A program made the position numbers and the translations under genes. The notes under the pieces were generated by a model. It did not search any database. It had not been told where the DNA came from and saw only the letters and a program-made list of their open reading frames with translations. From NCBI RefSeq assembly GCF_001005215.1, contig NZ_LBNQ01000041.1, forward strand, positions 62,001-126,000: a DNA stretch of 64,000 nucleotides, in the 5' to 3' direction. Shown in pieces: positions 1-64,000 of this stretch (within the stretch, counting starts at the first letter, position 1; every line of letters begins with the position of its first letter). This DNA comes from Lampropedia cohaerens (GTDB taxonomy: Bacteria; Pseudomonadota; Gammaproteobacteria; Burkholderiales; Burkholderiaceae_C).

Positions 1-137
1 GGCGTCATCAGGCGCCTGGCCTGCGGTTCATCCCAGCGATGGCGCAGCAGCCGCATGAAGCGCTGCCACCAGTTGCGCGTGCCGCGCTGACCGGTCGCTG
101 CCGTTGAAGTCGGTGTCTGAGGGGTGCTCGCTACCAT
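1..137 (-). CDS. TPM-domain protein, 5' end only (partial)
   Basis: Only the first 45 codons are in the window; the gene runs off base 1. The visible N-terminus starts MVASTPQTPTSTAA and continues into a basic, Trp-rich stretch with LLRHRWDEPQARRL. It has no signal peptide. Its ATG overlaps the stop of the preceding gene by 7 nt (ATGGTAG), so translation is probably coupled. In LemA loci of Burkholderiales the TPM protein with a glycine-rich tail is commonly followed by a second, soluble TPM-domain protein, and the short segment fits that. The assignment rests on position and this N-terminus only; the TPM domain itself is outside the window. Confidence 0.6.
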   Translation of the reverse strand, partial: MVASTPQTPTSTAATGQRGTRNWWQRFMRLLRHRWDEPQARRLMT

Positions 138-1114
138 CGTCCTGAAGCGCCTCCGCCGCCAAAGCTGCCACCGCCGCCGGAGCCAAAGCCTCCGCCGCCA
201 AAACCGCCGCCACCAAAACCGCCGCCGCCGAATCCACCGCCCCCGCCACGGGGTCCGGTGCCGATGCCCACCTGGCTACCCATCGAGAAGGCGATCAACA
301 TTCCGGCAATGCCAGCAATCAGGGCCACCAGAAGCGCGCCTGAAAAAAGGTAGACCACTGCACCGATGGCACCACCACTGGCGAGTGCACCCAGCTTGCG
401 CCCGAGCAGCTGGCGCATCAGGGGAGCGCCCAGGGTCAGTGCGAAGTAGGCCAGCACGATCAGTGTGGGGATGTCCACGCCAGCGTCGCCGAATGCGCGC
501 ATGCCGGCGTTGCGTTCCGCGCCGCTGGCAGGGGGAGGCGGAGGATCACCCGCCAGCGCAGCCTCCACGCCATCCAGTCCCGCCAGAATGCCCGCAGCAA
601 AGTTGCCTTGCCGGAATGCGGGAGTGATCTGCTCGTCGATGATGCGCGCAGCGCGCAGGTCCGGAATGGTGCCTTCCAGCGCCCGAGCAACCTCAAAGCG
701 CAATGTGCGGTCGTTCTTGGCGATCACCAGCAACAGGCCATCGCCCACATCGGCGCGGCCGATTTTCCAGGTATCGGCCACCCGATGCGCATAGGGCGCA
801 ATGTCTTCCGGAGCGGTGGTGGCAACCATCAGCACCACCACCTGTGTGCCAAAGCGTTCTTCCAGCGCCGCGAGCTTTTGGCGGATCGCAGCCGTCTCGG
901 CTGGCGAAAGCGTTGCGGTCTGGTCGATGATGCGATCCGTCAGCGCAGGCACCGGTTGCAGGCCCGATTGTGCCGCCAGCGTAGCGGCAAAGAGCAGCAA
1001 CATCAGGGCAGCCACCCACTGGCTCAGCCGGCGCCAGCCAGCGCGCATGCGCCGCCCTGGGGACGTGTCCAAAATGGGCATGGATGCCATGGCGCGGATG
1101 GTCAGGCCGGTCAC
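131..1114 (-). CDS. YgcG/TPM-domain membrane protein with glycine-rich tail
   Basis: 327 residues with a GTG start that overlaps the lemA stop (GTGA). An N-terminal hydrophobic segment (about residues 33-48, ending TLAAQ) looks like a signal peptide. A TPM domain (about 55-185) follows, with the family features GDGLLLVIAKNDR and LEGTIPD. After a proline-rich linker come two hydrophobic segments (about 215-285), then a tail of GGGGF repeats ending SGRW. The family is named for TLP18.3, Psb32 and MOLO-1. The bacterial members are membrane-tethered and of unclear biochemical role. The gene sits between lemA and another TPM gene. An ATG at residue 9 or 12 is an alternative start. Confidence 0.85.
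   Translation of the reverse strand: MTGLTIRAMASMPILDTSPGRRMRAGWRRLSQWVAALMLLLFAATLAAQSGLQPVPALTDRIIDQTATLSPAETAAIRQKLAALEERFGTQVVVLMVATTAPEDIAPYAHRVADTWKIGRADVGDGLLLVIAKNDRTLRFEVARALEGTIPDLRAARIIDEQITPAFRQGNFAAGILAGLDGVEAALAGDPPPPPASGAERNAGMRAFGDAGVDIPTLIVLAYFALTLGAPLMRQLLGRKLGALASGGAIGAVVYLFSGALLVALIAGIAGMLIAFSMGSQVGIGTGPRGGGGGFGGGGFGGGGFGGGGFGSGGGGSFGGGGASGRW
149..247 (-). repeat. tandem repeat coding the GGGGF tail
   Basis: The 3' end of the TPM gene repeats a 15-bp unit coding Gly-Gly-Gly-Gly-Phe, with Phe codons at 185-187, 200-202, 215-217 and 230-232. The units differ slightly at third positions. Such tails are usual in this family. The repeat is likely to vary in copy number between strains by slippage. 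Confidence 0.8.
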
Positions 1115-1734
1115 GGAGTGGCCGGGCTGCCTTCGGTGCTCAGGTTGGCCGGCATCTCGATGCGTGGCGGCGTGGCGATCTCGGCCTCATTGGCGACGCT
1201 GAAGTTGGGCTTCTCGTCGTAACCGAAGATCATGCCGGTGAGATTGGTGGGAAAGCTGCGGCGCAACACGTTGTACTGCTGCACGGCCTGGATGTACTGG
1301 TTGCGGGCCACGGCGATGCGGTTTTCCGTGCCCTCCAGCGTCACCGCCAGGTCGCGGAAGGCCTGGTTGGTCTGCAGCTCCGGATAGGCCTCGGCGACCG
1401 CCATCAGTCGCGCCAGCGCGCTGCCCAGCTGGTTCTGTGCCTGCTGGTATTGCGCCAGCGCTTGCGGGTCCTGCAGCGTCTCGGGCGTGACCTGGATGGA
1501 GGTTGCGCGTGCCCGCGCTTCGATCACGGCGGTGAGTGTGTTGCGTTCGAAATTGGCCTGCCGCTCCACGACGGCCTGCAGATTGGGGATCAGGTCGGCA
1601 CGGCGCTGGTACTGGTTGACGACTTCACTCCAGGCCGCCTTGGTCTGTTCGTCCAGACGCTGGTAATCGTTGTAGCCACAGCCGCCGACGAGCAGAGTGA
1701 TAAACAGGGTCAACATCCATCCAAGGCGTTGCAT
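1111..1734 (-). CDS. lemA: LemA family lipoprotein
   Basis: 207 residues starting MQRLGWMLTLFITLLVGGCGYND. A short hydrophobic signal ends in the lipobox LVGGC, so the protein is probably lipid-anchored. The body is the helical LemA domain, with AAWSEVVNQYQRRADLIPNL and FPTNLTGMIFGY. The start was chosen at the ATG before the lipobox, which has GGAGA 6 nt upstream; an upstream in-frame ATG at 1797 would put about 20 charged residues in front of the signal. It is the first gene of a lemA-TPM-TPM unit with overlapping stop/start codons. The function of LemA in bacteria is not established. Confidence 0.9.
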   Translation of the reverse strand: MQRLGWMLTLFITLLVGGCGYNDYQRLDEQTKAAWSEVVNQYQRRADLIPNLQAVVERQANFERNTLTAVIEARARATSIQVTPETLQDPQALAQYQQAQNQLGSALARLMAVAEAYPELQTNQAFRDLAVTLEGTENRIAVARNQYIQAVQQYNVLRRSFPTNLTGMIFGYDEKPNFSVANEAEIATPPRIEMPANLSTEGSPATP

Positions 1735-1806
1735 AGTTGTTCTCCGTGGTTTGTCTAGCGCGCCCATTGTGACACGGCGCCTGTGCCGTCCGACCATCCC
1801 GTGGGC

Positions 1807-2247
1807 TTATTGCGGCTTTGCCGCACCTGCGGTGTCGACCGGCACGATGGACTCGTTCTCACTCAAGCCCAGCACTGTTGCGGCATCGTCTGGTGGCGGC
1901 ATTCCGGTCCGTGCCGCGCCAGCCTGCAGGACGGCCTGGCGCAGACGCTGCAACTCCTGTTGCTGCTGCAGGCGGTACTGCGCACGCTGCTGTGCGGAGG
2001 CAGTGCGGTGCGCCGCTTCGTTTTCCTGGCGCTGACGCGTCAGCGGATCGACGAACAGGTCGCCAGCAGTGGCCTGCGGACACGGTGTCTGCTGGTAGGA
2101 GACGTGGCCCTGGGCATTGGTGCACTTGAAGGCCTGGGCTTGCACGTACGCAGCAGTGCCGCATAGGGTGAGCACCAAGGCGCACGGCAGGGCGATGCGT
2201 CGCAGCGCTGTCCGTTCGGCGATGGGGGCAAGGTCTGTCCTGGTCAT
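1807..2247 (-). CDS. DUF4124 domain protein, exported
   Basis: 146 residues. An N-terminal signal (LPCALVLTLCGTAAYVQAQ) leads into a DUF4124 domain, FKCTNAQGHVSYQQTPCPQ, with two Cys that could form a disulfide. A Gln-rich helical stretch (LQQQQELQRLRQAV) and a loose C-terminus follow. The ATG at 2247 is preferred over an in-frame TTG at 2259; neither has a clear ribosome site. It lies 61 bp behind uvrD on the same strand. No biochemical role is known for the domain. A second DUF4124 gene is found at 35941-36579. Confidence 0.75.
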   Translation of the reverse strand: MTRTDLAPIAERTALRRIALPCALVLTLCGTAAYVQAQAFKCTNAQGHVSYQQTPCPQATAGDLFVDPLTRQRQENEAAHRTASAQQRAQYRLQQQQELQRLRQAVLQAGAARTGMPPPDDAATVLGLSENESIVPVDTAGAAKPQ

Positions 2248-2308
2248 GGTGGAGTGCAAATAGGAGGTTCAAGCATACCCGCAATGCCCGGATACCGGAA
2301 TCGCCGCC

Positions 2309-4834
2309 TCACGTCACCACGGTGAGTTTGGCGACGGCCAGCAGCAGCAGTTTCGTGCCATGGCGGCCGAAGTTGACCTTGGCCTTGCTGTCGCAGCCAC
2401 TGCCTTCGATGGCCAGCACCTCTCCTTCGCCGAATTTGGTGTGGAACACGCGCTGGCCGGCGCGGATGCCAAAGGAGTTGGCACCGCTCTGACTGGCGGC
2501 GGTAGCGGGCACGGGCTGCGCGGTCGCGGCGCGCCAGGCCGCATCCTCGGCGCTGGTGCGCGCCGGGTAGCGGCCCTGCCGCGTCGTGCCGTAGCTGCTG
2601 GCGCCAGACCACGGCGCGCTGCCGGCGAATCCGGCGGGGCCGCCGCCAGCGGCACTTGCGGTCAGCTTGTTGCGCCTGGGCGTGAGCCAGCGCACGGACT
2701 CTTCGGGCAGCTCGTCGAGAAAACGGCTGGGCAGGTTGTACTGGGTCTGGCCATTGAGCATGCGCTCCATGGCCAGGCTGAGGTACAGGCGCTTGCGCGC
2801 GCGCGTGATGGCCACATACATCAGGCGGCGCTCCTCCTCTAGCCCATCCTGGTCGGCCAGGCTGTTGTAGTGCGGAAACAGCCCTTCTTCCATGCCCATG
2901 ATGAACACGGCATCGAACTCCAAGCCTTTGGAGGCGTGCACGGTCATCAGTTGGATGGCATCCTGGCCAGCCTGGGCCTGGTTGTCGCCCGCCTCCAGCG
3001 CGGCATGGGTGAGAAAGGCCGCCAGCGGCGTCAGCGTCTCGCCGGTGTCGGCGTCGTAGAACAGGGACTGGTTGGCATCCAGCGCCGCGGGCTGCACCGC
3101 GGGTAGACGTGTGGGCAGTGCTGCAGCATCCAGCGGGGCGTCGGGATCAATGCCCTGGCTGGCTGGCCCTTGCGTGAGCGGCTGGCCATGCTCGTCGATC
3201 GGCAGCGCCGTGGCATCCAGGCCATAGCCTTCCTGGGCCACGAAGCTCTCTGCGGCATTGACCAGCTCCTCCAGGTTCTCCACCCGGTCCACGCCGTCCT
3301 TTTCGGCGCGGTAGTGTTCGAGCAGGCCGCTGTGCTCCAGCATCAGCGTGATGACCTCGCGCAGTGGCTGGCCGTAGCTGGCCTCTCGGAGCCGGTCGAC
3401 AAGCTGCACGAAAGCGCGCAGCTTGTCGCCGGTCTTGCCGGGCACGTCCTGCACTGCCAGGTACAGCGGTACGTTGCGGGCACGGGCGGCATCCTGCAGT
3501 GCTTCGAGCGTGCGCGCGCCAATGCCGCGTGTCGGGAAGTTCACCACGCGCAGAAAGCTGGTGTCGTCGCCAGGGTTCTCGATCAGGCGCAGATAGGCCA
3601 GCGCGTGCTTGATTTCGGCCCGTTCGAAAAAGCGCAGGCCGCCGTAGATCCGGTAGGGCACCTTGGCGGCGATCAGGGCGGACTCCAGCACGCGGCTTTG
3701 CGCGTTGCTGCGGTAGAGCACGCAGATTTCGTGGCGCGCAAAGCCGTCGACCTGCAGCAGCTGGCGCACTTCGTCGACCATCCATTGCGCCTCGGCGATG
3801 TCGTTGCTAGCCTCATGCACGCGCAGCGGCTCGCCAGCGCCCTGGTCGGTGCGCAGGTTCTTGCCCAGGCGCTGGCGGTTATGGGCGATCAGGGCATTGG
3901 CCGAGTCCAGGATGTGGCTGTAGGAGCGGTAGTTCTGCTCCAGCTTGATGGGGTCACGCACGCCAAAGTCCCGCAGGAAATCGGCCATGTTGCCCACGCG
4001 CGCGCCGCGGAAGGCGTAAATGCTCTGGTCATCGTCACCGACGGCCACGACGCTGGTGAGCACCGGGCCGTCGCGGTGGTTGGCAGGCAGGCTGGCACCG
4101 GCCATCAGCTTGAGCCAGAGGTACTGCAGCCGGTTGGTATCCTGAAACTCGTCGATCAGCACATGCGCAAAGCGCTGCTGGTAGTGCTGGCGCACGGCGG
4201 CGTTGTCGCGCAGCAGCTCATAGCTGCGCAGCATCAGCTCGCCGAAATCCACCACCCCTTCACGCTGGCACTGCTCCTCATAGAGACGATACAGCTCCAC
4301 GCGCTGGCGCGACTCGCCATCGCGTGCGGGCACGTCCACGGCGCGCAGGCCCTCCTCCTTGCAGCTGTTGATGAATGATTGCAGCTTCTTGGGCGGCTGC
4401 ATCTCGGCATCGACGTTGTGCGTCTTGAGCAGCCGTTTGATGGCCGAGAGTTGGTCTTGCATGTCCAGGATCTGGAACTGCTTGGGCAGCCCGACGGTGG
4501 TGGCATGGGCACGCAGCATGCGGTTGCACAGGCCGTGGAAGGTGCCGATCCACATGCCGCGCACCGACACCGGCACCATGGCCGTGAGGCGCGCGACCAT
4601 CTCGCGCGCAGCCTTGTTGGTAAAGGTCACGGCCAGGATGCCGCCGGGCGAAGCCTGGCCGGTCTGCAGCAGCCAGGCGATGCGGGTGGTCAGTACGCGC
4701 GTCTTGCCGGAGCCGGCGCCGGCGAGAATCAGCGCATTGCCGCCAAGGAAGGTGACGGCGGCCTTTTGTTCCGGGTTGAGCCCGGCCAGAAGGGGAGAGT
4801 CGAAAGCAGGCCGCGCGGCCGAGGAAAATGACAT
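2309..4834 (-). CDS. uvrD: UvrD/PcrA-type 3'-5' DNA helicase
   Basis: 841 residues, superfamily 1A. Visible motifs: Walker A AGAGSGKT (38-45), motif II DEFQDT (228-233), motif III GDDDQSIYAFRGA (266-278), and further on MTVHASKGLEFDAVF and the VAITRARKRLYL motif. The C-terminus (GQRVFHTKFGEGEVLAIEG onward) is the Tudor-like tail that in PcrA/UvrD contacts RNA polymerase. The family unwinds DNA in nucleotide excision and mismatch repair and removes proteins from DNA. An insert of about 60 residues between motifs IV and V (Pro/Ala-rich, around 550-600) is longer than in E. coli UvrD. The length exceeds E. coli UvrD (720 residues). Confidence 0.95.
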   Translation of the reverse strand: MSFSSAARPAFDSPLLAGLNPEQKAAVTFLGGNALILAGAGSGKTRVLTTRIAWLLQTGQASPGGILAVTFTNKAAREMVARLTAMVPVSVRGMWIGTFHGLCNRMLRAHATTVGLPKQFQILDMQDQLSAIKRLLKTHNVDAEMQPPKKLQSFINSCKEEGLRAVDVPARDGESRQRVELYRLYEEQCQREGVVDFGELMLRSYELLRDNAAVRQHYQQRFAHVLIDEFQDTNRLQYLWLKLMAGASLPANHRDGPVLTSVVAVGDDDQSIYAFRGARVGNMADFLRDFGVRDPIKLEQNYRSYSHILDSANALIAHNRQRLGKNLRTDQGAGEPLRVHEASNDIAEAQWMVDEVRQLLQVDGFARHEICVLYRSNAQSRVLESALIAAKVPYRIYGGLRFFERAEIKHALAYLRLIENPGDDTSFLRVVNFPTRGIGARTLEALQDAARARNVPLYLAVQDVPGKTGDKLRAFVQLVDRLREASYGQPLREVITLMLEHSGLLEHYRAEKDGVDRVENLEELVNAAESFVAQEGYGLDATALPIDEHGQPLTQGPASQGIDPDAPLDAAALPTRLPAVQPAALDANQSLFYDADTGETLTPLAAFLTHAALEAGDNQAQAGQDAIQLMTVHASKGLEFDAVFIMGMEEGLFPHYNSLADQDGLEEERRLMYVAITRARKRLYLSLAMERMLNGQTQYNLPSRFLDELPEESVRWLTPRRNKLTASAAGGGPAGFAGSAPWSGASSYGTTRQGRYPARTSAEDAAWRAATAQPVPATAASQSGANSFGIRAGQRVFHTKFGEGEVLAIEGSGCDSKAKVNFGRHGTKLLLLAVAKLTVVT

Positions 4835-4891
4835 GCGGCGATTGTATGCGGCGCCCGCACCCGCGGCAGCCCGCCGGCGAGCGCGGCCCAG

Positions 4892-5872
4892 TCAGCCCGC
4901 AATGGCACCCGCGGCAGCCGGCGGCTTCTTGCGGTAGGCGTAGGTGTCGGCAAAGCGCGAGAGCATGTAGTCGCTGCAGATCACGTCCGGATAGCGCCGC
5001 GGCCGGTCGGGCCCATGGCAGCCCGGCAGGCAGTCGATCAGCGTATCCGGGTGCGGTTCGGCAAAGAACGGCATGGAGTAGCGCTCCCGGTCGCGCGGGC
5101 TGATCACGCGGTGCGGGGTGGATTTGTAGCGGTCGTTGCTCCAGCGCGCCATCATGTCGCCGATGTTGACCACGAAGGTGCCTTCGATGAAGGGGGCATC
5201 CAGCCATTGCCCTTCGAGATTGCGCACCTGCAGGCCGCCAACCGGATCCTGGTAGAGCAGGGTGATGCAGCCATAGTCGGTGTGCTCGCCAGCGCCCTTG
5301 GGCGCATCGTCAGCGTCCGGGCGCGGCGGATAGTGCAGCAGCCGCATGGCGCTGATGGGCTCGTGAAAGCGCTGGGCAAAGAACTCGCGCTCGGCCCCCA
5401 GGGCCTGCGCGATGGCGCGCAGCAGCGTCAGCGACAGCTGGTGCATGTCCTGGTAGTGGCCTTCGAGGAGCTCCCGCCAGCCGGGCAGGTCAGGGTGCCG
5501 ATTGGGGCCGCGCAGCGGTTTGCCAGCCAGCACGTCCGGATGATCGGCCGGCATGTGAAAGCCCATGTCGAAGGCTTCCTTGAAGTCAGCGCTCTGGGTC
5601 GGGTCGAGCTGCTCCGCTTGCAGCGCGCCATAGCCGCGGTGGTGGGCACTTTGCGTGATGTCGATCTTGCGCTTTTCCTCGATCGGCAGCGCGAAGAAGC
5701 GCCGTCCCGCATCCAGCACCGCATCAATCTGCGACTGTGCAATGGGGTGGCCCTTGATGTAGAAGAACCCCCAGGTGCGGCACGCGGCGTCGATGGCCTG
5801 GCTCACTTGCGACCAGGCGGCCTCATCCCGCTGGTAGAGCGGGGAAATGTCGATGATGGGCAGCGTGTTCAT
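4892..5872 (-). CDS. isopenicillin-N-synthase-like Fe(II)/2-oxoglutarate dioxygenase
   Basis: 326 residues. The N-terminal DIOX_N region (PIIDISPLY, CRTWGFFYIKGHPI) precedes the 2OG-Fe(II) oxygenase fold. The iron ligands are visible as H197-x-D199 (EHTDYG) and H254 (STPHRV). R264-x-S266 matches the RxS motif that binds the C5 carboxylate of 2-oxoglutarate. The family includes thymine 7-hydroxylase and plant hormone oxidases. The gene lies 50 bp downstream of a BMP-type binding protein on the same strand, so it may oxidise the ligand imported by that ABC transporter; that is inference. The substrate cannot be read from sequence. Confidence 0.85.
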   Translation of the reverse strand: MNTLPIIDISPLYQRDEAAWSQVSQAIDAACRTWGFFYIKGHPIAQSQIDAVLDAGRRFFALPIEEKRKIDITQSAHHRGYGALQAEQLDPTQSADFKEAFDMGFHMPADHPDVLAGKPLRGPNRHPDLPGWRELLEGHYQDMHQLSLTLLRAIAQALGAEREFFAQRFHEPISAMRLLHYPPRPDADDAPKGAGEHTDYGCITLLYQDPVGGLQVRNLEGQWLDAPFIEGTFVVNIGDMMARWSNDRYKSTPHRVISPRDRERYSMPFFAEPHPDTLIDCLPGCHGPDRPRRYPDVICSDYMLSRFADTYAYRKKPPAAAGAIAG

Positions 5873-5922
5873 AGGTCAATGATAGGGCACCGGCGCATGC
5901 GCAGCCGGGTCCCAATGCAGCG

Positions 5923-7008
5923 TTACTTCGGCAGTTCGGACTGAATGCCCTCGACGTAGAAGTCCATGCCCGCCAGGTCCGCGTCGCTGGCCACGCTGCC
6001 TTCGGGGATGCGCACCTGGCCGCTCTGGTCCTTGATGGGGCCGGTGAACGGGTGGAATTCGCCCGAGCGGATGCTGGCAATAATGGTTTCCGCTTCGGCC
6101 TTGATGGCGGCGGGCACGTTGTCGCTGAGCGGCGTTTGCACAACGTCCTCGGCCATACCGCCCCAGTAGTCGCGTGGCTGCCAGCTGCCATCGAGGACCG
6201 ACTGCGTGGTGCTGACGTAATAAGGCGCCCAGTTGTTGACGACGGAAGTAAGAATGGCCTTGGGAGCGAACGACAGCATGTCCGAAGCGTAGCCGACGGC
6301 GTAGACACCGCGACGTTCGGCGGTCTGTGCCGGTGCCGGGCTGTCGGTATGCTGGAAGATCACGTCTGCGCCTTGGTCGATCAGGGCATTGGCGGCATCG
6401 GCCTCCTTGCCCGGGTCGAACCAGGTGTTGATCCACATCACCTTGACTTCCGCACCGGGGTTGTACTTGTTCAGCGCCAGCTGGATGGCATTGATGTCAC
6501 GCAGCACTTCCGGGATGGGAAAGGATGCGACGTAACCCACCACCTTGCTCTTGGTCATCTTCGCGGCCAGGAAGCCACCCACGTAACGTGCCTCGTAGCT
6601 GCGGGCCAGATAGGTGCCGAGGTTCTTGTCGCGCTTGTAGCCGGTGGCGTGCTCGAAGGTCACGTCGGGAAACATCTTGGCGACCTTGGCGGTCGGGTTC
6701 ATGTAGCCAAACGATGTCGTGTAGATCAGCTTGTGGCCGCTGCTGGCGAGGTTGCGGATCACCCGTTCGGCGTCCGCGCCCTCGGGCACGCTCTCGACAT
6801 AGGTGGTCTCAACCTTGTCGCCGAGCTGCGCCTCCAGCGCCTTGCGGCCCTGGTCGTGCTGGTAGGTCCAGCCGTGGTCCCCGATGGGTCCGATGTAGAC
6901 GAACCCGACCTTGAGCGGGGTATCGGCAGCGGCCGTCATGCTGGCCGTTGCAGCAACGGCTGTAAGCAGGCCTGCGCGTAGCAGGTGAGAGAGTCGGCAA
7001 TGTTGCAT
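5923..7008 (-). CDS. BMP-family ABC transporter substrate-binding protein
   Basis: 361 residues. A signal peptide of about 28 residues ends in MTAAADTPLK. The mature protein starts KVGFVYIGPIGDHGWTYQHD, the classic beginning of the Bmp/PnrA/Med family, which binds purine nucleosides in characterised members such as TmpC and PnrA. It follows two permease genes and an ATPase gene, so the importer is complete. A 75-bp gap with an inverted repeat separates it from the upstream permease. A long GC-rich leftward reading frame covering its start region is not a competing gene. Ligand by homology: nucleoside or nucleobase; the precise ligand is unknown. Confidence 0.93.
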   Translation of the reverse strand: MQHCRLSHLLRAGLLTAVAATASMTAAADTPLKVGFVYIGPIGDHGWTYQHDQGRKALEAQLGDKVETTYVESVPEGADAERVIRNLASSGHKLIYTTSFGYMNPTAKVAKMFPDVTFEHATGYKRDKNLGTYLARSYEARYVGGFLAAKMTKSKVVGYVASFPIPEVLRDINAIQLALNKYNPGAEVKVMWINTWFDPGKEADAANALIDQGADVIFQHTDSPAPAQTAERRGVYAVGYASDMLSFAPKAILTSVVNNWAPYYVSTTQSVLDGSWQPRDYWGGMAEDVVQTPLSDNVPAAIKAEAETIIASIRSGEFHPFTGPIKDQSGQVRIPEGSVASDADLAGMDFYVEGIQSELPK

Positions 7009-7058
7009 AGAGAGGCTCCTGTGGACAGTAGAGAAAAATGGGCAAAGAGTGCATCAGT

Positions 7059-7085
7059 GACCGGTGGTCAGGCAGTGGACCGGTC
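7059..7085 (-). other. intercistronic inverted repeat between permease and binding-protein genes
   Basis: The arms GACCGGT (7059-7065) and ACCGGTC (7079-7085) are perfectly complementary with a 13-nt loop. On the transcribed strand the stem begins at the permease stop codon and lies about 50 nt before the binding-protein start. There is no T-run, so it is not a standard terminator. Its position suits an mRNA-stabilising or processing hairpin that lets binding protein exceed permease. This is inference. Confidence 0.4.
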
Positions 7086-8010
7086 AATGGCCCGGCTTCC
7101 AGGGGCGGCCCAGTGACACTGGCGCAAACAGCCGAGTCTTGGCGGCATCGCGCGAGAGTGCAACCAGCACCAGCACCGTGGCCACGTACGGCAGCATCGC
7201 CAGCAGATTGCCTGGAATGGCCACGCTCAGCCCCTGTGCGACTAGATGCAGGATGCTGGCCAGGCCAAACAGCCAGGCGCCCAGCAGCACGCGAAACACC
7301 TGCCAGCTGGCAAAGACCACCAGTGCCAGCGCAATCCAGCCACGTCCGGCGGTGATGTTTTCGGTCCACATCGGGGTATAGGCCAGCGACATGTAGGCGC
7401 CTGCCAGCCCCGCCATGGCTCCGCCAAACAGCACGGCGCCGGTGCGCACCCACAGCACCGGCAGGCCGGTGGCGCTGGCCGCATCAGGGTTTTCGCCGAC
7501 TGCCTTGATGATCAGGCCAATGCGGCTGCGCAGCAGCGCCCAGGCCACCAGCGCAAACAGTACAAACGAGAGGTAGACCAGCAGATCCTGCGCGAACAGC
7601 ATGCGCCCGATGACGGGGAGCTCCGACAACACGGGGATGGCCACGGGCTCGAAACCGCTGATGGGCTTGCCCACCCAGCTCGCGCCGATGAAGGAGGACA
7701 GTCCCACACCAAGAATCGTCAGCGCCAGGCCGGTGGCGACCTGGTTGGCCGCCAGATGCACTGCCACGAAGGCAAACAGCGTCGACATCACGGCGCCGGC
7801 CAGCGCGCCACATGCCGTGCCCAGCCACAGATTGCCCGAGGACAGGCCGACGATGAAGCCGGCGACGGCGCCCAGCAGCATCATGCCTTCCTGTCCGAGG
7901 TTGAGTACCCCGGCCTTTTCGCAGACGAGCTCGCCCAGCGCCACCAGCAGCAGTGGCGTGCCGGTGCGTACCATGGCGTAGAGGATGTTGGTCAGCAGTT
8001 CAATGTCCAT
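7084..8010 (-). CDS. ABC transporter permease (nucleoside/simple sugar type, second subunit)
   Basis: 308 residues, strongly hydrophobic, about eight membrane spans. It begins MDIELLTNILYAMVRTGTPLLLVALGELVCEKAGVLNLG. The ELVCEKAGVLNLGQEGMML segment is typical of the YufQ/NupQ-like permeases paired with BMP binding proteins (BPD_transp_2 family). GGAG lies about 8 nt before the ATG. It starts 13 bp after the partner permease stop and is co-oriented with it. Its partner ATPase is the first gene of the operon. Confidence 0.92.
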   Translation of the reverse strand: MDIELLTNILYAMVRTGTPLLLVALGELVCEKAGVLNLGQEGMMLLGAVAGFIVGLSSGNLWLGTACGALAGAVMSTLFAFVAVHLAANQVATGLALTILGVGLSSFIGASWVGKPISGFEPVAIPVLSELPVIGRMLFAQDLLVYLSFVLFALVAWALLRSRIGLIIKAVGENPDAASATGLPVLWVRTGAVLFGGAMAGLAGAYMSLAYTPMWTENITAGRGWIALALVVFASWQVFRVLLGAWLFGLASILHLVAQGLSVAIPGNLLAMLPYVATVLVLVALSRDAAKTRLFAPVSLGRPWKPGH

Positions 8011-8023
8011 CGTCTTGCTCCGT

Positions 8024-9130
8024 TCATGCCGGGGTGGTGGCCGCAGGGACCGGACGCTGGCGACGCGCCCAGCGCAGACCCCAGCGCGGGCGGTAGAGGA
8101 TCAGCACGTCGCAGGCCAGCAGGAAGAACAGCACCATGCCCTGAAACAGCTCGGTGATGGACTTGGGCAGGTTGGCTGCGATCTGTGCGTTCTCGCCACC
8201 GACATACAGCAGTGCCATCAGCAGCGCTGCCGCGACGATACCCAGCGGGTTGAGCCGGCCCAGAAACGCCACCGTGATCGCCGCGTAGCCATAGCCGGGG
8301 GAGATCTGCGGCACCAGCTGACCAATCGGCCCGATAACTTCGCCCACGCCCGCCAGACCGGCCAATGCGCCGCTGATTGCCATGGCCAGCCAGACCAGCC
8401 GGGTCTCACGGAAACCGACGTAGTGCGCCGCGCGTGGATCGTGGCCCATGACCTTGATCTGAAAGCCCAGAAAGCTCCTTTGCAGCAACACCCACACCAG
8501 CGCCAGTGCGGCCAGCGCCAGCAGCAGGCCCGCGTGCAGCCGGGTGCCCTCCCAGAGGATGGGCAGTCTGGTCGCATCACCGAACAGGGCCGACTCCGGG
8601 AAGTTGAAGCCGGAAGGGTCCTTCAGCGGTCCGTGTACGGCGTACAGCAGCAGGTTCAGTGCGATGTAATTGAACATGATGCTGGTGAGAATGATGTTGG
8701 CATTGAAGTGCGTGCGCAGCCAGGCGCATACCCAGCCCCAGAATGCGCCACTGGCAGCGCCTGCGAGCAGTGCCGCAACCATTGCCCAGCGACTGTCCCA
8801 GGCAATCAGTTGCAATGCCACGGTGCTGCCGGCCAGCCCGCCCATCAGCAACTGGCCTTCGGCACCGATATTCCAGATCTGCGCCCGGTAGGCGACGGCC
8901 AGGCCCAGCGCGCACAGCAGGATGGGCAGGGCCTTGACCAGCAGCTCCGAAATGCCGTAGCCATCGCGGACGGGATCCACCAAGAGCACGCGCAGGGTCT
9001 CTAGCGGTGGGTGGCCCAGTGCAAGAAACAGCAGGCTGCCGGCCAGCAGCGTGAGTGCGGCTGCGAGCACGGGCGAGCCCCACAGCATCAGGCGAGAGGG
9101 TTCTCCACGAGGGATGAGGCTGATCAACAT
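8024..9130 (-). CDS. ABC transporter permease (nucleoside/simple sugar type, first subunit)
   Basis: 368 residues with about nine to ten hydrophobic segments. The conserved block YRAQIWNIGAEGQLLMGGLA is diagnostic of the YufP/NupP permease that pairs with the shorter subunit downstream. It starts 13 bp after the ATPase stop. The end, RWGLRWARRQRPVPAATTPA, is a basic cytoplasmic tail. The four importer genes run ATPase, long permease, short permease, binding protein, the usual order reversed only in the position of the binding protein. Confidence 0.92.
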   Translation of the reverse strand: MLISLIPRGEPSRLMLWGSPVLAAALTLLAGSLLFLALGHPPLETLRVLLVDPVRDGYGISELLVKALPILLCALGLAVAYRAQIWNIGAEGQLLMGGLAGSTVALQLIAWDSRWAMVAALLAGAASGAFWGWVCAWLRTHFNANIILTSIMFNYIALNLLLYAVHGPLKDPSGFNFPESALFGDATRLPILWEGTRLHAGLLLALAALALVWVLLQRSFLGFQIKVMGHDPRAAHYVGFRETRLVWLAMAISGALAGLAGVGEVIGPIGQLVPQISPGYGYAAITVAFLGRLNPLGIVAAALLMALLYVGGENAQIAANLPKSITELFQGMVLFFLLACDVLILYRPRWGLRWARRQRPVPAATTPA

Positions 9131-9143
9131 GGCTGACAGTGTC

Positions 9144-10712
9144 CTAATGCGCCAAGGCGTTGGGGGCTACGGATACGGCGTCGAACTGGCCGGCCATCCA
9201 TTGCCCGACCAGCGCCGGTGTGCAGGCAGCTGTTGGCTGTGGCGGGGAGAGCTGCCCGTTGCACAGCGCCGCCATGCGGTCGCTGATGTGAAACAGCTCG
9301 TCAAGGTCTTCGGAGATGACCAGGATGGCCACGCCGGCATCGCGCAATGCGAACAGCGCTTGGTGAATCACGGCGGTGGCGCCCACGTCCACCCCCCAGG
9401 TGGGGTGGGCCGCGACCATCAGCTTCGGCGACTGCAGAATTTCGCGGCCGAGGATGAACTTCTGCAGGTTGCCACCGGAGAGGCTGCGCGCGGGCGCGTG
9501 GGGCCCGGCCGCCTTGACGGCAAAGCGCGCGATGATTTTCTCGGCAAAGTCCAGCACCGCTGTCGGCTGCACCATGCCGCGGCGCAGCATTCCGGGTTGC
9601 TGAAAGCCCGTCAGCAGAGCATTGTCGGCCAGAGGCAGGTCCGGCACGGCACCCTGGCCGAGCCGTTCGGCAGGCACGAACGCCAGTCCCATGGCGCGGC
9701 GCTGATCCGGATACAGGTTGCCAAATGGCTGGCCATCCATGCTCAGGCGCTCGCGCTCATGTGCGGGCAGACGCGTCTCGCCGCTGAGCAGGCCAAGCAG
9801 TTCGTCCTGCCCGTTGCCGGCCACGCCGGCGATGCCGACGATTTCCCCCGCGTTGACGGTCAGGCGGACGTTGGCCAGCGAGGTGCCAAATGGCGAGCGG
9901 CTCTGCCAGCTCAGGTCGTCGATGCGCAGGCGCGGGATACGCAGTGGCTCGCTGCGGGCAGCGGGGCGTGCGGCCTGCACCGCATCGGCATTGCCGACCA
10001 TCAGGGCGGCCAGCTCCCGGTCCGAGCACTGTGCGGGAATGCAATGGCCGGCGACCTTGCCGCCGCGCAGCACGGTGGCGCTATGGCACAGCGCGCGTAC
10101 CTCGCGCAGCTTGTGGCTGATGAACAGAATGCTGCAGCCTTCGGCTGCCAGGCGGCGCAGCGTCACGAACAGGTTATCGGCTTCCTGCGGCGTCAGCACG
10201 GAGGTGGGTTCATCCAGAATCAGCAGCTTGATGTCCTGCATCAGGCAGCGCACGATCTCCACACGCTGGCGTTCACCGATGGAGAGGCTGTGCACGAGCC
10301 GCCTTGGCTCCAGCGGCATGCCGTAGCGCTGGGAGATCTCCTCGATGCGCGGCTCAAGCGTCCCGGGGGTGCCTGCCTGGCGTCCCAGCGCCAGAGAGAT
10401 GTTCTGCGCCACGCTGAGGGTCTCAAACAGTGAGAAGTGCTGGAAAACCATGCCGACGCCCCGCTCGCGTGCCTGAGCGGGATGGCGCATCTGCACCGTC
10501 TGTCCCTCCCACTCGATGCTGCCCTCGTCAGGCTGGATCACGCCGTAAATGATCTTCATCAGCGTGCTTTTGCCGGCGCCGTTCTCACCGAGCAGGGCGT
10601 GGATCTCGCCGGGCTGGATGGTCAGATCGACCCCATCATTGGCGACCGTACCGGGATAGCGCTTGGTGATGCCGCGCAGGGCCAGCCGGGGCTGAGAAGA
10701 AAAAGTGTCCAT
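9144..10712 (-). CDS. ABC transporter ATP-binding protein with two ATPase domains
   Basis: 522 residues, RbsA/YufO type. Domain 1 has Walker A GENGAGKST (42-50), signature LSIGERQRVEIVR and Walker B LLILDEPTSVL. Domain 2 has the degenerate Walker A GVAGNGQDEL and signature LSGGNLQKFILGRE, as usual for sugar/nucleoside importers in which only one site is fully active. It is the promoter-proximal gene of the importer operon. A near-perfect 20-bp palindrome sits 69 bp upstream of its ATG. Confidence 0.94.
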   Translation of the reverse strand: MDTFSSQPRLALRGITKRYPGTVANDGVDLTIQPGEIHALLGENGAGKSTLMKIIYGVIQPDEGSIEWEGQTVQMRHPAQARERGVGMVFQHFSLFETLSVAQNISLALGRQAGTPGTLEPRIEEISQRYGMPLEPRRLVHSLSIGERQRVEIVRCLMQDIKLLILDEPTSVLTPQEADNLFVTLRRLAAEGCSILFISHKLREVRALCHSATVLRGGKVAGHCIPAQCSDRELAALMVGNADAVQAARPAARSEPLRIPRLRIDDLSWQSRSPFGTSLANVRLTVNAGEIVGIAGVAGNGQDELLGLLSGETRLPAHERERLSMDGQPFGNLYPDQRRAMGLAFVPAERLGQGAVPDLPLADNALLTGFQQPGMLRRGMVQPTAVLDFAEKIIARFAVKAAGPHAPARSLSGGNLQKFILGREILQSPKLMVAAHPTWGVDVGATAVIHQALFALRDAGVAILVISEDLDELFHISDRMAALCNGQLSPPQPTAACTPALVGQWMAGQFDAVSVAPNALAH

Positions 10713-10780
10713 TCAGTGTGATCGGTGAATCAGCGCTGCCTGCAGCACGGCAGCGAAACACGGACCACGGAATGCAATAA

Positions 10781-10800
10781 CCATGCCTGTACAGACATGG
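10781..10800. promoter_or_regulatory. 20-bp near-perfect palindrome upstream of the importer operon
   Basis: CCATGCCTGTACAGACATGG is self-complementary apart from one base pair and is centred on CTGTACAG. It lies in the 218-bp gap between rsmA and the ABC ATPase gene, 69 bp upstream of the ATPase start. Size and position fit an operator for a dimeric regulator. No regulator gene is adjacent. I recognise no known consensus. Confidence 0.45.
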
Positions 10801-10930
10801 ACGGGATGCGGGCGGGTGTGGCCTTCAGTCCGAGGCAGGCTGTGCCTTGGGCTCGCGGCACCGCCTGTTCACAGTTCTTTCCTACGCCTGCGTTGCCTTC
10901 GCGGCGTATGCAACGATCGTGAACCGGCGC

Positions 10931-11695
10931 TTAGCGCGCCAGGGCGGCAGCCAGCGCGGTGTACTCGTGCACGGGGATCTCCTCGGCGCGGCGCTGCAGA
11001 TCGAAGTGGCCGGTGAAGCCCTGCGCATCCAGCCACTTGCCCAGCGTATGCCGCACCAGCTTGCGCTTTTGGCTGAAGGCGACCTTGACCAGCTCCTCCA
11101 GCAAGGGCTGCGGCACCTGCGCCCAGTCGCGCAGCGGCACCATGCGCACGACGGCGCTGTCCACCTTGGGAGGTGGCTCGAACGCCTGCGGTGACACATC
11201 CAGCACCCGTTCCATCGCATAGCGCCATTGCAACATCACGCTGAGGCGGCCGAACGCGGAGGTGGCCGGTTGTGCCAGCATGCGGTCGATCACTTCCTTT
11301 TGCAGCATGAAGTGCTGGTCGCGCACCACATCGATGGCCTCTAGCAGATGGAACATCAACGGGGTGGAAATGTTGTAGGGCAGGTTGCCGACGATGCGCA
11401 GCTGGCTGCTGCCGAGTTGGTGGGCCAGCTGGCGAAAGTTGACCTGCAGCACATCGCTGGCGATGACGTGCAGTTGCGGGTTGCGGCGCAGCCTGACGAT
11501 CAGATCGCGGTCGAGTTCAATCACCGTCAACCGCTCCAGCCGCTCCAGCAGGGGCGTGGTCAGGGCAGCCATGCCGGGGCCGATCTCAATAACTGGCTCG
11601 CCGTGTTGCGGCGCGATGGCCTGGACAATCGCGTGGATAACGCCGTCATCGACCAGGAAGTGCTGGCCAAAGCGCTTGCGGGGGATGTGTCGCAC
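10931..11695 (-). CDS. rsmA: 16S rRNA (adenine(1518)-N(6)/adenine(1519)-N(6))-dimethyltransferase
   Basis: 254 residues, KsgA/Dim1 family. It begins [20 protein letters not shown] motif I is [12 protein letters not shown] (36-47) and the catalytic motif IV is NLPYN (104-108). The enzyme dimethylates two adjacent adenines in helix 45 of 16S rRNA during 30S maturation. The start is GTG, placed only 2 nt after the surA stop (TAACCGTG), so it depends on upstream translation. In E. coli pdxA lies between surA and rsmA; here it is absent. Confidence 0.96.
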
Positions 11696-11697
11696 GG

Positions 11698-13146
11698 TTA
11701 GCGTCCGCCCTCATCGTCGCGAATCTCGATGAAGGCGCGCGCGCGCAGCCCTTCGATCCATTTCACGTATTCCTCGTTGACCTTCTGCTCGCGCACATGG
11801 CCGCGCACCATTTCCCGCATCTCTGCCTGAGTGAGACGAGCCTGGCGGCGCTCGAGCAGCTGGATCAGGTGCAGACCAAAGCGCGAGGCGACCGGATAGC
11901 TGACCTCGCCAGGCTGCAGCTCGTCGAGCACGGCCTGGAACTCGGGCACGAACATGCCTGGGCCGGCCCAGCCCAGATCGCCGCCCTGGGCAGCGCTGCC
12001 GTCTTCGGAATACTCGCGCGCCAATACGGCGAAGTCTTCCCCGCCATTGACGATGCGATCGCGGATTTCGTTGAGGATTTGGCCCACTTCCTGCGGGCTG
12101 CGGCCTGAGCCGGGGGTCATGAGGATGTGACGAGCGTGGTTCTGGATGACGATACCTGCGCCACCTTCCTGTCGCTCAAGCACCTTCAGCAGATGAAAGC
12201 CTGCGCCGGAGCGGATTGGCCCCACCACGCTGCCCATGGGGTGGCCCTGCGTGGCCTCCAGGAACAGCTCGGGATACTGGTTTTCTGGGCGCAGGCCCAG
12301 CTCGCCGCCGGTGCGGCCTTCCGGCGCGTCGGAAAACTCACGGGCCACCTCGGCGAAGTCCCGGCCGTCCTGCAGCGCCTGGGCGGCAGCCTCGATACGC
12401 TGGCGCAGCTGCGCCTCCTGTTCGGCAGAGGCGTCCTCGGGCACGATCACGAGCACATGACCGAGATTGATGGCCGGGGGCGTCTGGGCGCCCAAATCAA
12501 CGGGGTTGTCGCGCAGAAAGCGGTCCAGCTCCTGGTCGCTGACGCGCACGCGCGAATCCACCAACCGTTCGCGCACCCGCATCAGGGTGAGCTGGTCGCG
12601 CAGCTGATTGCGAAATTGCTCCCGGCTGATGCCTTCGGCGGCAAGTTCGCGGTACATGGCGCTGACGCTGACGCCGTTTTGTTCGGCGACGTTGCGTTCG
12701 GCCTGCTCCAGCGTGTAGTCATCGATTGTCATACCCAGATTGCGCGCTTCCTGCAATTGCAGGCGTTCGGCGATCAGCACGTTGAGCGCTTCCTGGCGGA
12801 TCTGGTCGTCACTGGGGGAGATGCCCTGCTGCGCGAAGAAGGCGCGGGCGCGCTGCATGCGCCGTTGCAGGTCGAGATTGGTGATGGGCTCGGAGTTGAC
12901 CAGTGCGACGATGTGGTCGGCCTGCTGCGGGCCAGTGGCCTGACCGTTGCCGCTGGCCAGTGCCGGCGCGTCCTGCAGCTCGCCGGAGTATGCAGGCGAA
13001 CGCAGGCTGCCGCCCGCCGCCGAGGGGCTGCCTGGCAGGCGCAGGCCCTGCTGGGCCTGCACGGCCAGCGGCAGTGCGGCGCACAGCAACAGGGTGCAGG
13101 CGCAGCTGGCGCGCCGAAGTAGTCGGGAAAGGTGAGAGAAGGTCAT
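11698..13146 (-). CDS. surA: periplasmic chaperone/peptidyl-prolyl isomerase SurA
   Basis: 482 residues from the ATG that gives a good signal peptide ([20 protein letters not shown], cleavage near AVQAQ). An N-terminal chaperone region is followed by two parvulin (PPIC) domains, about 265-370 ([13 protein letters not shown] onward) and 375-470 ([13 protein letters not shown] onward). SurA escorts outer-membrane proteins, LptD included, through the periplasm. It follows lptD by 131 bp. In-frame ATGs at 13167 and a farther upstream codon are possible, but they add a charged leader before the signal. Confidence 0.94.
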
Positions 13147-13277
13147 TGGCTCAAAGCGAATACGCATGGGAAAAGGGTACCGAGCAACGGACGCGCGCAG
13201 ACAAGATCGCAGCGGGCAGGGTGCCAGGCACGCGTTTATCCGGCTGGTCACTACATGAAAAGCTCATAAGCAAAGGC

Positions 13278-15677
13278 TCAGTCATAGGCGCTGAAGCGGC
13301 TCGACGGCGCGGGTTGCTGCGGACGCACTTCCTGATAGTAGGGCACATTGTTGCGCAGTGAGCCCAATGGGTTGGCGCCGATATTGATCCGCGACAGTCC
13401 AGCAAGTTCAAGTTGGAACAGGATGCGGGTGTTGGCGCTTTGCCAGCTGTTCTGCAGCCGCTCCACGACGATGCGGCCTACCCAGCAGCAGCCGTTGTAC
13501 TCCATGCCCACAATGGTGTCGACCAGCTTGCTGTCGCGCATGCTGTAGTTGAGGCGGCCAACCGTGTACCAGCGCCCGCGCGCGTCGCCCGCCGTGTCGC
13601 CTCCAAACAGCGAGGCCAGCGGCCACTGCCAGCCGAGCTCGACCTGCTTGCTGGAGTCACGCTTCATGCGGTAGCCGGCGCTGAGGACGCGGTATTCGCC
13701 AGGCCGGTAATGGCCCGTGAGCGTGTAGCGCACGCTGCGGCGCTGGTCGAAGTCGTACTGCAGGATGCCGCTGGTGGCCCAGCGTGGCGTCCAGTTCACG
13801 CTGCCGCCCAGGAGAATGTCCGACCAGCCCTTTTCGTAGGGAGGCTCGCCGCGCAGCGTTACGCGTTGGTCCTTGAAGCGCATGCGCTGGGCCACGCTGG
13901 CGCGCACCAGTTCTGCGCCATCGTCGGCCGACAGCAGGCGCGATGTCAGGCCCAGTGTCAGCAGGTTGTTGTCGGCGAAGCGGTCATTGCCGACATAGGC
14001 ATCCGGGGAGTAGATGCTGGCGAAGGTGAAGTCCAGTTCGGCCGTGTCGTAGGCGGGCAGGTGGCTCTGGTCGCGGTAAGGGGTGTAAGTGTAGAAGGCA
14101 CGCGGCTCCAGCGTCTGCAGCAGGTTGCGCCCCAGCAGGGCGGTTTCGCGCTCGAACACCAGGCCGCCGTCCAGGCTGTAGGTCGGCACGACGCGACTGT
14201 GGCTGGTGCTGCCGTCGGCAAGCGGGCGGTCGAACCGGTAGTGGCTGGCGTGCAGCTGGACCGAGGGCGTGAAGAAGCCATAGGGCGCAATCCAGGGGCG
14301 ACTGAGGTTGAACCTGGCGTAACTGCGGTCACCGTCGATCAGCTGTGCGGCGAAGGCGCGATCGGCACGGAACCGCGTGGTATCGAACTCGGCGCTGACT
14401 TCCAGCCCGCCACCGACGTTCCAGGGCGTGTAGCGCAGGTTGAGCTGCGGCAGCATGTCGTAAGGCGGCAAGATGATGGAGTCGACGTCCTGCAGCGTCT
14501 GCCACTTCAGGCTGCGCATGTGCAGTTGCCAGTCGCCTTGCTGCCAGCGGGCATTGAGCTCGCTGGGCAACAGGCGCTCGGCCAGGCCATAGGAGCTGCG
14601 GGGAAAGTCACGCCAGTAATCGTCGTCGCTGACGCGGTTGAGGTCGAGATCGACTCGGACGTCACCCACTGGCGAGGCCACCAGCTGGCGGTGGCGGATG
14701 GCTGTGCTCCAGCGGTCGCGGTCGCGCAGGCGGTCAGCTGGCATGTAGCGCCCGGCAATCTCTCCGCTGAAGCTGGGTTCGAGATAGCGGAATTCGCCTC
14801 CCAGGTTCACGCCGCGACGCGCCATCAGTGAGGTGGTCAGCGTGGCGTCGCGGTTCGGTGCGATGTTCCAGTAGAACGGCTGTTCGTACTGCAGGCCCGA
14901 GACGCTGTCCAGCCCGACGGTAGGTGGCAGAAAGCCGGTCTTGCGCCGATCGGAAAGCGGAAAGCTCAGATACGGCACCGGCAGCACGGGCACGCCCATG
15001 AACTGCAAGGTCGCGCCCCGCGCCACTCCCTCGTCAGCGGCGCGGTCGATGGTGAGCTCACGCGCATGGATGCGCCAAGCCGGGCGCCAGTCGGGGTCGT
15101 GCGCGGCGCGCTGGCAGGTGGTGTAGTCGGCCTCGTGCACGACGTAGCGGTCACGGTCGATGAAGTCCGCACGTTCGGCTTGACCATGCGCCTGGTTCTC
15201 AAACAGGCGATAGCGCACGTCGTCGAAATACCCTTCATAGGTGTCGACATTGAGCTGCAGCCGCCTGCCATGAAAGCGTCCGGTGGTGGTGTCCACGCGC
15301 ACATTGCCCAGTGCGGATGCCTGCCGCGTCGACGGGTCGTAGCGCAGCTCGTCGGCACGCACGGCCGTATCCGCGCGGCGCAGGAGGGCGTCGCCCTGCA
15401 GGCGCACCTGCTCATCCTGCTGGCCCTCCATGCGGTCGCCGCTGAGGTAGACGGGCCGGCGCTCGGCCTGCTGTGTTGGCACGCGTTCCTCCAGCGTGGG
15501 GGTGGACCGCAATTGCGGGCCCACCCAGCTGCCCTGCCCTCTGGGAGCGGTTGCGTCCTGCGCCCCTGCGGGTTGCGCCAACACCGGCCATGCAGCGGCC
15601 AAGGCCGCACCTGTCAGGAGGGCGGCACGCAGCGACTTCCGGCGATGGGATTGCGGAGGAAAGAGCACGACTACCAT
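13278..15677 (-). CDS. lptD: LPS-assembly outer-membrane protein LptD
   Basis: 799 residues from the ATG giving a signal peptide (MVVVLFPPQSHRRKSL, then a hydrophobic run to AQPAGA). An OstA/LptA-like jellyroll (about 75-200) is followed by the LptD beta-barrel domain. With LptE it inserts lipopolysaccharide into the outer membrane. The mature protein has only three Cys: C188 (YTTCQRA) and the pair C730-C731 (YNGCCWVG). The more N-terminal Cys seen in E. coli LptD is missing. It heads lptD-surA-rsmA and is divergent from amgK, 158 bp apart. Confidence 0.95.
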   Translation of the reverse strand: MVVVLFPPQSHRRKSLRAALLTGAALAAAWPVLAQPAGAQDATAPRGQGSWVGPQLRSTPTLEERVPTQQAERRPVYLSGDRMEGQQDEQVRLQGDALLRRADTAVRADELRYDPSTRQASALGNVRVDTTTGRFHGRRLQLNVDTYEGYFDDVRYRLFENQAHGQAERADFIDRDRYVVHEADYTTCQRAAHDPDWRPAWRIHARELTIDRAADEGVARGATLQFMGVPVLPVPYLSFPLSDRRKTGFLPPTVGLDSVSGLQYEQPFYWNIAPNRDATLTTSLMARRGVNLGGEFRYLEPSFSGEIAGRYMPADRLRDRDRWSTAIRHRQLVASPVGDVRVDLDLNRVSDDDYWRDFPRSSYGLAERLLPSELNARWQQGDWQLHMRSLKWQTLQDVDSIILPPYDMLPQLNLRYTPWNVGGGLEVSAEFDTTRFRADRAFAAQLIDGDRSYARFNLSRPWIAPYGFFTPSVQLHASHYRFDRPLADGSTSHSRVVPTYSLDGGLVFERETALLGRNLLQTLEPRAFYTYTPYRDQSHLPAYDTAELDFTFASIYSPDAYVGNDRFADNNLLTLGLTSRLLSADDGAELVRASVAQRMRFKDQRVTLRGEPPYEKGWSDILLGGSVNWTPRWATSGILQYDFDQRRSVRYTLTGHYRPGEYRVLSAGYRMKRDSSKQVELGWQWPLASLFGGDTAGDARGRWYTVGRLNYSMRDSKLVDTIVGMEYNGCCWVGRIVVERLQNSWQSANTRILFQLELAGLSRINIGANPLGSLRNNVPYYQEVRPQQPAPSSRFSAYD

Positions 15678-15835
15678 GAAGTAACAGCAGGACCAGAAGG
15701 CGCCTGCAGCACAGGCGCGCACCACGCAACTGCAGGCAAAATGGCCGCCATGTTACCAGCGGCAGCGCTGGCAGGCCCTAGAATCGCGCCCGCGCCGCAC
15801 CTCTTTCCCTTCCGCACGTGAATGGTTTTTCCCAC

Positions 15836-16918
15836 ATGACCGATTCCATCGTCTGGGCCGAGCCCTCTCGGCAAGCCCTGTTCGAGCAGTGGCTGCAGGC
15901 CGTTGCGCCCGCGCACGGGCTGGTGCCGGCAACGCTGCGCCCGGCGTCTGCCGATGCGAGCTTTCGCCGCTACCTGCACATCGCAGACGCGAGCGGCACG
16001 CAGCGCATCATCATGGATGCGCCGCCACAGCAGGAGCCGCTTGCTCCCTTCCTGCATGTGGCTGGCCTGCTCCAGCAGGCGGGGTTGCCGGTGCCGCAGT
16101 TGCTGGCAGTGGATGAACAGGCAGGCTTTGCGCTGCTGAGCGAAGTTGGCCAGGAGACGGTGCTGCAGCACCTGGCCCCGGATTACGATGCTGCTGTGGC
16201 GCAGCCGCTCATGGTGCAGGCGGTGGATTGGCTGGTGCGGATGCAGTGCCATGTGCGTGCCGATGTGCCTGCATACGACGAGGCGGTGCTGCGCCGCGAG
16301 CTGCAGCTGTTTCCCCAGTGGTATCTCGGTGCCTATCGGCAGGCAGAGCTGAGTCCGGCGCAGCAGCAGACGCTGCATAACAGCTTTGATGCCATCGTCG
16401 CGCGCAATCTGGCAGCGCCGAAGGTGTTCGTGCATCGCGACTACATGCTGCGCAACCTGATGGTGGCGCCAGATGGCGCAGGCGGCGTCCGGCTCAGCGG
16501 GCTGCTGGACTTTCAGGATGCCCTGCACGGTCCACTGACCTATGACCTGGCCAGTCTGCTGCGCGACGCATTCCACAGCTGGGACGAGGACTTGTTGATC
16601 GACGTGGCGGTGCGCTACTGGGAACGGGCGCGCAAGGCGGGCCTGCTTGCGCTGGCGCCAGAATGGGAAAGTGACTTCGGTGCCTTCTACGAAGCCGTGG
16701 AGTGGATGGGACTGCAGCGCCATCTGAAGGTGGCCGGCATCTTCGCACGCCTGACGCTGCGCGATGGCAAGCCGCAGTATCTGGCCGATACACCGCGCTT
16801 CATTGCCTACATCCGCGCCACGGCCAGCCGCTACCGGGAGCTGTTTCCCCTCCTGCGCCTTCTCGATGCCATCGAGCAGACTCCGCAGACGCCAGCGTTT
16901 TCGTTTGGGCGGCTCTGA
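15836..16918 (+). CDS. amgK: aminoglycoside-phosphotransferase-fold sugar kinase, AmgK type
   Basis: 360 residues. The kinase-like fold is shown by the catalytic loop HRDYMLRN (H200, D202, N207) and metal-binding LLDFQDA (D225). AmgK phosphorylates the anomeric carbon of N-acetylmuramate and N-acetylglucosamine in a peptidoglycan recycling route that feeds MurU. The location divergent from lptD is the same as in Pseudomonas. The next gene here is rsmE, not murU. ATG at 15836 is preferred; an in-frame codon at 15818 lies just upstream. The family assignment is firm, the exact substrate is by synteny. Confidence 0.85.
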   Translation: MTDSIVWAEPSRQALFEQWLQAVAPAHGLVPATLRPASADASFRRYLHIADASGTQRIIMDAPPQQEPLAPFLHVAGLLQQAGLPVPQLLAVDEQAGFALLSEVGQETVLQHLAPDYDAAVAQPLMVQAVDWLVRMQCHVRADVPAYDEAVLRRELQLFPQWYLGAYRQAELSPAQQQTLHNSFDAIVARNLAAPKVFVHRDYMLRNLMVAPDGAGGVRLSGLLDFQDALHGPLTYDLASLLRDAFHSWDEDLLIDVAVRYWERARKAGLLALAPEWESDFGAFYEAVEWMGLQRHLKVAGIFARLTLRDGKPQYLADTPRFIAYIRATASRYRELFPLLRLLDAIEQTPQTPAFSFGRL

Positions 16919-16937
16919 AAGCGATTTCGACGACGCC

Positions 16938-17729
16938 ATGGCCTTGCCGCGTATTTACTGCACCGACCACTTGCAGCCAGGGCTGGAGCTGGATTTGCCA
17001 TCGGGCGCAGCACGCCATGTGCAGGTGCTGCGCATGCAGCCCGGGCAGGCGCTTTGCCTGTTTCCCGGCACGCAGGCCAATGGCGAGTTCACTGCCAGCA
17101 TCCTCGAAATGGGCCGTCAGCACGTACGGGTGCGGGTTGAGCAGGCCCATACGGTGGATCGCGAGGCTGCCTTGGCGCTGCATCTGGCCGTGGGCATGCC
17201 GGCTAATGACCGCATGGACTGGCTGGTGGAAAAGGCCACGGAACTGGGCGTGGCACGCATCACCCCTCTGATGACCGAGCGCAGTGTGCTGCGCCTCAAA
17301 GCCGAGCGTGCGGACAAGAAGCGGCAGCACTGGCAGGCCATTGCCATCGCTGCTTGCGAGCAGAGCGGACGCAATACGGTGCCCGTTGTCGACGCGCCAT
17401 GCACGTTGGCGGAGTTCGTCGCCACAGTTGGGGCGGCGGGCCAGCCAGCCCATAGTGAGCGCTGGGTGCTGAGTCTGGCCGCAGATGCCAGGCCAGTGAC
17501 ACAGCGCCTGGCCGCATTGCCGCAGCCGTGCCAGGGCACGCATGCAGGGCGTGTGTTGGCACTGTCAGGGCCAGAAGGGGGGCTGAGCGCGCCCGAGGAG
17601 ACCTTGCTGCGTGCGCAGGGATTTTCCCCAGTCAGCCTGGGCGCGCGGACGTTGCGGGCCGACACGGCCGCCATTGCGCTGACAAGTGCGGCCACGCTTT
17701 ATCTGCCAGAGAAACGGGCGCACGCCTAG
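16938..17729 (+). CDS. rsmE: 16S rRNA (uracil(1498)-N(3))-methyltransferase
   Basis: 263 residues, SPOUT family. An N-terminal PUA-like part (MALPRIYCTDHL onward) precedes the knotted methyltransferase domain. Characteristic strings are ANDRMDWLVEKATELGV, LSGPEGGLSAPEE and LGARTLRADTAAIA, the last two forming the SAM-binding trefoil knot. It modifies U1498 in 16S rRNA. The ATG lies 20 bp after the amgK stop on the same strand. A longer reading frame runs back into amgK in another frame and was not used. Confidence 0.95.
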   Translation: MALPRIYCTDHLQPGLELDLPSGAARHVQVLRMQPGQALCLFPGTQANGEFTASILEMGRQHVRVRVEQAHTVDREAALALHLAVGMPANDRMDWLVEKATELGVARITPLMTERSVLRLKAERADKKRQHWQAIAIAACEQSGRNTVPVVDAPCTLAEFVATVGAAGQPAHSERWVLSLAADARPVTQRLAALPQPCQGTHAGRVLALSGPEGGLSAPEETLLRAQGFSPVSLGARTLRADTAAIALTSAATLYLPEKRAHA

Positions 17730-18153
17730 GGCTGCACCATGATGCTCATGAATGAGTGCATCGTAATGGTGCGCGCATCTTTATAGTGCGCACATACATC
17801 TCGTGCCACGCCATAACATTTAATTTTCATTTTTAGTATTCAGAAATGAAAATTAATCAGCACGAGAGAATCGATTAGATTGCAAGCCTTATCGCATTCT
17901 TCCTACAAGGAGTGCGATGACCCCATGCCATGCGCGCAGTCCACGCCTGCATGACTGCGCGGGAACGTGGCGTCCGGTTGCCGGCATGCCGCTCGACGCC
18001 GCTGCTGTGCAGTGTGCTTTTGTTGATGGATTGCCGCCTTGAAAAATCCACCTGAGTGAGCCGGTGCATTGCAGGCTCAGCCGGTTGGATGCGGTGCGCA
18101 TCCGGCGGCCATGTTGTGCCATGCAGCCGTGATGAGTAAGTCTTGCACCTTTC
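17730..18153. other. 424-bp intergenic region between rsmE and a LysR gene
   Basis: No convincing gene. It contains an imperfect hairpin just after rsmE (around 17740-17762), a GTGCGCAC palindrome (17786-17793), a nested AT-rich palindrome listed separately (17799-17867) and a 7-bp perfect hairpin GGATGCG/CGCATCC (18087-18103). A 41-codon frame at 17917-18042 starts ATG four bases after AAGGAG, but has no recognisable content. The middle part is clearly richer in A+T than its surroundings. It presumably holds the rsmE terminator and the LysR gene promoter. Confidence 0.6.
17799..17867. repeat. nested AT-rich inverted repeat
   Basis: Inner arms TTAATTTTCATTT (17820-17832) and AAATGAAAATTAA (17844-17856) are a perfect 13-bp match with an 11-nt loop. 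Outer arms TCTCGTGC (17799-17806) and GCACGAGA (17860-17867) are also perfect. The spacing between inner and outer arms is uneven (13 nt left, 3 nt right). No T-run suited to a terminator follows on either strand. It may be a regulator binding region or a relic of transferred DNA. Confidence 0.6.
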
Positions 18154-19071
18154 ATGTCCGATCGCGTTGAGCAATTTCGCATCTTCATCCACGTCGCAGA
18201 AACCGGCAGTTTCATCGGTGCCGCGCGGGCGCTGAAATTGCCGCCGGCGACGGTCTCCACCTCCATACGCAAACTCGAAAAGCAGTTGGGCACGCAGCTG
18301 TTGCGGCGCACGACCCGCAAGGTCAGTCTCACGGAGGACGGCAGGAAGACGCTGCCGATGGCGCGCAAAATCGTCGGCGACCTCGACGAGTTCTACAACC
18401 TCTTCAAGCATTCCAGCAATGCGGTGGCAGGGCGGCTCAATGTGGATGTGCACAGCCGCATTGCCGCGCGCATCATCGTGCCGGCACTGCCTTCACTGCT
18501 TGAGATGCATCCGCAGCTGGAGCTGAGTCTGGGCAGCAGCGACAAGGAGTTGAATCTCAGTGAGGCGGACATCGACTGTGCCATCCGTGTCGGCGCGTAC
18601 CAGCAGGACCATCTCGTTGTGCGTCCGCTGGGCCAGCTGGCCATGGTCAGCTGCGCCAGCGAGGACTATCTGCGGCGCTGTGGCCTGCCGCAGACCCCGC
18701 AGGAGCTCGATCGCCACTGCGCCATCGGCTATTTGCCTGCGCAGCCGCAGCAGCACCCGGCCGTCTGGGAATACCAGGACGAGGACGGGCAGAGCCACAG
18801 CGTACAGATGCAGCACCGGGTGATGGTCACCAGCGCCGAAAACTACCTGGCATGCGGCGTGGCCGGTCTGGGATTGATTCAGGTGCCGCGCTTTGATGTG
18901 CAGGAGTTGCTGCAGACGGGCAAGCTGATCGAGGTGCTGCCGCATTGGCCTGCACCCCCCAAACAGGTTTGCGCCCTCTATCTGCACCGCAAGCAGCGCT
19001 CGAAGCGATTGCTGGCGTTTCTGGACTGGATTCACGCACTGTTGCGCAAGAGCCCAGGGGTGCTGGCATAG
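18154..19071 (+). CDS. LysR-family transcriptional regulator
   Basis: 305 residues. The N-terminal winged helix-turn-helix (about 1-60) has TGSFIGAARALKLPPATVSTSIRKLEK, here split for length, with the LysR pattern of A-A-x-x-L and a recognition helix. A LysR substrate-binding domain follows (about 88-290, VDVHSRIAARIIVPALPSL onward). The alignment type resembles the subgroup with alpha-helical HTH and DLNLSEADIDCAIRVG-like effector region. It stands alone, after a palindrome-rich gap and convergent with lpdA, so its target is unclear. Self-regulation is likely for the family. Confidence 0.88.
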   Translation: MSDRVEQFRIFIHVAETGSFIGAARALKLPPATVSTSIRKLEKQLGTQLLRRTTRKVSLTEDGRKTLPMARKIVGDLDEFYNLFKHSSNAVAGRLNVDVHSRIAARIIVPALPSLLEMHPQLELSLGSSDKELNLSEADIDCAIRVGAYQQDHLVVRPLGQLAMVSCASEDYLRRCGLPQTPQELDRHCAIGYLPAQPQQHPAVWEYQDEDGQSHSVQMQHRVMVTSAENYLACGVAGLGLIQVPRFDVQELLQTGKLIEVLPHWPAPPKQVCALYLHRKQRSKRLLAFLDWIHALLRKSPGVLA

Positions 19072-19099
19072 CCCTGTGGACAGGGGCCGCACGTAGAAC

Positions 19100-19120
19100 A
19101 GCCCGCCATGTGGGCGGGCT
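19100..19120. terminator. hairpin between convergent LysR gene and lpdA
   Basis: AGCCCGCC (19100-19107) pairs perfectly with GGCGGGCT (19113-19120) around a 5-nt loop. It lies 28 bp after the LysR stop and 22 bp before the lpdA stop. T-runs are weak on both sides, so termination efficiency is uncertain. Confidence 0.5.
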
Positions 19121-19142
19121 TGGGTGCCGCGTGAACAGCTGA

Positions 19143-20570
19143 TTAGAAGTTCAGTGCGCGCTTGTCGACGGCCAGTGCCGCTTCCTTGGTGGCTTCCGAG
19201 AGCGTCGGGTGGGCGTGGCAGATGCGCGCGATGTCTTCGCTGCTGGCCTTGAATTCCATCGCCATCACGGCTTCGGCGATCAGTTCGCTGGCCTGCGGGC
19301 CGACGATGTGCACGCCCAGCACCTCATCCGTGTCGGCGTGCGCAATCACCTTGACCAGACCGGTCGTGTCGCCCAGTGCACGTGCGCGTCCGTTGGCCAG
19401 GAACGGGAAGGTGCCGGCCTTGTACTTGACGCCTTCGCTCTTGAGCTGCTGCTCGGTCTTGCCCACCCAGGAGATTTCCGGGCTGGTGTAGATCACGTAG
19501 GGAATGGTGTTGAAGTTGACGTGACCGTGCTGGCCGGCGATGCGTTCGGCCACGGCCACGCCTTCCTCCTCGGCCTTGTGCGCCAGCATCGGGCCGCGTA
19601 CCACGTCACCCACCGCCCAGATGCCTGGGACGCTGGTCTTGCAGTGTTCATCGACGACCACGGCACCGCGTTCATCAAGCTGGACGCCAACGGCTTCGGG
19701 GTTGAGGCCCTCGGTATTGGCGATGCGGCCGATGGAGACGATCAGCTTGTCGACCTTAAGCGTCTGGGCCTCACCGGCTGCGTTGGTGTAGCTGACGGTC
19801 ACGCCGGTTCTGGCGGTCTTGACCTCGCTGACCTTGGCGCCGAGCTCAATCTTCAGGCCCTGCTTGTCGAATGCCTTCTTGGCTTCCTTGGCAATCTGCA
19901 CGTCTGCGGCGGGCAGGAATTCCGACATGCCTTCGAGGATGGTGACATCCGCGCCCAGACGGCGCCAGACCGAGCCCAGTTCCAGCCCGATGACGCCAGA
20001 GCCGATGACCCCCAGCTTCTTGGGCACGGCAGCAATGTCCAGTGCGCCGTCGTTGGAGAGAATCTGTTGCTCGTCAAATGCCACGCCAGGCAGGGCGCGT
20101 GGCTTGGAACCGGTGGCGATGATCACCTGCTTGCCCACCAGCGTCTCTTCGCTGGGCCCCTTGACCTGCACTTCGAAGCCACCCTCAACGGCCTTGGCGA
20201 AACTGCCGCGACCGTGGAAGAAGGTGATCTTGTTCTTCTTGAACAGGTAGAGGATGCCCTCGTTGTTCTGCTTGACCACGGTGGCCTTGCGCGCGAGCAT
20301 CTGTGCAACGTTCATGCTGAGCTTGCCAGTGGTGATGCCATGCTCGGCAAAATGCTCCTTGGCATGCTCGAAATGCTCGCTGGACTGCAGCAGCGCCTTG
20401 GACGGAATGCAGCCTACGTTGGTGCAGGTGCCGCCAGGGGCGGGCTTGCCGTCCGGGGTTGTCCATTCGTCGATGCAGGCGACGTTCATGCCCAGCTGCG
20501 CTGCGCGGATGGCGGCCACGTAACCGCCGGGACCCGCGCCGATGACGACGAGATCGAAGTTCTTGCTCAT
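19143..20570 (-). CDS. lpdA: dihydrolipoyl dehydrogenase (E3)
   Basis: 475 residues. It begins [20 protein letters not shown], with the FAD-binding GxGxxG. The redox disulfide is C49/C54 in [15 protein letters not shown]. The C-terminal catalytic pair H454/E459 is visible in HAHPTLSE. The enzyme reoxidises the lipoyl group of the 2-oxoglutarate dehydrogenase complex with NAD. It is last in sucA-sucB-lpdA; a hairpin with a T-run separates it from sucB. An in-frame codon 45 bp upstream would add an uncharacteristic leader. Confidence 0.96.
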
Positions 20571-20605
20571 GGTGATTGCTCCAGTGTCTTGACTATGCGG
20601 CGATG

Positions 20606-20646
20606 AAAAACGCACACACCACCGGCATTCCAGTGGAGGTGTGCGT
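20606..20646 (-). terminator. intrinsic terminator-like hairpin between sucB and lpdA
   Basis: Read on the coding strand, ACGCACAC (20646-20639) pairs with GTGTGCGT (20617-20610). Inner partially paired bases extend the stem, and TTTTT follows (20610-20606). It lies 20 bp after the sucB stop and 36 bp before lpdA. The form is that of a rho-independent terminator, so lpdA may be partly uncoupled from sucAB. Confidence 0.65.
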
Positions 20647-20666
20647 GGTTCATGCGGCGGCGCGGA

Positions 20667-21899
20667 TTACAGATCGAACAGCAGGCGGGCCGGGTCTTCC
20701 AGCGCGTCCTTCATGGCCACCAGCGACAGCACGGCTTCGCGGCCGTCGATGATGCGGTGGTCATACGACAGCGCCAGGTAATTCATGGGGCGCACAACCA
20801 CCTGCCCGTTCTCGACCACGGCACGTTCCTTGGTGGCATGGATGCCGAGAATGGCCGATTGCGGTGGGTTGATGATGGGCGTGGACATCATCGATCCGAA
20901 CACGCCACCGTTGGAGATGGAGAAGGTGCCTCCGGTCATCTCCTCGATGGTCAGCTTGCCGTCCTTGGCCTTGGCACCGAACTCGGCAATCTTCTTCTCG
21001 ATTTCGGCAAACGAGAGCTGGTCGGCATCACGCAGAATGGGCACGACCAGACCGCGCGGCGAGCCGACCGCGATGCCGATATCGAAGTAGCCGTGGTAGA
21101 TGATGTCGTTGCCATCGACCGAGGCGTTGACGATCGGGTACTGCTTGAGCGCATGCACGGCGGCCTTGACGAAGAAGCTCATGAAGCCCAGGCGCACGCC
21201 GTGCTGCTTCTCGAACTTCTCCTGGTACTTCTTGCGCAGGGCCATCACTGGCGCCATGTTGACCTCGTTGAAGGTCGTCAGGATGGCATTGGTGGCTTGC
21301 GACTGCAGCAGCCGCTCGGCGATGCGCGCGCGCAGGCGGGTCATCGGCACACGCTGCTCGGGACGCTCACCGGCGACGGCCTGTACCACTGGCGCCGGTG
21401 CCGCTGCAGCGGGCTTGGCGGGTGCAGCCGACGCGGCCTGGGCATCGGCCTTGGTGATGCGGCCGTCCTTGCCAGTGCCTTGTACGTTGGCGGGGTCAAT
21501 GCCCTTTTCGGAGAGGATCTTTGCGGCAGCGGGCATAGCCACGCCGACCTTGGCGTTGGACGTTGCAGCCTCGGCAACGGCGGGCTGGGTTGCAGCAGGT
21601 TGGGCGGCCGGCGCGGCAGCGGGCGCAGGCGCATCTGCCGGTGTGGCGGCAGCCTTGGCTTCGCTGTCGATGCGGGCAATGACCTGGCCGGAGGTGACGG
21701 TGGCACCGTCGCCTTCGACGATCTCGGTGAGCACGCCAGCAGAAGGCGCGGGCACTTCGAGCACGACCTTGTCGGTTTCGATCTCGATCAGAATCTCATC
21801 GACGGCCACGGCATCACCGGGCTTCTTCTTCCACTGCAGCAGCGTTGCTTCGGAGACGGATTCGGACAGTTCGGGGACTTTGACTTCAAAGACGGCCAT
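20667..21899 (-). CDS. sucB: dihydrolipoyllysine succinyltransferase (E2) of 2-oxoglutarate dehydrogenase
   Basis: 410 residues. The lipoyl domain (1-77) carries the lipoylated lysine K44 in [12 protein letters not shown]. An Ala/Pro-rich linker leads to a peripheral-subunit-binding domain (about 115-155, [19 protein letters not shown]). The catalytic domain ends with H381 and D385 in [11 protein letters not shown]. It forms the core of the complex and transfers succinyl to CoA in the TCA cycle. It starts 81 bp downstream of sucA on the same strand. Confidence 0.96.
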
Positions 21900-21980
21900 G
21901 GGTGTTTCTCTGGGTTGGAATGGGTGGAAAGTTGGAAGATGCGCGACTGCCGCCCAGCGGGCGGCAGTCCTGAACCGGGC

Positions 21981-24863
21981 TTACTTGGTCAGCACAAAAC
22001 CCTTGAGCTTGGCAAAGGCAGCGTTGACCAGGTTCTTCTGCTGCTCCTGATGCAGGTGGAAGTAACCCACTGCAGGCGAGGCGGAAGGTGCCCGGCCGGC
22101 ATAGCCGAGTTTCTGGCCGTCGAGCATGTTCTCGTGGATGTAGTGCTGCACGAAGAACCAGGCGCCCTGGTTCTGCGGCTCATCCTGGCACCAGACGATG
22201 TCCTTGGCGTTGGAGAAGCGCTTGACCTCGGCGCCGAAGGCCTTGTGCGGGAACGGGTAGAGCTGTTCGACGCGGATGATGGCCACATCGTCACGCTCAA
22301 GTTCCCGACGCTTCTTGACCAGGTCGAAGTACACCTTGCCGGAGCAGGCGATGATGCGCTTGACCTTGGCGGCATTGGCGACGATGGCTTCATCCTGCTC
22401 GCCGATGACGTTGCGGAAGGCGCCGTCGGTGAAGTCGGAGATGGGCGAGGTGGCATCCTTGTTGCGCAGCAGCGACTTGGGCGTGAAGATCACCAGTGGA
22501 ATGCGCAGCGGGCGCAGGATCTGGCGGCGCAGCAGGTGGAAGATCTGGCTGGCCGTGGTCGGTTGTACCAACTGCATGTTGGTATCCGCCGACAGCTGCA
22601 TGAAACGCTCGATGCGTGCCGAGCTGTGTTCCGGGCCCTGGCCTTCGTAGCCGTGCGGCAGCATCAGCGTCAGGCCGTTGAGGCGGCCCCACTTGACCTC
22701 GCCGGACGCGATGAACTGGTCGATCACAACTTGTGCGCCGTTGGCGAAATCGCCGAACTGCGCTTCCCAGATGACCAGGCTGTGCGGGTCATTGGAGGCG
22801 TAGCCGTATTCGAAGCCCAGCACCGCTTCCTCGGAGAGGATGGAGTCGATGACGACGAAGGGGGCCTGGTTGTCCGCGATGTTCTGCAGCGGCACATAGC
22901 TGCCGTCGAAGTAGTTCTCGCGCTTCTGGTCGTGAATGACGGCATGGCGGTGGCTGAAGGTGCCGCGGCCGCTGTCCTCGCCGGAGAGGCGGATCGGATA
23001 GCCGCTGGCCACCAGCGAGGCGAAGGCCATGGCCTCGCCCATACCCCAGTCGACCGGAATATCGCCGCGGCCCATGGCCGCGCGGTCGGCATAGACCTTC
23101 TTGACCAGTTGGTGGGGCGTGACGGTATCGGGGATGGTGGTTAGCCGCTCTGCAAGGCGCTTCCACTCGGACAGCGGAATGGCGGTCTCGGCCTCGTCGG
23201 TCCACTTGCGGCCCAGATAGGGCGACCAGTCCACCGCATACTGGCGCTTGAAGTTGGTCAGTACCGGATCGACCGTGTGACGGCCCTCGTCCATGGCCAC
23301 GCGGTAGGCCTTGACCATCTCGTCAGGCCCTTCGGGTGGCAGCACGCCCTGGGCGATCAGCTTGTCGCCATAGAGCTTGCGGGTGCCCGGGTGCTTGCTG
23401 ATGGTGCGGTACATCAGCGGTTGCGTCAGTGCCGGCGTGTCCTGCTCGTTGTGGCCGAGCTTGCGGAAGCATACGATGTCCACGACCACATCACGGCCAA
23501 ATTCCATGCGGTATTCGAGCGCCAGGTTGGTGGCCAGCACCACCGCCTCCGGGTCGTCACCGTTGACGTGCAGCACTGGCGCCTCGATCATCTTCACCAC
23601 ATCGGTGCAGTAAAAGGTCGAGCGGGTGTCGCGCGGATCGGAGGTGGTAAAGCCAATCTGGTTGTTGATGACGAAGTGGACCGTGCCACCTGTGGAGTAG
23701 CCACGCGTTTGCGACAGCGCCAGCGTCTCCTGCACCACGCCCTGGCCGGCGATGGCGGCATCGCCATGCACCAGCACCGGCAGCACCTGGCGTCCTTTGG
23801 GGTCGCCGCGGCGATCCATGCGCGAGCGCACGGAGCCTTCCACCACCGGGTTGACGATCTCCAGGTGCGATGGGTTGAAGGCCAGCGTCAGGTGAATCGG
23901 CCCGCCAGCTGTTGGAACATCGGAACTGAAGCCCTGGTGGTACTTGACGTCCCCGGAGGGCAGATCCTCAGGAGCGGTGTGCTCGAACTCGGCAAACAGG
24001 TCCTTGGGCATCTTGCCCAGTGTATTGACCAGCACGTTCAGGCGCCCGCGGTGGGCCATGCCAATCACCACTTCCTGCACGCCGGACAGGCCGGCTGACT
24101 GCACCAGTGCGTCCATGGCCACGATGAAACTCTCGCCACCTTCCAACGAGAAGCGCTTTTGCCCCACGTACTTGGTGTGCAGATAGCGCTCCAGCCCTTC
24201 CGCCGCGGTGAGGCGTTCGAGGACGTGAATCTTCTCCTCAGCGTTGAGCTTGGGGTTTGTGCGGGCGCTTTCGAGCTTTTCCTGCCACCAGCGTTTCTGC
24301 GCCTGGTCCGAGATGTACATGTACTCGGCACCAATGGTGGTGGTATAGGTCTCGCGCAGGGCGTTGAGCAGCTCGCGCAGCGGCATCGACTCCTTGCCGA
24401 AGAAGGTGTTGCTGGTGTTGAACACCGTCTCCATATCGGCATCAGTCAGGCCGTAGAAGGCAGGATCAAGCTCGGGGATATGCGGGCGCGGGGTGCGCTT
24501 GAGCGGATCCAGGTCGGCCCAGCGCTGGCCGACATTGCGGTAGGCGGCAATGAGCTGCTGCACGGCCGTGCGCTTGCGGCCCAGCTCGGTGTCGGCACCG
24601 CTGGCGACGACGATCTGCGTGTGGCCCTGGCGGGCGCGCTCGGCAAACGCGCTGATGACGGGTTGGTGGGGAATGTCACGCGACGCATCGCCATGCACGG
24701 ATGGCGTGTTCTGCAGCGCGTCGAAGTAGGCGCGCCAGCTGTCGGAGACGCTGTTGGGGTCGGCCAGATAGCTCTCGTACATCTCCTCGACGTAGGGAGC
24801 ATTGTTGCCGAACAAATAGGTGTTGCCCTGGTATTGCTGGTACAGGGACGAAGATTCGCTCAT
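21981..24863 (-). CDS. sucA: 2-oxoglutarate dehydrogenase E1 component
   Basis: 960 residues, thiamine-diphosphate dependent. The N-terminal E2-contact motif SSLYQQYQGNTYLFGNN is followed by the dehydrogenase region with FNPSHLEIVNPVVEGSVR, HGDAAIAGQGVVQE and the transketolase-like half (GEDSGRGTFSHRHAV). It decarboxylates 2-oxoglutarate and reductively succinylates the E2 lipoyl group. It is the first gene of the complex operon. A 387-bp divergent gap upstream carries its promoter. Confidence 0.97.
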   Translation of the reverse strand: MSESSSLYQQYQGNTYLFGNNAPYVEEMYESYLADPNSVSDSWRAYFDALQNTPSVHGDASRDIPHQPVISAFAERARQGHTQIVVASGADTELGRKRTAVQQLIAAYRNVGQRWADLDPLKRTPRPHIPELDPAFYGLTDADMETVFNTSNTFFGKESMPLRELLNALRETYTTTIGAEYMYISDQAQKRWWQEKLESARTNPKLNAEEKIHVLERLTAAEGLERYLHTKYVGQKRFSLEGGESFIVAMDALVQSAGLSGVQEVVIGMAHRGRLNVLVNTLGKMPKDLFAEFEHTAPEDLPSGDVKYHQGFSSDVPTAGGPIHLTLAFNPSHLEIVNPVVEGSVRSRMDRRGDPKGRQVLPVLVHGDAAIAGQGVVQETLALSQTRGYSTGGTVHFVINNQIGFTTSDPRDTRSTFYCTDVVKMIEAPVLHVNGDDPEAVVLATNLALEYRMEFGRDVVVDIVCFRKLGHNEQDTPALTQPLMYRTISKHPGTRKLYGDKLIAQGVLPPEGPDEMVKAYRVAMDEGRHTVDPVLTNFKRQYAVDWSPYLGRKWTDEAETAIPLSEWKRLAERLTTIPDTVTPHQLVKKVYADRAAMGRGDIPVDWGMGEAMAFASLVASGYPIRLSGEDSGRGTFSHRHAVIHDQKRENYFDGSYVPLQNIADNQAPFVVIDSILSEEAVLGFEYGYASNDPHSLVIWEAQFGDFANGAQVVIDQFIASGEVKWGRLNGLTLMLPHGYEGQGPEHSSARIERFMQLSADTNMQLVQPTTASQIFHLLRRQILRPLRIPLVIFTPKSLLRNKDATSPISDFTDGAFRNVIGEQDEAIVANAAKVKRIIACSGKVYFDLVKKRRELERDDVAIIRVEQLYPFPHKAFGAEVKRFSNAKDIVWCQDEPQNQGAWFFVQHYIHENMLDGQKLGYAGRAPSASPAVGYFHLHQEQQKNLVNAAFAKLKGFVLTK

Positions 24864-25250
24864 GATCCGCAGGACCTCCGCACTTCTTCGAAGCGCATTA
24901 GTTGGTTCGCTTGAAAAACCTTCCGCGACACGGCTTGACCGATTGGCGGATGCGACAGTGGCGTTGGAAGGCGCCTAAAACGCAAATTGTGCCACCGGCA
25001 CATTTTTTGTGTATGACCAAATGTTCTTTCTGATGCAGAGCAGTGCGGTTTAGCAATCCATTTGCGCGTTTGCAACACTGCGGGCGTATCTGCATGCGCG
25101 CATGGCTGACGCGAAGTTGGCCGCTGCTGGGCTACATTAGCGCCAGCGCAATGGGCGCTGCCGTGCATTTGGCGTCGGCGGTGGCTCGGCGCGGTGTTCG
25201 GCATCTTTTCAGGCCGGGCGTGCAGGTTGCTTTCTCGGAAGGTGGATGCC
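24864..25250. other. 387-bp divergent intergenic region, sucA / AI-2E permease
   Basis: No gene recognised. It should hold the promoters of both divergent genes. One feature stands out: TGTGCC (24988-24993) and GGCACA (24997-25002) form a short hairpin followed by TTTTTT on the plus strand (25003-25008). Read toward sucA it would be a hairpin in the 5' leader. I could not place -35/-10 boxes with confidence. Confidence 0.5.
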
Positions 25251-26315
25251 ATGGATAGAAATACGCTGCAAAGTCGCGCGTTTCTCGCACTCCTGATCGG
25301 CGTGACGATCGCGTTTTTCATTTTGCTCAAGCCGTTTTACGGGGCCATTTTCTGGGCAGCGACACTTGCGACCCTGTTCTGGCCGGTGTATCAGCGCATC
25401 CTGCGTCGTATGCCGGGGCGGCGCAACACCGCCGCCGTGCTCTCGCTCTTGGTGTGTGTATTGGTGGTCATCATTCCGCTGTCGCTGGTGGTCACCTCGC
25501 TGGTGCAGGAAGTCCTGCAGCTCTACGCGCGCGTCAATACCGAGGGCAGCAGCCTGCAGCACTACTACCAGCAGATCGTGGCGGCGGTGCCGCCGCAGGT
25601 CTGGGCGCTGCTTGATCGCTTTGGCCTGAATACCTTTGCCGATATCCAGCCGAAGCTGATTGAGGCGGCCAACCAGGCGCTGCGGGTGGTGTCCACCCAT
25701 GCAGTCAGCTTCGGGCAGAACACGCTGCAGTTCGGTTTGGCCTTCGCGCTGATGCTGTATCTGCTGTTCTTCTTTTTCCGTGATGGCGCGCAGTTGACGG
25801 CGATGCTGCGCGACGCCATTCCGATGGACGAGCGGTATTCGCGGGAGTTGTCGAGCAAGTTCAGTGCTGTGGTCAAAGCCACGGTTAAGGGCAATCTCGT
25901 GGTCGCTGCGGTGCAGGGAGCCATGGGTGGGGTGATGTTCTGGGCGATGGGCATTCAGGGCCCGATGCTCTGGGGTGTGGTGATGGCAGTGCTCTCACTG
26001 CTGCCGGCCGTTGGCGCCGGGCTGGTCTGGGCGCCTGTGGCGATCTACCTGATTGCCACCGGTTCCATCCTCAAGGGGATTTTGATGATTGCCATCGGCG
26101 CAGGCGTGATTGGCTTGGTGGACAACGTGCTGCGCCCCATTCTGGTGGGCAAGGAAACCAAGATGCCCGATTACCTGGTGCTGCTCTCGACGCTGGGGGG
26201 GCTGTCGCTGTTTGGCATCACTGGCTTCGTTGCTGGCCCTGTCATCGCCGCCCTGTTCATGTCGATCTGGGCGATCTTCATCACCAAGAAGGACGAGGGA
26301 TCGCTGGATCGTTGA
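25251..26315 (+). CDS. AI-2E family membrane transporter
   Basis: 354 residues, a polytopic protein of the UPF0118/AI-2E family. It starts MDRNTLQSRAFLALLIGVTI and shows two N-terminal hydrophobic segments, a soluble stretch (about 85-150), then about five more spans. Conserved are the FFFRDG motif near 180 and the late DNVLRPILVGKETKMPDYLVLL block. Characterised relatives export autoinducer-2 or act as Na+/H+ antiporters, so the substrate is open. GGAAGGTGG precedes the ATG by about 5 nt. A frame extended 57 bp upstream lacks support. Confidence 0.9.
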   Translation: MDRNTLQSRAFLALLIGVTIAFFILLKPFYGAIFWAATLATLFWPVYQRILRRMPGRRNTAAVLSLLVCVLVVIIPLSLVVTSLVQEVLQLYARVNTEGSSLQHYYQQIVAAVPPQVWALLDRFGLNTFADIQPKLIEAANQALRVVSTHAVSFGQNTLQFGLAFALMLYLLFFFFRDGAQLTAMLRDAIPMDERYSRELSSKFSAVVKATVKGNLVVAAVQGAMGGVMFWAMGIQGPMLWGVVMAVLSLLPAVGAGLVWAPVAIYLIATGSILKGILMIAIGAGVIGLVDNVLRPILVGKETKMPDYLVLLSTLGGLSLFGITGFVAGPVIAALFMSIWAIFITKKDEGSLDR

Positions 26316-26346
26316 GCGACGTGGGCGAGTTCGCCGCCCGCCCGTT

Positions 26347-27597
26347 TTAACGCGTCTCTGCCTGCATGGCCGCCACGAGCTCGGCGGCGGAGCCGAATGC
26401 CAGCGTGACGCCCAGGGCGCCGTGGCCGGTGTTGACCCAGAGGTTGCGCAGCAGCCGGGTGCGGCGGGTGATGGGCAGGCCGGTGGGCGTGGCAGGGCGC
26501 ATGCCGGTCCAGGGCGCGCATGCCTCGCCGGCGTGCTGCACGGCCTCGGCCAGGTCGGGGAACACTGCCGCGGTGGATGCCTTGAGGCTGGCGATGCGGG
26601 CCGCATCCAGTGACTCGTCGGGCCCGACTAGCTCAACCATGCCGGCCACGCGCAAGCGCGTGCCAAGACGCGCAAACACCACTTTCCGGGCGGAATCGGT
26701 CACGCTCACGCGCGGCGCGGCGCCTTGCCAGTCAACGTTGTCCGCCTGCAGCGGCACGGTGATGCTGTAGCCCTTGAGTGGATAGACCGGCACAGTTTCC
26801 CCGGCCTGACGCAGCAGCGCGGTGCTGCGCCAGCCGGTGCTGACCACGAACTGGTCGGCGGAAATGTTGCCGCCAGCACTGCGCAGTGCAATGGCACGGT
26901 CGCCCTGCGTGATCCAGCCCAGCGCGCGCGTATTCCAGATGAAGGTCACGCCGCGTGCCTGCAGCCAGCTGGCCAGCTGCTGGCACAGCGCCATGGCATC
27001 GATCACGCATTCACTGGGCGTGTGCACGGCCGCCGTGAATTGCGGGGCGTAGCGCCGCAGGCTTGGTTCCACGGCCACGGCTTCATCGCTGCGAAGAATG
27101 TGCTGTGGCGCGCCACCGAGCTGTGCCTGCAGCGCAACCTGCTGCCGCGCCGCGGCCAGCGCCGCCTCGGTGGGCAGCAGTACCAGCTTGCCCGGTGCGG
27201 CGAAGTCGCAGCGGACGCCCGTGGTGGCGAGCATGTGTTCGTAGCCGAGACGGCTTTGCGCCGCCAGTGCCAGCAATGCGCGTGTGGTGACGTGCGAGCG
27301 CGTCGTGGTGCAGGCGGCCATGAATCGCAGCATCCAGGCCCATTGGGCAGGGTCGGCCTGCAGGCGGAACGTCAGCGGCGAGTCGGCCTGTAGCAGCAGC
27401 TTGGGCAGCATGCGCCAGATGGCGGGGTCGGCCAGAGGCTGAACGTAGGAATAGCTGAGCTGGGCACCGTTGCCCGCGCTGGCTCCCGTTCCGGCTGTGC
27501 CTGCCTGGTCCACAACCGTGATCCGATGGCCCTGCTGGTGCAGGGAGTAGGCGCTGGCCAGCCCCACGATGCCTGCACCGAGCACACAGATATGCAT
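26347..27597 (-). CDS. dadA: D-amino-acid dehydrogenase, DadA family
   Basis: 416 residues. The N-terminal FAD-binding motif is GAGIVGLASA (7-16) in MHICVLGAGIVGLAS. Further family signatures are NGAQLSYSYVQPLADP and a C-terminal PWTGMRPATPTGLPI and NTGHGALGVTLAFGS. The enzyme oxidatively deaminates D-amino acids and passes electrons to the respiratory chain at the inner membrane. It is convergent with the AI-2E gene and divergent from a Glu/Asp-type binding protein, 183 bp apart. Related deaminating oxidases are an alternative, but the motifs fit DadA well. Confidence 0.9.
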   Translation of the reverse strand: MHICVLGAGIVGLASAYSLHQQGHRITVVDQAGTAGTGASAGNGAQLSYSYVQPLADPAIWRMLPKLLLQADSPLTFRLQADPAQWAWMLRFMAACTTTRSHVTTRALLALAAQSRLGYEHMLATTGVRCDFAAPGKLVLLPTEAALAAARQQVALQAQLGGAPQHILRSDEAVAVEPSLRRYAPQFTAAVHTPSECVIDAMALCQQLASWLQARGVTFIWNTRALGWITQGDRAIALRSAGGNISADQFVVSTGWRSTALLRQAGETVPVYPLKGYSITVPLQADNVDWQGAAPRVSVTDSARKVVFARLGTRLRVAGMVELVGPDESLDAARIASLKASTAAVFPDLAEAVQHAGEACAPWTGMRPATPTGLPITRRTRLLRNLWVNTGHGALGVTLAFGSAAELVAAMQAETR

Positions 27598-27780
27598 TGC
27601 AATTGCCCCTTCAGTGGAATTGGCAGCAGATCTTCCTGTTGCCTCTGGCGCGTATTTTGCTTCAGTTCAAGGGCCTTGCTGACGAACAGGTGCGGGGTTT
27701 CCCCGCTTGGCGCCTTTGCGCCAGTCGCCTATCGTCACAGCGTCATTTCGCATCAGATCCAACAAGGAGTTCCTATTACC

Positions 27781-28665
27781 ATGCACATTGCTCTGAAGAC
27801 GACTGCGCTCGCGCTTGCTGCCAGCGCGGCACTTGCTGCGCAGGCCGATACCCTGGCCAAGGTGGCCGAATCCGGCGAGATCACGTTGGCGTACCGCGAA
27901 TCGTCGGTGCCCTTCAGCTATCTGAGCGGTCCGAACGAGCCGATCGGGTTCGCCGTCGACATTGCCAAGGCCGTGGTCGAACAGGTCAAGAAGGAACTGA
28001 ACAAGCCCGACATCACGATCAAGTGGCAGGCCGTTACGTCACAGAACCGCATTCCGCTGCTGGTCAACGGCACCATTGACCTGGAGTGCGGCTCGACCAC
28101 CAACAACACCGCGCGCGGCCAGGATGTGGCTTTTGCCATCAACCATTTCTACACCGGCACGCGTCTGCTCGTGAAGAAGTCCTCCGGCATCCAGAACTAT
28201 GCCGATACCAAAGGCAAGGCCATCGCCACAACGACCGGCACTACCAACTTCCAGGTGCTGCGCCGTTACGACCGCGACAACGATATGGGGTGGAACATCA
28301 TCTCGGCCAAGGACCATGCCGATGCGTTCCTGCTGGTGCAGTCCGATCGTGCGGTCGGCTTTGGCATGGACGACATCCTGTTGTACGGTCTGCGCGCTAA
28401 TGCACAGAATCCGCAGGAGTTCGAGGTGGTTGGTGATTCGCTGCAGGTCGAGCCCTATGCGTGCATGTTGCGCAAGGACGATCCCAAGTTCAAGGCAGTG
28501 GTGGATGGCGCCATCGCTACCCTGATGGATTCTGGCGAATTCGCCAAGCTGTACGACCAGTGGTTCCTGCAGCCCATTCCTCCGCGCAACGTGCCGCTGG
28601 GTCTGGAGATGAGCGAGGATCTCAAGCGCAACCTCACCGAAAAGAGCGACGCGCCGGCGACCTGA
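27781..28665 (+). CDS. amino-acid ABC transporter substrate-binding protein, Glu/Asp type
   Basis: 294 residues. A 22-residue signal peptide ends in AAQADTLA. The SBP_bac_3 fold shows VAESGEITLAYRESSVPFSYL, then IDLECGSTTNNTARGQDVAF, the GltI-like ligand region. AAGGAG precedes the ATG by about 11 nt. No permease or ATPase gene lies nearby, so it must share an importer encoded elsewhere. A strong terminator follows the stop. Neighbouring racemase and D-amino-acid dehydrogenase genes suggest a role with Asp/Glu, but that is inference. Confidence 0.9.
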   Translation: MHIALKTTALALAASAALAAQADTLAKVAESGEITLAYRESSVPFSYLSGPNEPIGFAVDIAKAVVEQVKKELNKPDITIKWQAVTSQNRIPLLVNGTIDLECGSTTNNTARGQDVAFAINHFYTGTRLLVKKSSGIQNYADTKGKAIATTTGTTNFQVLRRYDRDNDMGWNIISAKDHADAFLLVQSDRAVGFGMDDILLYGLRANAQNPQEFEVVGDSLQVEPYACMLRKDDPKFKAVVDGAIATLMDSGEFAKLYDQWFLQPIPPRNVPLGLEMSEDLKRNLTEKSDAPAT

Positions 28666-28692
28666 CGGTAGCCGGTGCATGGCACTGTCAAG

Positions 28693-28717
28693 GGCGCCCC
28701 GCGCGGGGCGCCTTTTT
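28693..28717 (+). terminator. rho-independent terminator after the binding-protein gene
   Basis: A perfect 10-bp inverted repeat, GGCGCCCCGC/GCGGGGCGCC (28693-28712), is followed directly by TTTTT. It lies 28 bp past the stop codon and separates the binding-protein gene from the racemase gene. Confidence 0.9.
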
Positions 28718-28778
28718 CATGCGCGTGGGTACCGTTTGCAGCTATATTTCCGCCAACTCCTTCATTTCGCTGCACGTC

Positions 28779-29546
28779 ATGAGCCAAGCAGGCGCCCCGC
28801 TTTCTTCTGCTGTCCCGCAGACCCGCAAAGTCGGCATTTTGGGAGGAATGGGGCCTGCAGCCGGTGCCGATTTTGTGCGCCTGTTCGTTCAGGCCTGCAC
28901 CGAGCAGTTGCGTCGGCGGGGCGCTGCGGTGGTGGATCAGGCCTTCCCGGAGCATTGGCTGGCGCAGATTCCCGCGCCAGACCGCACCAGCGCCATCGCC
29001 GCACCCGAGCGACCGGAGATCAGCCCATTGGATGCGATGAGCCACGCCGTGCAGCAGTTGCACAGCCTGGATGTGCGCATTGTGGCGATTGCCTGCAACA
29101 CCGCCCATTACTGGCACCAGCCCCTGCAGCAGCGTCATTCGCAGGTGCGGATTCTGCACATCATCAATGAGACGATTGCGCACCTGCAGCAAGCCGGTGT
29201 GCGCGAGGTGCTGCTGATGGCCACCCAGGGCACCCATCGGTCCCGGTTGTACGACAGTGCGCTGGAGGCAGCGGGCATTGCCGTGCACACGCCATTGCCG
29301 CACGAGCGTGAGCAGGTCATGCAAGGCATTTTCGAAGGTGTCAAGCGTGGCCGGCTGGATGTGGCCAACCAGTATTTCGGCCCGGTGGTGCAGGCGTTGC
29401 GCCAGCGGCATGCTGCCGATACGCTCGTGATGGCCTGTACCGAAATTCCCTTGGCGCTGCCCCAGGCATCGCAGGCGCAGGGGCTGAAACTGATCGACCC
29501 GGCATGGGTTTTGGCGCAGGCGCTGGCGGCACAGGCCTACGTCTGA
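28779..29546 (+). CDS. aspartate/glutamate racemase family protein
   Basis: 255 residues. The N-terminal KVGILGGMGPAAGADF is the signature of the aspartate racemase (RacX/YgeA) family. The two catalytic Cys are C106 (IACNTAHYW) and C220 (MACTEIPLAL), one on each face of the substrate. These PLP-independent enzymes interconvert L- and D-forms; broad-specificity members exist. An alternative start, ATG at 28720 (MRVGTVCSY), overlaps the terminator and was rejected. The 3' end overlaps the convergent LysR gene by 10 bp. Confidence 0.9.
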   Translation: MSQAGAPLSSAVPQTRKVGILGGMGPAAGADFVRLFVQACTEQLRRRGAAVVDQAFPEHWLAQIPAPDRTSAIAAPERPEISPLDAMSHAVQQLHSLDVRIVAIACNTAHYWHQPLQQRHSQVRILHIINETIAHLQQAGVREVLLMATQGTHRSRLYDSALEAAGIAVHTPLPHEREQVMQGIFEGVKRGRLDVANQYFGPVVQALRQRHAADTLVMACTEIPLALPQASQAQGLKLIDPAWVLAQALAAQAYV

Positions 29547-30484
29547 GCACTGCCCGTGCGCGCTTGGCCCGCACCCAGGTCCGGTGCTTGGGCGCATACG
29601 CATAGCAGCCACTCACGCAAGGCGGCCAGGGCAGGCTGCTCGGCCTTGCGTTCCGGCACGATGAGCCAGTAGGCGCGCTCGGTGGTCAGAGGCTGGCTGC
29701 TCAGGGCAATGAGCTGGCCGCTGTCCATCTCGCGCTGAATCAGAAACGGCGGGATCAGTGCCACACCCATGCGCTCGATGGCCGCCTGCGCCAGCATGGA
29801 AAACAGCTCAAGCCGCATGCCAGCCATGTCGTGCCCGACCCGCAGGCCCTGCGCTTCGAACCAGTTGCGCCAGGCGTAGGGCCGCGTGGACTGCTGCAGC
29901 AGGGGCAGCGCGGCGATGGCTTCCGGGTCCAGTCCCTCGGCCGGGATGGCGGGCAGGCCCGGCAGATCAGGACTGCACACCGGCACCGGAAACTCACGCA
30001 TCAGAAAGTGCGCGACCGTACCCGGCCAGCCAGCATCGCCAAAGTAGATGGCGGCATCGTAACGGGTCTGTTCGAACAGGAACGGTCGCGTCTGCGTGTT
30101 CATGTGTACCAGCACCTGCGGATGCTGGCGCTGAAATTGCGGCAGCCTCGGCAGCAGCCAGCGTGTTGCGAAAGTGGGGACCACGGCCAGTTCCAGCTCG
30201 GTGCCCGCGCCTTTCTGTGCCATCAGGTTCAGCGTGTCGCGGGCGAGCGCATCCAGCTGCGGCGTGATCTGGCGGTAGTAGCGCTGGCCGGCGTCGGTCA
30301 GCTGTACGCCGCGGCGAGTGCGGCGAAACAGGGCCACGCCAAGGTACTGCTCCAACGCGCCGATCTGGCGACACACCGCGCTTTGCGTGAGTGCCAGCTC
30401 GGCGGCGGCGCGGGTGTAGCTCTCGTGCCGGGCAGCGGCCTCGAAGGCCATCAGACTGTTGGTGCTGGGAATGCGACGACGCAT
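29537..30484 (-). CDS. LysR-family regulator, GcvA-like, divergent from gcdH
   Basis: 315 residues. The HTH (about 1-62) reads AARHESYTRAAAELALTQSAV with a basic recognition helix, as in the GcvA/AmpR subgroup. The effector domain spans about 90-295. Divergent orientation beside gcdH (147 bp apart) is the usual arrangement for the regulator of glutaryl-CoA dehydrogenase genes in Burkholderiales. It therefore probably controls gcdH and the following CoA transferase. Its end overlaps the racemase end by 10 bp on the opposite strand. Confidence 0.9.
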   Translation of the reverse strand: MRRRIPSTNSLMAFEAAARHESYTRAAAELALTQSAVCRQIGALEQYLGVALFRRTRRGVQLTDAGQRYYRQITPQLDALARDTLNLMAQKGAGTELELAVVPTFATRWLLPRLPQFQRQHPQVLVHMNTQTRPFLFEQTRYDAAIYFGDAGWPGTVAHFLMREFPVPVCSPDLPGLPAIPAEGLDPEAIAALPLLQQSTRPYAWRNWFEAQGLRVGHDMAGMRLELFSMLAQAAIERMGVALIPPFLIQREMDSGQLIALSSQPLTTERAYWLIVPERKAEQPALAALREWLLCVCAQAPDLGAGQARTGSAQT

Positions 30485-30503
30485 GGAAAGGCGCGATTGA
30501 AAT

Positions 30504-30557
30504 TTTCGGTGTGCATATTTTGTACATGTTGATGCCGAAAAAGCGTTTGATGTACGA
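30504..30557. promoter_or_regulatory. inverted repeats in the LysR-gcdH divergent promoter region
   Basis: Two overlapping inverted repeats are present: TTTCGG (30504-30509) with CCGAAA (30535-30540), and TTGTACAT (30520-30527) with ATGTACGA (30550-30557, one mismatch). This AT-rich stretch lies just upstream of the LysR start and about 75 bp before gcdH, where a LysR protein would be expected to bind. Confidence 0.4.
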
Positions 30558-30631
30558 AATGAGGGTTCCTAGAATGCCGATCTAGCACTTCAACCGAAGA
30601 ATGGCAGCATCACGTCAAGGAGACCTCATTC

Positions 30632-31813
30632 ATGTCCAAGCCCGTTTTCAACTGGGAAGACCCGCTCGATCTGGAAAGTCAGCTCACACCGGAAGAGCGC
30701 CAGATCCGCGATGCGGCGCGCTCCTATTGTCAGGACAAGCTCAGGCCCCGTGTGCAGCAGGCGTTTCGCAACGAGGCGACCGACCCGGCGATCTTCCGCG
30801 AAATGGGCCAGTTGGGCTTGTTAGGGGCGACCATTCCCGAGCAGTACGGCGGTGCCGGCCTGAATTACGTGGCCTATGGGTTGATCGCGCGGGAGGTCGA
30901 GCGGGTCGATTCGGGCTACCGTTCTATGATGAGCGTGCAGTCCTCGTTGGTGATGCTGCCCATTCACGCTTTCGGCAACGAGGCAACCAGGCAGAAGTAT
31001 TTGCCCAAGCTGGCCTCGGGCGAATGGATTGGCTGCTTTGGCCTGACCGAACCCGACCATGGCTCCGATCCCGGCAGCATGGCAACGCGCGCCCGCAAGG
31101 TCGACGGTGGTTATGTACTCAAGGGCAGCAAGATGTGGATTACCAACAGTCCGATCGCCGACGTGTTCGTGGTCTGGGCCAAGGATGATGGCGGCCAGAT
31201 CCGGGGCTTCGTGCTGGAAAAGGGCTGGCAGGGGCTGTCGGCGCCCGCCATCCATGGCAAGGTGGGCCTGCGCGCATCCATCACCGGCGAAATCGTCATG
31301 GATGACGTGTTCGTGCCGGAGGAGAACGCTTTTCCCGACGTGCGCGGCCTCAAGGGCCCGTTCACCTGCCTTAACAGTGCGCGCTATGGCATCGCCTGGG
31401 GCGCACTGGGTGCTGCCGAGGACTGCCTGGCCGTGGCGCGGCAGTACACGCTCGATCGCCGGCAGTTCGGCCGTCCGCTCGCTGCCAATCAGCTGATCCA
31501 GAAGAAGCTTGCGGACGCACTGACGGAAATTCACATCGGGCTGCAGGCCTGCCTGCAGGTGGGCCGTCTCAAGGAGGCGGGTCGCGCGCCGGTGGAAATC
31601 ACCTCCATCATCAAGCGCAACAGCTGTGGCAAGGCGCTGGAGATCGCCCGCCAGGCACGTGACATGCTCGGCGGCAATGGCATCAGCGATGAGTTTTCGG
31701 TGGCGCGCCACCTCGTCAACCTGGAGGTGGTCAACACCTACGAGGGCACGCACGATGTGCATGCGCTGATACTGGGGCGAGCCATCACCGGCATTGCCGC
31801 ATTCGCCAACTGA
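30632..31813 (+). CDS. gcdH: glutaryl-CoA dehydrogenase
   Basis: 393 residues, acyl-CoA dehydrogenase family. The protein opens [17 protein letters not shown], has [15 protein letters not shown] (FAD/substrate region) and the catalytic base E371 in [16 protein letters not shown]. It oxidises and decarboxylates glutaryl-CoA to crotonyl-CoA in lysine, tryptophan and aromatic catabolism, passing electrons to ETF. AAGGAG lies 9 nt upstream of the ATG. It is co-oriented with a CoA-transferase gene 120 bp downstream. Confidence 0.96.
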
Positions 31814-31933
31814 TTGCGTTGTTTCTCGGGAGGCCGCGCCCAGTAGCCACAGACTTCGATCGCACGAATAGTGCTCCGGACGTTGGCCTCCCACCCTGTT
31901 CCAGTTATTTTCCCGATCAAAGGCCCAGGCACT

Positions 31934-33163
31934 ATGGCAGGCGCACTCTCGCACATCCGCGTATTGGATCTCTCGCGCATTCTGGCCGGGCCATGGGCCG
32001 GGCAACTGCTGGCTGATCTGGGCGCGGATGTCATCAAGGTCGAGCGTCCCGGCGCGGGCGACGACACGCGCCGCTGGGGCCCTCCCTGGGTCAGGGGCGA
32101 AGAAGGCCAGGATACCGCCATCGCTGCCTACTATCTGGCCGCCAACCGCAACAAACGTTCCATGACCATCGACATCGCCCAGCCCGAGGGACAGGATCTG
32201 GTCAGGCAGCTGGCGGCGAAGTCCGATGTGGTGTTGGAGAACTACAAGTGTGGCGGCCTGCGCAAGTACGGGCTGGATTACGAAGCGCTGTCAGCTATCA
32301 ACCCGCGGCTGGTGTACTGCTCCATTACCGGCTTCGGCCAGACTGGACCGTACGCCGCGCGTGCCGGCTACGACTTTCTGATTCAGGGTTTGGGTGGGCT
32401 CATGAGCCTGACCGGCCGCCCCGACGGCGAGCCGGGTGCGGGACCGATGAAGGCAGGTGTGGCGCTGACGGACATCCTCACGGGGCTGTATGCGTGCAAC
32501 GCCGTGTTGGCCGCGCTGGCCTGGCGCGATCAGCACGGTGCGCACGGGCGTGGCCAGCACATTGACCTGTCGTTGCTGGATGTGCAGGTGGCATGTCTGG
32601 CGAATCAGGCGCTGGGCTATCTTGCCACTGGCGAGAACCCGCAGCGGCTGGGCAACGCCCATCCCAGCATCGTGCCCTACCAGGATTTCCCGACAGCCGA
32701 CGGTTACATGATTCTGGCCATTGGCAATGACGGCCAGTTTCAGCGCTTTTGCGCCGAGGCAGGCAGGCCGGAGCTCGCCGCTGACGCGCGTTTTGCCACC
32801 AACGCACAGCGCGTGGCCCATCGCGCGCGGCTGATTCCGTTGCTCAACCAGCTGACCGTGACGCGCACGACCGCGCAGTGGATCGAGGCACTGGAAGCCC
32901 AGGCTGTACCGTGCGGGCCGATCAACCGCCTCAGTGAGGTATTTGCCGATCCGCAAGTCCGGGCGCGGGGCATGGCCTTTGCCATGCCGCATCCGCAGGC
33001 TGGCAGCGTGCCGCAGGTGGCCTGTCCGATCAGGCTGTCTGCCACGCCGGTGGAAAACCGCAAGGCGCCGCCGGCACTCGGTCAGCACACGGAAGAAATC
33101 CTCAAGGAACTGGGCATGGACGCCGCTGCGCGCGCCAGTCTCAAGGCGCGTGGCGTGGTGTAG
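31934..33163 (+). CDS. CaiB/BaiF CoA-transferase, probable glutarate CoA-transferase
   Basis: 409 residues, class III CoA-transferase. It begins MAGALSHIRVLDLSRILAGPWA and continues LADLGADVIKVERPGAGDDTR, the family's N-terminal signature. The string GYDFLIQGLGGLMSLTG surrounds the usual catalytic Asp. With gcdH next to it, the likely reaction is transfer of CoA to glutarate, by analogy with the mammalian SUGCT enzyme; that substrate is inference. ATG at 31934 was chosen because similarity to the family begins just after it. Confidence 0.88.
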   Translation: MAGALSHIRVLDLSRILAGPWAGQLLADLGADVIKVERPGAGDDTRRWGPPWVRGEEGQDTAIAAYYLAANRNKRSMTIDIAQPEGQDLVRQLAAKSDVVLENYKCGGLRKYGLDYEALSAINPRLVYCSITGFGQTGPYAARAGYDFLIQGLGGLMSLTGRPDGEPGAGPMKAGVALTDILTGLYACNAVLAALAWRDQHGAHGRGQHIDLSLLDVQVACLANQALGYLATGENPQRLGNAHPSIVPYQDFPTADGYMILAIGNDGQFQRFCAEAGRPELAADARFATNAQRVAHRARLIPLLNQLTVTRTTAQWIEALEAQAVPCGPINRLSEVFADPQVRARGMAFAMPHPQAGSVPQVACPIRLSATPVENRKAPPALGQHTEEILKELGMDAAARASLKARGVV

Positions 33164-33199
33164 GGGCGGGTGCTGCTGGTGGCCGCGCGCTGCGCTCGG

Positions 33200-34279
33200 C
33201 TACTTTCCGGCAGAGGGGTCGCGCAGCCCAAAGTCCGCATCCTTCCAGTGCGGCGGCATGCTCATATTGCCGACCGCCTGCATCAGCGACGGCATCATGG
33301 TGTCACCGTGCGTCAGATCCGGCCAGAGGTGAAATTGCGCCTTCAATCCCGGCCATTGGAGTGCCGTCAGTTGCTCGGCCATTTCGCGCGCGCGGGTGAT
33401 CTGCAGGCGCACGGTGTGGCGCTGGCCGGTAGGTGGTGCATTGGCCGGACGGGCCTCGCCGGTGGGTTCCTCGAGCGAGCCAGCGTAGAGAAACACGTTG
33501 GCGTGACGCTGGTTCGGGTCTGCCGAAGGTGCCTGCCCGCGCGCGGGGGCAGGCGCCTGGTAAAAGCGTGCCTGGCTGGCACTGAACGCTTGTTGCTCCT
33601 GCAGCAGGTAGGCGTCGTGCCACCAGATCGATGGGCTGGCCGCGTAGTAGTCCGTAAACAGGTGAGGCCGCGTGAACAGCGCATGCAGCACGAACAGGCC
33701 GCTGAGCGAATGGCCGAACAGGCCGATGCGGCGTGGGTCGAGCGGCAGGCGCGGGGTCCAGCCAGCCAGCAACGTGTGTTCGAGAAAGTCCAGCAGGATA
33801 TCCGCGCCGCCCTGCGACGGCACGACACCGGGCGCGGCAGGGGTGTAGTCGCGGTTGCGCGCGGCCGAGTCGAACAGGGCATCACCGGGATGGCCAATGC
33901 CGATGATGACGCAAGGCTCCCCACGCACATAGGCTGGACGCGTCTGCTGCAGGCGCGACCATTGCGCTGCGAGTGGAAAAATGGCATTGCCATCCATCAC
34001 CAGCAGCGCGGGGTAGCCTTCGGGCGGGGCAGGCAATTCCGGCATCTGCAGCCAGATGCGCCACTGGTGGCCCGATTGCCGGTCCTGCCAATCCAGCCAG
34101 CTCGAGCGCGGCAAGCGTGTTGGCTGCATGGGGAGATCGGCAATGTCGACGGGCATGGATGGGGTCCTGGTGTGTGCGCAGCCTGCCAGCACCGTAGCCA
34201 GCACGCCGCTGGCGCCCGCGCGCAGCACAGTGCGGCGGGTGGCTGGCAGGGGGAGAAAAGGCGTCGGCAAATTGGTCAT
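33200..34279 (-). CDS. putative lipoprotein esterase, IroE/Fes-like alpha/beta hydrolase
   Basis: 359 residues. The N-terminus has twin arginines (R15-R16) before a hydrophobic run ending in the lipobox LAGC (C34), so it may be a Tat-exported lipoprotein. The hydrolase domain shows LLVMDGNAIFPL, the nucleophile S191 in FGHSLSGLFVLHALF and a late LTHGDTMMPSLMQAV with the candidate catalytic His. Relatives cleave trilactone siderophores or other esters. The ATG shares one base with the exonuclease III stop (TGATG). A longer frame extending into that gene was rejected. Confidence 0.8.
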   Translation of the reverse strand: MTNLPTPFLPLPATRRTVLRAGASGVLATVLAGCAHTRTPSMPVDIADLPMQPTRLPRSSWLDWQDRQSGHQWRIWLQMPELPAPPEGYPALLVMDGNAIFPLAAQWSRLQQTRPAYVRGEPCVIIGIGHPGDALFDSAARNRDYTPAAPGVVPSQGGADILLDFLEHTLLAGWTPRLPLDPRRIGLFGHSLSGLFVLHALFTRPHLFTDYYAASPSIWWHDAYLLQEQQAFSASQARFYQAPAPARGQAPSADPNQRHANVFLYAGSLEEPTGEARPANAPPTGQRHTVRLQITRAREMAEQLTALQWPGLKAQFHLWPDLTHGDTMMPSLMQAVGNMSMPPHWKDADFGLRDPSAGK

Positions 34280-35100
34280 CAGAGGGTCAGGTCGTAGCCA
34301 ATGGTCAGGGGCGCATGGTCCGAGAACTTCTCGTCCTTGTAGATCTGCTCGGTGCGCGCCAGGGCTGCCAGCGCAGGTGTTGCCAGGTGGTAGTCCAGCC
34401 GCCAGCCTACGTTGTTGGCATAGGCCTGCCCCCGGTTGCTCCACCAGGTGTAGCACGTGTCGGTGGCATCGGGCCGCAGCTGGCGGTAGACATCTACCAA
34501 CGGCGTGCGGGTGGCGTTGTCCTCCTGCAGCAGCCGGGTCATCCACGCACGTTCCTCGGGTAGAAAGCCACTGTTTTTCTGGTTGCTGCGCCAGTTCTTC
34601 AGGTCGATCTGCTGGTGGGCAATGTTGACATCGCCGCAGAGGACGAACTCGCGCTGCTGCGCGAGCGCGTCGAGATGCGGGAAGAATCCGTCCAGAAAGC
34701 GGTACTTGGCAGCCTGCCGATCCTCGCCCGAGCTGCCGCTGGGGAAGTAGCAGCTGATGATGGACAGGCGCCGCGACGGGGTATCAAAGCGCAGCTCGAT
34801 GTAGCGGCCCTCGGCATCGAACTCGCCGCCATCCCAGCCGCATATCACATCGCTGGGCTCGTGGCGGCTATATATCGCCACGCCCGAATAGCCTTTTTTC
34901 TGCGCCGTGTGAAAGTAGCCGCGCAGCCCGCCAAGCTCCAGCAACCCGGCCTTGTCCAGATCGGCCGGTTGCGCCTTGAGTTCCTGCACGCACATACAAT
35001 CGGGCGCAGTCCTTTCCACCCAGGGCACCAGCCCTTTGTTGGCGGCAGAGCGGATGCCGTTGGCATTGAGGGTGGTTAGTCGAAACAAGGCGCTATCCAT
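34279..35100 (-). CDS. xth: exodeoxyribonuclease III (AP endonuclease)
   Basis: 273 residues, Exo_endo_phos family. Visible motifs: [20 protein letters not shown] (metal-binding Glu), [25 protein letters not shown] (catalytic Asp/Asn) and the C-terminal [10 protein letters not shown] (catalytic Asp-His). It removes abasic and 3'-blocked ends in base excision repair. The ATG at 35100 was taken; the codon before it is TTG. It is divergent from pyrE with only 29 bp between starts, so their promoters must overlap. Confidence 0.95.
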
Positions 35101-35129
35101 CAAGAAAATCCGTAGAAAAAGAGCACATC

Positions 35130-35855
35130 ATGCAAGAGTCCGAGCTGCAGCACCGCAGTGATCCGCATCCCGAAGGCGCCGACTCCGAGTCCGCCCAGGC
35201 ATTCGTGGCCTTTGCGTTGGAAAGCGGCGTGCTGCGTTTTGGCGAATTCGTCACCAAGGCAGGTCGTCTGAGTCCGTATTTCTTCAATGCTGGCCTGTTC
35301 AACGACGGCGCCAAACTGCTGCGGCTGGCGCGATTCTATGCAAATGCCATCGTGCGCAGTGGCATTGCCTTCGACATGGTTTTTGGCCCGGCCTACAAGG
35401 GCATCGTACTGGCTTCTGCGGTGGCGATGGAGCTTGCGCGGCTGGGACACAACGTGCCGTTCGCCTACAACCGCAAGGAAGCCAAGGACCACGGCGAGGG
35501 CGGACTGCTGGTGGGCGCACCGCTGAAGGGGCGTGTGCTGATCGTCGATGACGTGATCTCCGCAGGTACCGCAGTGCGCGAGGCGATGGCCATCATTCGC
35601 CAGGCCGGAGCCACCCCGCATGCGCTGGCGATTGCGCTGGATCGTCAGGAGATGGCGACGGAGAACGGCCAGGACATTCCCGTCAGTGCCGTGCAGCAGG
35701 TGCAAAGGCAGCTGGGGCTGCAGGTGTGTGCGGTGGCAACGCTCGATGACATCCTGCGCTACTTGCAACGCGATACATCCGTTACCATGGCTGCCAAGGA
35801 GCTGGCGGCGCACCATGCCGCCGTTCAGGCGTACCGGCAGCGCTACGGCATATAG
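35130..35855 (+). CDS. pyrE: orotate phosphoribosyltransferase
   Basis: 241 residues, about 25 more than E. coli PyrE because of an N-terminal extension of about 20 acidic and polar residues. The PRPP loop [12 protein letters not shown] (136-147) and the flexible loop [13 protein letters not shown] (113-125) are present. It makes OMP from orotate and PRPP in pyrimidine synthesis. It is divergent from xth and followed at 85 bp by a DUF4124 gene. Confidence 0.96.
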
Positions 35856-35940
35856 AGCACAGTAGGTGCCCGAGGCTGTCGCGCCGGAGGCCTTGCGGCG
35901 GGCCGCTGGCGTGTCTTTTCAGGGAAGGCGTGAGGGGAAT

Positions 35941-36579
35941 ATGCACAAGCAACTGGCGATGGCGGTGACGGTGCTGACGCTGGCCTGGCAGGCTGCCGCG
36001 CTTGCGCAGCAGGGTGCGCGGGCCCGTATCTACACCTGTGTCGATGCCGCAGGGCGGACGTTGACCTCTGAGCGGCCGATTCCGGCATGCCTAGACAGGC
36101 CGCAGCGCATCATCGATGGCGTCACCGGCCATCTTCAGGGTGTATTGCCGCCCAGTTACACCGATGCCGAGCGCGAGGAAATGGCGCGCAGACAGCAGGC
36201 GCTGCAGGCGCAAAAGGAGGCCGAGCGCGAGCGCCGCTACCGCGAGCGCGTGCTGCTGACCCGTTACCCGACCGAGCGCGCACACCAGATCAGTCGCGAG
36301 AGCGCCAAGGAGTCCGTGCAGGTGGTGATTGCGGGCGCGCAGGCGCGGCTGGAACATCTGGCGCAGGAGCGCCAGCGCCTGGATGCCGAGATGGAGTTCT
36401 ATGCGGCCAATCCCGACAGCGCGCCTGCGGCCCTCAAGCGGCAGATCGCCGCCAACACCCAGGAAATGCAGGACCAGCAGCGCTTCATCGATGGCAAGCG
36501 TGCCGAGCTCGCCCGCATCGATGAGCAGTTCGATGCCGAACTGGCCGAGCTGCGCGCGCTCTGGGCGCGGCAGCAGTAG
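35941..36579 (+). CDS. DUF4124 domain protein with coiled coil, exported
   Basis: 212 residues. A signal peptide (MHKQLAMAVTVLTLAWQAAA, cleavage near ALAQQ) precedes DUF4124 (ARIYTCVDAAGRTLTSERP, paired with a later Cys in IPACLDR). The C-terminal half, from about residue 75, is charged, rich in Glu/Arg/Gln and likely coiled-coil. AGGGGA lies 3 nt upstream of the ATG. The role is unknown; it follows pyrE but the products have no obvious link. Confidence 0.75.
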   Translation: MHKQLAMAVTVLTLAWQAAALAQQGARARIYTCVDAAGRTLTSERPIPACLDRPQRIIDGVTGHLQGVLPPSYTDAEREEMARRQQALQAQKEAERERRYRERVLLTRYPTERAHQISRESAKESVQVVIAGAQARLEHLAQERQRLDAEMEFYAANPDSAPAALKRQIAANTQEMQDQQRFIDGKRAELARIDEQFDAELAELRALWARQQ

Positions 36580-36593
36580 CGCTGCCGCGCCGC

Positions 36594-37439
36594 TCAGGTG
36601 GCCGCAGCAGGCGCGTGCACTGCGCTGGCAGCGGCATCGCGCCGCAAGCGGGCACGTGCCAGCATCAGTCCCGCCTCCTGGGTACTGAGTCCGTAAGTAT
36701 CGGCAAAGTCTGCCACGGTGCCGCCGGTCGCCTCATAGGCGGCGAGCATAGCCTCTTCACGAGCGGCCAGTGCGCTGAGCTGCTCGACGACACGCTCCAG
36801 CACGGCCCTGACCTGCGCATCGCGCGTAGAGGCGGCCTCGGCAAACGCCGTCGCTGGCAGGCCGGACTGCGTGATGGCCTGACTCAGGCGGCGCTCGAAC
36901 CACTGCCACTGTGCGGCGACGTCACCGTCATCCCTGCGTCGGGCACCGGATGCGGGGGCTCCTGCTGCAGCGTTGGCCGCGCGCCGCAGACGCCGACGCA
37001 GCAATTCGGTCAGGGCGTGAAATACATGCGCAGGCGCCATGGCCTCGACGACTTCTCCCTGGAGGTTGTGGCGGGGCTTGCCGCTGGCAACGGCCTGCAG
37101 ATAGGCATTCGAGCGCGTGTGCTGCGCCAGTGCGAGTTTGAGTGCCGCCTCATCCTCGCCGTCGAGGGCAAGCTGCAGGTCGCTGAAGATGCCAACCTTC
37201 AGGGGCAGCGGCTGAGCGCCGAATACGGCGGGAAAACGCTCGGCCAGTGTCTGCAGAAGTGGATGGCGCTGGCGCGGCGATGCGGCTGGCGAGGCGTTGC
37301 CCTTGCGCCGGCCGGCATGCCCGGGCCGCTGGCTGGCAGCAGGCGCGGGGGCGGTCGCCCGCGGCGTTTCGGTCGAGGTCGCGGAAGATGTCTCGGACGC
37401 CGCAGAAACGGGGGCCGCAGGCTGCGTGGAATCGTTCAT
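36594..37439 (-). CDS. proQ: ProQ/FinO-domain RNA-binding protein
   Basis: 281 residues. A Ser/Thr/Pro/Ala-rich, disordered N-terminus (1-55) precedes the ProQ/FinO domain (about 57-142, with LAERFPAVFG, PLKVGIFSDL and ASGKPRHNL). The family binds structured RNAs and sRNA-mRNA duplexes. Downstream is a long, Ala-rich helical extension to the end. The ATG at 37439 was chosen over an upstream in-frame codon. It lies 148 bp after ubiE on the same strand. Confidence 0.88.
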   Translation of the reverse strand: MNDSTQPAAPVSAASETSSATSTETPRATAPAPAASQRPGHAGRRKGNASPAASPRQRHPLLQTLAERFPAVFGAQPLPLKVGIFSDLQLALDGEDEAALKLALAQHTRSNAYLQAVASGKPRHNLQGEVVEAMAPAHVFHALTELLRRRLRRAANAAAGAPASGARRRDDGDVAAQWQWFERRLSQAITQSGLPATAFAEAASTRDAQVRAVLERVVEQLSALAAREEAMLAAYEATGGTVADFADTYGLSTQEAGLMLARARLRRDAAASAVHAPAAAT

Positions 37440-37587
37440 GGTGAGCGGGAAAATCGGTGAGAAGTGCGCTGTGGCCCCACTGGGGGCCATTCAGGGATGC
37501 GGCACGCGGCAAAGGGCGGCATCATGCCACCATTGGCGCGCCATGCACAGTAGACGCTGCTGCAACCTCACGGCGCAGTGGATGGGC

Positions 37588-38319
37588 TCAGCACTTGATG
37601 CCAACGTGCAGCGCAGCGATGCCGGCAGTCAGGTTATGGTAGTCGACATGGCCAAAACCCGCATCATGCATCATGGCCTTGAGCGTGGCCTGATCCGGGT
37701 GCATGCGGATCGACTCGGCCAGGTAGCGGTAGCTGTCCGCATCCTTGGCGATGGCCTGACCCATCTTGGGCAAAACGTTAAAGGAGTACCAGTCATACGC
37801 CTTGCGCAATGGCGGGGCGATCTGCGAGAACTCCAGCACCAGCAGTTTGCCGCGTGGCTTGAGCACGCGTTGCATTTCCGCCAGGGCAATCTCCTTGTGC
37901 GTCATGTTGCGCAGGCCGAAGGCGACGCTGACAACGTCGAAATAACCGTCCTGAAAAGGCAGTTGCTCGGCATCGCACACCACGGTGGGCAAGATCAGCC
38001 CACGATTGAGCAGCCGGTCACGGCCTGTGCGCAGCATGGCCTCGTTGATGTCGGTGTGCACCACCGTACCCGTCGGCCCGACCCGCTTGGCGAAGGCCTG
38101 GGCCAGATCGCCCGTGCCGGCGGCGATGTCCAGTGCGCGCTGGCCCTCGCGCAGGTTGGCAACCAGGACCGTGTAGGCCTTCCAGGCGCGGTGCAGGCCC
38201 ACCGACATGAGGTCATTCATCACGTCGTACTTGGGCGCGACGGAGTCGAACACCTGACGGACCTTGCTGGCCTTTTCCTGTTCGTCGACGGTCTGGAAAC
38301 CGAAATGGGTATTGCTCAT
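37588..38319 (-). CDS. ubiE: ubiquinone/menaquinone biosynthesis C-methyltransferase
   Basis: 243 residues. It begins [20 protein letters not shown] and has the family motifs [20 protein letters not shown] motif [12 protein letters not shown] and [14 protein letters not shown]. It methylates carbon 2 of the benzoquinol ring (DDMQH2) in ubiquinone synthesis. The start at 38319 was taken; an ATG 129 bp upstream would add a leader without family similarity. Confidence 0.96.
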
Positions 38320-38490
38320 GCGTGTCTTCCTTGCGCAAATCCTGCGCGATGGCGCAATTATGAAGCGTGGCGCGAAAGCATGGGGCATTGCGCGCGTGTC
38401 CGTCCCCATCAGCGCGGTTGCACAGCCTGCGCTAGCGACTTCTGCCAAGACGTGTCAACCGGTGCGAACGGGCGTATCCGCCGCAACCTG

Positions 38491-39387
38491 TCACGGCTGC
38501 GCCGTTTGCCGGGTTGCCTGCCATGGCGCATTGGCCTGGCCGACGATAGTACCCTGCATGCGGTTGCCATCGACCGTGCCGACGTACTGCGCGCCGTCGA
38601 TCTCGAAACGGATGGCGGCGCCTTGCAGTTGCGGGTTGGTCAGCGCCTGTTGCGCGCCATCGTTGCCGTGCAGGTGGCCTTCGATCTGCTGGTACTGCTG
38701 GCTCAGCTGCATGGTCGCAGGCGCCTCCAGTGCGGGAGTCTGCAGCTGCCAGGTGCCGGCCACCCTGGCGGGCACGATCCAGGAGTAGGCATTGCAGAAT
38801 TCGCTGCAGCTGGGGCCGGCCTCGACGGAATCATCGGGTTGCCAGTCTCCCATCAGAAAGGAGTTGGAGACGACCCGCGTGCCCGGTGCCATCTCAAGCA
38901 AGGTGGGACGCAGCCGCAGGTTGAGCTCGGGCAGCAGGAAGAGGGTGACGACCGTGGCATTGGAGAAGTCGCTCTCGAAGATGTCGCCCTGCTCGAAGGT
39001 GGCCAGCTCGCTCACGCCTGCCTCATGCGCGTTCTTGCGCGACAGCGCCACCATGTCCGGGTTGTACTCGATGCCGTGCGCGCGCGTGCCACGGCGCGCT
39101 GCGGCGATCACGGTGCGGCCATCCCCGGAGCCGAGGTCGACCAGGAAGTCAGCGGGCGTGATGGCGGCCATGTCGAGCATGTGCTCGACCAGCGTGTCGG
39201 CTGTGGGCACCCAGATCACGTCCTTGCCGGGTTGGCCGACGACCGGGGTGTATTGAAAGTCGGGCGCGTGGGTGGCGTCGCCACTTGCCTGGGCGGTATC
39301 GGCAGCAGCGGGCATGGACGCCAACGCAGCAGCCAGTGTCAGCGCGATGCAGGGTGCAAGCGCATACCGGAACAGGGAAGGGGGCAT
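38491..39387 (-). CDS. exported class I SAM methyltransferase with extra C-terminal domain
   Basis: 298 residues. The N-terminus (MPPSLFRYALAPCIALTLAA, cleavage near PAAADT) looks like a signal peptide. The methyltransferase core (about 60-205) has WVPTADTLVEHML, SAM motif I VDLGSGDGRT (83-92) and acidic E107, a pattern resembling the FAM173/ATPSCKMT lysine methyltransferases. Residues 205-298 form an extra beta-rich region with repeated G-x-W/Q/Y and hydrophobic alternation (IEGHLHG, LQGAAIRFEIDG, MQGTIVG). AGGAG lies 9 nt before the ATG. A methyltransferase outside the cytoplasm is odd because SAM is not expected there. Confidence 0.75.
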   Translation of the reverse strand: MPPSLFRYALAPCIALTLAAALASMPAAADTAQASGDATHAPDFQYTPVVGQPGKDVIWVPTADTLVEHMLDMAAITPADFLVDLGSGDGRTVIAAARRGTRAHGIEYNPDMVALSRKNAHEAGVSELATFEQGDIFESDFSNATVVTLFLLPELNLRLRPTLLEMAPGTRVVSNSFLMGDWQPDDSVEAGPSCSEFCNAYSWIVPARVAGTWQLQTPALEAPATMQLSQQYQQIEGHLHGNDGAQQALTNPQLQGAAIRFEIDGAQYVGTVDGNRMQGTIVGQANAPWQATRQTAQP

Positions 39388-39429
39388 GGTGTGATCTCCT
39401 GATGGGTGAAACAAACGTCAGCAGCGGCT

Positions 39430-40776
39430 TCAGGCGTCCATGGCGTGGCCACGCCGGACGAACAGCAGCAGGGGCAACCCCGCCACCAGCACAGCCAGCC
39501 CGATCCAGCCAGCCTGGCCTGCATACTGCAGGCCGGAATGCAGCATGTACGTGCAGAACACCACGAACAGCGCGGGCACCAGCGGGTACAGTGGGACGCG
39601 ATAGGGCAGCGCGCGCTGCGGATAGCGCCAGCGAAGCACGAACAATGCCAGCGCAACCAGCAGCATGAAGCCCCAGAACACTGGGGCGGTGTAATTGACC
39701 ATGGCGGAGAAGCCATCGAGGTGGCGCGTCGCCAAGGCGATCAGCGCCAGCGCCCACAGTCCCTGGGCGAGCAGGGCATTGGCGGGCGTCTTGCCGCGCC
39801 CATCCCAGATGCCCATCCAGCGGCCAATGCGCAGGTCGCAGGCCATGGCATAGAAAACACGCCCACCGGTGAAGATCGTGGCATTGAGCGTGGACATCGC
39901 TGCCACCACGATGGCCAGTGCGACGACAGTGCCGCCAGCGGGGCCGGCCACATGCTGCATCATCTCGGTGGCGACCACGCTGGAGCCGCGCAGCCCGTCC
40001 AGGCCGAGAATGGACAGCAGTGCGTAGTTGGTCAGCAGGTACAGCGCCACCAGTACGGCCGTGCCGATGATCAGCATGCGCGCGACATTGCGCTGCGGAT
40101 CCTTGAGTTCGCCGCTGAGGTAGGCTGCCTCGTTCCAGCCGCCATAGGTCAGCAGCACAAATACCATGGCCATGCCCAGCGCCGCCGTGCCCGGGTCGAC
40201 GATTGGTGGTGGGACGGGCGCATCCGCAGGCGTGCCGAGCAGGCCGAACACAATGATGGCGACGATGGCACCCAGTTCAATGCAGGTCACCGCAACTTGC
40301 AGCCGTTTGCTCTGCACCGTGCCGATGGTGTTGACAGCGGTGAAGACGATCACGGACACGGCCGCATACAACGCCGGGCCGTGAGGGCCGAGTGGCCACA
40401 ACTGGTGGGCGTAGTCGCCCAGCGCGAAAGCCACCGCAGCGATGGAGCCGGTCTGGATGACCGTGCAGCGCGCCCACCCGAACAGCAACGCTACGGGCCG
40501 ACCATAGGCCCGCGCGAGAAAGTGGTATTCGCCGCCGGCATGCGGATGCGCGCTGGCCAGCTCGGCATAGCACAGTGCGCCAATCAGCGTGATCACGCCG
40601 CCGAGCACCCACACCAGCAGGAACATGGTCTCTGAATCCACGCTGCCCGCCACCGTTGCAGGCGTGCGGAAAATGCCGATGCCGACGACAAGGCCGACCA
40701 TGATGGTGACGGCATCGAACAGCGACAGCAGTGGCTGAGGTTTGGCCTGCGCGGTTGGCGCGGCGGAATCCGGCAT
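39430..40776 (-). CDS. APC-family amino-acid permease
   Basis: 448 residues, about twelve hydrophobic segments. Family marks include DAVTIMVGLVVGIGIFRTPATVA in the first span, the PHAGGEYHFLARAYG region and TYGGWNEAAYLSGELKDPQRN. These are typical of the LAT/YkfD-like branch. The ligand cannot be read from sequence. AGGAG lies 7 nt before the ATG. It is divergent from the siderophore-interacting protein gene with 215 bp between. Confidence 0.88.
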   Translation of the reverse strand: MPDSAAPTAQAKPQPLLSLFDAVTIMVGLVVGIGIFRTPATVAGSVDSETMFLLVWVLGGVITLIGALCYAELASAHPHAGGEYHFLARAYGRPVALLFGWARCTVIQTGSIAAVAFALGDYAHQLWPLGPHGPALYAAVSVIVFTAVNTIGTVQSKRLQVAVTCIELGAIVAIIVFGLLGTPADAPVPPPIVDPGTAALGMAMVFVLLTYGGWNEAAYLSGELKDPQRNVARMLIIGTAVLVALYLLTNYALLSILGLDGLRGSSVVATEMMQHVAGPAGGTVVALAIVVAAMSTLNATIFTGGRVFYAMACDLRIGRWMGIWDGRGKTPANALLAQGLWALALIALATRHLDGFSAMVNYTAPVFWGFMLLVALALFVLRWRYPQRALPYRVPLYPLVPALFVVFCTYMLHSGLQYAGQAGWIGLAVLVAGLPLLLFVRRGHAMDA

Positions 40777-40991
40777 GGGCAGCTCCTGCGATGCACCGCC
40801 GCGCCGGTTTCGACCTGGGGCAGGCACGTGCCAGTGGGAGAGTTGGCGCTGGAAAAATTGTAAGGGAGTGGAAATACTGGCCGTCGCGCAGGTGTATTTG
40901 CGCCGCAGCGCCGATCAGGCCGTAGCGCGTAGCGGCAGCGTGGCGAACTGGCGCTTCGTAGGCCATGGCATGTGACGCTAGACTGGCGCTT

Positions 40992-41831
40992 ATGACAGAC
41001 ACGTCCTTGCCTTCTGATATGCCCGATCCGCGCGCGCCGCAGCGCCTGCGCCATCCCTTGCGTTTTCGCAGGCTCAAGGTTCTGCGCCGCGAGCAGATCA
41101 CGCCCCATCTGCTACGCATTACCCTGACCGGCGAAGAGTTGCAGGGCTTTTTCAGCCCCGGTTTTGATGACCATGCCAAGCTGCTGTTTCCCGATCCGGT
41201 CACTGGCCAGCTGCAGCTACCCAGTGTCAGCAGTGACGGCAAGCCCGTCTGGGGTGATGGCCCCAGGCCTGCGGCGCGCGATTACACGCCACGCGCCTAC
41301 GATGCGCAGGCGGGTGAGCTGGTATTCGACTTTGCGCTGCACCAGGCCGGTCCGGCAACCGCCTGGGCTGAGCGCGCCCGCCCCGGCGACATCATTGGTG
41401 TGGGCGGGCCGCGCGGCTCGTTCGTGTTGCCGGTCGACTTCGATGGCCATGTCCTGATAGGCGATGACACGGCGCTGCCAGCGATCTGGCGGCGCCTGCA
41501 GGAGCTGCCCGCACACACGCGCGTGCTGGTGCTGGCCGAAGTGGAGAGTCCGCAGGACGAGGTGGCGCTGCCCACGCGTGCACAGGCGCAGATCCGCTGG
41601 ATATACCGCCGGGACCTGCCGCAGGCGGTGCCTGGCGCTGGTTTGCTGCAAGCGCTGCAGCAGGCCCGCCTGCCCGCCGGCGACGTGTTTGCGTGGATTG
41701 CCTGCGAAAGCAGCGCGGCCAAGGCGCTGCGCGCCTATCTTGTGGCGCAGCACAGCTGGCCGGTGCGGCGCGTGCGTGCCAGCGGCTATTGGCGCCTTGG
41801 CAGCGCCGCCGTCCACGAAACCGTGGAATAG
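40992..41831 (+). CDS. siderophore-interacting FAD protein (SIP family)
   Basis: 279 residues. The FAD-binding barrel (about 20-140) has RRLKVLRREQITPHLLRITL and the flavin motif RDYTPRAYDAQ. The NAD(P)-binding C-terminal SIP domain (about 150-275) has ALPAIWRRLQELPA and the C-terminal GYWRLG. Relatives such as ViuB and YqjH reduce ferric siderophores in the cytoplasm. No siderophore receptor or uptake genes are adjacent. The start at 40992 was preferred to an ATG 27 bp upstream. Confidence 0.9.
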   Translation: MTDTSLPSDMPDPRAPQRLRHPLRFRRLKVLRREQITPHLLRITLTGEELQGFFSPGFDDHAKLLFPDPVTGQLQLPSVSSDGKPVWGDGPRPAARDYTPRAYDAQAGELVFDFALHQAGPATAWAERARPGDIIGVGGPRGSFVLPVDFDGHVLIGDDTALPAIWRRLQELPAHTRVLVLAEVESPQDEVALPTRAQAQIRWIYRRDLPQAVPGAGLLQALQQARLPAGDVFAWIACESSAAKALRAYLVAQHSWPVRRVRASGYWRLGSAAVHETVE

Positions 41832-41858
41832 CCGGCAAGTCGGCGTAGCACCCCTCAA

Positions 41859-41893
41859 TGCCAGGGCGACTGCCATCGGCAGTCGCCCTGGCA
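41859..41893. terminator. 16-bp perfect hairpin between convergent genes
   Basis: TGCCAGGGCGACTGCC (41859-41874) is perfectly complementary to 41878-41893 with a 3-nt loop. It lies 28 bp past the SIP stop and 12 bp before the lpxH stop. There is no T-run on either side. A bidirectional terminator or mRNA 3'-end stabiliser is likely. Confidence 0.65.
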
Positions 41894-41904
41894 CATGCGG
41901 AACA

Positions 41905-42753
41905 TCAGGTTGAGGCCAGGCTGATGCGTTGCCAGTCGGCGTCCCCGGTGCCTGCTGGCGCAAGCCGCAGCACTTCGGCGCGCGCGGGCCGGGCTTCAAG
42001 ATCCCAATCCGACAGCACGATGCGCCGCAGCCCATCGCCCAGATCGTGGCTGGCGGGCATGTGGGTGTGGCCGTGGATCAGCGTGCTGCAGCCAGAGGCG
42101 TGCAGCCATGCGCGCGTGGCATCGGCATTGAGGTCGACGTAGCTGGCCGCGTCCTGCTCCTGCTTGCGTGACTGGCTTTCGTGGCGGATGCTGGCGGCAA
42201 AGGCACGGCGCGCGGCCAGTGGCTGGGCGAGAAACTTCTGCTGCCACGCCGGATTGCGGCTAACGGCGCGAAACTGCTGGTAGGGCAGATCATCGGTGCA
42301 GAGTGCATCGCCGTGCGACAGCAGCCAGGCGCCTGCACCCTGGACCCGCAGAATGGTGGGGTCCTGCAGCAGCTGCGCCCCGGTGGCAGCGGCGAAATCC
42401 TGGCCGATGACGAAGTCACGGTTGCCGTGCATGAAGTAGACGGCCTTGCCACCCGCGGTGCAGTCGCGCAGCGCCTGCGCGACCTCGGCCTCGAAGCTGC
42501 CGCGTTCCTGCAGGCAGTCATCCCCCACCCAGACTTCGAACAAATCGCCCAGCAGCAGGATGTGGCTGGCCGGTGTGCCCTCCAGATAAGTGCGAAAGGC
42601 CTGCCAGGTCCTGGGCTGGCTGCGTTGCAGATGCAGATCCGCCAGGCAGTCGATCACGCCGGGTTGGCTGCTGGCGCCGCATGGCAGCACCGTCAGCTCG
42701 GCGAACGTCATCGGCATGGCGCCGCCCGCATGGTGCGGCGAGGAGTCAGACAT
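41905..42753 (-). CDS. lpxH: UDP-2,3-diacylglucosamine diphosphatase
   Basis: 282 residues, calcineurin-like phosphoesterase. The metal ligands are visible as D39-x-H41 (CLADLHL), G69-D70 (LLLGDLFE), GNRD (110-113), SHGD (146-149) and HGHTH (227-231). It hydrolyses UDP-2,3-diacylglucosamine to lipid X in lipid A synthesis at the inner membrane. An extra N-terminus of about 30 residues precedes the catalytic domain. It starts 14 bp after ppiB, in the order ppiA-ppiB-lpxH. Confidence 0.94.
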   Translation of the reverse strand: MSDSSPHHAGGAMPMTFAELTVLPCGASSQPGVIDCLADLHLQRSQPRTWQAFRTYLEGTPASHILLLGDLFEVWVGDDCLQERGSFEAEVAQALRDCTAGGKAVYFMHGNRDFVIGQDFAAATGAQLLQDPTILRVQGAGAWLLSHGDALCTDDLPYQQFRAVSRNPAWQQKFLAQPLAARRAFAASIRHESQSRKQEQDAASYVDLNADATRAWLHASGCSTLIHGHTHMPASHDLGDGLRRIVLSDWDLEARPARAEVLRLAPAGTGDADWQRISLAST

Positions 42754-42767
42754 GGCGGGCTGCTCGC

Positions 42768-43265
42768 TCAGAGCGCAACAGCTTTGGTGATCACGACGTC
42801 TTCCTTGGGCACATCATCGTGAAAGCCCTTGCGGCCGGTTGCAACGTCCTTGATCTTGTCCACCACTTCCGTGCCCTCGACGACCTTGCCGAACACCGCA
42901 TAGCCCCAGCCATCCTGGCCGGGGTAGTTGAGAAAGTCGTTGTCGCGCACGTTGATGAAGAACTGGGCGGTGGCCGAATGCGGCGCGCTGGTGCGTGCCA
43001 TGGCGACGGTGTACTTGTCGTTCTTCAGGCCGTTCTTGGCTTCGTTCTCGATTTCGGCACCGGTGGGCTTTTGCTGCATGCCAGGCGCGAAGCCGCCGCC
43101 CTGGATCATGAAATTGCTGATGACGCGGTGGAAGATGGTGTTGTCGTAGTGGCCGTTGTTGACGTAGGAGAGGAAGTTGGCGGTGGATTTCGGCGCCTTC
43201 TCGGCGTCGAGCTCCAGGGTGATGGTGCCGTGATTGGTGTGCAGTTCTACCTTGGGGTTGTTCAT
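42768..43265 (-). CDS. ppiB: cytoplasmic cyclophilin-type peptidyl-prolyl isomerase
   Basis: 165 residues, no signal peptide. Cyclophilin signatures [24 protein letters not shown] and [10 protein letters not shown] are present. It catalyses proline cis-trans isomerisation in protein folding. It is 72 bp after ppiA, the exported paralogue. The two sequences align along their whole length, so they arose by duplication. Confidence 0.95.
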
Positions 43266-43337
43266 GATGGTCCTTGATGAAGGGAGGGGAAGGCGCGTCG
43301 CGGCGATCGTGACACGCCAGAGAAAGCGGCAGCGTGC

Positions 43338-43931
43338 CTACTGGATCTGGGTGGCAGAGAGGATGACGACCGGCGTGACCGGGACATTCTGGTGAGGGCC
43401 CTTGCTCGTGGTGGGCACGGCCCGGATCTGGTCAACCACGTCCATGCCTTCGATGACCTTGCCGAACACCGCATAGCCAGGGTTGCCCGGCCCGGCGTTC
43501 AAGGGGGTGTTGTTGGCCACGTTGATGAAGAACTGGCTGGTTGCCGAATTGGGCACCATGGTACGCGCCATGGCAATGGTGCCGCGATCGTTCTTCAGGC
43601 CGTTGTCGGATTCCAGCACGATGGGCGCCCGGGTGGGCTTTTGCGTGAAATCCTCGGTGAAGCCGCCGCCCTGAATCATGAAGCCATCGATCACACGGTG
43701 GAAGATCGTGCCGTCGTAGTGCTTGTCGGCCACGTAGGAGAGAAAGTTTTCCACGGTGCGCGGCGCCTTCTGCGGCTCAAGCTCGACCACGATGTCGCCC
43801 TTGGTGGTTTGCAGTTTCACGCGGGGCAGGTCGCTGGCGGCTTCCTGTGCGAAGACGGGGTGCAGCACTGCGGCGGCAACAAGGCCGGTCAGCAGCACGC
43901 GCAGGGTGGAACGTTTCGAGGTACTGGTCAT
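43338..43931 (-). CDS. ppiA: periplasmic cyclophilin-type peptidyl-prolyl isomerase
   Basis: 197 residues. A signal peptide (about 29 residues, ending HPVFAQEA) leads into the cyclophilin domain with [15 protein letters not shown] and [14 protein letters not shown]. It folds periplasmic proteins. ATG at 43931 was chosen because it directly precedes the signal; a longer frame adds a leader without similarity. It is the first gene of ppiA-ppiB-lpxH. Confidence 0.94.
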
Positions 43932-44059
43932 GGTCACGATGATAGAAGTTGAGGCACGCGCCGTGCGCGTCGCAGCGAAGCTGTCGGTGATAAGGCCACA
44001 TTGCATGCTGGAAGTTCCCGACGGGCCGGGCACGGGCATCGCCGCCAGGTCGCCTCGGC

Positions 44060-44611
44060 TCAGTGGGGCGCAACCAGCGCCCGCAGCGCCTGCAGGCGTG
44101 CCTGCGTGTCAGCCTGATGCGCCAGCTGGTTGGCCGCCTCCAGATGGCGGATGGCCAATTGCAGCAGTACATCGGCCATGTTGCGGTGTGCGTCCGCGTA
44201 GTCCGGATTGCTGGTCAACGCCTGCGCCAGCAGCTGCTGCGCCTCATCCAGGCGGCCCTGGCCGGCACGGATGACGGCCAGGTTGTTCCAGGGCTCGGCC
44301 AGTTCGGGGTAGTTCTGTGTCAACTGCGTCAGGCTGGCTGCGGCGGCGTCGGTCTGACCCAGTGCCAGCTCGGCATTGGCCTTGAGAAACTGCAGCTGCG
44401 GATCGCGTGGCGTTTCAGCCAGTGCACGCGTGGCCTGCTCCAGTGCCACCTGGGCATTGCCGGCGGCCAATTGGGCGGCGATCTCGCGGTGCACCACCGT
44501 CTGCGCGGCAGCGAGCGCGCCGGCAAGACTGCAGGCCAGGAGCACGGCTGCCGCCGCGCGACGCAGCCCGTGCGCCAGAGCTGCCGACAGGGAAGGCAAG
44601 ATGTTAAGCAT
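44060..44611 (-). CDS. TPR-repeat protein, exported
   Basis: 183 residues. A signal peptide ([22 protein letters not shown]) is followed by about three tetratricopeptide repeats ([56 protein letters not shown]-like, [18 protein letters not shown]). Such repeats serve as protein-binding scaffolds. It is 128 bp upstream of ppiA on the same strand and divergent from cysS, 250 bp apart. The precise partner is unknown. Confidence 0.8.
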
Positions 44612-44861
44612 GGGTGTGATGGAAAATGCCGGGCCAGAGAACGCCAAGCGTGCAGTTACGCGAGTGGCAACAGCCCATAGCATAGTATAGGAAACGCCAT
44701 GCACGCGGGCCGTGGCCGGGCGCTGCTGGCGCAAACGCGGGATAATGGCCGGTTTCGCTTTGCGCGGCGTGCCCTACAGCCCATCTTGAAGGTCGGCGCG
44801 CTGCCTGCGACCTGCAGCCAGGTTCAATCATTTCGAGACCCCACAGAAACCAGATCACGCC

Positions 44862-46259
44862 ATGGGCCTTCGCATCTACAACACCCTGCAGCGTTCGCTG
44901 CAAGACTTCACGCCGCTTGAGCCAGGTCACGTGCGCATGTACGTATGCGGCATGACGGTGTATGACTATTGCCATCTGGGGCATGCGCGCTCGATGGTTG
45001 CCTTTGATGTGGTGCAGCGCTGGCTCAAGGCGTCGGGCCTGCGCGTGACCTACGTGCGCAACATCACCGATATCGACGACAAGATCATCCGCCGCGCCGC
45101 CGAGAACGGCGAAACCATCCGCAGCCTGACCGATCGCATGATTGCGGCGCTGCACGAGGACGCCGATGCCCTGGGCGTGGAGCGGCCCACGCATGAGCCG
45201 CGCGCCACCGATTACGTGCCCCACATGCTGCAGATGATCGGCAAGCTTGAGAGCAAGGGGCTGGCCTACCGTAGCGGTGGTGTCGATCGCGCCGCTGACG
45301 TGAACTTTGCGGTGCGCAAGTTTCCCGGCTACGGCAAGCTCTCGGGCAAGTCGCTGGAAGAGCTGCGCGCCGGCGAGCGCGTGGCGGTGCTCGACGGCAA
45401 GCAAGATCCGCTGGACTTCGTGCTGTGGAAGAGCGCCAAGCCCGATGAGCCCGCCGAGGCGCGCTGGGACAGCCCCTATGGCGCGGGCCGGCCGGGCTGG
45501 CACATCGAGTGCTCGGCCATGGGCTGCGCGCTGCTGGGCGAGCAGTTCGACATCCATGGCGGTGGTGCCGACCTGACCTTTCCGCACCATGAGAACGAGA
45601 TCGCGCAGAGCGAGGGCGCCAACGGCAAGCCGCCGGCCAATGTCTGGATGCACAATGGCTTCATCAACGTCGACAACGAGAAGATGTCCAAGAGCCTGGG
45701 CAACTTCTTCACCATCCGTGACGTGCTCAAGCAGTTCGATGCCGAGACGGTACGCTTTTTCATCCTGCGCAGCCACTACCGCAGCCCGCTGGCCTACAGC
45801 GATGTGCATCTGAAGGATGCGCGAGCTGCGCTGCGGCGCCTGTACACCGCACTGGATGCGGTAGCGCCGCAGGCCCCGGCGCAGATCGACTGGAGCGAGC
45901 CGCATGTTGCCCGCTTTGCCGCGGCGATGAACGAGGACTTCGGCACGCCCGAGGCGGTGGCGGTGCTGTTCGAGCTGGCTGGCGAAGTCAACCGCACCGG
46001 GGACGCACAGCTGGCGGGACTGCTGCGGGCGCTGGGCGGAGTGCTCGGCATTTTGCAGCGCCCGCCAGGCGAGTTCCTGCGGGGACAGACGCAGGGGATG
46101 GATGCCGCAGCCGTCGAGGCGCTGATTGCCGAGCGCGCCGCTGCCAAGAAGGCCCGCGATTTTGCCCGCGCCGATGCGATCCGTGCGCAGCTGCTGGCCC
46201 AGGGCGTGGTGCTCAAGGACACGCCGCAGGGCACGACCTGGGAGCTTGCGCTGTCATGA
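44862..46259 (+). CDS. cysS: cysteine--tRNA ligase
   Basis: 465 residues, class I synthetase. HLGH (38-41) is the HIGH motif, C29 and the later [10 protein letters not shown] residues coordinate the zinc that recognises cysteine, and KMSKS lies near residue 272. The family size is about 460, so it looks complete. It charges tRNA-Cys. Its stop overlaps the next gene start (ATGA at 46256-46259), so the glycosylase is translationally coupled. Confidence 0.97.
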
Positions 46260-46990
46260 TCGCATCGAAAACCGGTGTCCATGCATCGAACCGTGCTGCA
46301 TCACCACAGCACCAAGCCGTTGCAGACCGTGCGACCACTGTGACCCAGCCGGATCTCCCCGCCGAGGGCAAGCCCGATTACTGGGATGAGGCATGCCGGC
46401 ATCTTGTCAAGAAGGACCGGATCCTGCGCAGGATCATCCCGCGCTATCCCGGCATGAGCCTGCAGTCGCGCGGCGACGCGTTCGAGACGCTGGCGCGCAG
46501 CATCGTCGGCCAGCAGATCTCCACCAAGGCGGCAGCGGCCGTGTGGGCGCGCGTTGCGCAGGGCGTGGCCGCAGGCGCTGCCGTGACGCCATCGGCGGTG
46601 CTGGCGCTGCAGACGGATGCGCTGCGCGCGCTGGGTCTGTCGCAGCGCAAGGCCGAATATCTGCGCGACCTGGCGCACCACTTCGACCAGGGCTTGCTCA
46701 ACGTGCAGGACTGGCCGCAGCTGGAAGACGAGGCCATCATCGCCCAGCTTGTGGCCGTGCGTGGCATCGGCCGCTGGACTGCCGAGATGTTCCTGATGTT
46801 CCACATGCTGCGCCCGAACGTGCTGCCCCTGGATGACGCGGGCCTGATCCAGGGCATCAGCCGCAACTATTTCTCCGGCGAGCCCGTCACGCGCAGTGAC
46901 GCGCGCGAGGTGGCGCAGGCCTGGAAGCCCTATCGCACCGTTGCAACCTGGTATATGTGGCGCTCGCTGGCCGAGCCGCAGGCGTATTGA
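46256..46990 (+). CDS. DNA-3-methyladenine glycosylase, AlkA type
   Basis: 244 residues, helix-hairpin-helix glycosylase. The HhH motif is [15 protein letters not shown] (165-179) and the catalytic Asp is probably D194 in LPLDDAGL. It lacks the N-terminal subdomain of E. coli AlkA (282 residues), as many short bacterial members do. It removes alkylated bases in base excision repair. Its first 35 residues are low in similarity to the family, and a start further inside is possible. A candidate promoter for accA overlaps its stop codon. Confidence 0.92.
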
Positions 46991-47017
46991 CCGCTGCCCT
47001 ATTGCCGCTTCTATAAA
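46987..47017 (+). promoter_or_regulatory. candidate sigma-70 promoter for accA
   Basis: TTGACC (46987-46992, overlapping the glycosylase stop) and TATAAA (47012-47017) resemble -35 and -10 boxes. The 19-bp spacer is longer than the usual 17. The TATAAA ends 46 bp before the accA ATG, so a start site near 47024 would leave a leader of about 40 nt. Confidence 0.35.
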
Positions 47018-47063
47018 ATGGCCCGATTGCCCAGGCGGCCGGCGCCGCCCAACCACCGACACC

Positions 47064-48050
47064 ATGGCCAAGAAAACCTATCTGGACTTTGAACAACCCA
47101 TTGCCGATCTGGAGCAGCGCATCGAGGAGCTGCGCACCGTCAACGACGGGCATGAATCGGTCAATCTCGCGGCGGAGCTGGAGCAGCTGGCCAAGAAAAG
47201 CCAGCAGCTCACGCGCGACATCTACAAGAACCTCACGCCCTGGCAGACGACCAAGGTCGCCCGCCATGCCGACCGGCCCTACACGCTGGACTATGTGCGC
47301 GAGATCTTCACCGATTTCACTGAGCTGCACGGTGACCGGCACTTTGCTGACGACAACTCCATCGTCGGTGGACTGGCGCGGCTTGAAGGCCAGCCCTGCG
47401 TGGTCATCGGCCACCAGAAGGGGCGCGACACCAAGGAACGTGCGCGCCGCAACTTCGGCATGACCAAGCCCGAGGGCTACCGCAAGGCATTGCGCCTGAT
47501 GAAGCTGGGCGAGAAGTTCCGTCTGCCGGTGTTCACCTTTGTCGACACGCCTGGCGCCTATCCGGGCATTGAGGCCGAGGAGCGCAATCAGTCCGAGGCC
47601 ATTGGCCGCAACATCTTCGAGATGGCGCAGCTGCGCACGCCCATCATCTCCACCATCATCGGTGAGGGCGGCTCGGGCGGCGCGCTAGCCATCAGTGTTG
47701 CCGATGCGGTCATCATGCTGCAGTACTCGGTCTATTCGGTCATCAGCCCGGAAGGCTGCGCCTCCATTCTCTGGAAGACCAGTGAAAAGGCCGAGGAAGC
47801 CGCTGCCGCCCTGGGCATCACGGCCGACCGGCTGAAGACGCTGGGCTTGATCGATACGGTGGTGGATGAACCGCTGGGCGGCGCGCACCGCGATCACAAG
47901 ATGATGGCCTACCAGCTCAAGCGCCAGCTTGAGCGCAGCCTGGCCGAGCTGCAGGAGCTGTCCACCGACGCGTTGCTTGAACGCCGCCATCAGCGCCTGC
48001 TCAGTTACGGCAAGTTCAATGAAACGCTGGCTGGCAAGTCGCGCCGCTGA
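47064..48050 (+). CDS. accA: acetyl-CoA carboxylase carboxyltransferase subunit alpha
   Basis: 328 residues. It begins [20 protein letters not shown] and contains [35 protein letters not shown] and [11 protein letters not shown], all typical of AccA. With AccD it transfers carboxyl from biotin to acetyl-CoA, the first step of fatty-acid synthesis. An ATG inside the glycosylase frame was rejected; the family N-terminus starts at 47064. Confidence 0.97.
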
Positions 48051-48086
48051 GACCGCCGCGGCGCCGCGGTCGGTGCATGCGAAGGC

Positions 48087-49046
48087 ATGAGCGCTGCCGA
48101 CGGCATCGAACAGGCCCTGAAGGGCTTTAACCCTAGGCTGCCACTGGCTGTGGCGTTCAGCGGCGGGGCAGACTCGACCGCACTTGTGCTGGCATGCCAG
48201 CAGCGCTGGCCGGGGCAGGTTGCAGCCATCCATGTACACCACGGCCTGCAGGCTGCTGCCGACGACTTTGCGCAGTTCTGCCGGAGACTGTGCACCGAGC
48301 ACGATGTTCCGCTGGAAGTGGTGCATTGCCAGGCCCGGCATGCGCGGGGCCAGAGTCCTGAAGATGCTGCGCGCAAGGCGCGCTATCGGGCACTGACGGC
48401 CGGTGCGCACGCGCTGACCGCGAGGCTGCAGCGCCCGGTTGCGTCGATCGCGCTGGCCCAGCATGCCGATGACCAGGTCGAGACGCTGCTGCTGGCGCTC
48501 AGCCGTGGAGCCGGCCTGCCCGGGCTGGCGGCCATGCCGGGGCACTGGCAGCGCGATGGATTCGACTGGTACCGCCCCTTTCTGCAGGTGCCCGGCCAGG
48601 CACTGCGTGAATGGCTGGCCGCGCGTGGGCAATCGTGGATGGAAGATCCCACCAATGCCGATCTGGCTTACACGCGCAACCGCATCCGCCACCAGGTGCT
48701 GCCGGCGCTGCAGGCGGTCTTTCCGATGTTTCGCACGACCTTCGCCCGCAGCAGCCAACACGCTGCGCAGGCGCAGGCCCTGCTGCAGGAGGTGGCGCAG
48801 CAGGACGCGCAGCACAGCGGCCTGCCTCCGCGCATTGCAGCGCTGCAACAGCTTTCCCCGGCGCGCCAGGCCAACCTGCTGCGCTACTGGCTGAATGCCA
48901 TGCACGGTGTCACGCCCAGCGCGGCGCAGCTTCGGGAGCTGCAGCGCCAGCTGGCCGCGTGCACGACGCGAGGACACGCCATTGATCTCAAAGTGGCCGA
49001 TGGCCATGTGAAGCGCCAGGGGGCGCATTTGCTGTGGCTAAAATAG
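48087..49046 (+). CDS. tilS: tRNA(Ile)-lysidine synthase
   Basis: 319 residues. The PP-loop SGGADST (25-31) is intact, and DDQVETLLLALSRGAGLPGL and DPTNADLAYTRNRIRH, both typical of TilS, follow. It converts C34 of tRNA-Ile(CAU) to lysidine with ATP, so the tRNA decodes AUA. E. coli TilS is about 110 residues longer, with a further C-terminal domain; this short form ends soon after the helical middle domain. It is 36 bp after accA. Confidence 0.95.
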   Translation: MSAADGIEQALKGFNPRLPLAVAFSGGADSTALVLACQQRWPGQVAAIHVHHGLQAAADDFAQFCRRLCTEHDVPLEVVHCQARHARGQSPEDAARKARYRALTAGAHALTARLQRPVASIALAQHADDQVETLLLALSRGAGLPGLAAMPGHWQRDGFDWYRPFLQVPGQALREWLAARGQSWMEDPTNADLAYTRNRIRHQVLPALQAVFPMFRTTFARSSQHAAQAQALLQEVAQQDAQHSGLPPRIAALQQLSPARQANLLRYWLNAMHGVTPSAAQLRELQRQLAACTTRGHAIDLKVADGHVKRQGAHLLWLK

Positions 49047-49113
49047 CCGGCTTTGCGCCTTGTGCGGCGCCGGCTGCCAGCGACACCGGTCCGCCCTAAC
49101 CCTGAAGCTCGAA

Positions 49114-50415
49114 ATGGCATTGATTGTTCACAAGTACGGTGGCACCTCCATGGGCACCACCGAGCGCATCCGCAACGTCGCCAAGCGCGTCAAGAAATGG
49201 GTTGCCGCAGGTCATCGCGTCGTCGTCGTGCCCAGTGCCATGAGCGGCGAAACCAATCGGCTGCTGGGCCTGGCCGCGGAACTTGAGCCCAAGGAGCGCA
49301 CCAGTGCGTCGCGCCGCGAGCTCGACGCGCTGGCGGCCACCGGCGAGCAGGCATCGTCGGCGCTGCTGGCCATTGCTCTGCAGGCCGAGGGGCAGGCCGC
49401 TGTCAGCTTTACTGGCTGGCAGGTGCCGGTGCGCACCGACAGCAGTTACATGAAGGCACGCATCGAGTCCATCGATGGCGAGCGCATTCATCGGGAACTG
49501 GACGCGGGGCGGGTCGTTATCGTCACCGGCTTTCAGGGTATCGACGCGTCGGGCAACATCACCACCCTAGGGCGCGGCGGCAGCGATACATCGGCAGTGG
49601 CCATCGCTGCGGCGATCAAGGCCGACGAGTGCCTGATCTATACCGACGTTGACGGCGTCTACACCACCGACCCGCGCGTGGTGCCCAATGCCCAGCGCCT
49701 GAAGACCATCAGCTTCGAGGAAATGCTGGAGCTGGCCAGCCTTGGCTCGAAAGTGCTGCAGATCCGCTCGGTGGAATTTGCCGGCAAGTACCACGTGCCG
49801 CTGCGCGTGCTCTCGAGCTTCACCCCGTGGGACATCGATCTGGCCGAGGAGTCACGGTCGGGCACACTCATCACCTTCGAGGAAGACGAAAAAATGGAAA
49901 AAGCAGTCGTATCGGGCATCGCCTTCACCCGCGATGAGGCCAAGGTTTCCGTACTGGGTGTGCCGGACAAGCCCGGCATCGCGCACGCCATTCTCGGCGC
50001 TGTTGCCGACGCCAACATCGAAGTGGACGTCATCATCCAGAATCTCAGCAAGGACGGCAAGACCGACTTCAGCTTCACCGTCAGCCGGGGTGATTACGAG
50101 CGCACCATCAAGCTGCTCAATGAGCAGGTGCTGCCGCAACTCGGTGAGGGCACCAGCGTGGTCGGCAACACCCACATCAGTAAGGTCAGCATTGTGGGCA
50201 TCGGCATGAAAAGCCATGCAGGTGTCGCCAGCACGATGTTCCGTGCACTCAGCCAGGAGGGCATCAACATCCAGATGATCTCCACTTCGGAAATCAAGAC
50301 CTCGGTGGTGATTGACGAGAAGTACGTCGAGCTGGCCGTGCGCGCGCTGCACACAGCCTTTGGTCTGGATGGCGAGACCAGCATCGAAGTGCCCAAGCGC
50401 AACGATGAAAAGTGA
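49114..50415 (+). CDS. lysC: aspartate kinase
   Basis: 433 residues. KYGGTSMG (7-14) marks the kinase N-terminus, and TTLGRGGSDTSAVA and TDVDGVYTTDPR the catalytic part. Two ACT domains (about 265-430) bind lysine/threonine. It makes aspartyl phosphate for lysine, threonine and methionine. The ATG with GAAGCTCGAA upstream was taken. An in-frame ATG at 49894 (codon 261), just before the first ACT domain, may start a separate small subunit, as in Bacillus and Corynebacterium. Confidence 0.96.
   Translation: MALIVHKYGGTSMGTTERIRNVAKRVKKWVAAGHRVVVVPSAMSGETNRLLGLAAELEPKERTSASRRELDALAATGEQASSALLAIALQAEGQAAVSFTGWQVPVRTDSSYMKARIESIDGERIHRELDAGRVVIVTGFQGIDASGNITTLGRGGSDTSAVAIAAAIKADECLIYTDVDGVYTTDPRVVPNAQRLKTISFEEMLELASLGSKVLQIRSVEFAGKYHVPLRVLSSFTPWDIDLAEESRSGTLITFEEDEKMEKAVVSGIAFTRDEAKVSVLGVPDKPGIAHAILGAVADANIEVDVIIQNLSKDGKTDFSFTVSRGDYERTIKLLNEQVLPQLGEGTSVVGNTHISKVSIVGIGMKSHAGVASTMFRALSQEGINIQMISTSEIKTSVVIDEKYVELAVRALHTAFGLDGETSIEVPKRNDEK
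49894..50415 (+). other. candidate internally initiated aspartate kinase beta subunit
   Basis: In-frame ATG at codon 261 of lysC, preceded by GAGG about 11 nt upstream. It would give a 173-residue regulatory polypeptide beginning MEKAVVSGIAFTRDEAKVSV. That start matches, in position and wording, the beta subunits of alpha2beta2 aspartate kinases. Production of the short form is inference. Confidence 0.35.
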
Positions 50416-50475
50416 CGCATAGGCACAGATTTGTCTGAACTGTCACGAAAGTCGGGCATAATGCCGGATTCAAGC

Positions 50476-50568
50476 GGAGACGTGACCGAGAGGCCGAAGG
50501 TGCTCCCCTGCTAAGGGAGTATGCGGTGATGAGCTGCATCGAGGGTTCGAATCCCTCCGTCTCCGCCA
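50476..50568 (+). tRNA. tRNA-Ser (GCU)
   Basis: The acceptor stem GGAGACG (50476-50482) pairs with CGTCTCC (50558-50564), followed by discriminator G and encoded CCA. The anticodon stem CTCCC/GGGAG encloses the loop CTGCTAA, so the anticodon is GCT (50510-50512), reading AGC/AGU. The variable arm is long, as in class II serine tRNAs, and GGTTCGAATCC forms the T-arm. CATAAT at 50457-50462 is a plausible -10 box. It is directly downstream of lysC. Confidence 0.97.
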
Positions 50569-50580
50569 AAAGCGATCCAT

Positions 50581-50606
50581 AAAAAACCACCTGCGGGTGG
50601 TTTTTT
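50581..50606. terminator. bidirectional intrinsic terminator shared by tRNA-Ser and a helicase gene
   Basis: AAAAAACCACC, CGGGT-type loop and GGTGGTTTTTT form an inverted repeat with A- and T-tracts at each end. On the plus strand it terminates tRNA-Ser, and on the minus strand it begins immediately after the helicase stop codon (TGA, 50608-50606). It serves both convergent transcripts. Confidence 0.9.
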
Positions 50607-52651
50607 CATGTCTGCGGGGTGCTGGCCTGGGGCAGTGGGGCTGTCGCCGCGAACGCGCGGGCGATTTCCGGCGCGACGCGCTCGCAGGTCAGCAGCACGA
50701 GCGATTGCCCGGCGCGGGTCATTGCCATGTAGAGTTTGCGCGCGCGTGCTTCTATGGCGGCGCTGTGGTCCCTGGCCTGCGCATCTGCCAAGGCAGCCGC
50801 CGATACCAGCTCTTCGACACCGACCAGAAACACGACGCCCGCCTCCAGCCCGGTGGCCGTGTCGACGTTGGCCATGCGCAGGTAAGCGCGTCCGTAGCCC
50901 GCCGGAGGCTGCCTGCGTGTTTCGGACTTGTTGAACCACCACACGGTCTCGCCGCCGAAGTGCCTGCCCAGCTGCTCGTAAAGGGCGTAAGCGCTGACGC
51001 GACTGCCATAGACGACCAGCATGTCGGCCAGGCTCAGCGCGTGGTCCCGGTGGGCAGCCTGCATCTCGTTGATGAGTTTCTCGATGCAGTCCTGCACGCT
51101 GTCGCATTGCACCAGCACAGGGGGCTGGCCAGGTTCCATCCCTGTCAGGTCTGGCTGCAGGAAGTCGTCGCTGTCGCTGGTTGAGTGCTGCTGCAGGATC
51201 TGGTTGGCGGCAGTGAGGATGGCCTGCGTCGTGCGGTAGGAGCGGCGCAGTTTCTTGGTGCGGCCTGCGACTTCCAGGCCGACGCTCTTCCAGCTCAACC
51301 GGCTTTTCATGAAGCCCTGATTCGGGTCTGCACACAGGAACAGGCTGCCCTGCTGGCGCATGCCGTGGCGTACGGCCTGGAACCACGCAGGCGCAAAGAA
51401 CTGCGCTTCGTCGATCAGGACATGGTCTGCGCGCTGCATCGCCGCGTGATCCGCAGCCATGCAGATGTCGCGGGGCATGGCGCTCCAGAGCATGGCTCGC
51501 CTGGGCGGCCGCGCCAGCGTGCGCGTGACGGCTTCGTAGAGTGCCCACACGGCAGTGCGCTCTTTCTCGCGCAGCGCAAAGCCACGACCCGTGCGGCTGG
51601 CTTGCAGATACGCCGGCAGCTCGGCGATCAGGTTTTCATTGATGAAGTCCAGCTCCTCCAGCAGGATGGCGTCGGGCTGCGTCAACGCAGGCCATTGCTG
51701 GCGCAGGCGTGCGATGAGGCGCTCGGCCTCCTGCGCGCTGGCGCAATCGGGCTGGCGCTGGTAAAGCCGCGTCCATTGCTGGCGCGCCCAGGCAAAGAAT
51801 GTGGTGATCGTCACGTTGGCTGGCAGCGCCGAGCGGGTCTGCAGCAGTCTGGCCTGGACATCGGCGACGATGGGGGCGTTGTGGATGAGTACCAGCACTT
51901 GCTGATCCGGATGGAGTTCGGCCAGCAGCAGCGCCCGCGACAGTGCGATCAGCGTCTTGCCGCTGCCGGCAACGCCATTGACCAGCCGCAGTGAGAAATC
52001 CTTGCCGGCATCGGTCACGTCTTCGGGCTGCTGCAGGTCGAGCTTGGCGGCCCACTCCTGGTCATAGTCGAGAAAGTATCGGCCCAGGGAGGCGGAGTTA
52101 TCGCGGCGAAACAGTCTGTGCGTGGTGCTGGCGGGCGCGATTTCCGCCTCCGGAAAGCAGCTGCCAAGCAGCATGGCGGTTTGTCGGGTGCTGACGGGGG
52201 CAAGGATGCGCGAGATGAGTTGTGCGCCTCCCTGGTGGAACGCATCCCGTGAGATGAAGGTTACGCCGTATTTGTGTGCATAGCGGGTGCTGATGTGCTG
52301 CACCTGCTGCGTGTTGCACTTCCACATGAGGATCAGCTTCTTGAGCGGCGTCTCGCCAGGCTGGGCGGTGGCGCAGGAGAAGGCATGAAAGCGCTGTAGC
52401 AGTTCCTCGAACGGAGTCGGCTGGTCATGGCTGAACAGCTGTGCCTGGGGAATCGCCGAGAACGGCGTATCGGACACGGCAATTGCCAACCAGCCATTTT
52501 TGGCATGCTGGATGAAAAAGTCCGGCAGCCACTGCTGGCGCGCAAACGGCGTGCGCACGACGTGTGCATCGTCGAGCGCGCTCAGCGTGCGTTTGATATG
52601 GATGGCTTTGGCGCCCTTGGCACCGATTTTCTCGGGAATGAATATGGCCAT
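50606..52651 (-). CDS. superfamily 1 DNA/RNA helicase, UvrD-like, with unknown N-terminal domain
   Basis: 681 residues. Residues 1-220 match no family I recognise; they contain PDFFIQHAKNGWLAIAVSD and a later LILMWKC. The helicase part shows Walker A GVAGSGKT (226-233), DEAQFFAP motif II, LCADPNQGF, LRRSYRTTQ and the closing KLYMAMTRAGQSLVLL motif VI. It is related to COG0210/DUF2075 helicases. A GTG start 30 bp upstream is also in frame. It follows a second helicase gene by 66 bp on the same strand. Function unknown: repair, RNA processing or anti-phage roles are all possible. Confidence 0.78.
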   Translation of the reverse strand: MAIFIPEKIGAKGAKAIHIKRTLSALDDAHVVRTPFARQQWLPDFFIQHAKNGWLAIAVSDTPFSAIPQAQLFSHDQPTPFEELLQRFHAFSCATAQPGETPLKKLILMWKCNTQQVQHISTRYAHKYGVTFISRDAFHQGGAQLISRILAPVSTRQTAMLLGSCFPEAEIAPASTTHRLFRRDNSASLGRYFLDYDQEWAAKLDLQQPEDVTDAGKDFSLRLVNGVAGSGKTLIALSRALLLAELHPDQQVLVLIHNAPIVADVQARLLQTRSALPANVTITTFFAWARQQWTRLYQRQPDCASAQEAERLIARLRQQWPALTQPDAILLEELDFINENLIAELPAYLQASRTGRGFALREKERTAVWALYEAVTRTLARPPRRAMLWSAMPRDICMAADHAAMQRADHVLIDEAQFFAPAWFQAVRHGMRQQGSLFLCADPNQGFMKSRLSWKSVGLEVAGRTKKLRRSYRTTQAILTAANQILQQHSTSDSDDFLQPDLTGMEPGQPPVLVQCDSVQDCIEKLINEMQAAHRDHALSLADMLVVYGSRVSAYALYEQLGRHFGGETVWWFNKSETRRQPPAGYGRAYLRMANVDTATGLEAGVVFLVGVEELVSAAALADAQARDHSAAIEARARKLYMAMTRAGQSLVLLTCERVAPEIARAFAATAPLPQASTPQT

Positions 52652-52717
52652 GCCGGATGCTCGTTCATGATGGTCCTGCACGCGCAGTGGCGCCAGGCGA
52701 TCATAAACAGGAAAGTG

Positions 52718-54463
52718 TCACGGCAGCGGCGCGCGCCGGCAATACGTAATCAAATCGCGGTACTGCGCAAGCCACTGCTGCACCGCAGGATCTGACCCGG
52801 CAGGTGCCGTCACAGGTTCCGGTCCGATGACGATGAGCTTGGTCTTGGCGCGGGTAATGGAGACGTTGAGCCGCTCGGGCTGGAACAGGAATGGCGCCAC
52901 CATGGCGATGAATGCGGGATCCGTGCTGGTCAATGACAGGATGACAACTTCACGTTCCTGCCCTTGCATGCGTTCGACGGTGTCGGCGACGATACCGTGC
53001 GCCACGGTCGAACCAAGCTGCGCGCGCAGGCCGCGGCGGATGCACCGGCCTTGCGCGCGGTAGGGGCTGACGATGCCGATCTCTGAAGCGGGCAGGCCTG
53101 CGCCGATCAGGGCCTTGCAAAGTTCGACCACCAGATCCGCATCCTGCGCATTGACGGTGCGGCAGTGCGTGCCAAGGCTGGGAACGAAGATGGCGCAGTC
53201 TTCCCCGCACAGCGCGGGGTGCAGATGGCGTGGTATGGCGCGGGCCGACGCCAGGGCAAGCCTGCGCCGCGCATTCGGGCCAGCGGCGCGCAGCTGCCCG
53301 TCATAGTATGTCTGGCTGGGCCACTGCGTCAGCCATTGGTTCATGCGGTAGGTCTCGTCGAGCATGACCAGATGGTCGGCGTCCGGCGCTGTCAGGCGTG
53401 AAAAGATGGCATGCGCTTGTTTGTCCAGCACCGAGCGCGACAGCAATACGGGCGGCAGTTGCTTCTGGTCGCCGATGAAAATGTAGCGCCTGGCCTTGCG
53501 CATGGCCATCAACGCCAGCGGAATGGTGATCTGGCTGGCCTCGTCAAAGAGTACGGTGTCGAACGTGTAGTGGCCAAGGCGTCGGAGTGAACAGGTCGCA
53601 AACGGTGTGGCGCCAACCACATAGCCGGCGCCGCTCGGGCGCTCCTCCCACGCATCCAGGCCTTCCACACAGGGAATTTGCCTGTCCAGCTCCTTGCATT
53701 GTGTGGTGCGGCCTACCTTGACGACCGGGACACCCTGGGCGTGAATCTTGTTGAGTGCGTTGTTGATGGCCATGTGCGTATGCGAGGTCACCAGCACGCG
53801 CTCGCCGCGCGCGACGGCCAGACGGGCGATCAAGCCGAGCACCCGGGTCTTGCCCGTGCCGGGTGGCCCCTGGATGCAGGCCACATGGTGCGCACCATGC
53901 GCCCAGCTGACAGCGTCAGCCTGCCTGGCGTTGTAGTCCTCGCTGCGTGCCACGCACATCGCCTCGTCCATGTCGTCATCGTCAAAGGTGATGTCCAGCG
54001 TGCCGTCCAGCAGGGGCAATATGACCTCCTGGCCGATGGCCGTGGTGGCGATGTCCTGCAGGGCTTGTTCGTAATAGTCCGTCAGATCCATGACGTCTGG
54101 GTCGGCGTAGCAGGCGCTGCCTGCATAGTCGGCCCAGGCAGTCGCCGCCTGTCTGCTGCGCAGCAGCCAGCGGTCGTCCTCCTCGCTTTCGAAGAATGCC
54201 TGGCGGCACAGCGGCTCCAGCGCATTGCCCTCGTGCAGGCACAGCAGATCGCCTTCGCGAAAGCGCGATTCCGACTCGTCAGGATAGGCCCACAGGGTGC
54301 CTGGTTCCGGGCCTTGCTCCAGCTTACTGAAGCCCTGCGTCAGCCCCTTGCGCAGCTTCTCCTGCAGCGGCTGCTCCCATGTGTGAAACAGCTCGGCAAA
54401 GGCGGTGTCGCGCTCGTCGTGCACGAGCTGGCGCAGACTGGTCAACAGCGAGAGGCTACGCAT
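52718..54463 (-). CDS. superfamily 1B helicase, UPF1/DNA2-like
   Basis: 581 residues. After about 170 residues without a recognised domain come Walker A GPPGTGKT (199-206), THMAINNALNKI, DEAS (307-310), GDQKQLPP (331-338), SPYRAQ and the closing ERMQGQEREVVILSL and LNVSITRAKTKLIVIG. This is the UPF1/SMUBP2/DNA2 pattern. It follows benE at 23 bp and precedes the other helicase gene at 66 bp, so all three may be one transcript. Partners and substrate are unknown. Confidence 0.8.
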   Translation of the reverse strand: MRSLSLLTSLRQLVHDERDTAFAELFHTWEQPLQEKLRKGLTQGFSKLEQGPEPGTLWAYPDESESRFREGDLLCLHEGNALEPLCRQAFFESEEDDRWLLRSRQAATAWADYAGSACYADPDVMDLTDYYEQALQDIATTAIGQEVILPLLDGTLDITFDDDDMDEAMCVARSEDYNARQADAVSWAHGAHHVACIQGPPGTGKTRVLGLIARLAVARGERVLVTSHTHMAINNALNKIHAQGVPVVKVGRTTQCKELDRQIPCVEGLDAWEERPSGAGYVVGATPFATCSLRRLGHYTFDTVLFDEASQITIPLALMAMRKARRYIFIGDQKQLPPVLLSRSVLDKQAHAIFSRLTAPDADHLVMLDETYRMNQWLTQWPSQTYYDGQLRAAGPNARRRLALASARAIPRHLHPALCGEDCAIFVPSLGTHCRTVNAQDADLVVELCKALIGAGLPASEIGIVSPYRAQGRCIRRGLRAQLGSTVAHGIVADTVERMQGQEREVVILSLTSTDPAFIAMVAPFLFQPERLNVSITRAKTKLIVIGPEPVTAPAGSDPAVQQWLAQYRDLITYCRRAPLP

Positions 54464-54486
54464 ACGAAGGTGTGCAGGAACGCTGC

Positions 54487-55653
54487 TCAGTCACGCTGGC
54501 GCAGTACCACCAGCGCGATGCAGCCGGCCACCAGCCCCCAGAATGCGGCGCCGATGCCGCCCAGTGTCAGGCCGGAAGCGGTGACGAGAAAGGCGATCAA
54601 CGCCGACTCGCGGCTGGACGTGTCACGCAGCGCGGTGTGCAGGCTGCTGGCAATCGTGCCCAACAGGGCGATGCCGGCAATGGCCATGATGAGCTCGCGC
54701 GGAAAGGCGGCAAACAGTGCCACCACCATGCCGCCAGCCAGCCCCGCCAGCAGGTAGAACGCGCCGGCGGCCACTGCGGCAACGTAGCGCCGCTGCGGAT
54801 CTTCATGCGCCTCGCGCCCCATGCTGATGGCCGCCGTGATGGCCGCCAGATTGATCGCATAGGCGCCAAACGGTGCCAGCAGCAAGTTGACCACGCCGGT
54901 AAAGCCGATCACGGGCGAGACCGGCAGTGCATAGCCCGATGCGCGCGCAACCGCCACGCCGGGAATGTTCTGCGAAGTCATTGTCACGATGAACAAAGGC
55001 AGCGCCACGCTCAGCAGCGCAGGCAGCGACAGCTGCGGCCAGGTCAAGACCGGCTGTGGCCATTGCCAGCCGATCTGCTCGAAGTGCAGTTGGCCGCCGG
55101 TGGCGGCAATCGCCACGCCAACGGCCAGCGTGGCAATGACGGCATAGCGGGCAAACCAGACTCGCCCGGCCAGGTAGACGGCCAGCATGGCCAGCACCAG
55201 CAATGGCTGCGTTTGTACCGCGGCGAAGGCGTCGATGCCAAAGCGCAGCAGCACGCCAGCGAGCATGCCGGCTGCCAGCGCCATCGGAAGGCGGTTCATG
55301 GCCTTTTCGAACCAGCCGGTAAAGCCGCTGATCACGATCAGCACGGCACAGACCATGAACGCACCGATCAGTTCGGCCATCGGCAATCCCAGTGTCGTGC
55401 CCATCAGCATCGCCGCACCGGGGGTGGACCAGGCTGTGACAACCGGCATGCGCAGCCACAGCGACGGCAGTATGCAGGTCACGCCCATGGCCATGCCCAG
55501 TGCCCACATCCATGAGGCAATCTCGGCCTGGCTGGCCCCCAGCGCCTGCGCCGCCTGAAAGACGATGGCCGCAGAGCTGGTATAGCCCACCAGCACGGTG
55601 ATGAAGCCTGCGGCGATGGCCGAGGCAGACATGTCCTTCAGGAATCTGGTCAT
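54487..55653 (-). CDS. benE: BenE-type benzoate/H+ symporter family protein
   Basis: 388 residues, about eleven to twelve membrane spans. It opens LKDMSASAIAAGFITVLVGYTSS, and family signatures WSTPGAAMLMGTT and LNRLPMALAAGMLAGVLLRFG-like are present. The QNIPG motif seen in BenE proteins lies near 228 (TSQNIPGVAVARA). It imports benzoate with protons in characterised members. No benzoate dioxygenase genes are near, so the substrate may differ. The gene lies 240 bp downstream of a binding-protein gene. Confidence 0.9.
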   Translation of the reverse strand: MTRFLKDMSASAIAAGFITVLVGYTSSAAIVFQAAQALGASQAEIASWMWALGMAMGVTCILPSLWLRMPVVTAWSTPGAAMLMGTTLGLPMAELIGAFMVCAVLIVISGFTGWFEKAMNRLPMALAAGMLAGVLLRFGIDAFAAVQTQPLLVLAMLAVYLAGRVWFARYAVIATLAVGVAIAATGGQLHFEQIGWQWPQPVLTWPQLSLPALLSVALPLFIVTMTSQNIPGVAVARASGYALPVSPVIGFTGVVNLLLAPFGAYAINLAAITAAISMGREAHEDPQRRYVAAVAAGAFYLLAGLAGGMVVALFAAFPRELIMAIAGIALLGTIASSLHTALRDTSSRESALIAFLVTASGLTLGGIGAAFWGLVAGCIALVVLRQRD

Positions 55654-55893
55654 GATGCAAGGGGTGATGCCCGGGCTGGCCCGGTGAACGATGCCGCGCG
55701 TGCAGCATCCTCATCCACATTGCATGCGCGGCGCTGCATTCCGCATGGGGGCAGTCGTGTCAGCGAAGCGGTAATTATCGGCCGCATTCGCTCCCGGCAT
55801 AGCGAACTGATCCTGGCGTTCGCAAACTTGCGCCGCGCACGCAGCCCAGCTTGCTGTGCGCCAGTTTCACGCGACGTGGGCGGGATACTGGCC

Positions 55894-57126
55894 TTACCGC
55901 TGTGTCAGCAGCGGGCACCGCGACTGCTCCAGCGGCTGGAACGCTTTCTCGGCGGGGATGGTGTCGATCAGCTTGTAATAGTCCCAGGGCCCGTTGGATT
56001 CGGCTGGTGTTTTTACCTCGAAGACATACATGTCGTGGATGACGCGTCCATCGTCGCGGATGGAAGCGTTGCGCATGACGGCATCCTCGATGGGCAGTGC
56101 GCGCATGGTCTCGGCCACTGCCCGCCAGTCGTCCGTGCCGGCTGCCGCCACGGACTTGAGGTAGTGCAGCGTGCTGGAGTACACCCCGGCCTGCACCATT
56201 GTGGGCATGTTGCCCTGGTGGCGCTCTGCGAAACGGGTGGCGAATGCACGCGTGCGCGCATCCAGATCCCAGTAGAAGCCTTCGGAAAACTTCAGGCCCT
56301 GTGCAGTTTCCAGGCCCATGGCATGGACATCGGTGAGAAACACCAGCAGCGCAGCGATCTGCTGACCGCCATGGGCAATGCCAAACTCGTGGACACCCTT
56401 CATGGCATTGACGGTGTCCTGTGCGCCATTGGCCAGCGCAATGGCGTCTGCGCCGGAGGACTGTGCCTGCAGCAGGAACGACGAAAAGTCGCTGGCGTTG
56501 AGCGGGTGGCGTACCGCACCGACGACCTGCCCGCCGTTGGCGGCGATGATGGCGCTGGCGTCCTTTTCGAGCGAATGGCCGAAGGCATAGTCCACCGTGA
56601 TGAAGAACCATTTCCTGGCGCCAGCCTGCGTCATGGCCGCCACCGGCGCCGCTGATAGGGAGTAGGTGTCGAACATCCAGTGAAAGCCGTTGCGCGCGCA
56701 GTCCTCGTTGGTCAGGCGGGTGGTGGCCGGGCCGGAATACATCGCGATGCCGCCGCGCTCGCGGATGATCTGCTGAATGGCCAGCGCGCCGGCGGAATTG
56801 GTCAGATCCACCAGGGCATCGACCTGCTGCACATCCAGCCACTCTCGCGCCCGGGAGGCGGCAATATCCGCCTTGTTTTGGTTGTCGGCACTGATCAGCT
56901 CGATCGGCATGCCCTTGCACTCGGCCATGAGACAGTCCTCGATAGCCATGCGCGCGGCCACCACCGAGCCGGGACCCCCCATGCCGGAGTAGGGGCCGGA
57001 CATGTCGGTCAGCACGCCGATCTTGACCAGTCCGTCGGAGAGATCCGGTGTCTGCGCGAGAGTGCCCTGCAGCGCCAGCGTGCAGGCGGCCGCCAATGCG
57101 CACCGGCGAATAAAGGTGTATGCCAT
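55894..57126 (-). CDS. ABC transporter substrate-binding protein, type 1 periplasmic fold
   Basis: 410 residues. The signal peptide MAYTFIRRCALAAACTLALQ ends near GTLAQT. The mature protein begins VKIGVLTDMSGPYSGMGGPG, typical of branched-chain amino-acid and aromatic-acid binding proteins (Peripla_BP_6). No permease or ATPase genes are adjacent. AGGAG lies about 10 nt before the ATG. It is divergent from prfC and co-oriented with benE, which suggests an aromatic ligand, but that is inference. Confidence 0.88.
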   Translation of the reverse strand: MAYTFIRRCALAAACTLALQGTLAQTPDLSDGLVKIGVLTDMSGPYSGMGGPGSVVAARMAIEDCLMAECKGMPIELISADNQNKADIAASRAREWLDVQQVDALVDLTNSAGALAIQQIIRERGGIAMYSGPATTRLTNEDCARNGFHWMFDTYSLSAAPVAAMTQAGARKWFFITVDYAFGHSLEKDASAIIAANGGQVVGAVRHPLNASDFSSFLLQAQSSGADAIALANGAQDTVNAMKGVHEFGIAHGGQQIAALLVFLTDVHAMGLETAQGLKFSEGFYWDLDARTRAFATRFAERHQGNMPTMVQAGVYSSTLHYLKSVAAAGTDDWRAVAETMRALPIEDAVMRNASIRDDGRVIHDMYVFEVKTPAESNGPWDYYKLIDTIPAEKAFQPLEQSRCPLLTQR

Positions 57127-57356
57127 GGTGAAATGTCTCCTGTGTCGTAGTTGTGTGGGTCTACCGGCTGACGCAGGGGCCAGGCGGCCAGCCAAGCTTA
57201 GCGGGCCGGTATGGCCGCAGCAATGGGCACAAATGCAGATGCTGGTTGTCCCGCATGTCGGGTGGCACTGGGGATGTGGCCGCGCTTGGGGTTGGAAGGC
57301 AGGAGTGCGTGGCACGTAGAATTGCAGGTTTGCCCGAATCTGCTGGATCTCTTGCC

Positions 57357-58985
57357 GTGAGCTACGAAAAAGAAACGCGCCGCAGGCGCACGTTTGCCAT
57401 CATCTCCCACCCGGACGCGGGCAAGACCACGCTGACCGAGAAGCTGCTGCTGTTTTCCGGTGCCATCCAGATCGCCGGGGCGGTCAAGGGCCGCAAGGCC
57501 AGCCGTCATGCCACCTCGGACTGGATGGAAATCGAGAAGCAGCGCGGCATCTCGGTGGCCTCGTCGGTGATGCAGATGAGCTACCGCGACCATGTCATCA
57601 ACCTGCTGGACACGCCCGGCCACAAGGACTTCTCGGAGGACACCTACCGGGTGCTGACGGCGGTGGATTCGGCCCTGATGGTGATTGATGCGGCCAACGG
57701 CGTGGAGTCGCAGACGCGCCGGCTGATCGAGGTCTGCCGCCAGCGTGACACGCCCATCATCACCTTCGTCAACAAGATGGACCGCGAAGTGCGCGATCCG
57801 CTGGACATCCTCGACGAGGTCGAGCGTGAGCTGGGCATGCCCTGCTGCCCGGTTACCTGGCCAGTTGGGCAGGGCAAACGCTTTGGCGGCATCATCAACC
57901 TGCGCACGCAGAGCATGACGGTGTTTGCGCCCGGCTCGGAAAAGCGCCCGCAGGACTTTGAAGTCATCCCGCTGGCCGAGGCGGACAAACTGCGCGCCCG
58001 CTTCGGTCAGACGTTTGACGATGCGCTGGAAGCCATGGAACTGGCCCAGGGCGCGTCCGCCGAATGGGACCACGCGGCGTTTCTCGCAGGCAAGCTCACG
58101 CCGGTGTTCTTCGGCTCGGGCGTCAACAACTTCGGCGTGATGGAGGTGCTGGACGCGGTGGTCGACATGTCGCCACCGCCCGGGCCGCGCGTCAGCCGTC
58201 TGGTCGGAAAGAGTGGACAGGTGACGGAAACCGTTGTGCGCCCGGAGGATCCACATTTCTCCGGCGTAGTGTTCAAGGTGCAGGCCAATATGGATGCCAA
58301 CCACCGCGATCGCATTGCCTTCGTGCGTGTGGCCTCGGGCCGGTATACGCCAGGGATGAAACTCAAGGTGCAGCGTACGGGCAAGGAGTTGCGGCCCACC
58401 AGCGTGGTGACCTTCATGAGCCAGCGCCGTGAAGCGGTGGAAGAGGCCTACGCGGGCGATGTCATCGGCTTTACCACGCACGGTGGCGTACAACTGGGCG
58501 ACACCGTCACCGATGGCGTAAACCTGCAGTTCACCGGGCTGCCGTTTTTCGCTCCGGAAATGTTCTGCACTGTCGTGCTCAAGAACCCGCTGCGCACCAA
58601 GCAGCTGCAGCAGGGCCTGCAGCAGCTGGGCGAGGAGGGTGCCATTCAGGTGTTCAAGCCCGAGGCCGGCGGCAACATGCTGCTGGGTGCGGTGGGCCAG
58701 CTGCAATTCGAGGTGGTGCAACACCGCCTCAGGACCGAGTACGACGCCGAAGTGCGGCTCGAGCCCAGCCAGTTCACCAGTGCGCGCTGGATCAGCGCCG
58801 AATCGCCCGAGGAACTCAAGAAGTTCGAGGCCGCCTACCCGATGCGCATGGCGCGCGATGCGGCCAATGCGCTGGCGTACATGTGCACGTCGCCGTACGA
58901 TGTGCGGCTGGCGCAGGAGCGTTTTCCCAAGATCACGTTCCATCCGTTGCGCGAACATGCCGGGCTGGAACTGCAGACCGGTTGA
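57357..58985 (+). CDS. prfC: peptide chain release factor 3
   Basis: 542 residues, translational GTPase. G1 is SHPDAGKTT (17-25) and the NKMD motif sits in FVNKMDRE. The N-terminus MSYEKETRRRRTFAIISHPD matches Burkholderiales RF3. It recycles RF1/RF2 from ribosomes after termination. The start is GTG; a TTG 27 bp upstream and a far-upstream ATG are in frame but lie outside the family alignment. The Shine-Dalgarno is weak. Confidence 0.96.
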   Translation: MSYEKETRRRRTFAIISHPDAGKTTLTEKLLLFSGAIQIAGAVKGRKASRHATSDWMEIEKQRGISVASSVMQMSYRDHVINLLDTPGHKDFSEDTYRVLTAVDSALMVIDAANGVESQTRRLIEVCRQRDTPIITFVNKMDREVRDPLDILDEVERELGMPCCPVTWPVGQGKRFGGIINLRTQSMTVFAPGSEKRPQDFEVIPLAEADKLRARFGQTFDDALEAMELAQGASAEWDHAAFLAGKLTPVFFGSGVNNFGVMEVLDAVVDMSPPPGPRVSRLVGKSGQVTETVVRPEDPHFSGVVFKVQANMDANHRDRIAFVRVASGRYTPGMKLKVQRTGKELRPTSVVTFMSQRREAVEEAYAGDVIGFTTHGGVQLGDTVTDGVNLQFTGLPFFAPEMFCTVVLKNPLRTKQLQQGLQQLGEEGAIQVFKPEAGGNMLLGAVGQLQFEVVQHRLRTEYDAEVRLEPSQFTSARWISAESPEELKKFEAAYPMRMARDAANALAYMCTSPYDVRLAQERFPKITFHPLREHAGLELQTG

Positions 58986-59047
58986 CGGGCTGCGTGACAG
59001 ATGGAGCGATTGTGAACAGGTTTGCCGATTCCAAGGAGCCCGAAACC

Positions 59048-59800
59048 ATGCCGCGTGCACGCGTTCTGTTGCGAGCCACTGTGCTGGCCATGCTGTGCGG
59101 CAGCGCGATGGCAGCACTTGCCCAGGAGGCAACGCAAGCGCTGCACGCGCCGGGCATCCTGGCAGTGCCAGCGCAGATTGCCGTAGACGGGCAGGCAACG
59201 GTCCAGACCCTGCCCGATCGGATTCGCGTAGCCCTGGGGGTGGAGACTGTTGACGGTGACCTTGCCCAGTCCAAGCGCCAGAATGCGGCCATCGTGGTCG
59301 CCGCCATGACCGCGCTCAAGCAAATGGGTATCGCCGAGGATGCCATCGCCATCGATGGCGCCAGCGTCATGCCGCGCTACCGCGATCCGGCACGGCGCCA
59401 GGGGTTGGTCACCTACGTCACCCGCAATGCATTCACGGTCACCGTGGCGCAGGCCTCCCAGGTCGAGCCGGTCGTCGCTGCCGCCCTGCAGGCCGGCGTG
59501 AACTACGTGCACGCGGTGGAATACGGCAGCAGTGCGCTGGCGGAGCACCAGGATGCGGCGCGTGAGCAGGCCCTGCTTGCCGCGCGCGAGAAAGCCGCGC
59601 GCATGGCTGCCACCTTGGGGCAGAAGCTCGGCGCGCCGCTGCGCATCGAGGAGGGCGCGGTCCACTGGCAGTTCCACGGTGGCGAGCGCTACGCCTGGGG
59701 CGCGGCGCCGGAGGCGGCCGCCGCGGACGACAGCCCCGATCTGCTAGGCAAGATCACCGTGCACGCCAAGGTGCGCGTGGTCTTTGCCCTGCAGGACTGA
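59048..59800 (+). CDS. SIMPL/DUF541 domain protein, exported
   Basis: 250 residues. A signal peptide (MPRARVLLRATVLAMLCGSA, then AALAQEA) precedes the SIMPL domain (about 30-245), which in bacteria forms oligomeric periplasmic or surface rings. The conserved region GVETVDGDLAQSKRQNAAIV and the C-terminal ITVHAKVRVVFAL are visible. AAGGAG lies 9 nt upstream of the ATG. It is 62 bp after prfC. Its stop is 3 bp from the lrgB stop on the other strand. Confidence 0.88.
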   Translation: MPRARVLLRATVLAMLCGSAMAALAQEATQALHAPGILAVPAQIAVDGQATVQTLPDRIRVALGVETVDGDLAQSKRQNAAIVVAAMTALKQMGIAEDAIAIDGASVMPRYRDPARRQGLVTYVTRNAFTVTVAQASQVEPVVAAALQAGVNYVHAVEYGSSALAEHQDAAREQALLAAREKAARMAATLGQKLGAPLRIEEGAVHWQFHGGERYAWGAAPEAAAADDSPDLLGKITVHAKVRVVFALQD

Positions 59801-59803
59801 GCT

Positions 59804-60529
59804 TCAGCCCGCTGAGGTCAGGCGCAGCAGCAGTTGTACCAGCGGCAGCAGGGCGAGATTCATCAGCCCCGCCAGAATCATGACCAGCCCCGCCACCGTG
59901 CCTTCCTGCGCGCCCAGCTCCTGTGCCTTGGCCACGCCCGCGCCATGGGCGCCCATGCCGAACAGCGCGCCGCGCGCAATGCCCGAGCGCAGCTTCAGGT
60001 AGCGCAGCAGGCCGCTGCCCAGCGCCGCGCCGCACAGGCCGGTGGCGATGACGAAGGCCGAGGTCAGTTCCGGCAGTCCGCCCAGCTTGTCGGATACCGT
60101 CACGGCAAAGGGTGTCGTGACCGAGCGCGGCATCAGGCTCAGCTGCAAGTCCTGCGACAGGTGCAGCTGGCGCGCCAGCAGCCAGGCACTGGCCAAGGAG
60201 ACGCTGCTGCCCACCAGCGCGCCCAGCAGCAGTACGGCCCAGTAACGGCGCAGCAGCGCGCGCTGCTCGTAGATCGGCACGGCAAATGCTACCGTCACCG
60301 GCCCCAGCATCATCACCAACCAGTGCGTGCCCTGGATGTACTCGCGGTAGCTCACGTGCAGTGCCAGCATCAGCGCCATCAGTCCCAGAGGCGCCACCAA
60401 CAGTGGCGAAGTCCACCACCGTGGCAGACGCACATAGCCCTGGCGGGCCACGCCGTAGATGCCCAGCGTCAGCGCCGTCCACAGTGCCGCCTGGGCCAGA
60501 TCCTGTACGGATAGGGTTGGCAACGTCAT
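59804..60529 (-). CDS. lrgB: LrgB-family membrane protein
   Basis: 241 residues, about seven hydrophobic segments. Family marks: LMPRSVTTPFAVTVSDKLGG (residues about 140-160), AFVIATGLCGAALG and RGALFGMGAHGAGVAKAQE. LrgA/LrgB act as a holin-like pair affecting murein hydrolase activity and can take up pyruvate in some bacteria. The ATG overlaps the lrgA stop by 4 bp (60526-60529), so the two are coupled. Confidence 0.93.
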   Translation of the reverse strand: MTLPTLSVQDLAQAALWTALTLGIYGVARQGYVRLPRWWTSPLLVAPLGLMALMLALHVSYREYIQGTHWLVMMLGPVTVAFAVPIYEQRALLRRYWAVLLLGALVGSSVSLASAWLLARQLHLSQDLQLSLMPRSVTTPFAVTVSDKLGGLPELTSAFVIATGLCGAALGSGLLRYLKLRSGIARGALFGMGAHGAGVAKAQELGAQEGTVAGLVMILAGLMNLALLPLVQLLLRLTSAG

Positions 60530-60990
60530 AAGGCTTTGTGCATGTGGCGCTGCAGCCGTTTGCGTGCGGCGCGATGGCGTGCAAGGCGCAGACACCATTC
60601 GATCGTCAGGGCAGTGCAGGCCATCACGCAGACGGTACCCAGCACGATCACCGTAAAGAGTTTGACGCCTACCCAGCCCAGCAGCTCGCGGTGATCAAGC
60701 ACGACCAGCACCGCAGGAACGAAAAACAGCAACATGTGGCGGATCAGCCAATGCGCGCCGTGTTGCACCCACGCCAGTGGCAGCCAGCCATTGATCAGCA
60801 GCAGCCACAACGCAAACAGGCCGAGCACGCCGCCCAGTTGCGCAAAACCCAGCCATCCGGCCAGGCGCGCAGCCAGCCACCACAGCGCGATGAGTGCCCC
60901 GACCTGAACGGCAGGGCGCAGGCGCAGCCGCGCCCAGAGGGTACGCTGATCGCGGTGGCGGCCGGATGGGGCGGGAGCGTCATGGTGCAT
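60526..60990 (-). CDS. lrgA: CidA/LrgA-family membrane protein
   Basis: 154 residues, four hydrophobic segments (LIALWWLAARLAGWLGF, FALWLLLINGWLPL, MLLFFVPAVLVVLD, FTVIVLGTVCVMACT). The FVPA motif in the third segment is typical. It pairs with LrgB downstream. A basic N-terminal tail precedes the first span. It is divergent from a LysR gene, 76 bp apart, the usual CidR-like arrangement. Confidence 0.92.
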   Translation of the reverse strand: MHHDAPAPSGRHRDQRTLWARLRLRPAVQVGALIALWWLAARLAGWLGFAQLGGVLGLFALWLLLINGWLPLAWVQHGAHWLIRHMLLFFVPAVLVVLDHRELLGWVGVKLFTVIVLGTVCVMACTALTIEWCLRLARHRAARKRLQRHMHKAL

Positions 60991-61014
60991 TGCACAAAGA
61001 TACGCTGCCTCCGG

Positions 61015-61038
61015 CTATTCGTAAAACGAATAGTATTC
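61015..61038. promoter_or_regulatory. inverted repeats in the lrgA/LysR divergent promoter
   Basis: CTATTCG (61015-61021) and CGAATAG (61027-61033) are perfectly inverted. A second, overlapping palindrome GAATAGTATTC spans 61028-61038. ATTCG-N5-CGAAT has the T-N11-A shape of a LysR-type binding site. The site lies between the lrgA start and the LysR start (61067). Confidence 0.6.
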
Positions 61039-61066
61039 ATAATGTCGTTTCTCTTCTGGAATAGTC

Positions 61067-61969
61067 ATGCGTCTCCGCCTCTTACAGATGTTCGTGCAGG
61101 TCGTGCGTACCGGAAGCTTCGTCGCGGCTGCGCGCGCCTGCCACGCCACGCAATCGACCGTCAGCAAGGCATTGCATCAGCTTGAGGAGGAGGTCGGGGC
61201 GGTACTGGTTGACCGCAGCACCAGTCCGGTTCGGGTGACCGCCGCTGGCGAGGTGGTGTTGGCGCACGCGCTGGCCATGCTGGAGCACGCGCAACAGATG
61301 CGCGATGCGGTGGCGCAGCTGCAAGGGCTGCAGCGCGGCGTGTTGCGTCTGGGCCTGCCGCCGCTGGGCAGTGCCAGCCTGTTTGCGCCGCTGTTCGTGA
61401 CCTATCGCGCTCGCTATCCTCAGGTTGACATCGAACTGGTCGAGCAGGGCAGTCACCGGCTGGAAGCGCTGCTGGTGCAGGGCGACATCGAGCTGGCTGC
61501 GACCTTGCTGCCGGTGCCCGCTGCGTTGCAGGCGCAGTTCGTGATGGAGAGCAGACTGGTGGCGGTGCTGGCAGCGGACCATCCGCTGGCCGAACGCGCA
61601 GAGATTGCGCTTGCGGAGCTGGCCGAGACGCCGTTCATCTTCTACGAGGCGGGCTTCGCACTCAACGCCCAGCTACTCGATGCCTGTCGCGCGCAGGGGT
61701 TCACTCCGCGCGAGGCCACGCACAGCGCGCAGGTCGACTTCGTCGTCGCGCTTGTGGCGGCAGGCTATGGCGTGGCGTTTCTGCCCGAGTTGATGGTGCC
61801 GCAGTACCGCCAGCGCCAGACCCGCTTCGTGCCGCTGGCACCGGCGCAGGGCACCTGGTGGCGGCTGGCACTGGCCTGGCCGCGCCAACGCACGTTGTCG
61901 GCAGCGGCACAGGCCTGGCTGACATTGGCGCAGGAAGCGCTTCCTGCACGGCAGGTGCTGAAGCTCTAA
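61067..61969 (+). CDS. LysR-family regulator, CidR-like
   Basis: 300 residues. The winged helix-turn-helix (about 1-60) contains LLQMFVQVVRTGSFVAAARA and STVSKALHQLEEEVG. The effector domain runs about 88-295 (LRLGLPPLGSASLFAPLF onward). It is divergent from lrgAB and probably controls it, as CidR does in Bacillus and related systems. Its stop overlaps the recC stop by 4 bp on the opposite strand. Confidence 0.92.
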   Translation: MRLRLLQMFVQVVRTGSFVAAARACHATQSTVSKALHQLEEEVGAVLVDRSTSPVRVTAAGEVVLAHALAMLEHAQQMRDAVAQLQGLQRGVLRLGLPPLGSASLFAPLFVTYRARYPQVDIELVEQGSHRLEALLVQGDIELAATLLPVPAALQAQFVMESRLVAVLAADHPLAERAEIALAELAETPFIFYEAGFALNAQLLDACRAQGFTPREATHSAQVDFVVALVAAGYGVAFLPELMVPQYRQRQTRFVPLAPAQGTWWRLALAWPRQRTLSAAAQAWLTLAQEALPARQVLKL

Positions 61970-64000
61970 TGTTGGGCCGGTTCAGCGCGGTCGTCGGTGT
62001 CCTCGCGTGCGGTGATGGTGACGTGCTGTTCCAGCCACGCGTACAGTGGCTCCAGCATGGCCTGCGCGACGGCCTCGAACTGGCCGGTCGCGTGTAGCGC
62101 TGCAAAGTCCGGCCAGATGCGCGCCAATGCCGGGTTGCGGGCCGCCTGGCCCTCGTAGGGTCCGCCGTCGTAGGTTTGGCGCGCCTTGCCAAGCGCATCC
62201 TGCTGGCGCGCAGCATCATCGCCGTTCTGTTTGCGCATGGCCTGCCACCATGTCGTGGCAGTGACGAAATCAAAGGGCAATGGCTGTTGCTGGCAGCGAT
62301 GCGCCAGCGTGACGATGTGCTGCAGCCATTCCTGCGCCTGCGCCTTTGGCGGTAGCGTCGCGTCCAACACGGCATCGACGGCAATGATGCGCAGCTGGCT
62401 GCCTGCGCCCGCTTCTGCCGGTTGCACGGCGCCCAGCAGCAAGGCCTGCAGCCATGTCTGCAGCAGCGACTTCAGCCGGATTTCGCCCTTGCGCGAGCCC
62501 AGCACCTTGCCGGGCAGCACGTGCAGCAGCAGCGCCTGCGTCTCGTGCGCGTGCCGCCTCAGCCAGGGGGTGGGCGCCCAGTCCACGATACGGGGCGCGC
62601 CATCGGCAGGCCATTGCAGCAGCTGCGGGCGGTGGCTGGCGAATGGGTGGCTGTGATGGGTGGCGAGCCAGTGCTCCAGCACATAGTGCCACTCCTGCAG
62701 CCACTGCTGCTGCAACTGTGCGGCAGCAGCGCCGGCGGGCAACGCGCCGCTGGCAGCGAGCCGTTGCAGCTGCCGCGCGCACAGTGATTGCAGCGCTGCC
62801 AACGAGGCGTCAGGCTGGGTAATTCGTGGCGCGACGGCCTGGCGCAATGCGTCAAAGGCTTGCCAGCGCTGCAGTCCATGCACGCGCAGGGGTTCGCAAT
62901 CGTCCAACAGCTGTGGCAAAGGGGCAAAGCGCGTCTGCAGGCGGCGTGCAAACCATTGCTCGGCCGGGTTGCGCCAGATGGCCGCAATCTCCGCCAGCGT
63001 CAGGGGCGGTGGCTCGGGCGTGTCTTGCGGCGGCGCCAAAGTCGTTGGCGCGAACGGTTGTGCTTGTTCGCTGGCGGCGGCTGGATGCCATTCACGGGCC
63101 CAGGTGTGCAGCGCGCGCTTGCCGCGTGATGCCTGGAAGTAGGCTGGGTTGAAGGGCTGCAGCGGGTGTTCAACGGTCAGCGCCTGCAGCAGTGCGTTGC
63201 CCCAGCGCGCGCTCAGATAGTCGCGCAGCTGTGCCACCAGCACGGACGGCGCGCGGGCGCTGTTGTCGCGCACGCTTTTGCCGACCCAGCTGATGAACAG
63301 CTGCTCGCGTGCCGATAGCAGCGCTTCCAGCATGAGCTGGCGATCGTCCTGGCCGCGACTGCGGTCACCGGGGCGGAACATGCCCGGCAGGCGCATCAGG
63401 TCCATGTCGTTGGGGGGGCTCTGGCGCGGGTAGACGCCGTCGTCCATGCCCAGCAGGCAGACAACGCGAAACGGGATGGCGCGCATGGGCAGCAGTGTGC
63501 AGAATGTCACCCCGCCGGCGTGGAAGCGCTGGGTAGGCGCGGGCGCTTGCAGCGCGCCCAGCCACGCATCGCGCGCCACGGCCAGCGGCAGAGGCTGCGC
63601 GAATCCGGCCTCCAGTGCGGCATCCAGCCACTGGGCCAGGGCATTCTCCAGCAGCGTCATCGCCGCCTGCTCCTCGGGCTCGCGTGCCAGCAGGCAATCA
63701 GCCAGCATGGCGCGCCAGCGCGCGGCCCACTCCACTGGCGTGGCAGGCGTGGTCAGTACCCGTTGCCAGTGGCGCAGGCGTTGCAGCAGCGCTGCCAGTG
63801 CGCCAACGTGGCTGGCGGCCAGACCGCCGATTTCTTCAAAGGGCACGGTGCCCTGCCAGGGGGCGTTGCTGGCGTAGCCCAGCAGCATGCGCTCCAGCCC
63901 GAACCATGCAGTGTTCTGTTCGCCAAGCGCTGCAACGCCGAGCTGGGCGCGATGCGTGCCATCGAGTCCCCAGCGAATGCCGCTGCCCTGCATCCAGTGC
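61966..64000 (-). CDS. recC: exodeoxyribonuclease V gamma subunit, RecC (C-terminal part)
   Basis: About 677 residues of the C-terminal end; the start lies past the window edge. RecC signatures are FCTLLPMRAIPFRVVCLLGMDDG, YPRQSPPNDMDLM and PGDRSRGQDDRQLMLEALLSARE. RecC is the Chi-recognising partner of RecB and RecD in double-strand break repair. The full family length is about 1100 residues. Neighbouring recB and recD would be expected on the same strand further downstream of the recC start, outside the window. Confidence 0.93.
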   Translation of the reverse strand, partial: HWMQGSGIRWGLDGTHRAQLGVAALGEQNTAWFGLERMLLGYASNAPWQGTVPFEEIGGLAASHVGALAALLQRLRHWQRVLTTPATPVEWAARWRAMLADCLLAREPEEQAAMTLLENALAQWLDAALEAGFAQPLPLAVARDAWLGALQAPAPTQRFHAGGVTFCTLLPMRAIPFRVVCLLGMDDGVYPRQSPPNDMDLMRLPGMFRPGDRSRGQDDRQLMLEALLSAREQLFISWVGKSVRDNSARAPSVLVAQLRDYLSARWGNALLQALTVEHPLQPFNPAYFQASRGKRALHTWAREWHPAAASEQAQPFAPTTLAPPQDTPEPPPLTLAEIAAIWRNPAEQWFARRLQTRFAPLPQLLDDCEPLRVHGLQRWQAFDALRQAVAPRITQPDASLAALQSLCARQLQRLAASGALPAGAAAAQLQQQWLQEWHYVLEHWLATHHSHPFASHRPQLLQWPADGAPRIVDWAPTPWLRRHAHETQALLLHVLPGKVLGSRKGEIRLKSLLQTWLQALLLGAVQPAEAGAGSQLRIIAVDAVLDATLPPKAQAQEWLQHIVTLAHRCQQQPLPFDFVTATTWWQAMRKQNGDDAARQQDALGKARQTYDGGPYEGQAARNPALARIWPDFAALHATGQFEAVAQAMLEPLYAWLEQHVTITAREDTDDRAEPAQH

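Follow-up and report, generated by a model that had tools for sequence, protein, structure and literature searches.

Two intact superfamily 1 helicase genes lie in tandem beside a tRNA-Ser(GCT) gene in the window, the whole 64,000-nucleotide stretch of Lampropedia cohaerens DNA that was analyzed. This arrangement had been read correctly in the initial annotation, and both reading frames are open over the coordinates given here:

50476..50568, plus strand: tRNA-Ser(GCT), convergent neighbor of the pair (50476-50565 according to Rfam)
50581..50606, no strand assigned: terminator-like two-way hairpin AAAAAACCACC-TGCG-GGTGGTTTTTT between the pair and tRNA-Ser, read directly in the letters and unlisted by the scan
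50606..52651, minus strand: SF1A helicase gene, second of the pair, UvrD-like, 681 aa from a conserved ATG at 52651
50642..52006, minus strand: UvrD-like helicase core, about residues 216-670 of SF1A
52157..52651, minus strand: degenerate NERD-like domain, SF1A residues 1-165, with A58 and S60 at the E-x-K positions
52718..54463, minus strand: SF1B helicase gene, first of the pair, UPF1/IGHMBP2/DNA2-like, 581 aa from ATG, intact ORF
53984..54463, minus strand: N-terminal stalk helices and 1B barrel of SF1B, about residues 1-160
54487..55653, minus strand: BenE benzoate transporter gene (Pfam BenE, 1.1e-136), context only

In its longest form, the SF1A reading frame begins with a GTG at 52681 (50606-52681, minus strand, 691 aa); the MAxFIPE start common to relatives makes the ATG at 52651 the more likely start. 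The two-gene unit measures about 4 kb. The BenE gene is located directly upstream of the SF1B gene on the same strand, 23 nt apart, and is possibly co-transcribed with the helicase pair.

The neighborhood of the SF1A and SF1B genes goes far beyond chance. Of 25 database loci, which span Betaproteobacteria to Chloroflexota, 23 have SF1B upstream of SF1A with both genes on one strand, and the two genes are nearly contiguous: 24 of 27 measured intergenic spacings are at most 16 nt (median 2 nt, two overlaps), the 66 nt of the window being among the three wide ones. One locus (L083) has a gene between the two, and at two others (L084 and L085) an SF1A-type match stands alone, with no match to SF1B. 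Presence is equally coordinated: the genomes with SF1A are also those with SF1B, 4 of 10 in the genus, 4 of 399 in the family and 1 of 369 in the class, the last being the window's own; these genome scans scored only candidates from a loose first look. The pair is a rare two-gene unit, and distant bacteria nearly always carry both genes together. No description of it was found in the literature, as judged from titles and abstract openings, with subscription papers mostly outside the scope.

This distribution bears out the earlier suggestion of an accessory, patchy pair. In the genus of L070, named Massilia, 7 of 62 genomes have the pair, again a patchy pattern. The tree of the pair, calculated without L061, conflicts with taxonomy: a single clade was rejected for the Comamonadaceae (p-AU 1.0e-9) and for the Oxalobacteraceae (p-AU 2.7e-4), in tests on taxonomic families that were picked after inspection of the tree. 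Six loci named Massilia do form one clade, and several of them have common neighbors, as judged by eye. Horizontal transfer of the helicase pair is strongly indicated. SF1A and SF1B protein distances run in parallel (r = 0.974 over 22 rows, leaving out L061 and L067 with their incomplete SF1B), as is expected for any two co-inherited genes.

Insertion of the pair at tRNA-Ser, proposed in the initial annotation, is not supported by our data. In two other Lampropedia, the pair sits next to an aminotransferase gene instead. Among the nine other genus genomes, six are without a full-length member, two have the pair elsewhere, and G008 is undecidable at the tRNA because the contig with the tRNA breaks off 20 nt beyond it. 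Adjacency of pair and tRNA is therefore not conserved where testable, and the tRNA-Ser next to the pair looks incidental. A tRNA-Ser attachment site was rejected, since the 26-base tRNA 3' end is single-copy in the window and around the pair only short, imperfect direct repeats occur. The remark that integrase and attachment repeat are absent stands: the ORF list around the pair has no integrase (by eye), and the tRNA end is not repeated elsewhere in the window. A clean absence was sought in the aminotransferase neighborhoods of G003, G005 and G007, which are without the pair; the aminotransferase genes there have different neighbors, and no base-exact empty site was found. In L. puyangensis (L051), YqaJ and DUF932 genes lie near the same tRNA, which may therefore be a hot spot elsewhere.

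The SF1B protein matches Pfam AAA_11/AAA_12, as well as the NCBIfam IGHMBP2-family and PLuB models, the latter two below their cut-offs. Its AlphaFold2 model (pLDDT 88.8) aligns best with IGHMBP2 (4b3g; Z 30.1, 525 residues, rmsd 4.7), followed by UPF1 (Z 29.3) and DNA2 (Z 27.6), and all three alignments span residues 1 to 581. The 170 N-terminal residues originally reported as unassigned can therefore be assigned. They are modeled as a helix (2-30) and strands (43-50, 56-61, 73-77, 86-94, 99-102), which we take to be the parts named "stalk" and "1B". According to the model, the N-terminus is an ordinary stalk and barrel, and these elements together with the AAA_11/AAA_12 core place the protein among the UPF1/IGHMBP2/DNA2-type SF1B helicases.

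For SF1A, Pfam UvrD_C is above cut-off (1.8e-7) and UvrD-helicase just below it. The model matches UvrD (2is4) with Z 26.9 over 439 residues (rmsd 3.9, model residues 163-672), and both results place the protein among the UvrD-type SF1A helicases. The ATPase motifs are intact: DEAQ, the Walker A K, the motif IV R and the motif VI R are all invariant in the alignment, and the helicase residues checked are identical in every row that has them, except for T/S in the SF1A Walker A. The N-terminus is barely covered in the rows of the structure comparison that found UvrD. It had been called unassigned, which no longer applies, and of the two N-termini it is the only unusual one. In hhalign comparisons, residues 1-68 are related to six NERD-UvrD N-termini (probability 96.3, E 1.6e-9), and the N-terminus is related more weakly to 15 mixed NERDs (63.8%, E 6.7e-5), and Pfam NERD is absent among the Pfam scan matches of the single SF1A protein. 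The catalytic E-x-K of the PD-(D/E)XK site is missing throughout, with E58 in 0 of 25 rows and K60 in 0 of 25 rows of the SF1A alignment (the window and 24 loci, leaving out the partial L085). In 15 of 15 NERD domains compared, D, E and K are invariant; this set came from 16 matches, one short one (L111) being dropped, and from a Pfam-model search that favors motif-keeping domains. Judged by the alignment, the nuclease motif of the NERD-like domain has been lost, leaving a DNA-cutting domain that seems dead. Of the nuclease, NERD or DNA-binding fold that had been considered for both N-termini, a NERD-like domain without E-x-K is thus found in SF1A, and the SF1B N-terminus is ordinary.

Both genes are also present on four Vibrio plasmid records. 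On pOCN014, the pair is flanked by two hypothetical genes on either side and then by the Gabija genes GajAB (E 4.3e-217 and 1.5e-266) and the Septu genes PtuAB (E 1.5e-148 and 1.1e-93). As it sits between two anti-virus systems on this plasmid, the pair may be an undescribed defense or DNA-rescue device. On pVPTW011, the next gene upstream encodes an HNH protein that matches a type IV restriction model in its HNH part (2e-22); an integrase is encoded about 4 kb upstream of the pair, and about 5 kb downstream of it AbiP is matched weakly (5.6e-8). Among 15 plasmid neighbors, chosen by annotation, nine had no PADLOC match, including all four from V. nigripulchritudo. The defense-gene surroundings amount to a single clear plasmid case plus a weaker one. 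At the DNA level, the pVPTW011 pair has no match in E. coli genomes. Geobacillus pJS1-2, a fifth plasmid record, has an SF1A match (28% over 46%) and is absent from the SF1B hits, and was not counted as having the pair. A viral origin was rejected, since neither a collection of 50,697 phage records nor the IMG/VR scan gave an SF1A match; SF1B finds 33 IMG/VR loci with 22-49% identity, the best match spanning the helicase core only.

The pair can be compared with several known systems. The best PADLOC match of SF1A is C3a187, a candidate described as a solitary NERD+UvrD helicase (9e-35 in two stretches, the best at helicase residues 418-669), which has the same layout of NERD-like N-terminus and UvrD-like core. 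Two solitary relatives match C3a187 nearly end to end (2.6e-169 and 4.1e-136) and keep LEVK, whereas the SF1A protein here is without E-x-K and has an SF1B gene as partner; in the sequence stretch examined, 0 of 6 NERD-UvrD relatives have an SF1B gene of the family upstream. Gabija likewise consists of two genes, the GajA nuclease and the UvrD-like helicase GajB (best GajB match of SF1A in PADLOC, 4.7e-12), but the partner here is an SF1B helicase in 23 of 25 loci and not an OLD ATPase-nuclease of the GajA type. SF1B finds its best PADLOC match in MkoA of Mokosh (MkoA/MkoC; 1e-48, best stretch in the helicase). Mokosh comprises a kinase and a PLD domain; SF1B, in contrast, has 581 aa compared to model lengths of 1112-1607, and neither domain in the Pfam scan. 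CnuH of CoCoNuT systems is a UPF1-like helicase in predicted defense operons (PMC11090510). SF1B shares this helicase type, but its partner is a UvrD-like helicase, and no McrBC-type GTPase, HEPN or nuclease effector genes were recognized around the pair in the window's ORF list (by eye). RecB (SF1A) and RecD (SF1B) of RecBCD are two SF1 motors of opposite expected polarity. This likeness is an analogy in working only; SF1B here belongs to another clade, and RecC and an active nuclease motif are missing.

A defense or repair role, as put forward in the initial annotation, is reasonable. Our leading, still tentative, interpretation is that the pair is one mobile functional unit, in which two motors without active nuclease would act on foreign or damaged nucleic acid, and we infer that anti-phage or anti-plasmid defense is its likeliest use. 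Pairing, co-occurrence, patchiness, the conflict between tree and taxonomy, the Vibrio plasmids, the GajAB and PtuAB neighbors and the lost E-x-K speak for this interpretation; the housekeeping surroundings, the few PADLOC matches, the unpaired L084 and L085 and the 66-nt spacing in the window weaken it. In most defense systems that contain a helicase, the motor is paired with a nuclease or some other effector. UPF1/IGHMBP2/DNA2-type SF1B motors are expected from their family to move 5'-3', and UvrD-type SF1A motors 3'-5'. The pair would thus encode first the presumed 5'-3' motor and then the presumed 3'-5' motor with its decayed NERD-like domain, and the two proteins may act jointly as a motor of two polarities, a formal counterpart of RecB plus RecD without the nuclease. 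The dead NERD domain could serve as a platform for binding DNA or a partner, and the complex might load onto invading or stalled DNA at ends, at forks or at RNA:DNA hybrids. Its unwinding or stripping action would then prevent replication of the foreign DNA or deliver that DNA to host nucleases. The most specific version, a hitherto undescribed two-helicase immune system without active nuclease, guided by the dead NERD domain, in which motors of opposite polarity block foreign DNA by unwinding or stripping rather than cutting, is rather unlikely by our own estimate.

Alternatively, the pair may be an accessory module for repair or for transcription-replication conflicts, with UvrD-like and UPF1/Sen1-like motors clearing stalled forks, R-loops and nucleoprotein blocks in the host's own chromosome; it would then have spread for its fitness benefit and not for immunity. 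We regard this as possible, if doubtful. Chromosomal copies are mostly found among housekeeping genes (by eye), and PADLOC matches are few: in a scan of 106 ORFs flanking 20 loci, every PADLOC family that turned up was matched by a single ORF, a raw count from simple ORF calling, with at most three ORFs of 130 to 1400 aa per side and without L061, L065, L079, L084 and L085. An RNase H gene lies immediately upstream of one Chloroflexota copy, L. aestuarii has an impB/mucB-type polymerase gene about 2.8 kb downstream of the pair, and the single Massilia clade with its shared neighbors fits as well. However, the pair is rare and patchy even within a genus or class, its tree is at odds with taxonomy, and one plasmid copy sits between Gabija and Septu. 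A role in the maintenance or entry of mobile elements, where the motors would aid replication of plasmids or integrated elements or displace host proteins, is quite improbable. It would account for the plasmid copies and for the integrase gene that L083 and L094 each have about 4 kb away from the pair, but not for the lack of SF1A matches in the phage collection and the IMG/VR scan, nor for the many genome loci, the majority, with no mobile-element gene recognized close to the pair (by eye). That two ordinary solitary helicases are neighbors by chance next to a tRNA gene is hardly conceivable, for although both proteins come from large, common helicase classes, the order kept in 23 of 25 loci and the identical presence among 399 genomes contradict it.

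If the interpretation as a mobile defense unit is true, a spreading SF1A-SF1B unit whose sole nuclease-like domain is dead would mean that unwinding alone can be a weapon. Alternatively, the pair would bring to light a transferable machine that rescues stalled replication.

The unit at this locus is the pair of helicase genes. When a collection of species genomes was searched with the SF1A alignment, 25 loci were recovered, and in 23 of them SF1B is matched upstream of SF1A in the same orientation. The exceptions are L085, a partial SF1A match at a contig end, and L084, where SF1A lies within a 1,399-codon ORF and no SF1B match was found. In that ORF (L084 1003-5202) a methyltransferase-looking region of about 690 residues, recognized by eye, precedes the SF1A-type helicase, and the Pfam match is confined to the UvrD part. 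At locus L083, a 443-codon PD40 gene stands between SF1B and SF1A. Across the window, the 23 loci and three plasmids (n = 27), the two genes are at most 16 nt apart in 24 cases (median 2 nt, overlap in two); the window's own spacing is 66 nt. SF1A and SF1B protein distances run parallel (r = 0.974, 22 rows), as expected of genes travelling together. In the window, which belongs to a 3.16 Mb genome, both ORFs are intact, as the initial annotation had stated.

Helicase genes and upstream neighbor in the window
50606-52651, minus strand, SF1A helicase gene, intact ORF, 681 aa counted from the conserved ATG
52718-54463, minus strand, SF1B helicase gene, intact ORF, 581 aa
Upstream of the SF1B gene, minus strand, BenE transporter gene

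Since the SF1B gene lies just 23 nt from benE and in the same orientation (window 54463-54487), the pair may be transcribed from the benE promoter; a scan of window 50400-55900 found no sigma-70-like site. A hairpin at the SF1A gene end is common to the convergent tRNA-Ser(GCT).

The pair is patchily distributed, in agreement with the earlier suggestion that it is accessory. It is carried by 4 of 10 genus genomes (with an assembly gap within SF1B of one carrier), SF1A and SF1B occur in the identical 4 of 399 family genomes, and only 1 of 369 class genomes, the window's own, has both. In the genus of locus L070 (record named Massilia), SF1A is present in 7 of 62 genomes; in one of the seven (G824, contig C1 1066648-1068584) it is split into two matches in different frames with a break near residue 222, reflecting either a broken gene or an error in sequencing. 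Four records of Vibrio plasmids contain matches to SF1A and SF1B; two of the four agree in length and position. A joint tree of SF1A and SF1B (23 rows) places Lampropedia not with Variovorax, but in a supported set of seven with Zoogloeaceae, Azonexus, Pseudoduganella and an unclassified betaproteobacterium. Constraining Comamonadaceae, the family of Lampropedia, or Oxalobacteraceae as one group was rejected (p-AU 1.0e-9 and 2.7e-4, respectively, in tests picked once the tree was known). Horizontal transfer is the simplest cause of this conflict with taxonomy, old duplication plus loss being a less likely one.

The proposal that tRNA-Ser is the integration site was not borne out. All 10 genus genomes have lysC, tRNA-Ser adjoins it in 8 of the 9 others, and full-length SF1A or SF1B is absent from 6 of these 9 (G002, G003, G004, G005, G007, G009). 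The site is not shared with two other carriers, L. puyangensis and L. aestuarii, whose pair is found elsewhere, adjoining an aminotransferase gene. G008 has the pair on a contig of 4.2 kb, and its tRNA-bearing contig stops 20 nt beyond the tRNA, so the comparison of sites rests on the two other carriers. The window holds a single copy of the tRNA 3' end. The proximity of tRNA-Ser to the pair looks incidental. YqaJ recombinase and DUF932 genes adjoin tRNA-Ser in L. puyangensis (L051 3-2135), and L. aestuarii has apparent broken relatives (by eye).

Of the two N-termini initially left unassigned, one is unusual and the other is not. Over residues 1-581 the SF1B structure model (pLDDT 88.8) aligns with IGHMBP2 (Z 30.1, 525 residues, rmsd 4.7) and also with UPF1 and DNA2, so that its N-terminus is the standard stalk-and-barrel arrangement. 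The SF1A model (pLDDT 83.9) has a UvrD-like core (2is4, Z 26.9, 439 residues, rmsd 3.9, model residues 163-672). Its residues 14-109, which fold-comparison rows barely reach, are predicted in the order helix-strand-strand-strand-helix-strand, the order expected of PD-(D/E)XK folds. SF1A shares a PDF...G.L motif with six NERD-UvrD helicases of relatives, and hhalign matches it to their N-termini over residues 1-68 (96.3%, E 1.6e-9), with a weaker match to a broader NERD set (63.8%, E 6.7e-5). The N-terminus is NERD-like, with its E-x-K motif lost: D, E and K never vary across the 15 NERD rows, whereas in the 25 SF1A rows position 58 is never E and position 60 never K (at the D position, D 18, E 5, N 1, Q 1). 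Three Vibrio rows likewise appear by eye to be without the E-x-K motif. The six NERD-UvrD relatives have no family SF1B gene upstream within the stretch examined, and in this small set, picked with the Pfam NERD model and so biased toward intact domains, motif loss goes with presence of the SF1B partner. At L140 (7071-13421), one of the six, a NERD-UvrD gene is convergent with that of a 1,493-aa UPF1-like helicase with AAA_11/AAA_12 and a MTES_1575 restriction-type domain.

The V. coralliilyticus plasmid pOCN014 has GajAB on one side of the pair and PtuAB on the other, each set apart from it by two hypothetical genes; Gabija, the pair and Septu fall inside 16 kb (L096 429-16243). On V. parahaemolyticus pVPTW011, the pair is preceded by integrase, VapE and HNH genes, the HNH protein matching a type IV restriction model (2e-22), and a protein about 5 kb downstream is a weak AbiP match (5.6e-8). 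PADLOC models matched 6 of 15 plasmid neighbors and left 9 unmatched, including no match among 4 of 4 V. nigripulchritudo plasmid neighbors. The 106 ORFs flanking 20 genome loci gave matches to 53 PADLOC families, each through just one ORF (raw counts); the 25 of 53 families listed include AbiEi, UvrD-like GajB models, a DRT helicase model and PDC-M42C.

A use in repair or replication conflict is a somewhat less probable reading than defense. In its favor, chromosomal copies lie mostly among housekeeping genes (by eye), and an RNase H gene, itself preceded by a P22_AR_N antirepressor-type gene, is directly upstream of one Chloroflexota copy (L080 1378-3256), which suits a pair acting at RNA:DNA hybrids. 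Both helicases retain their ATPase motifs, and together they would most likely form a nuclease-free motor of two polarities, polarity and complex formation being inferred. Use of this pair in defense is our tentative first choice.
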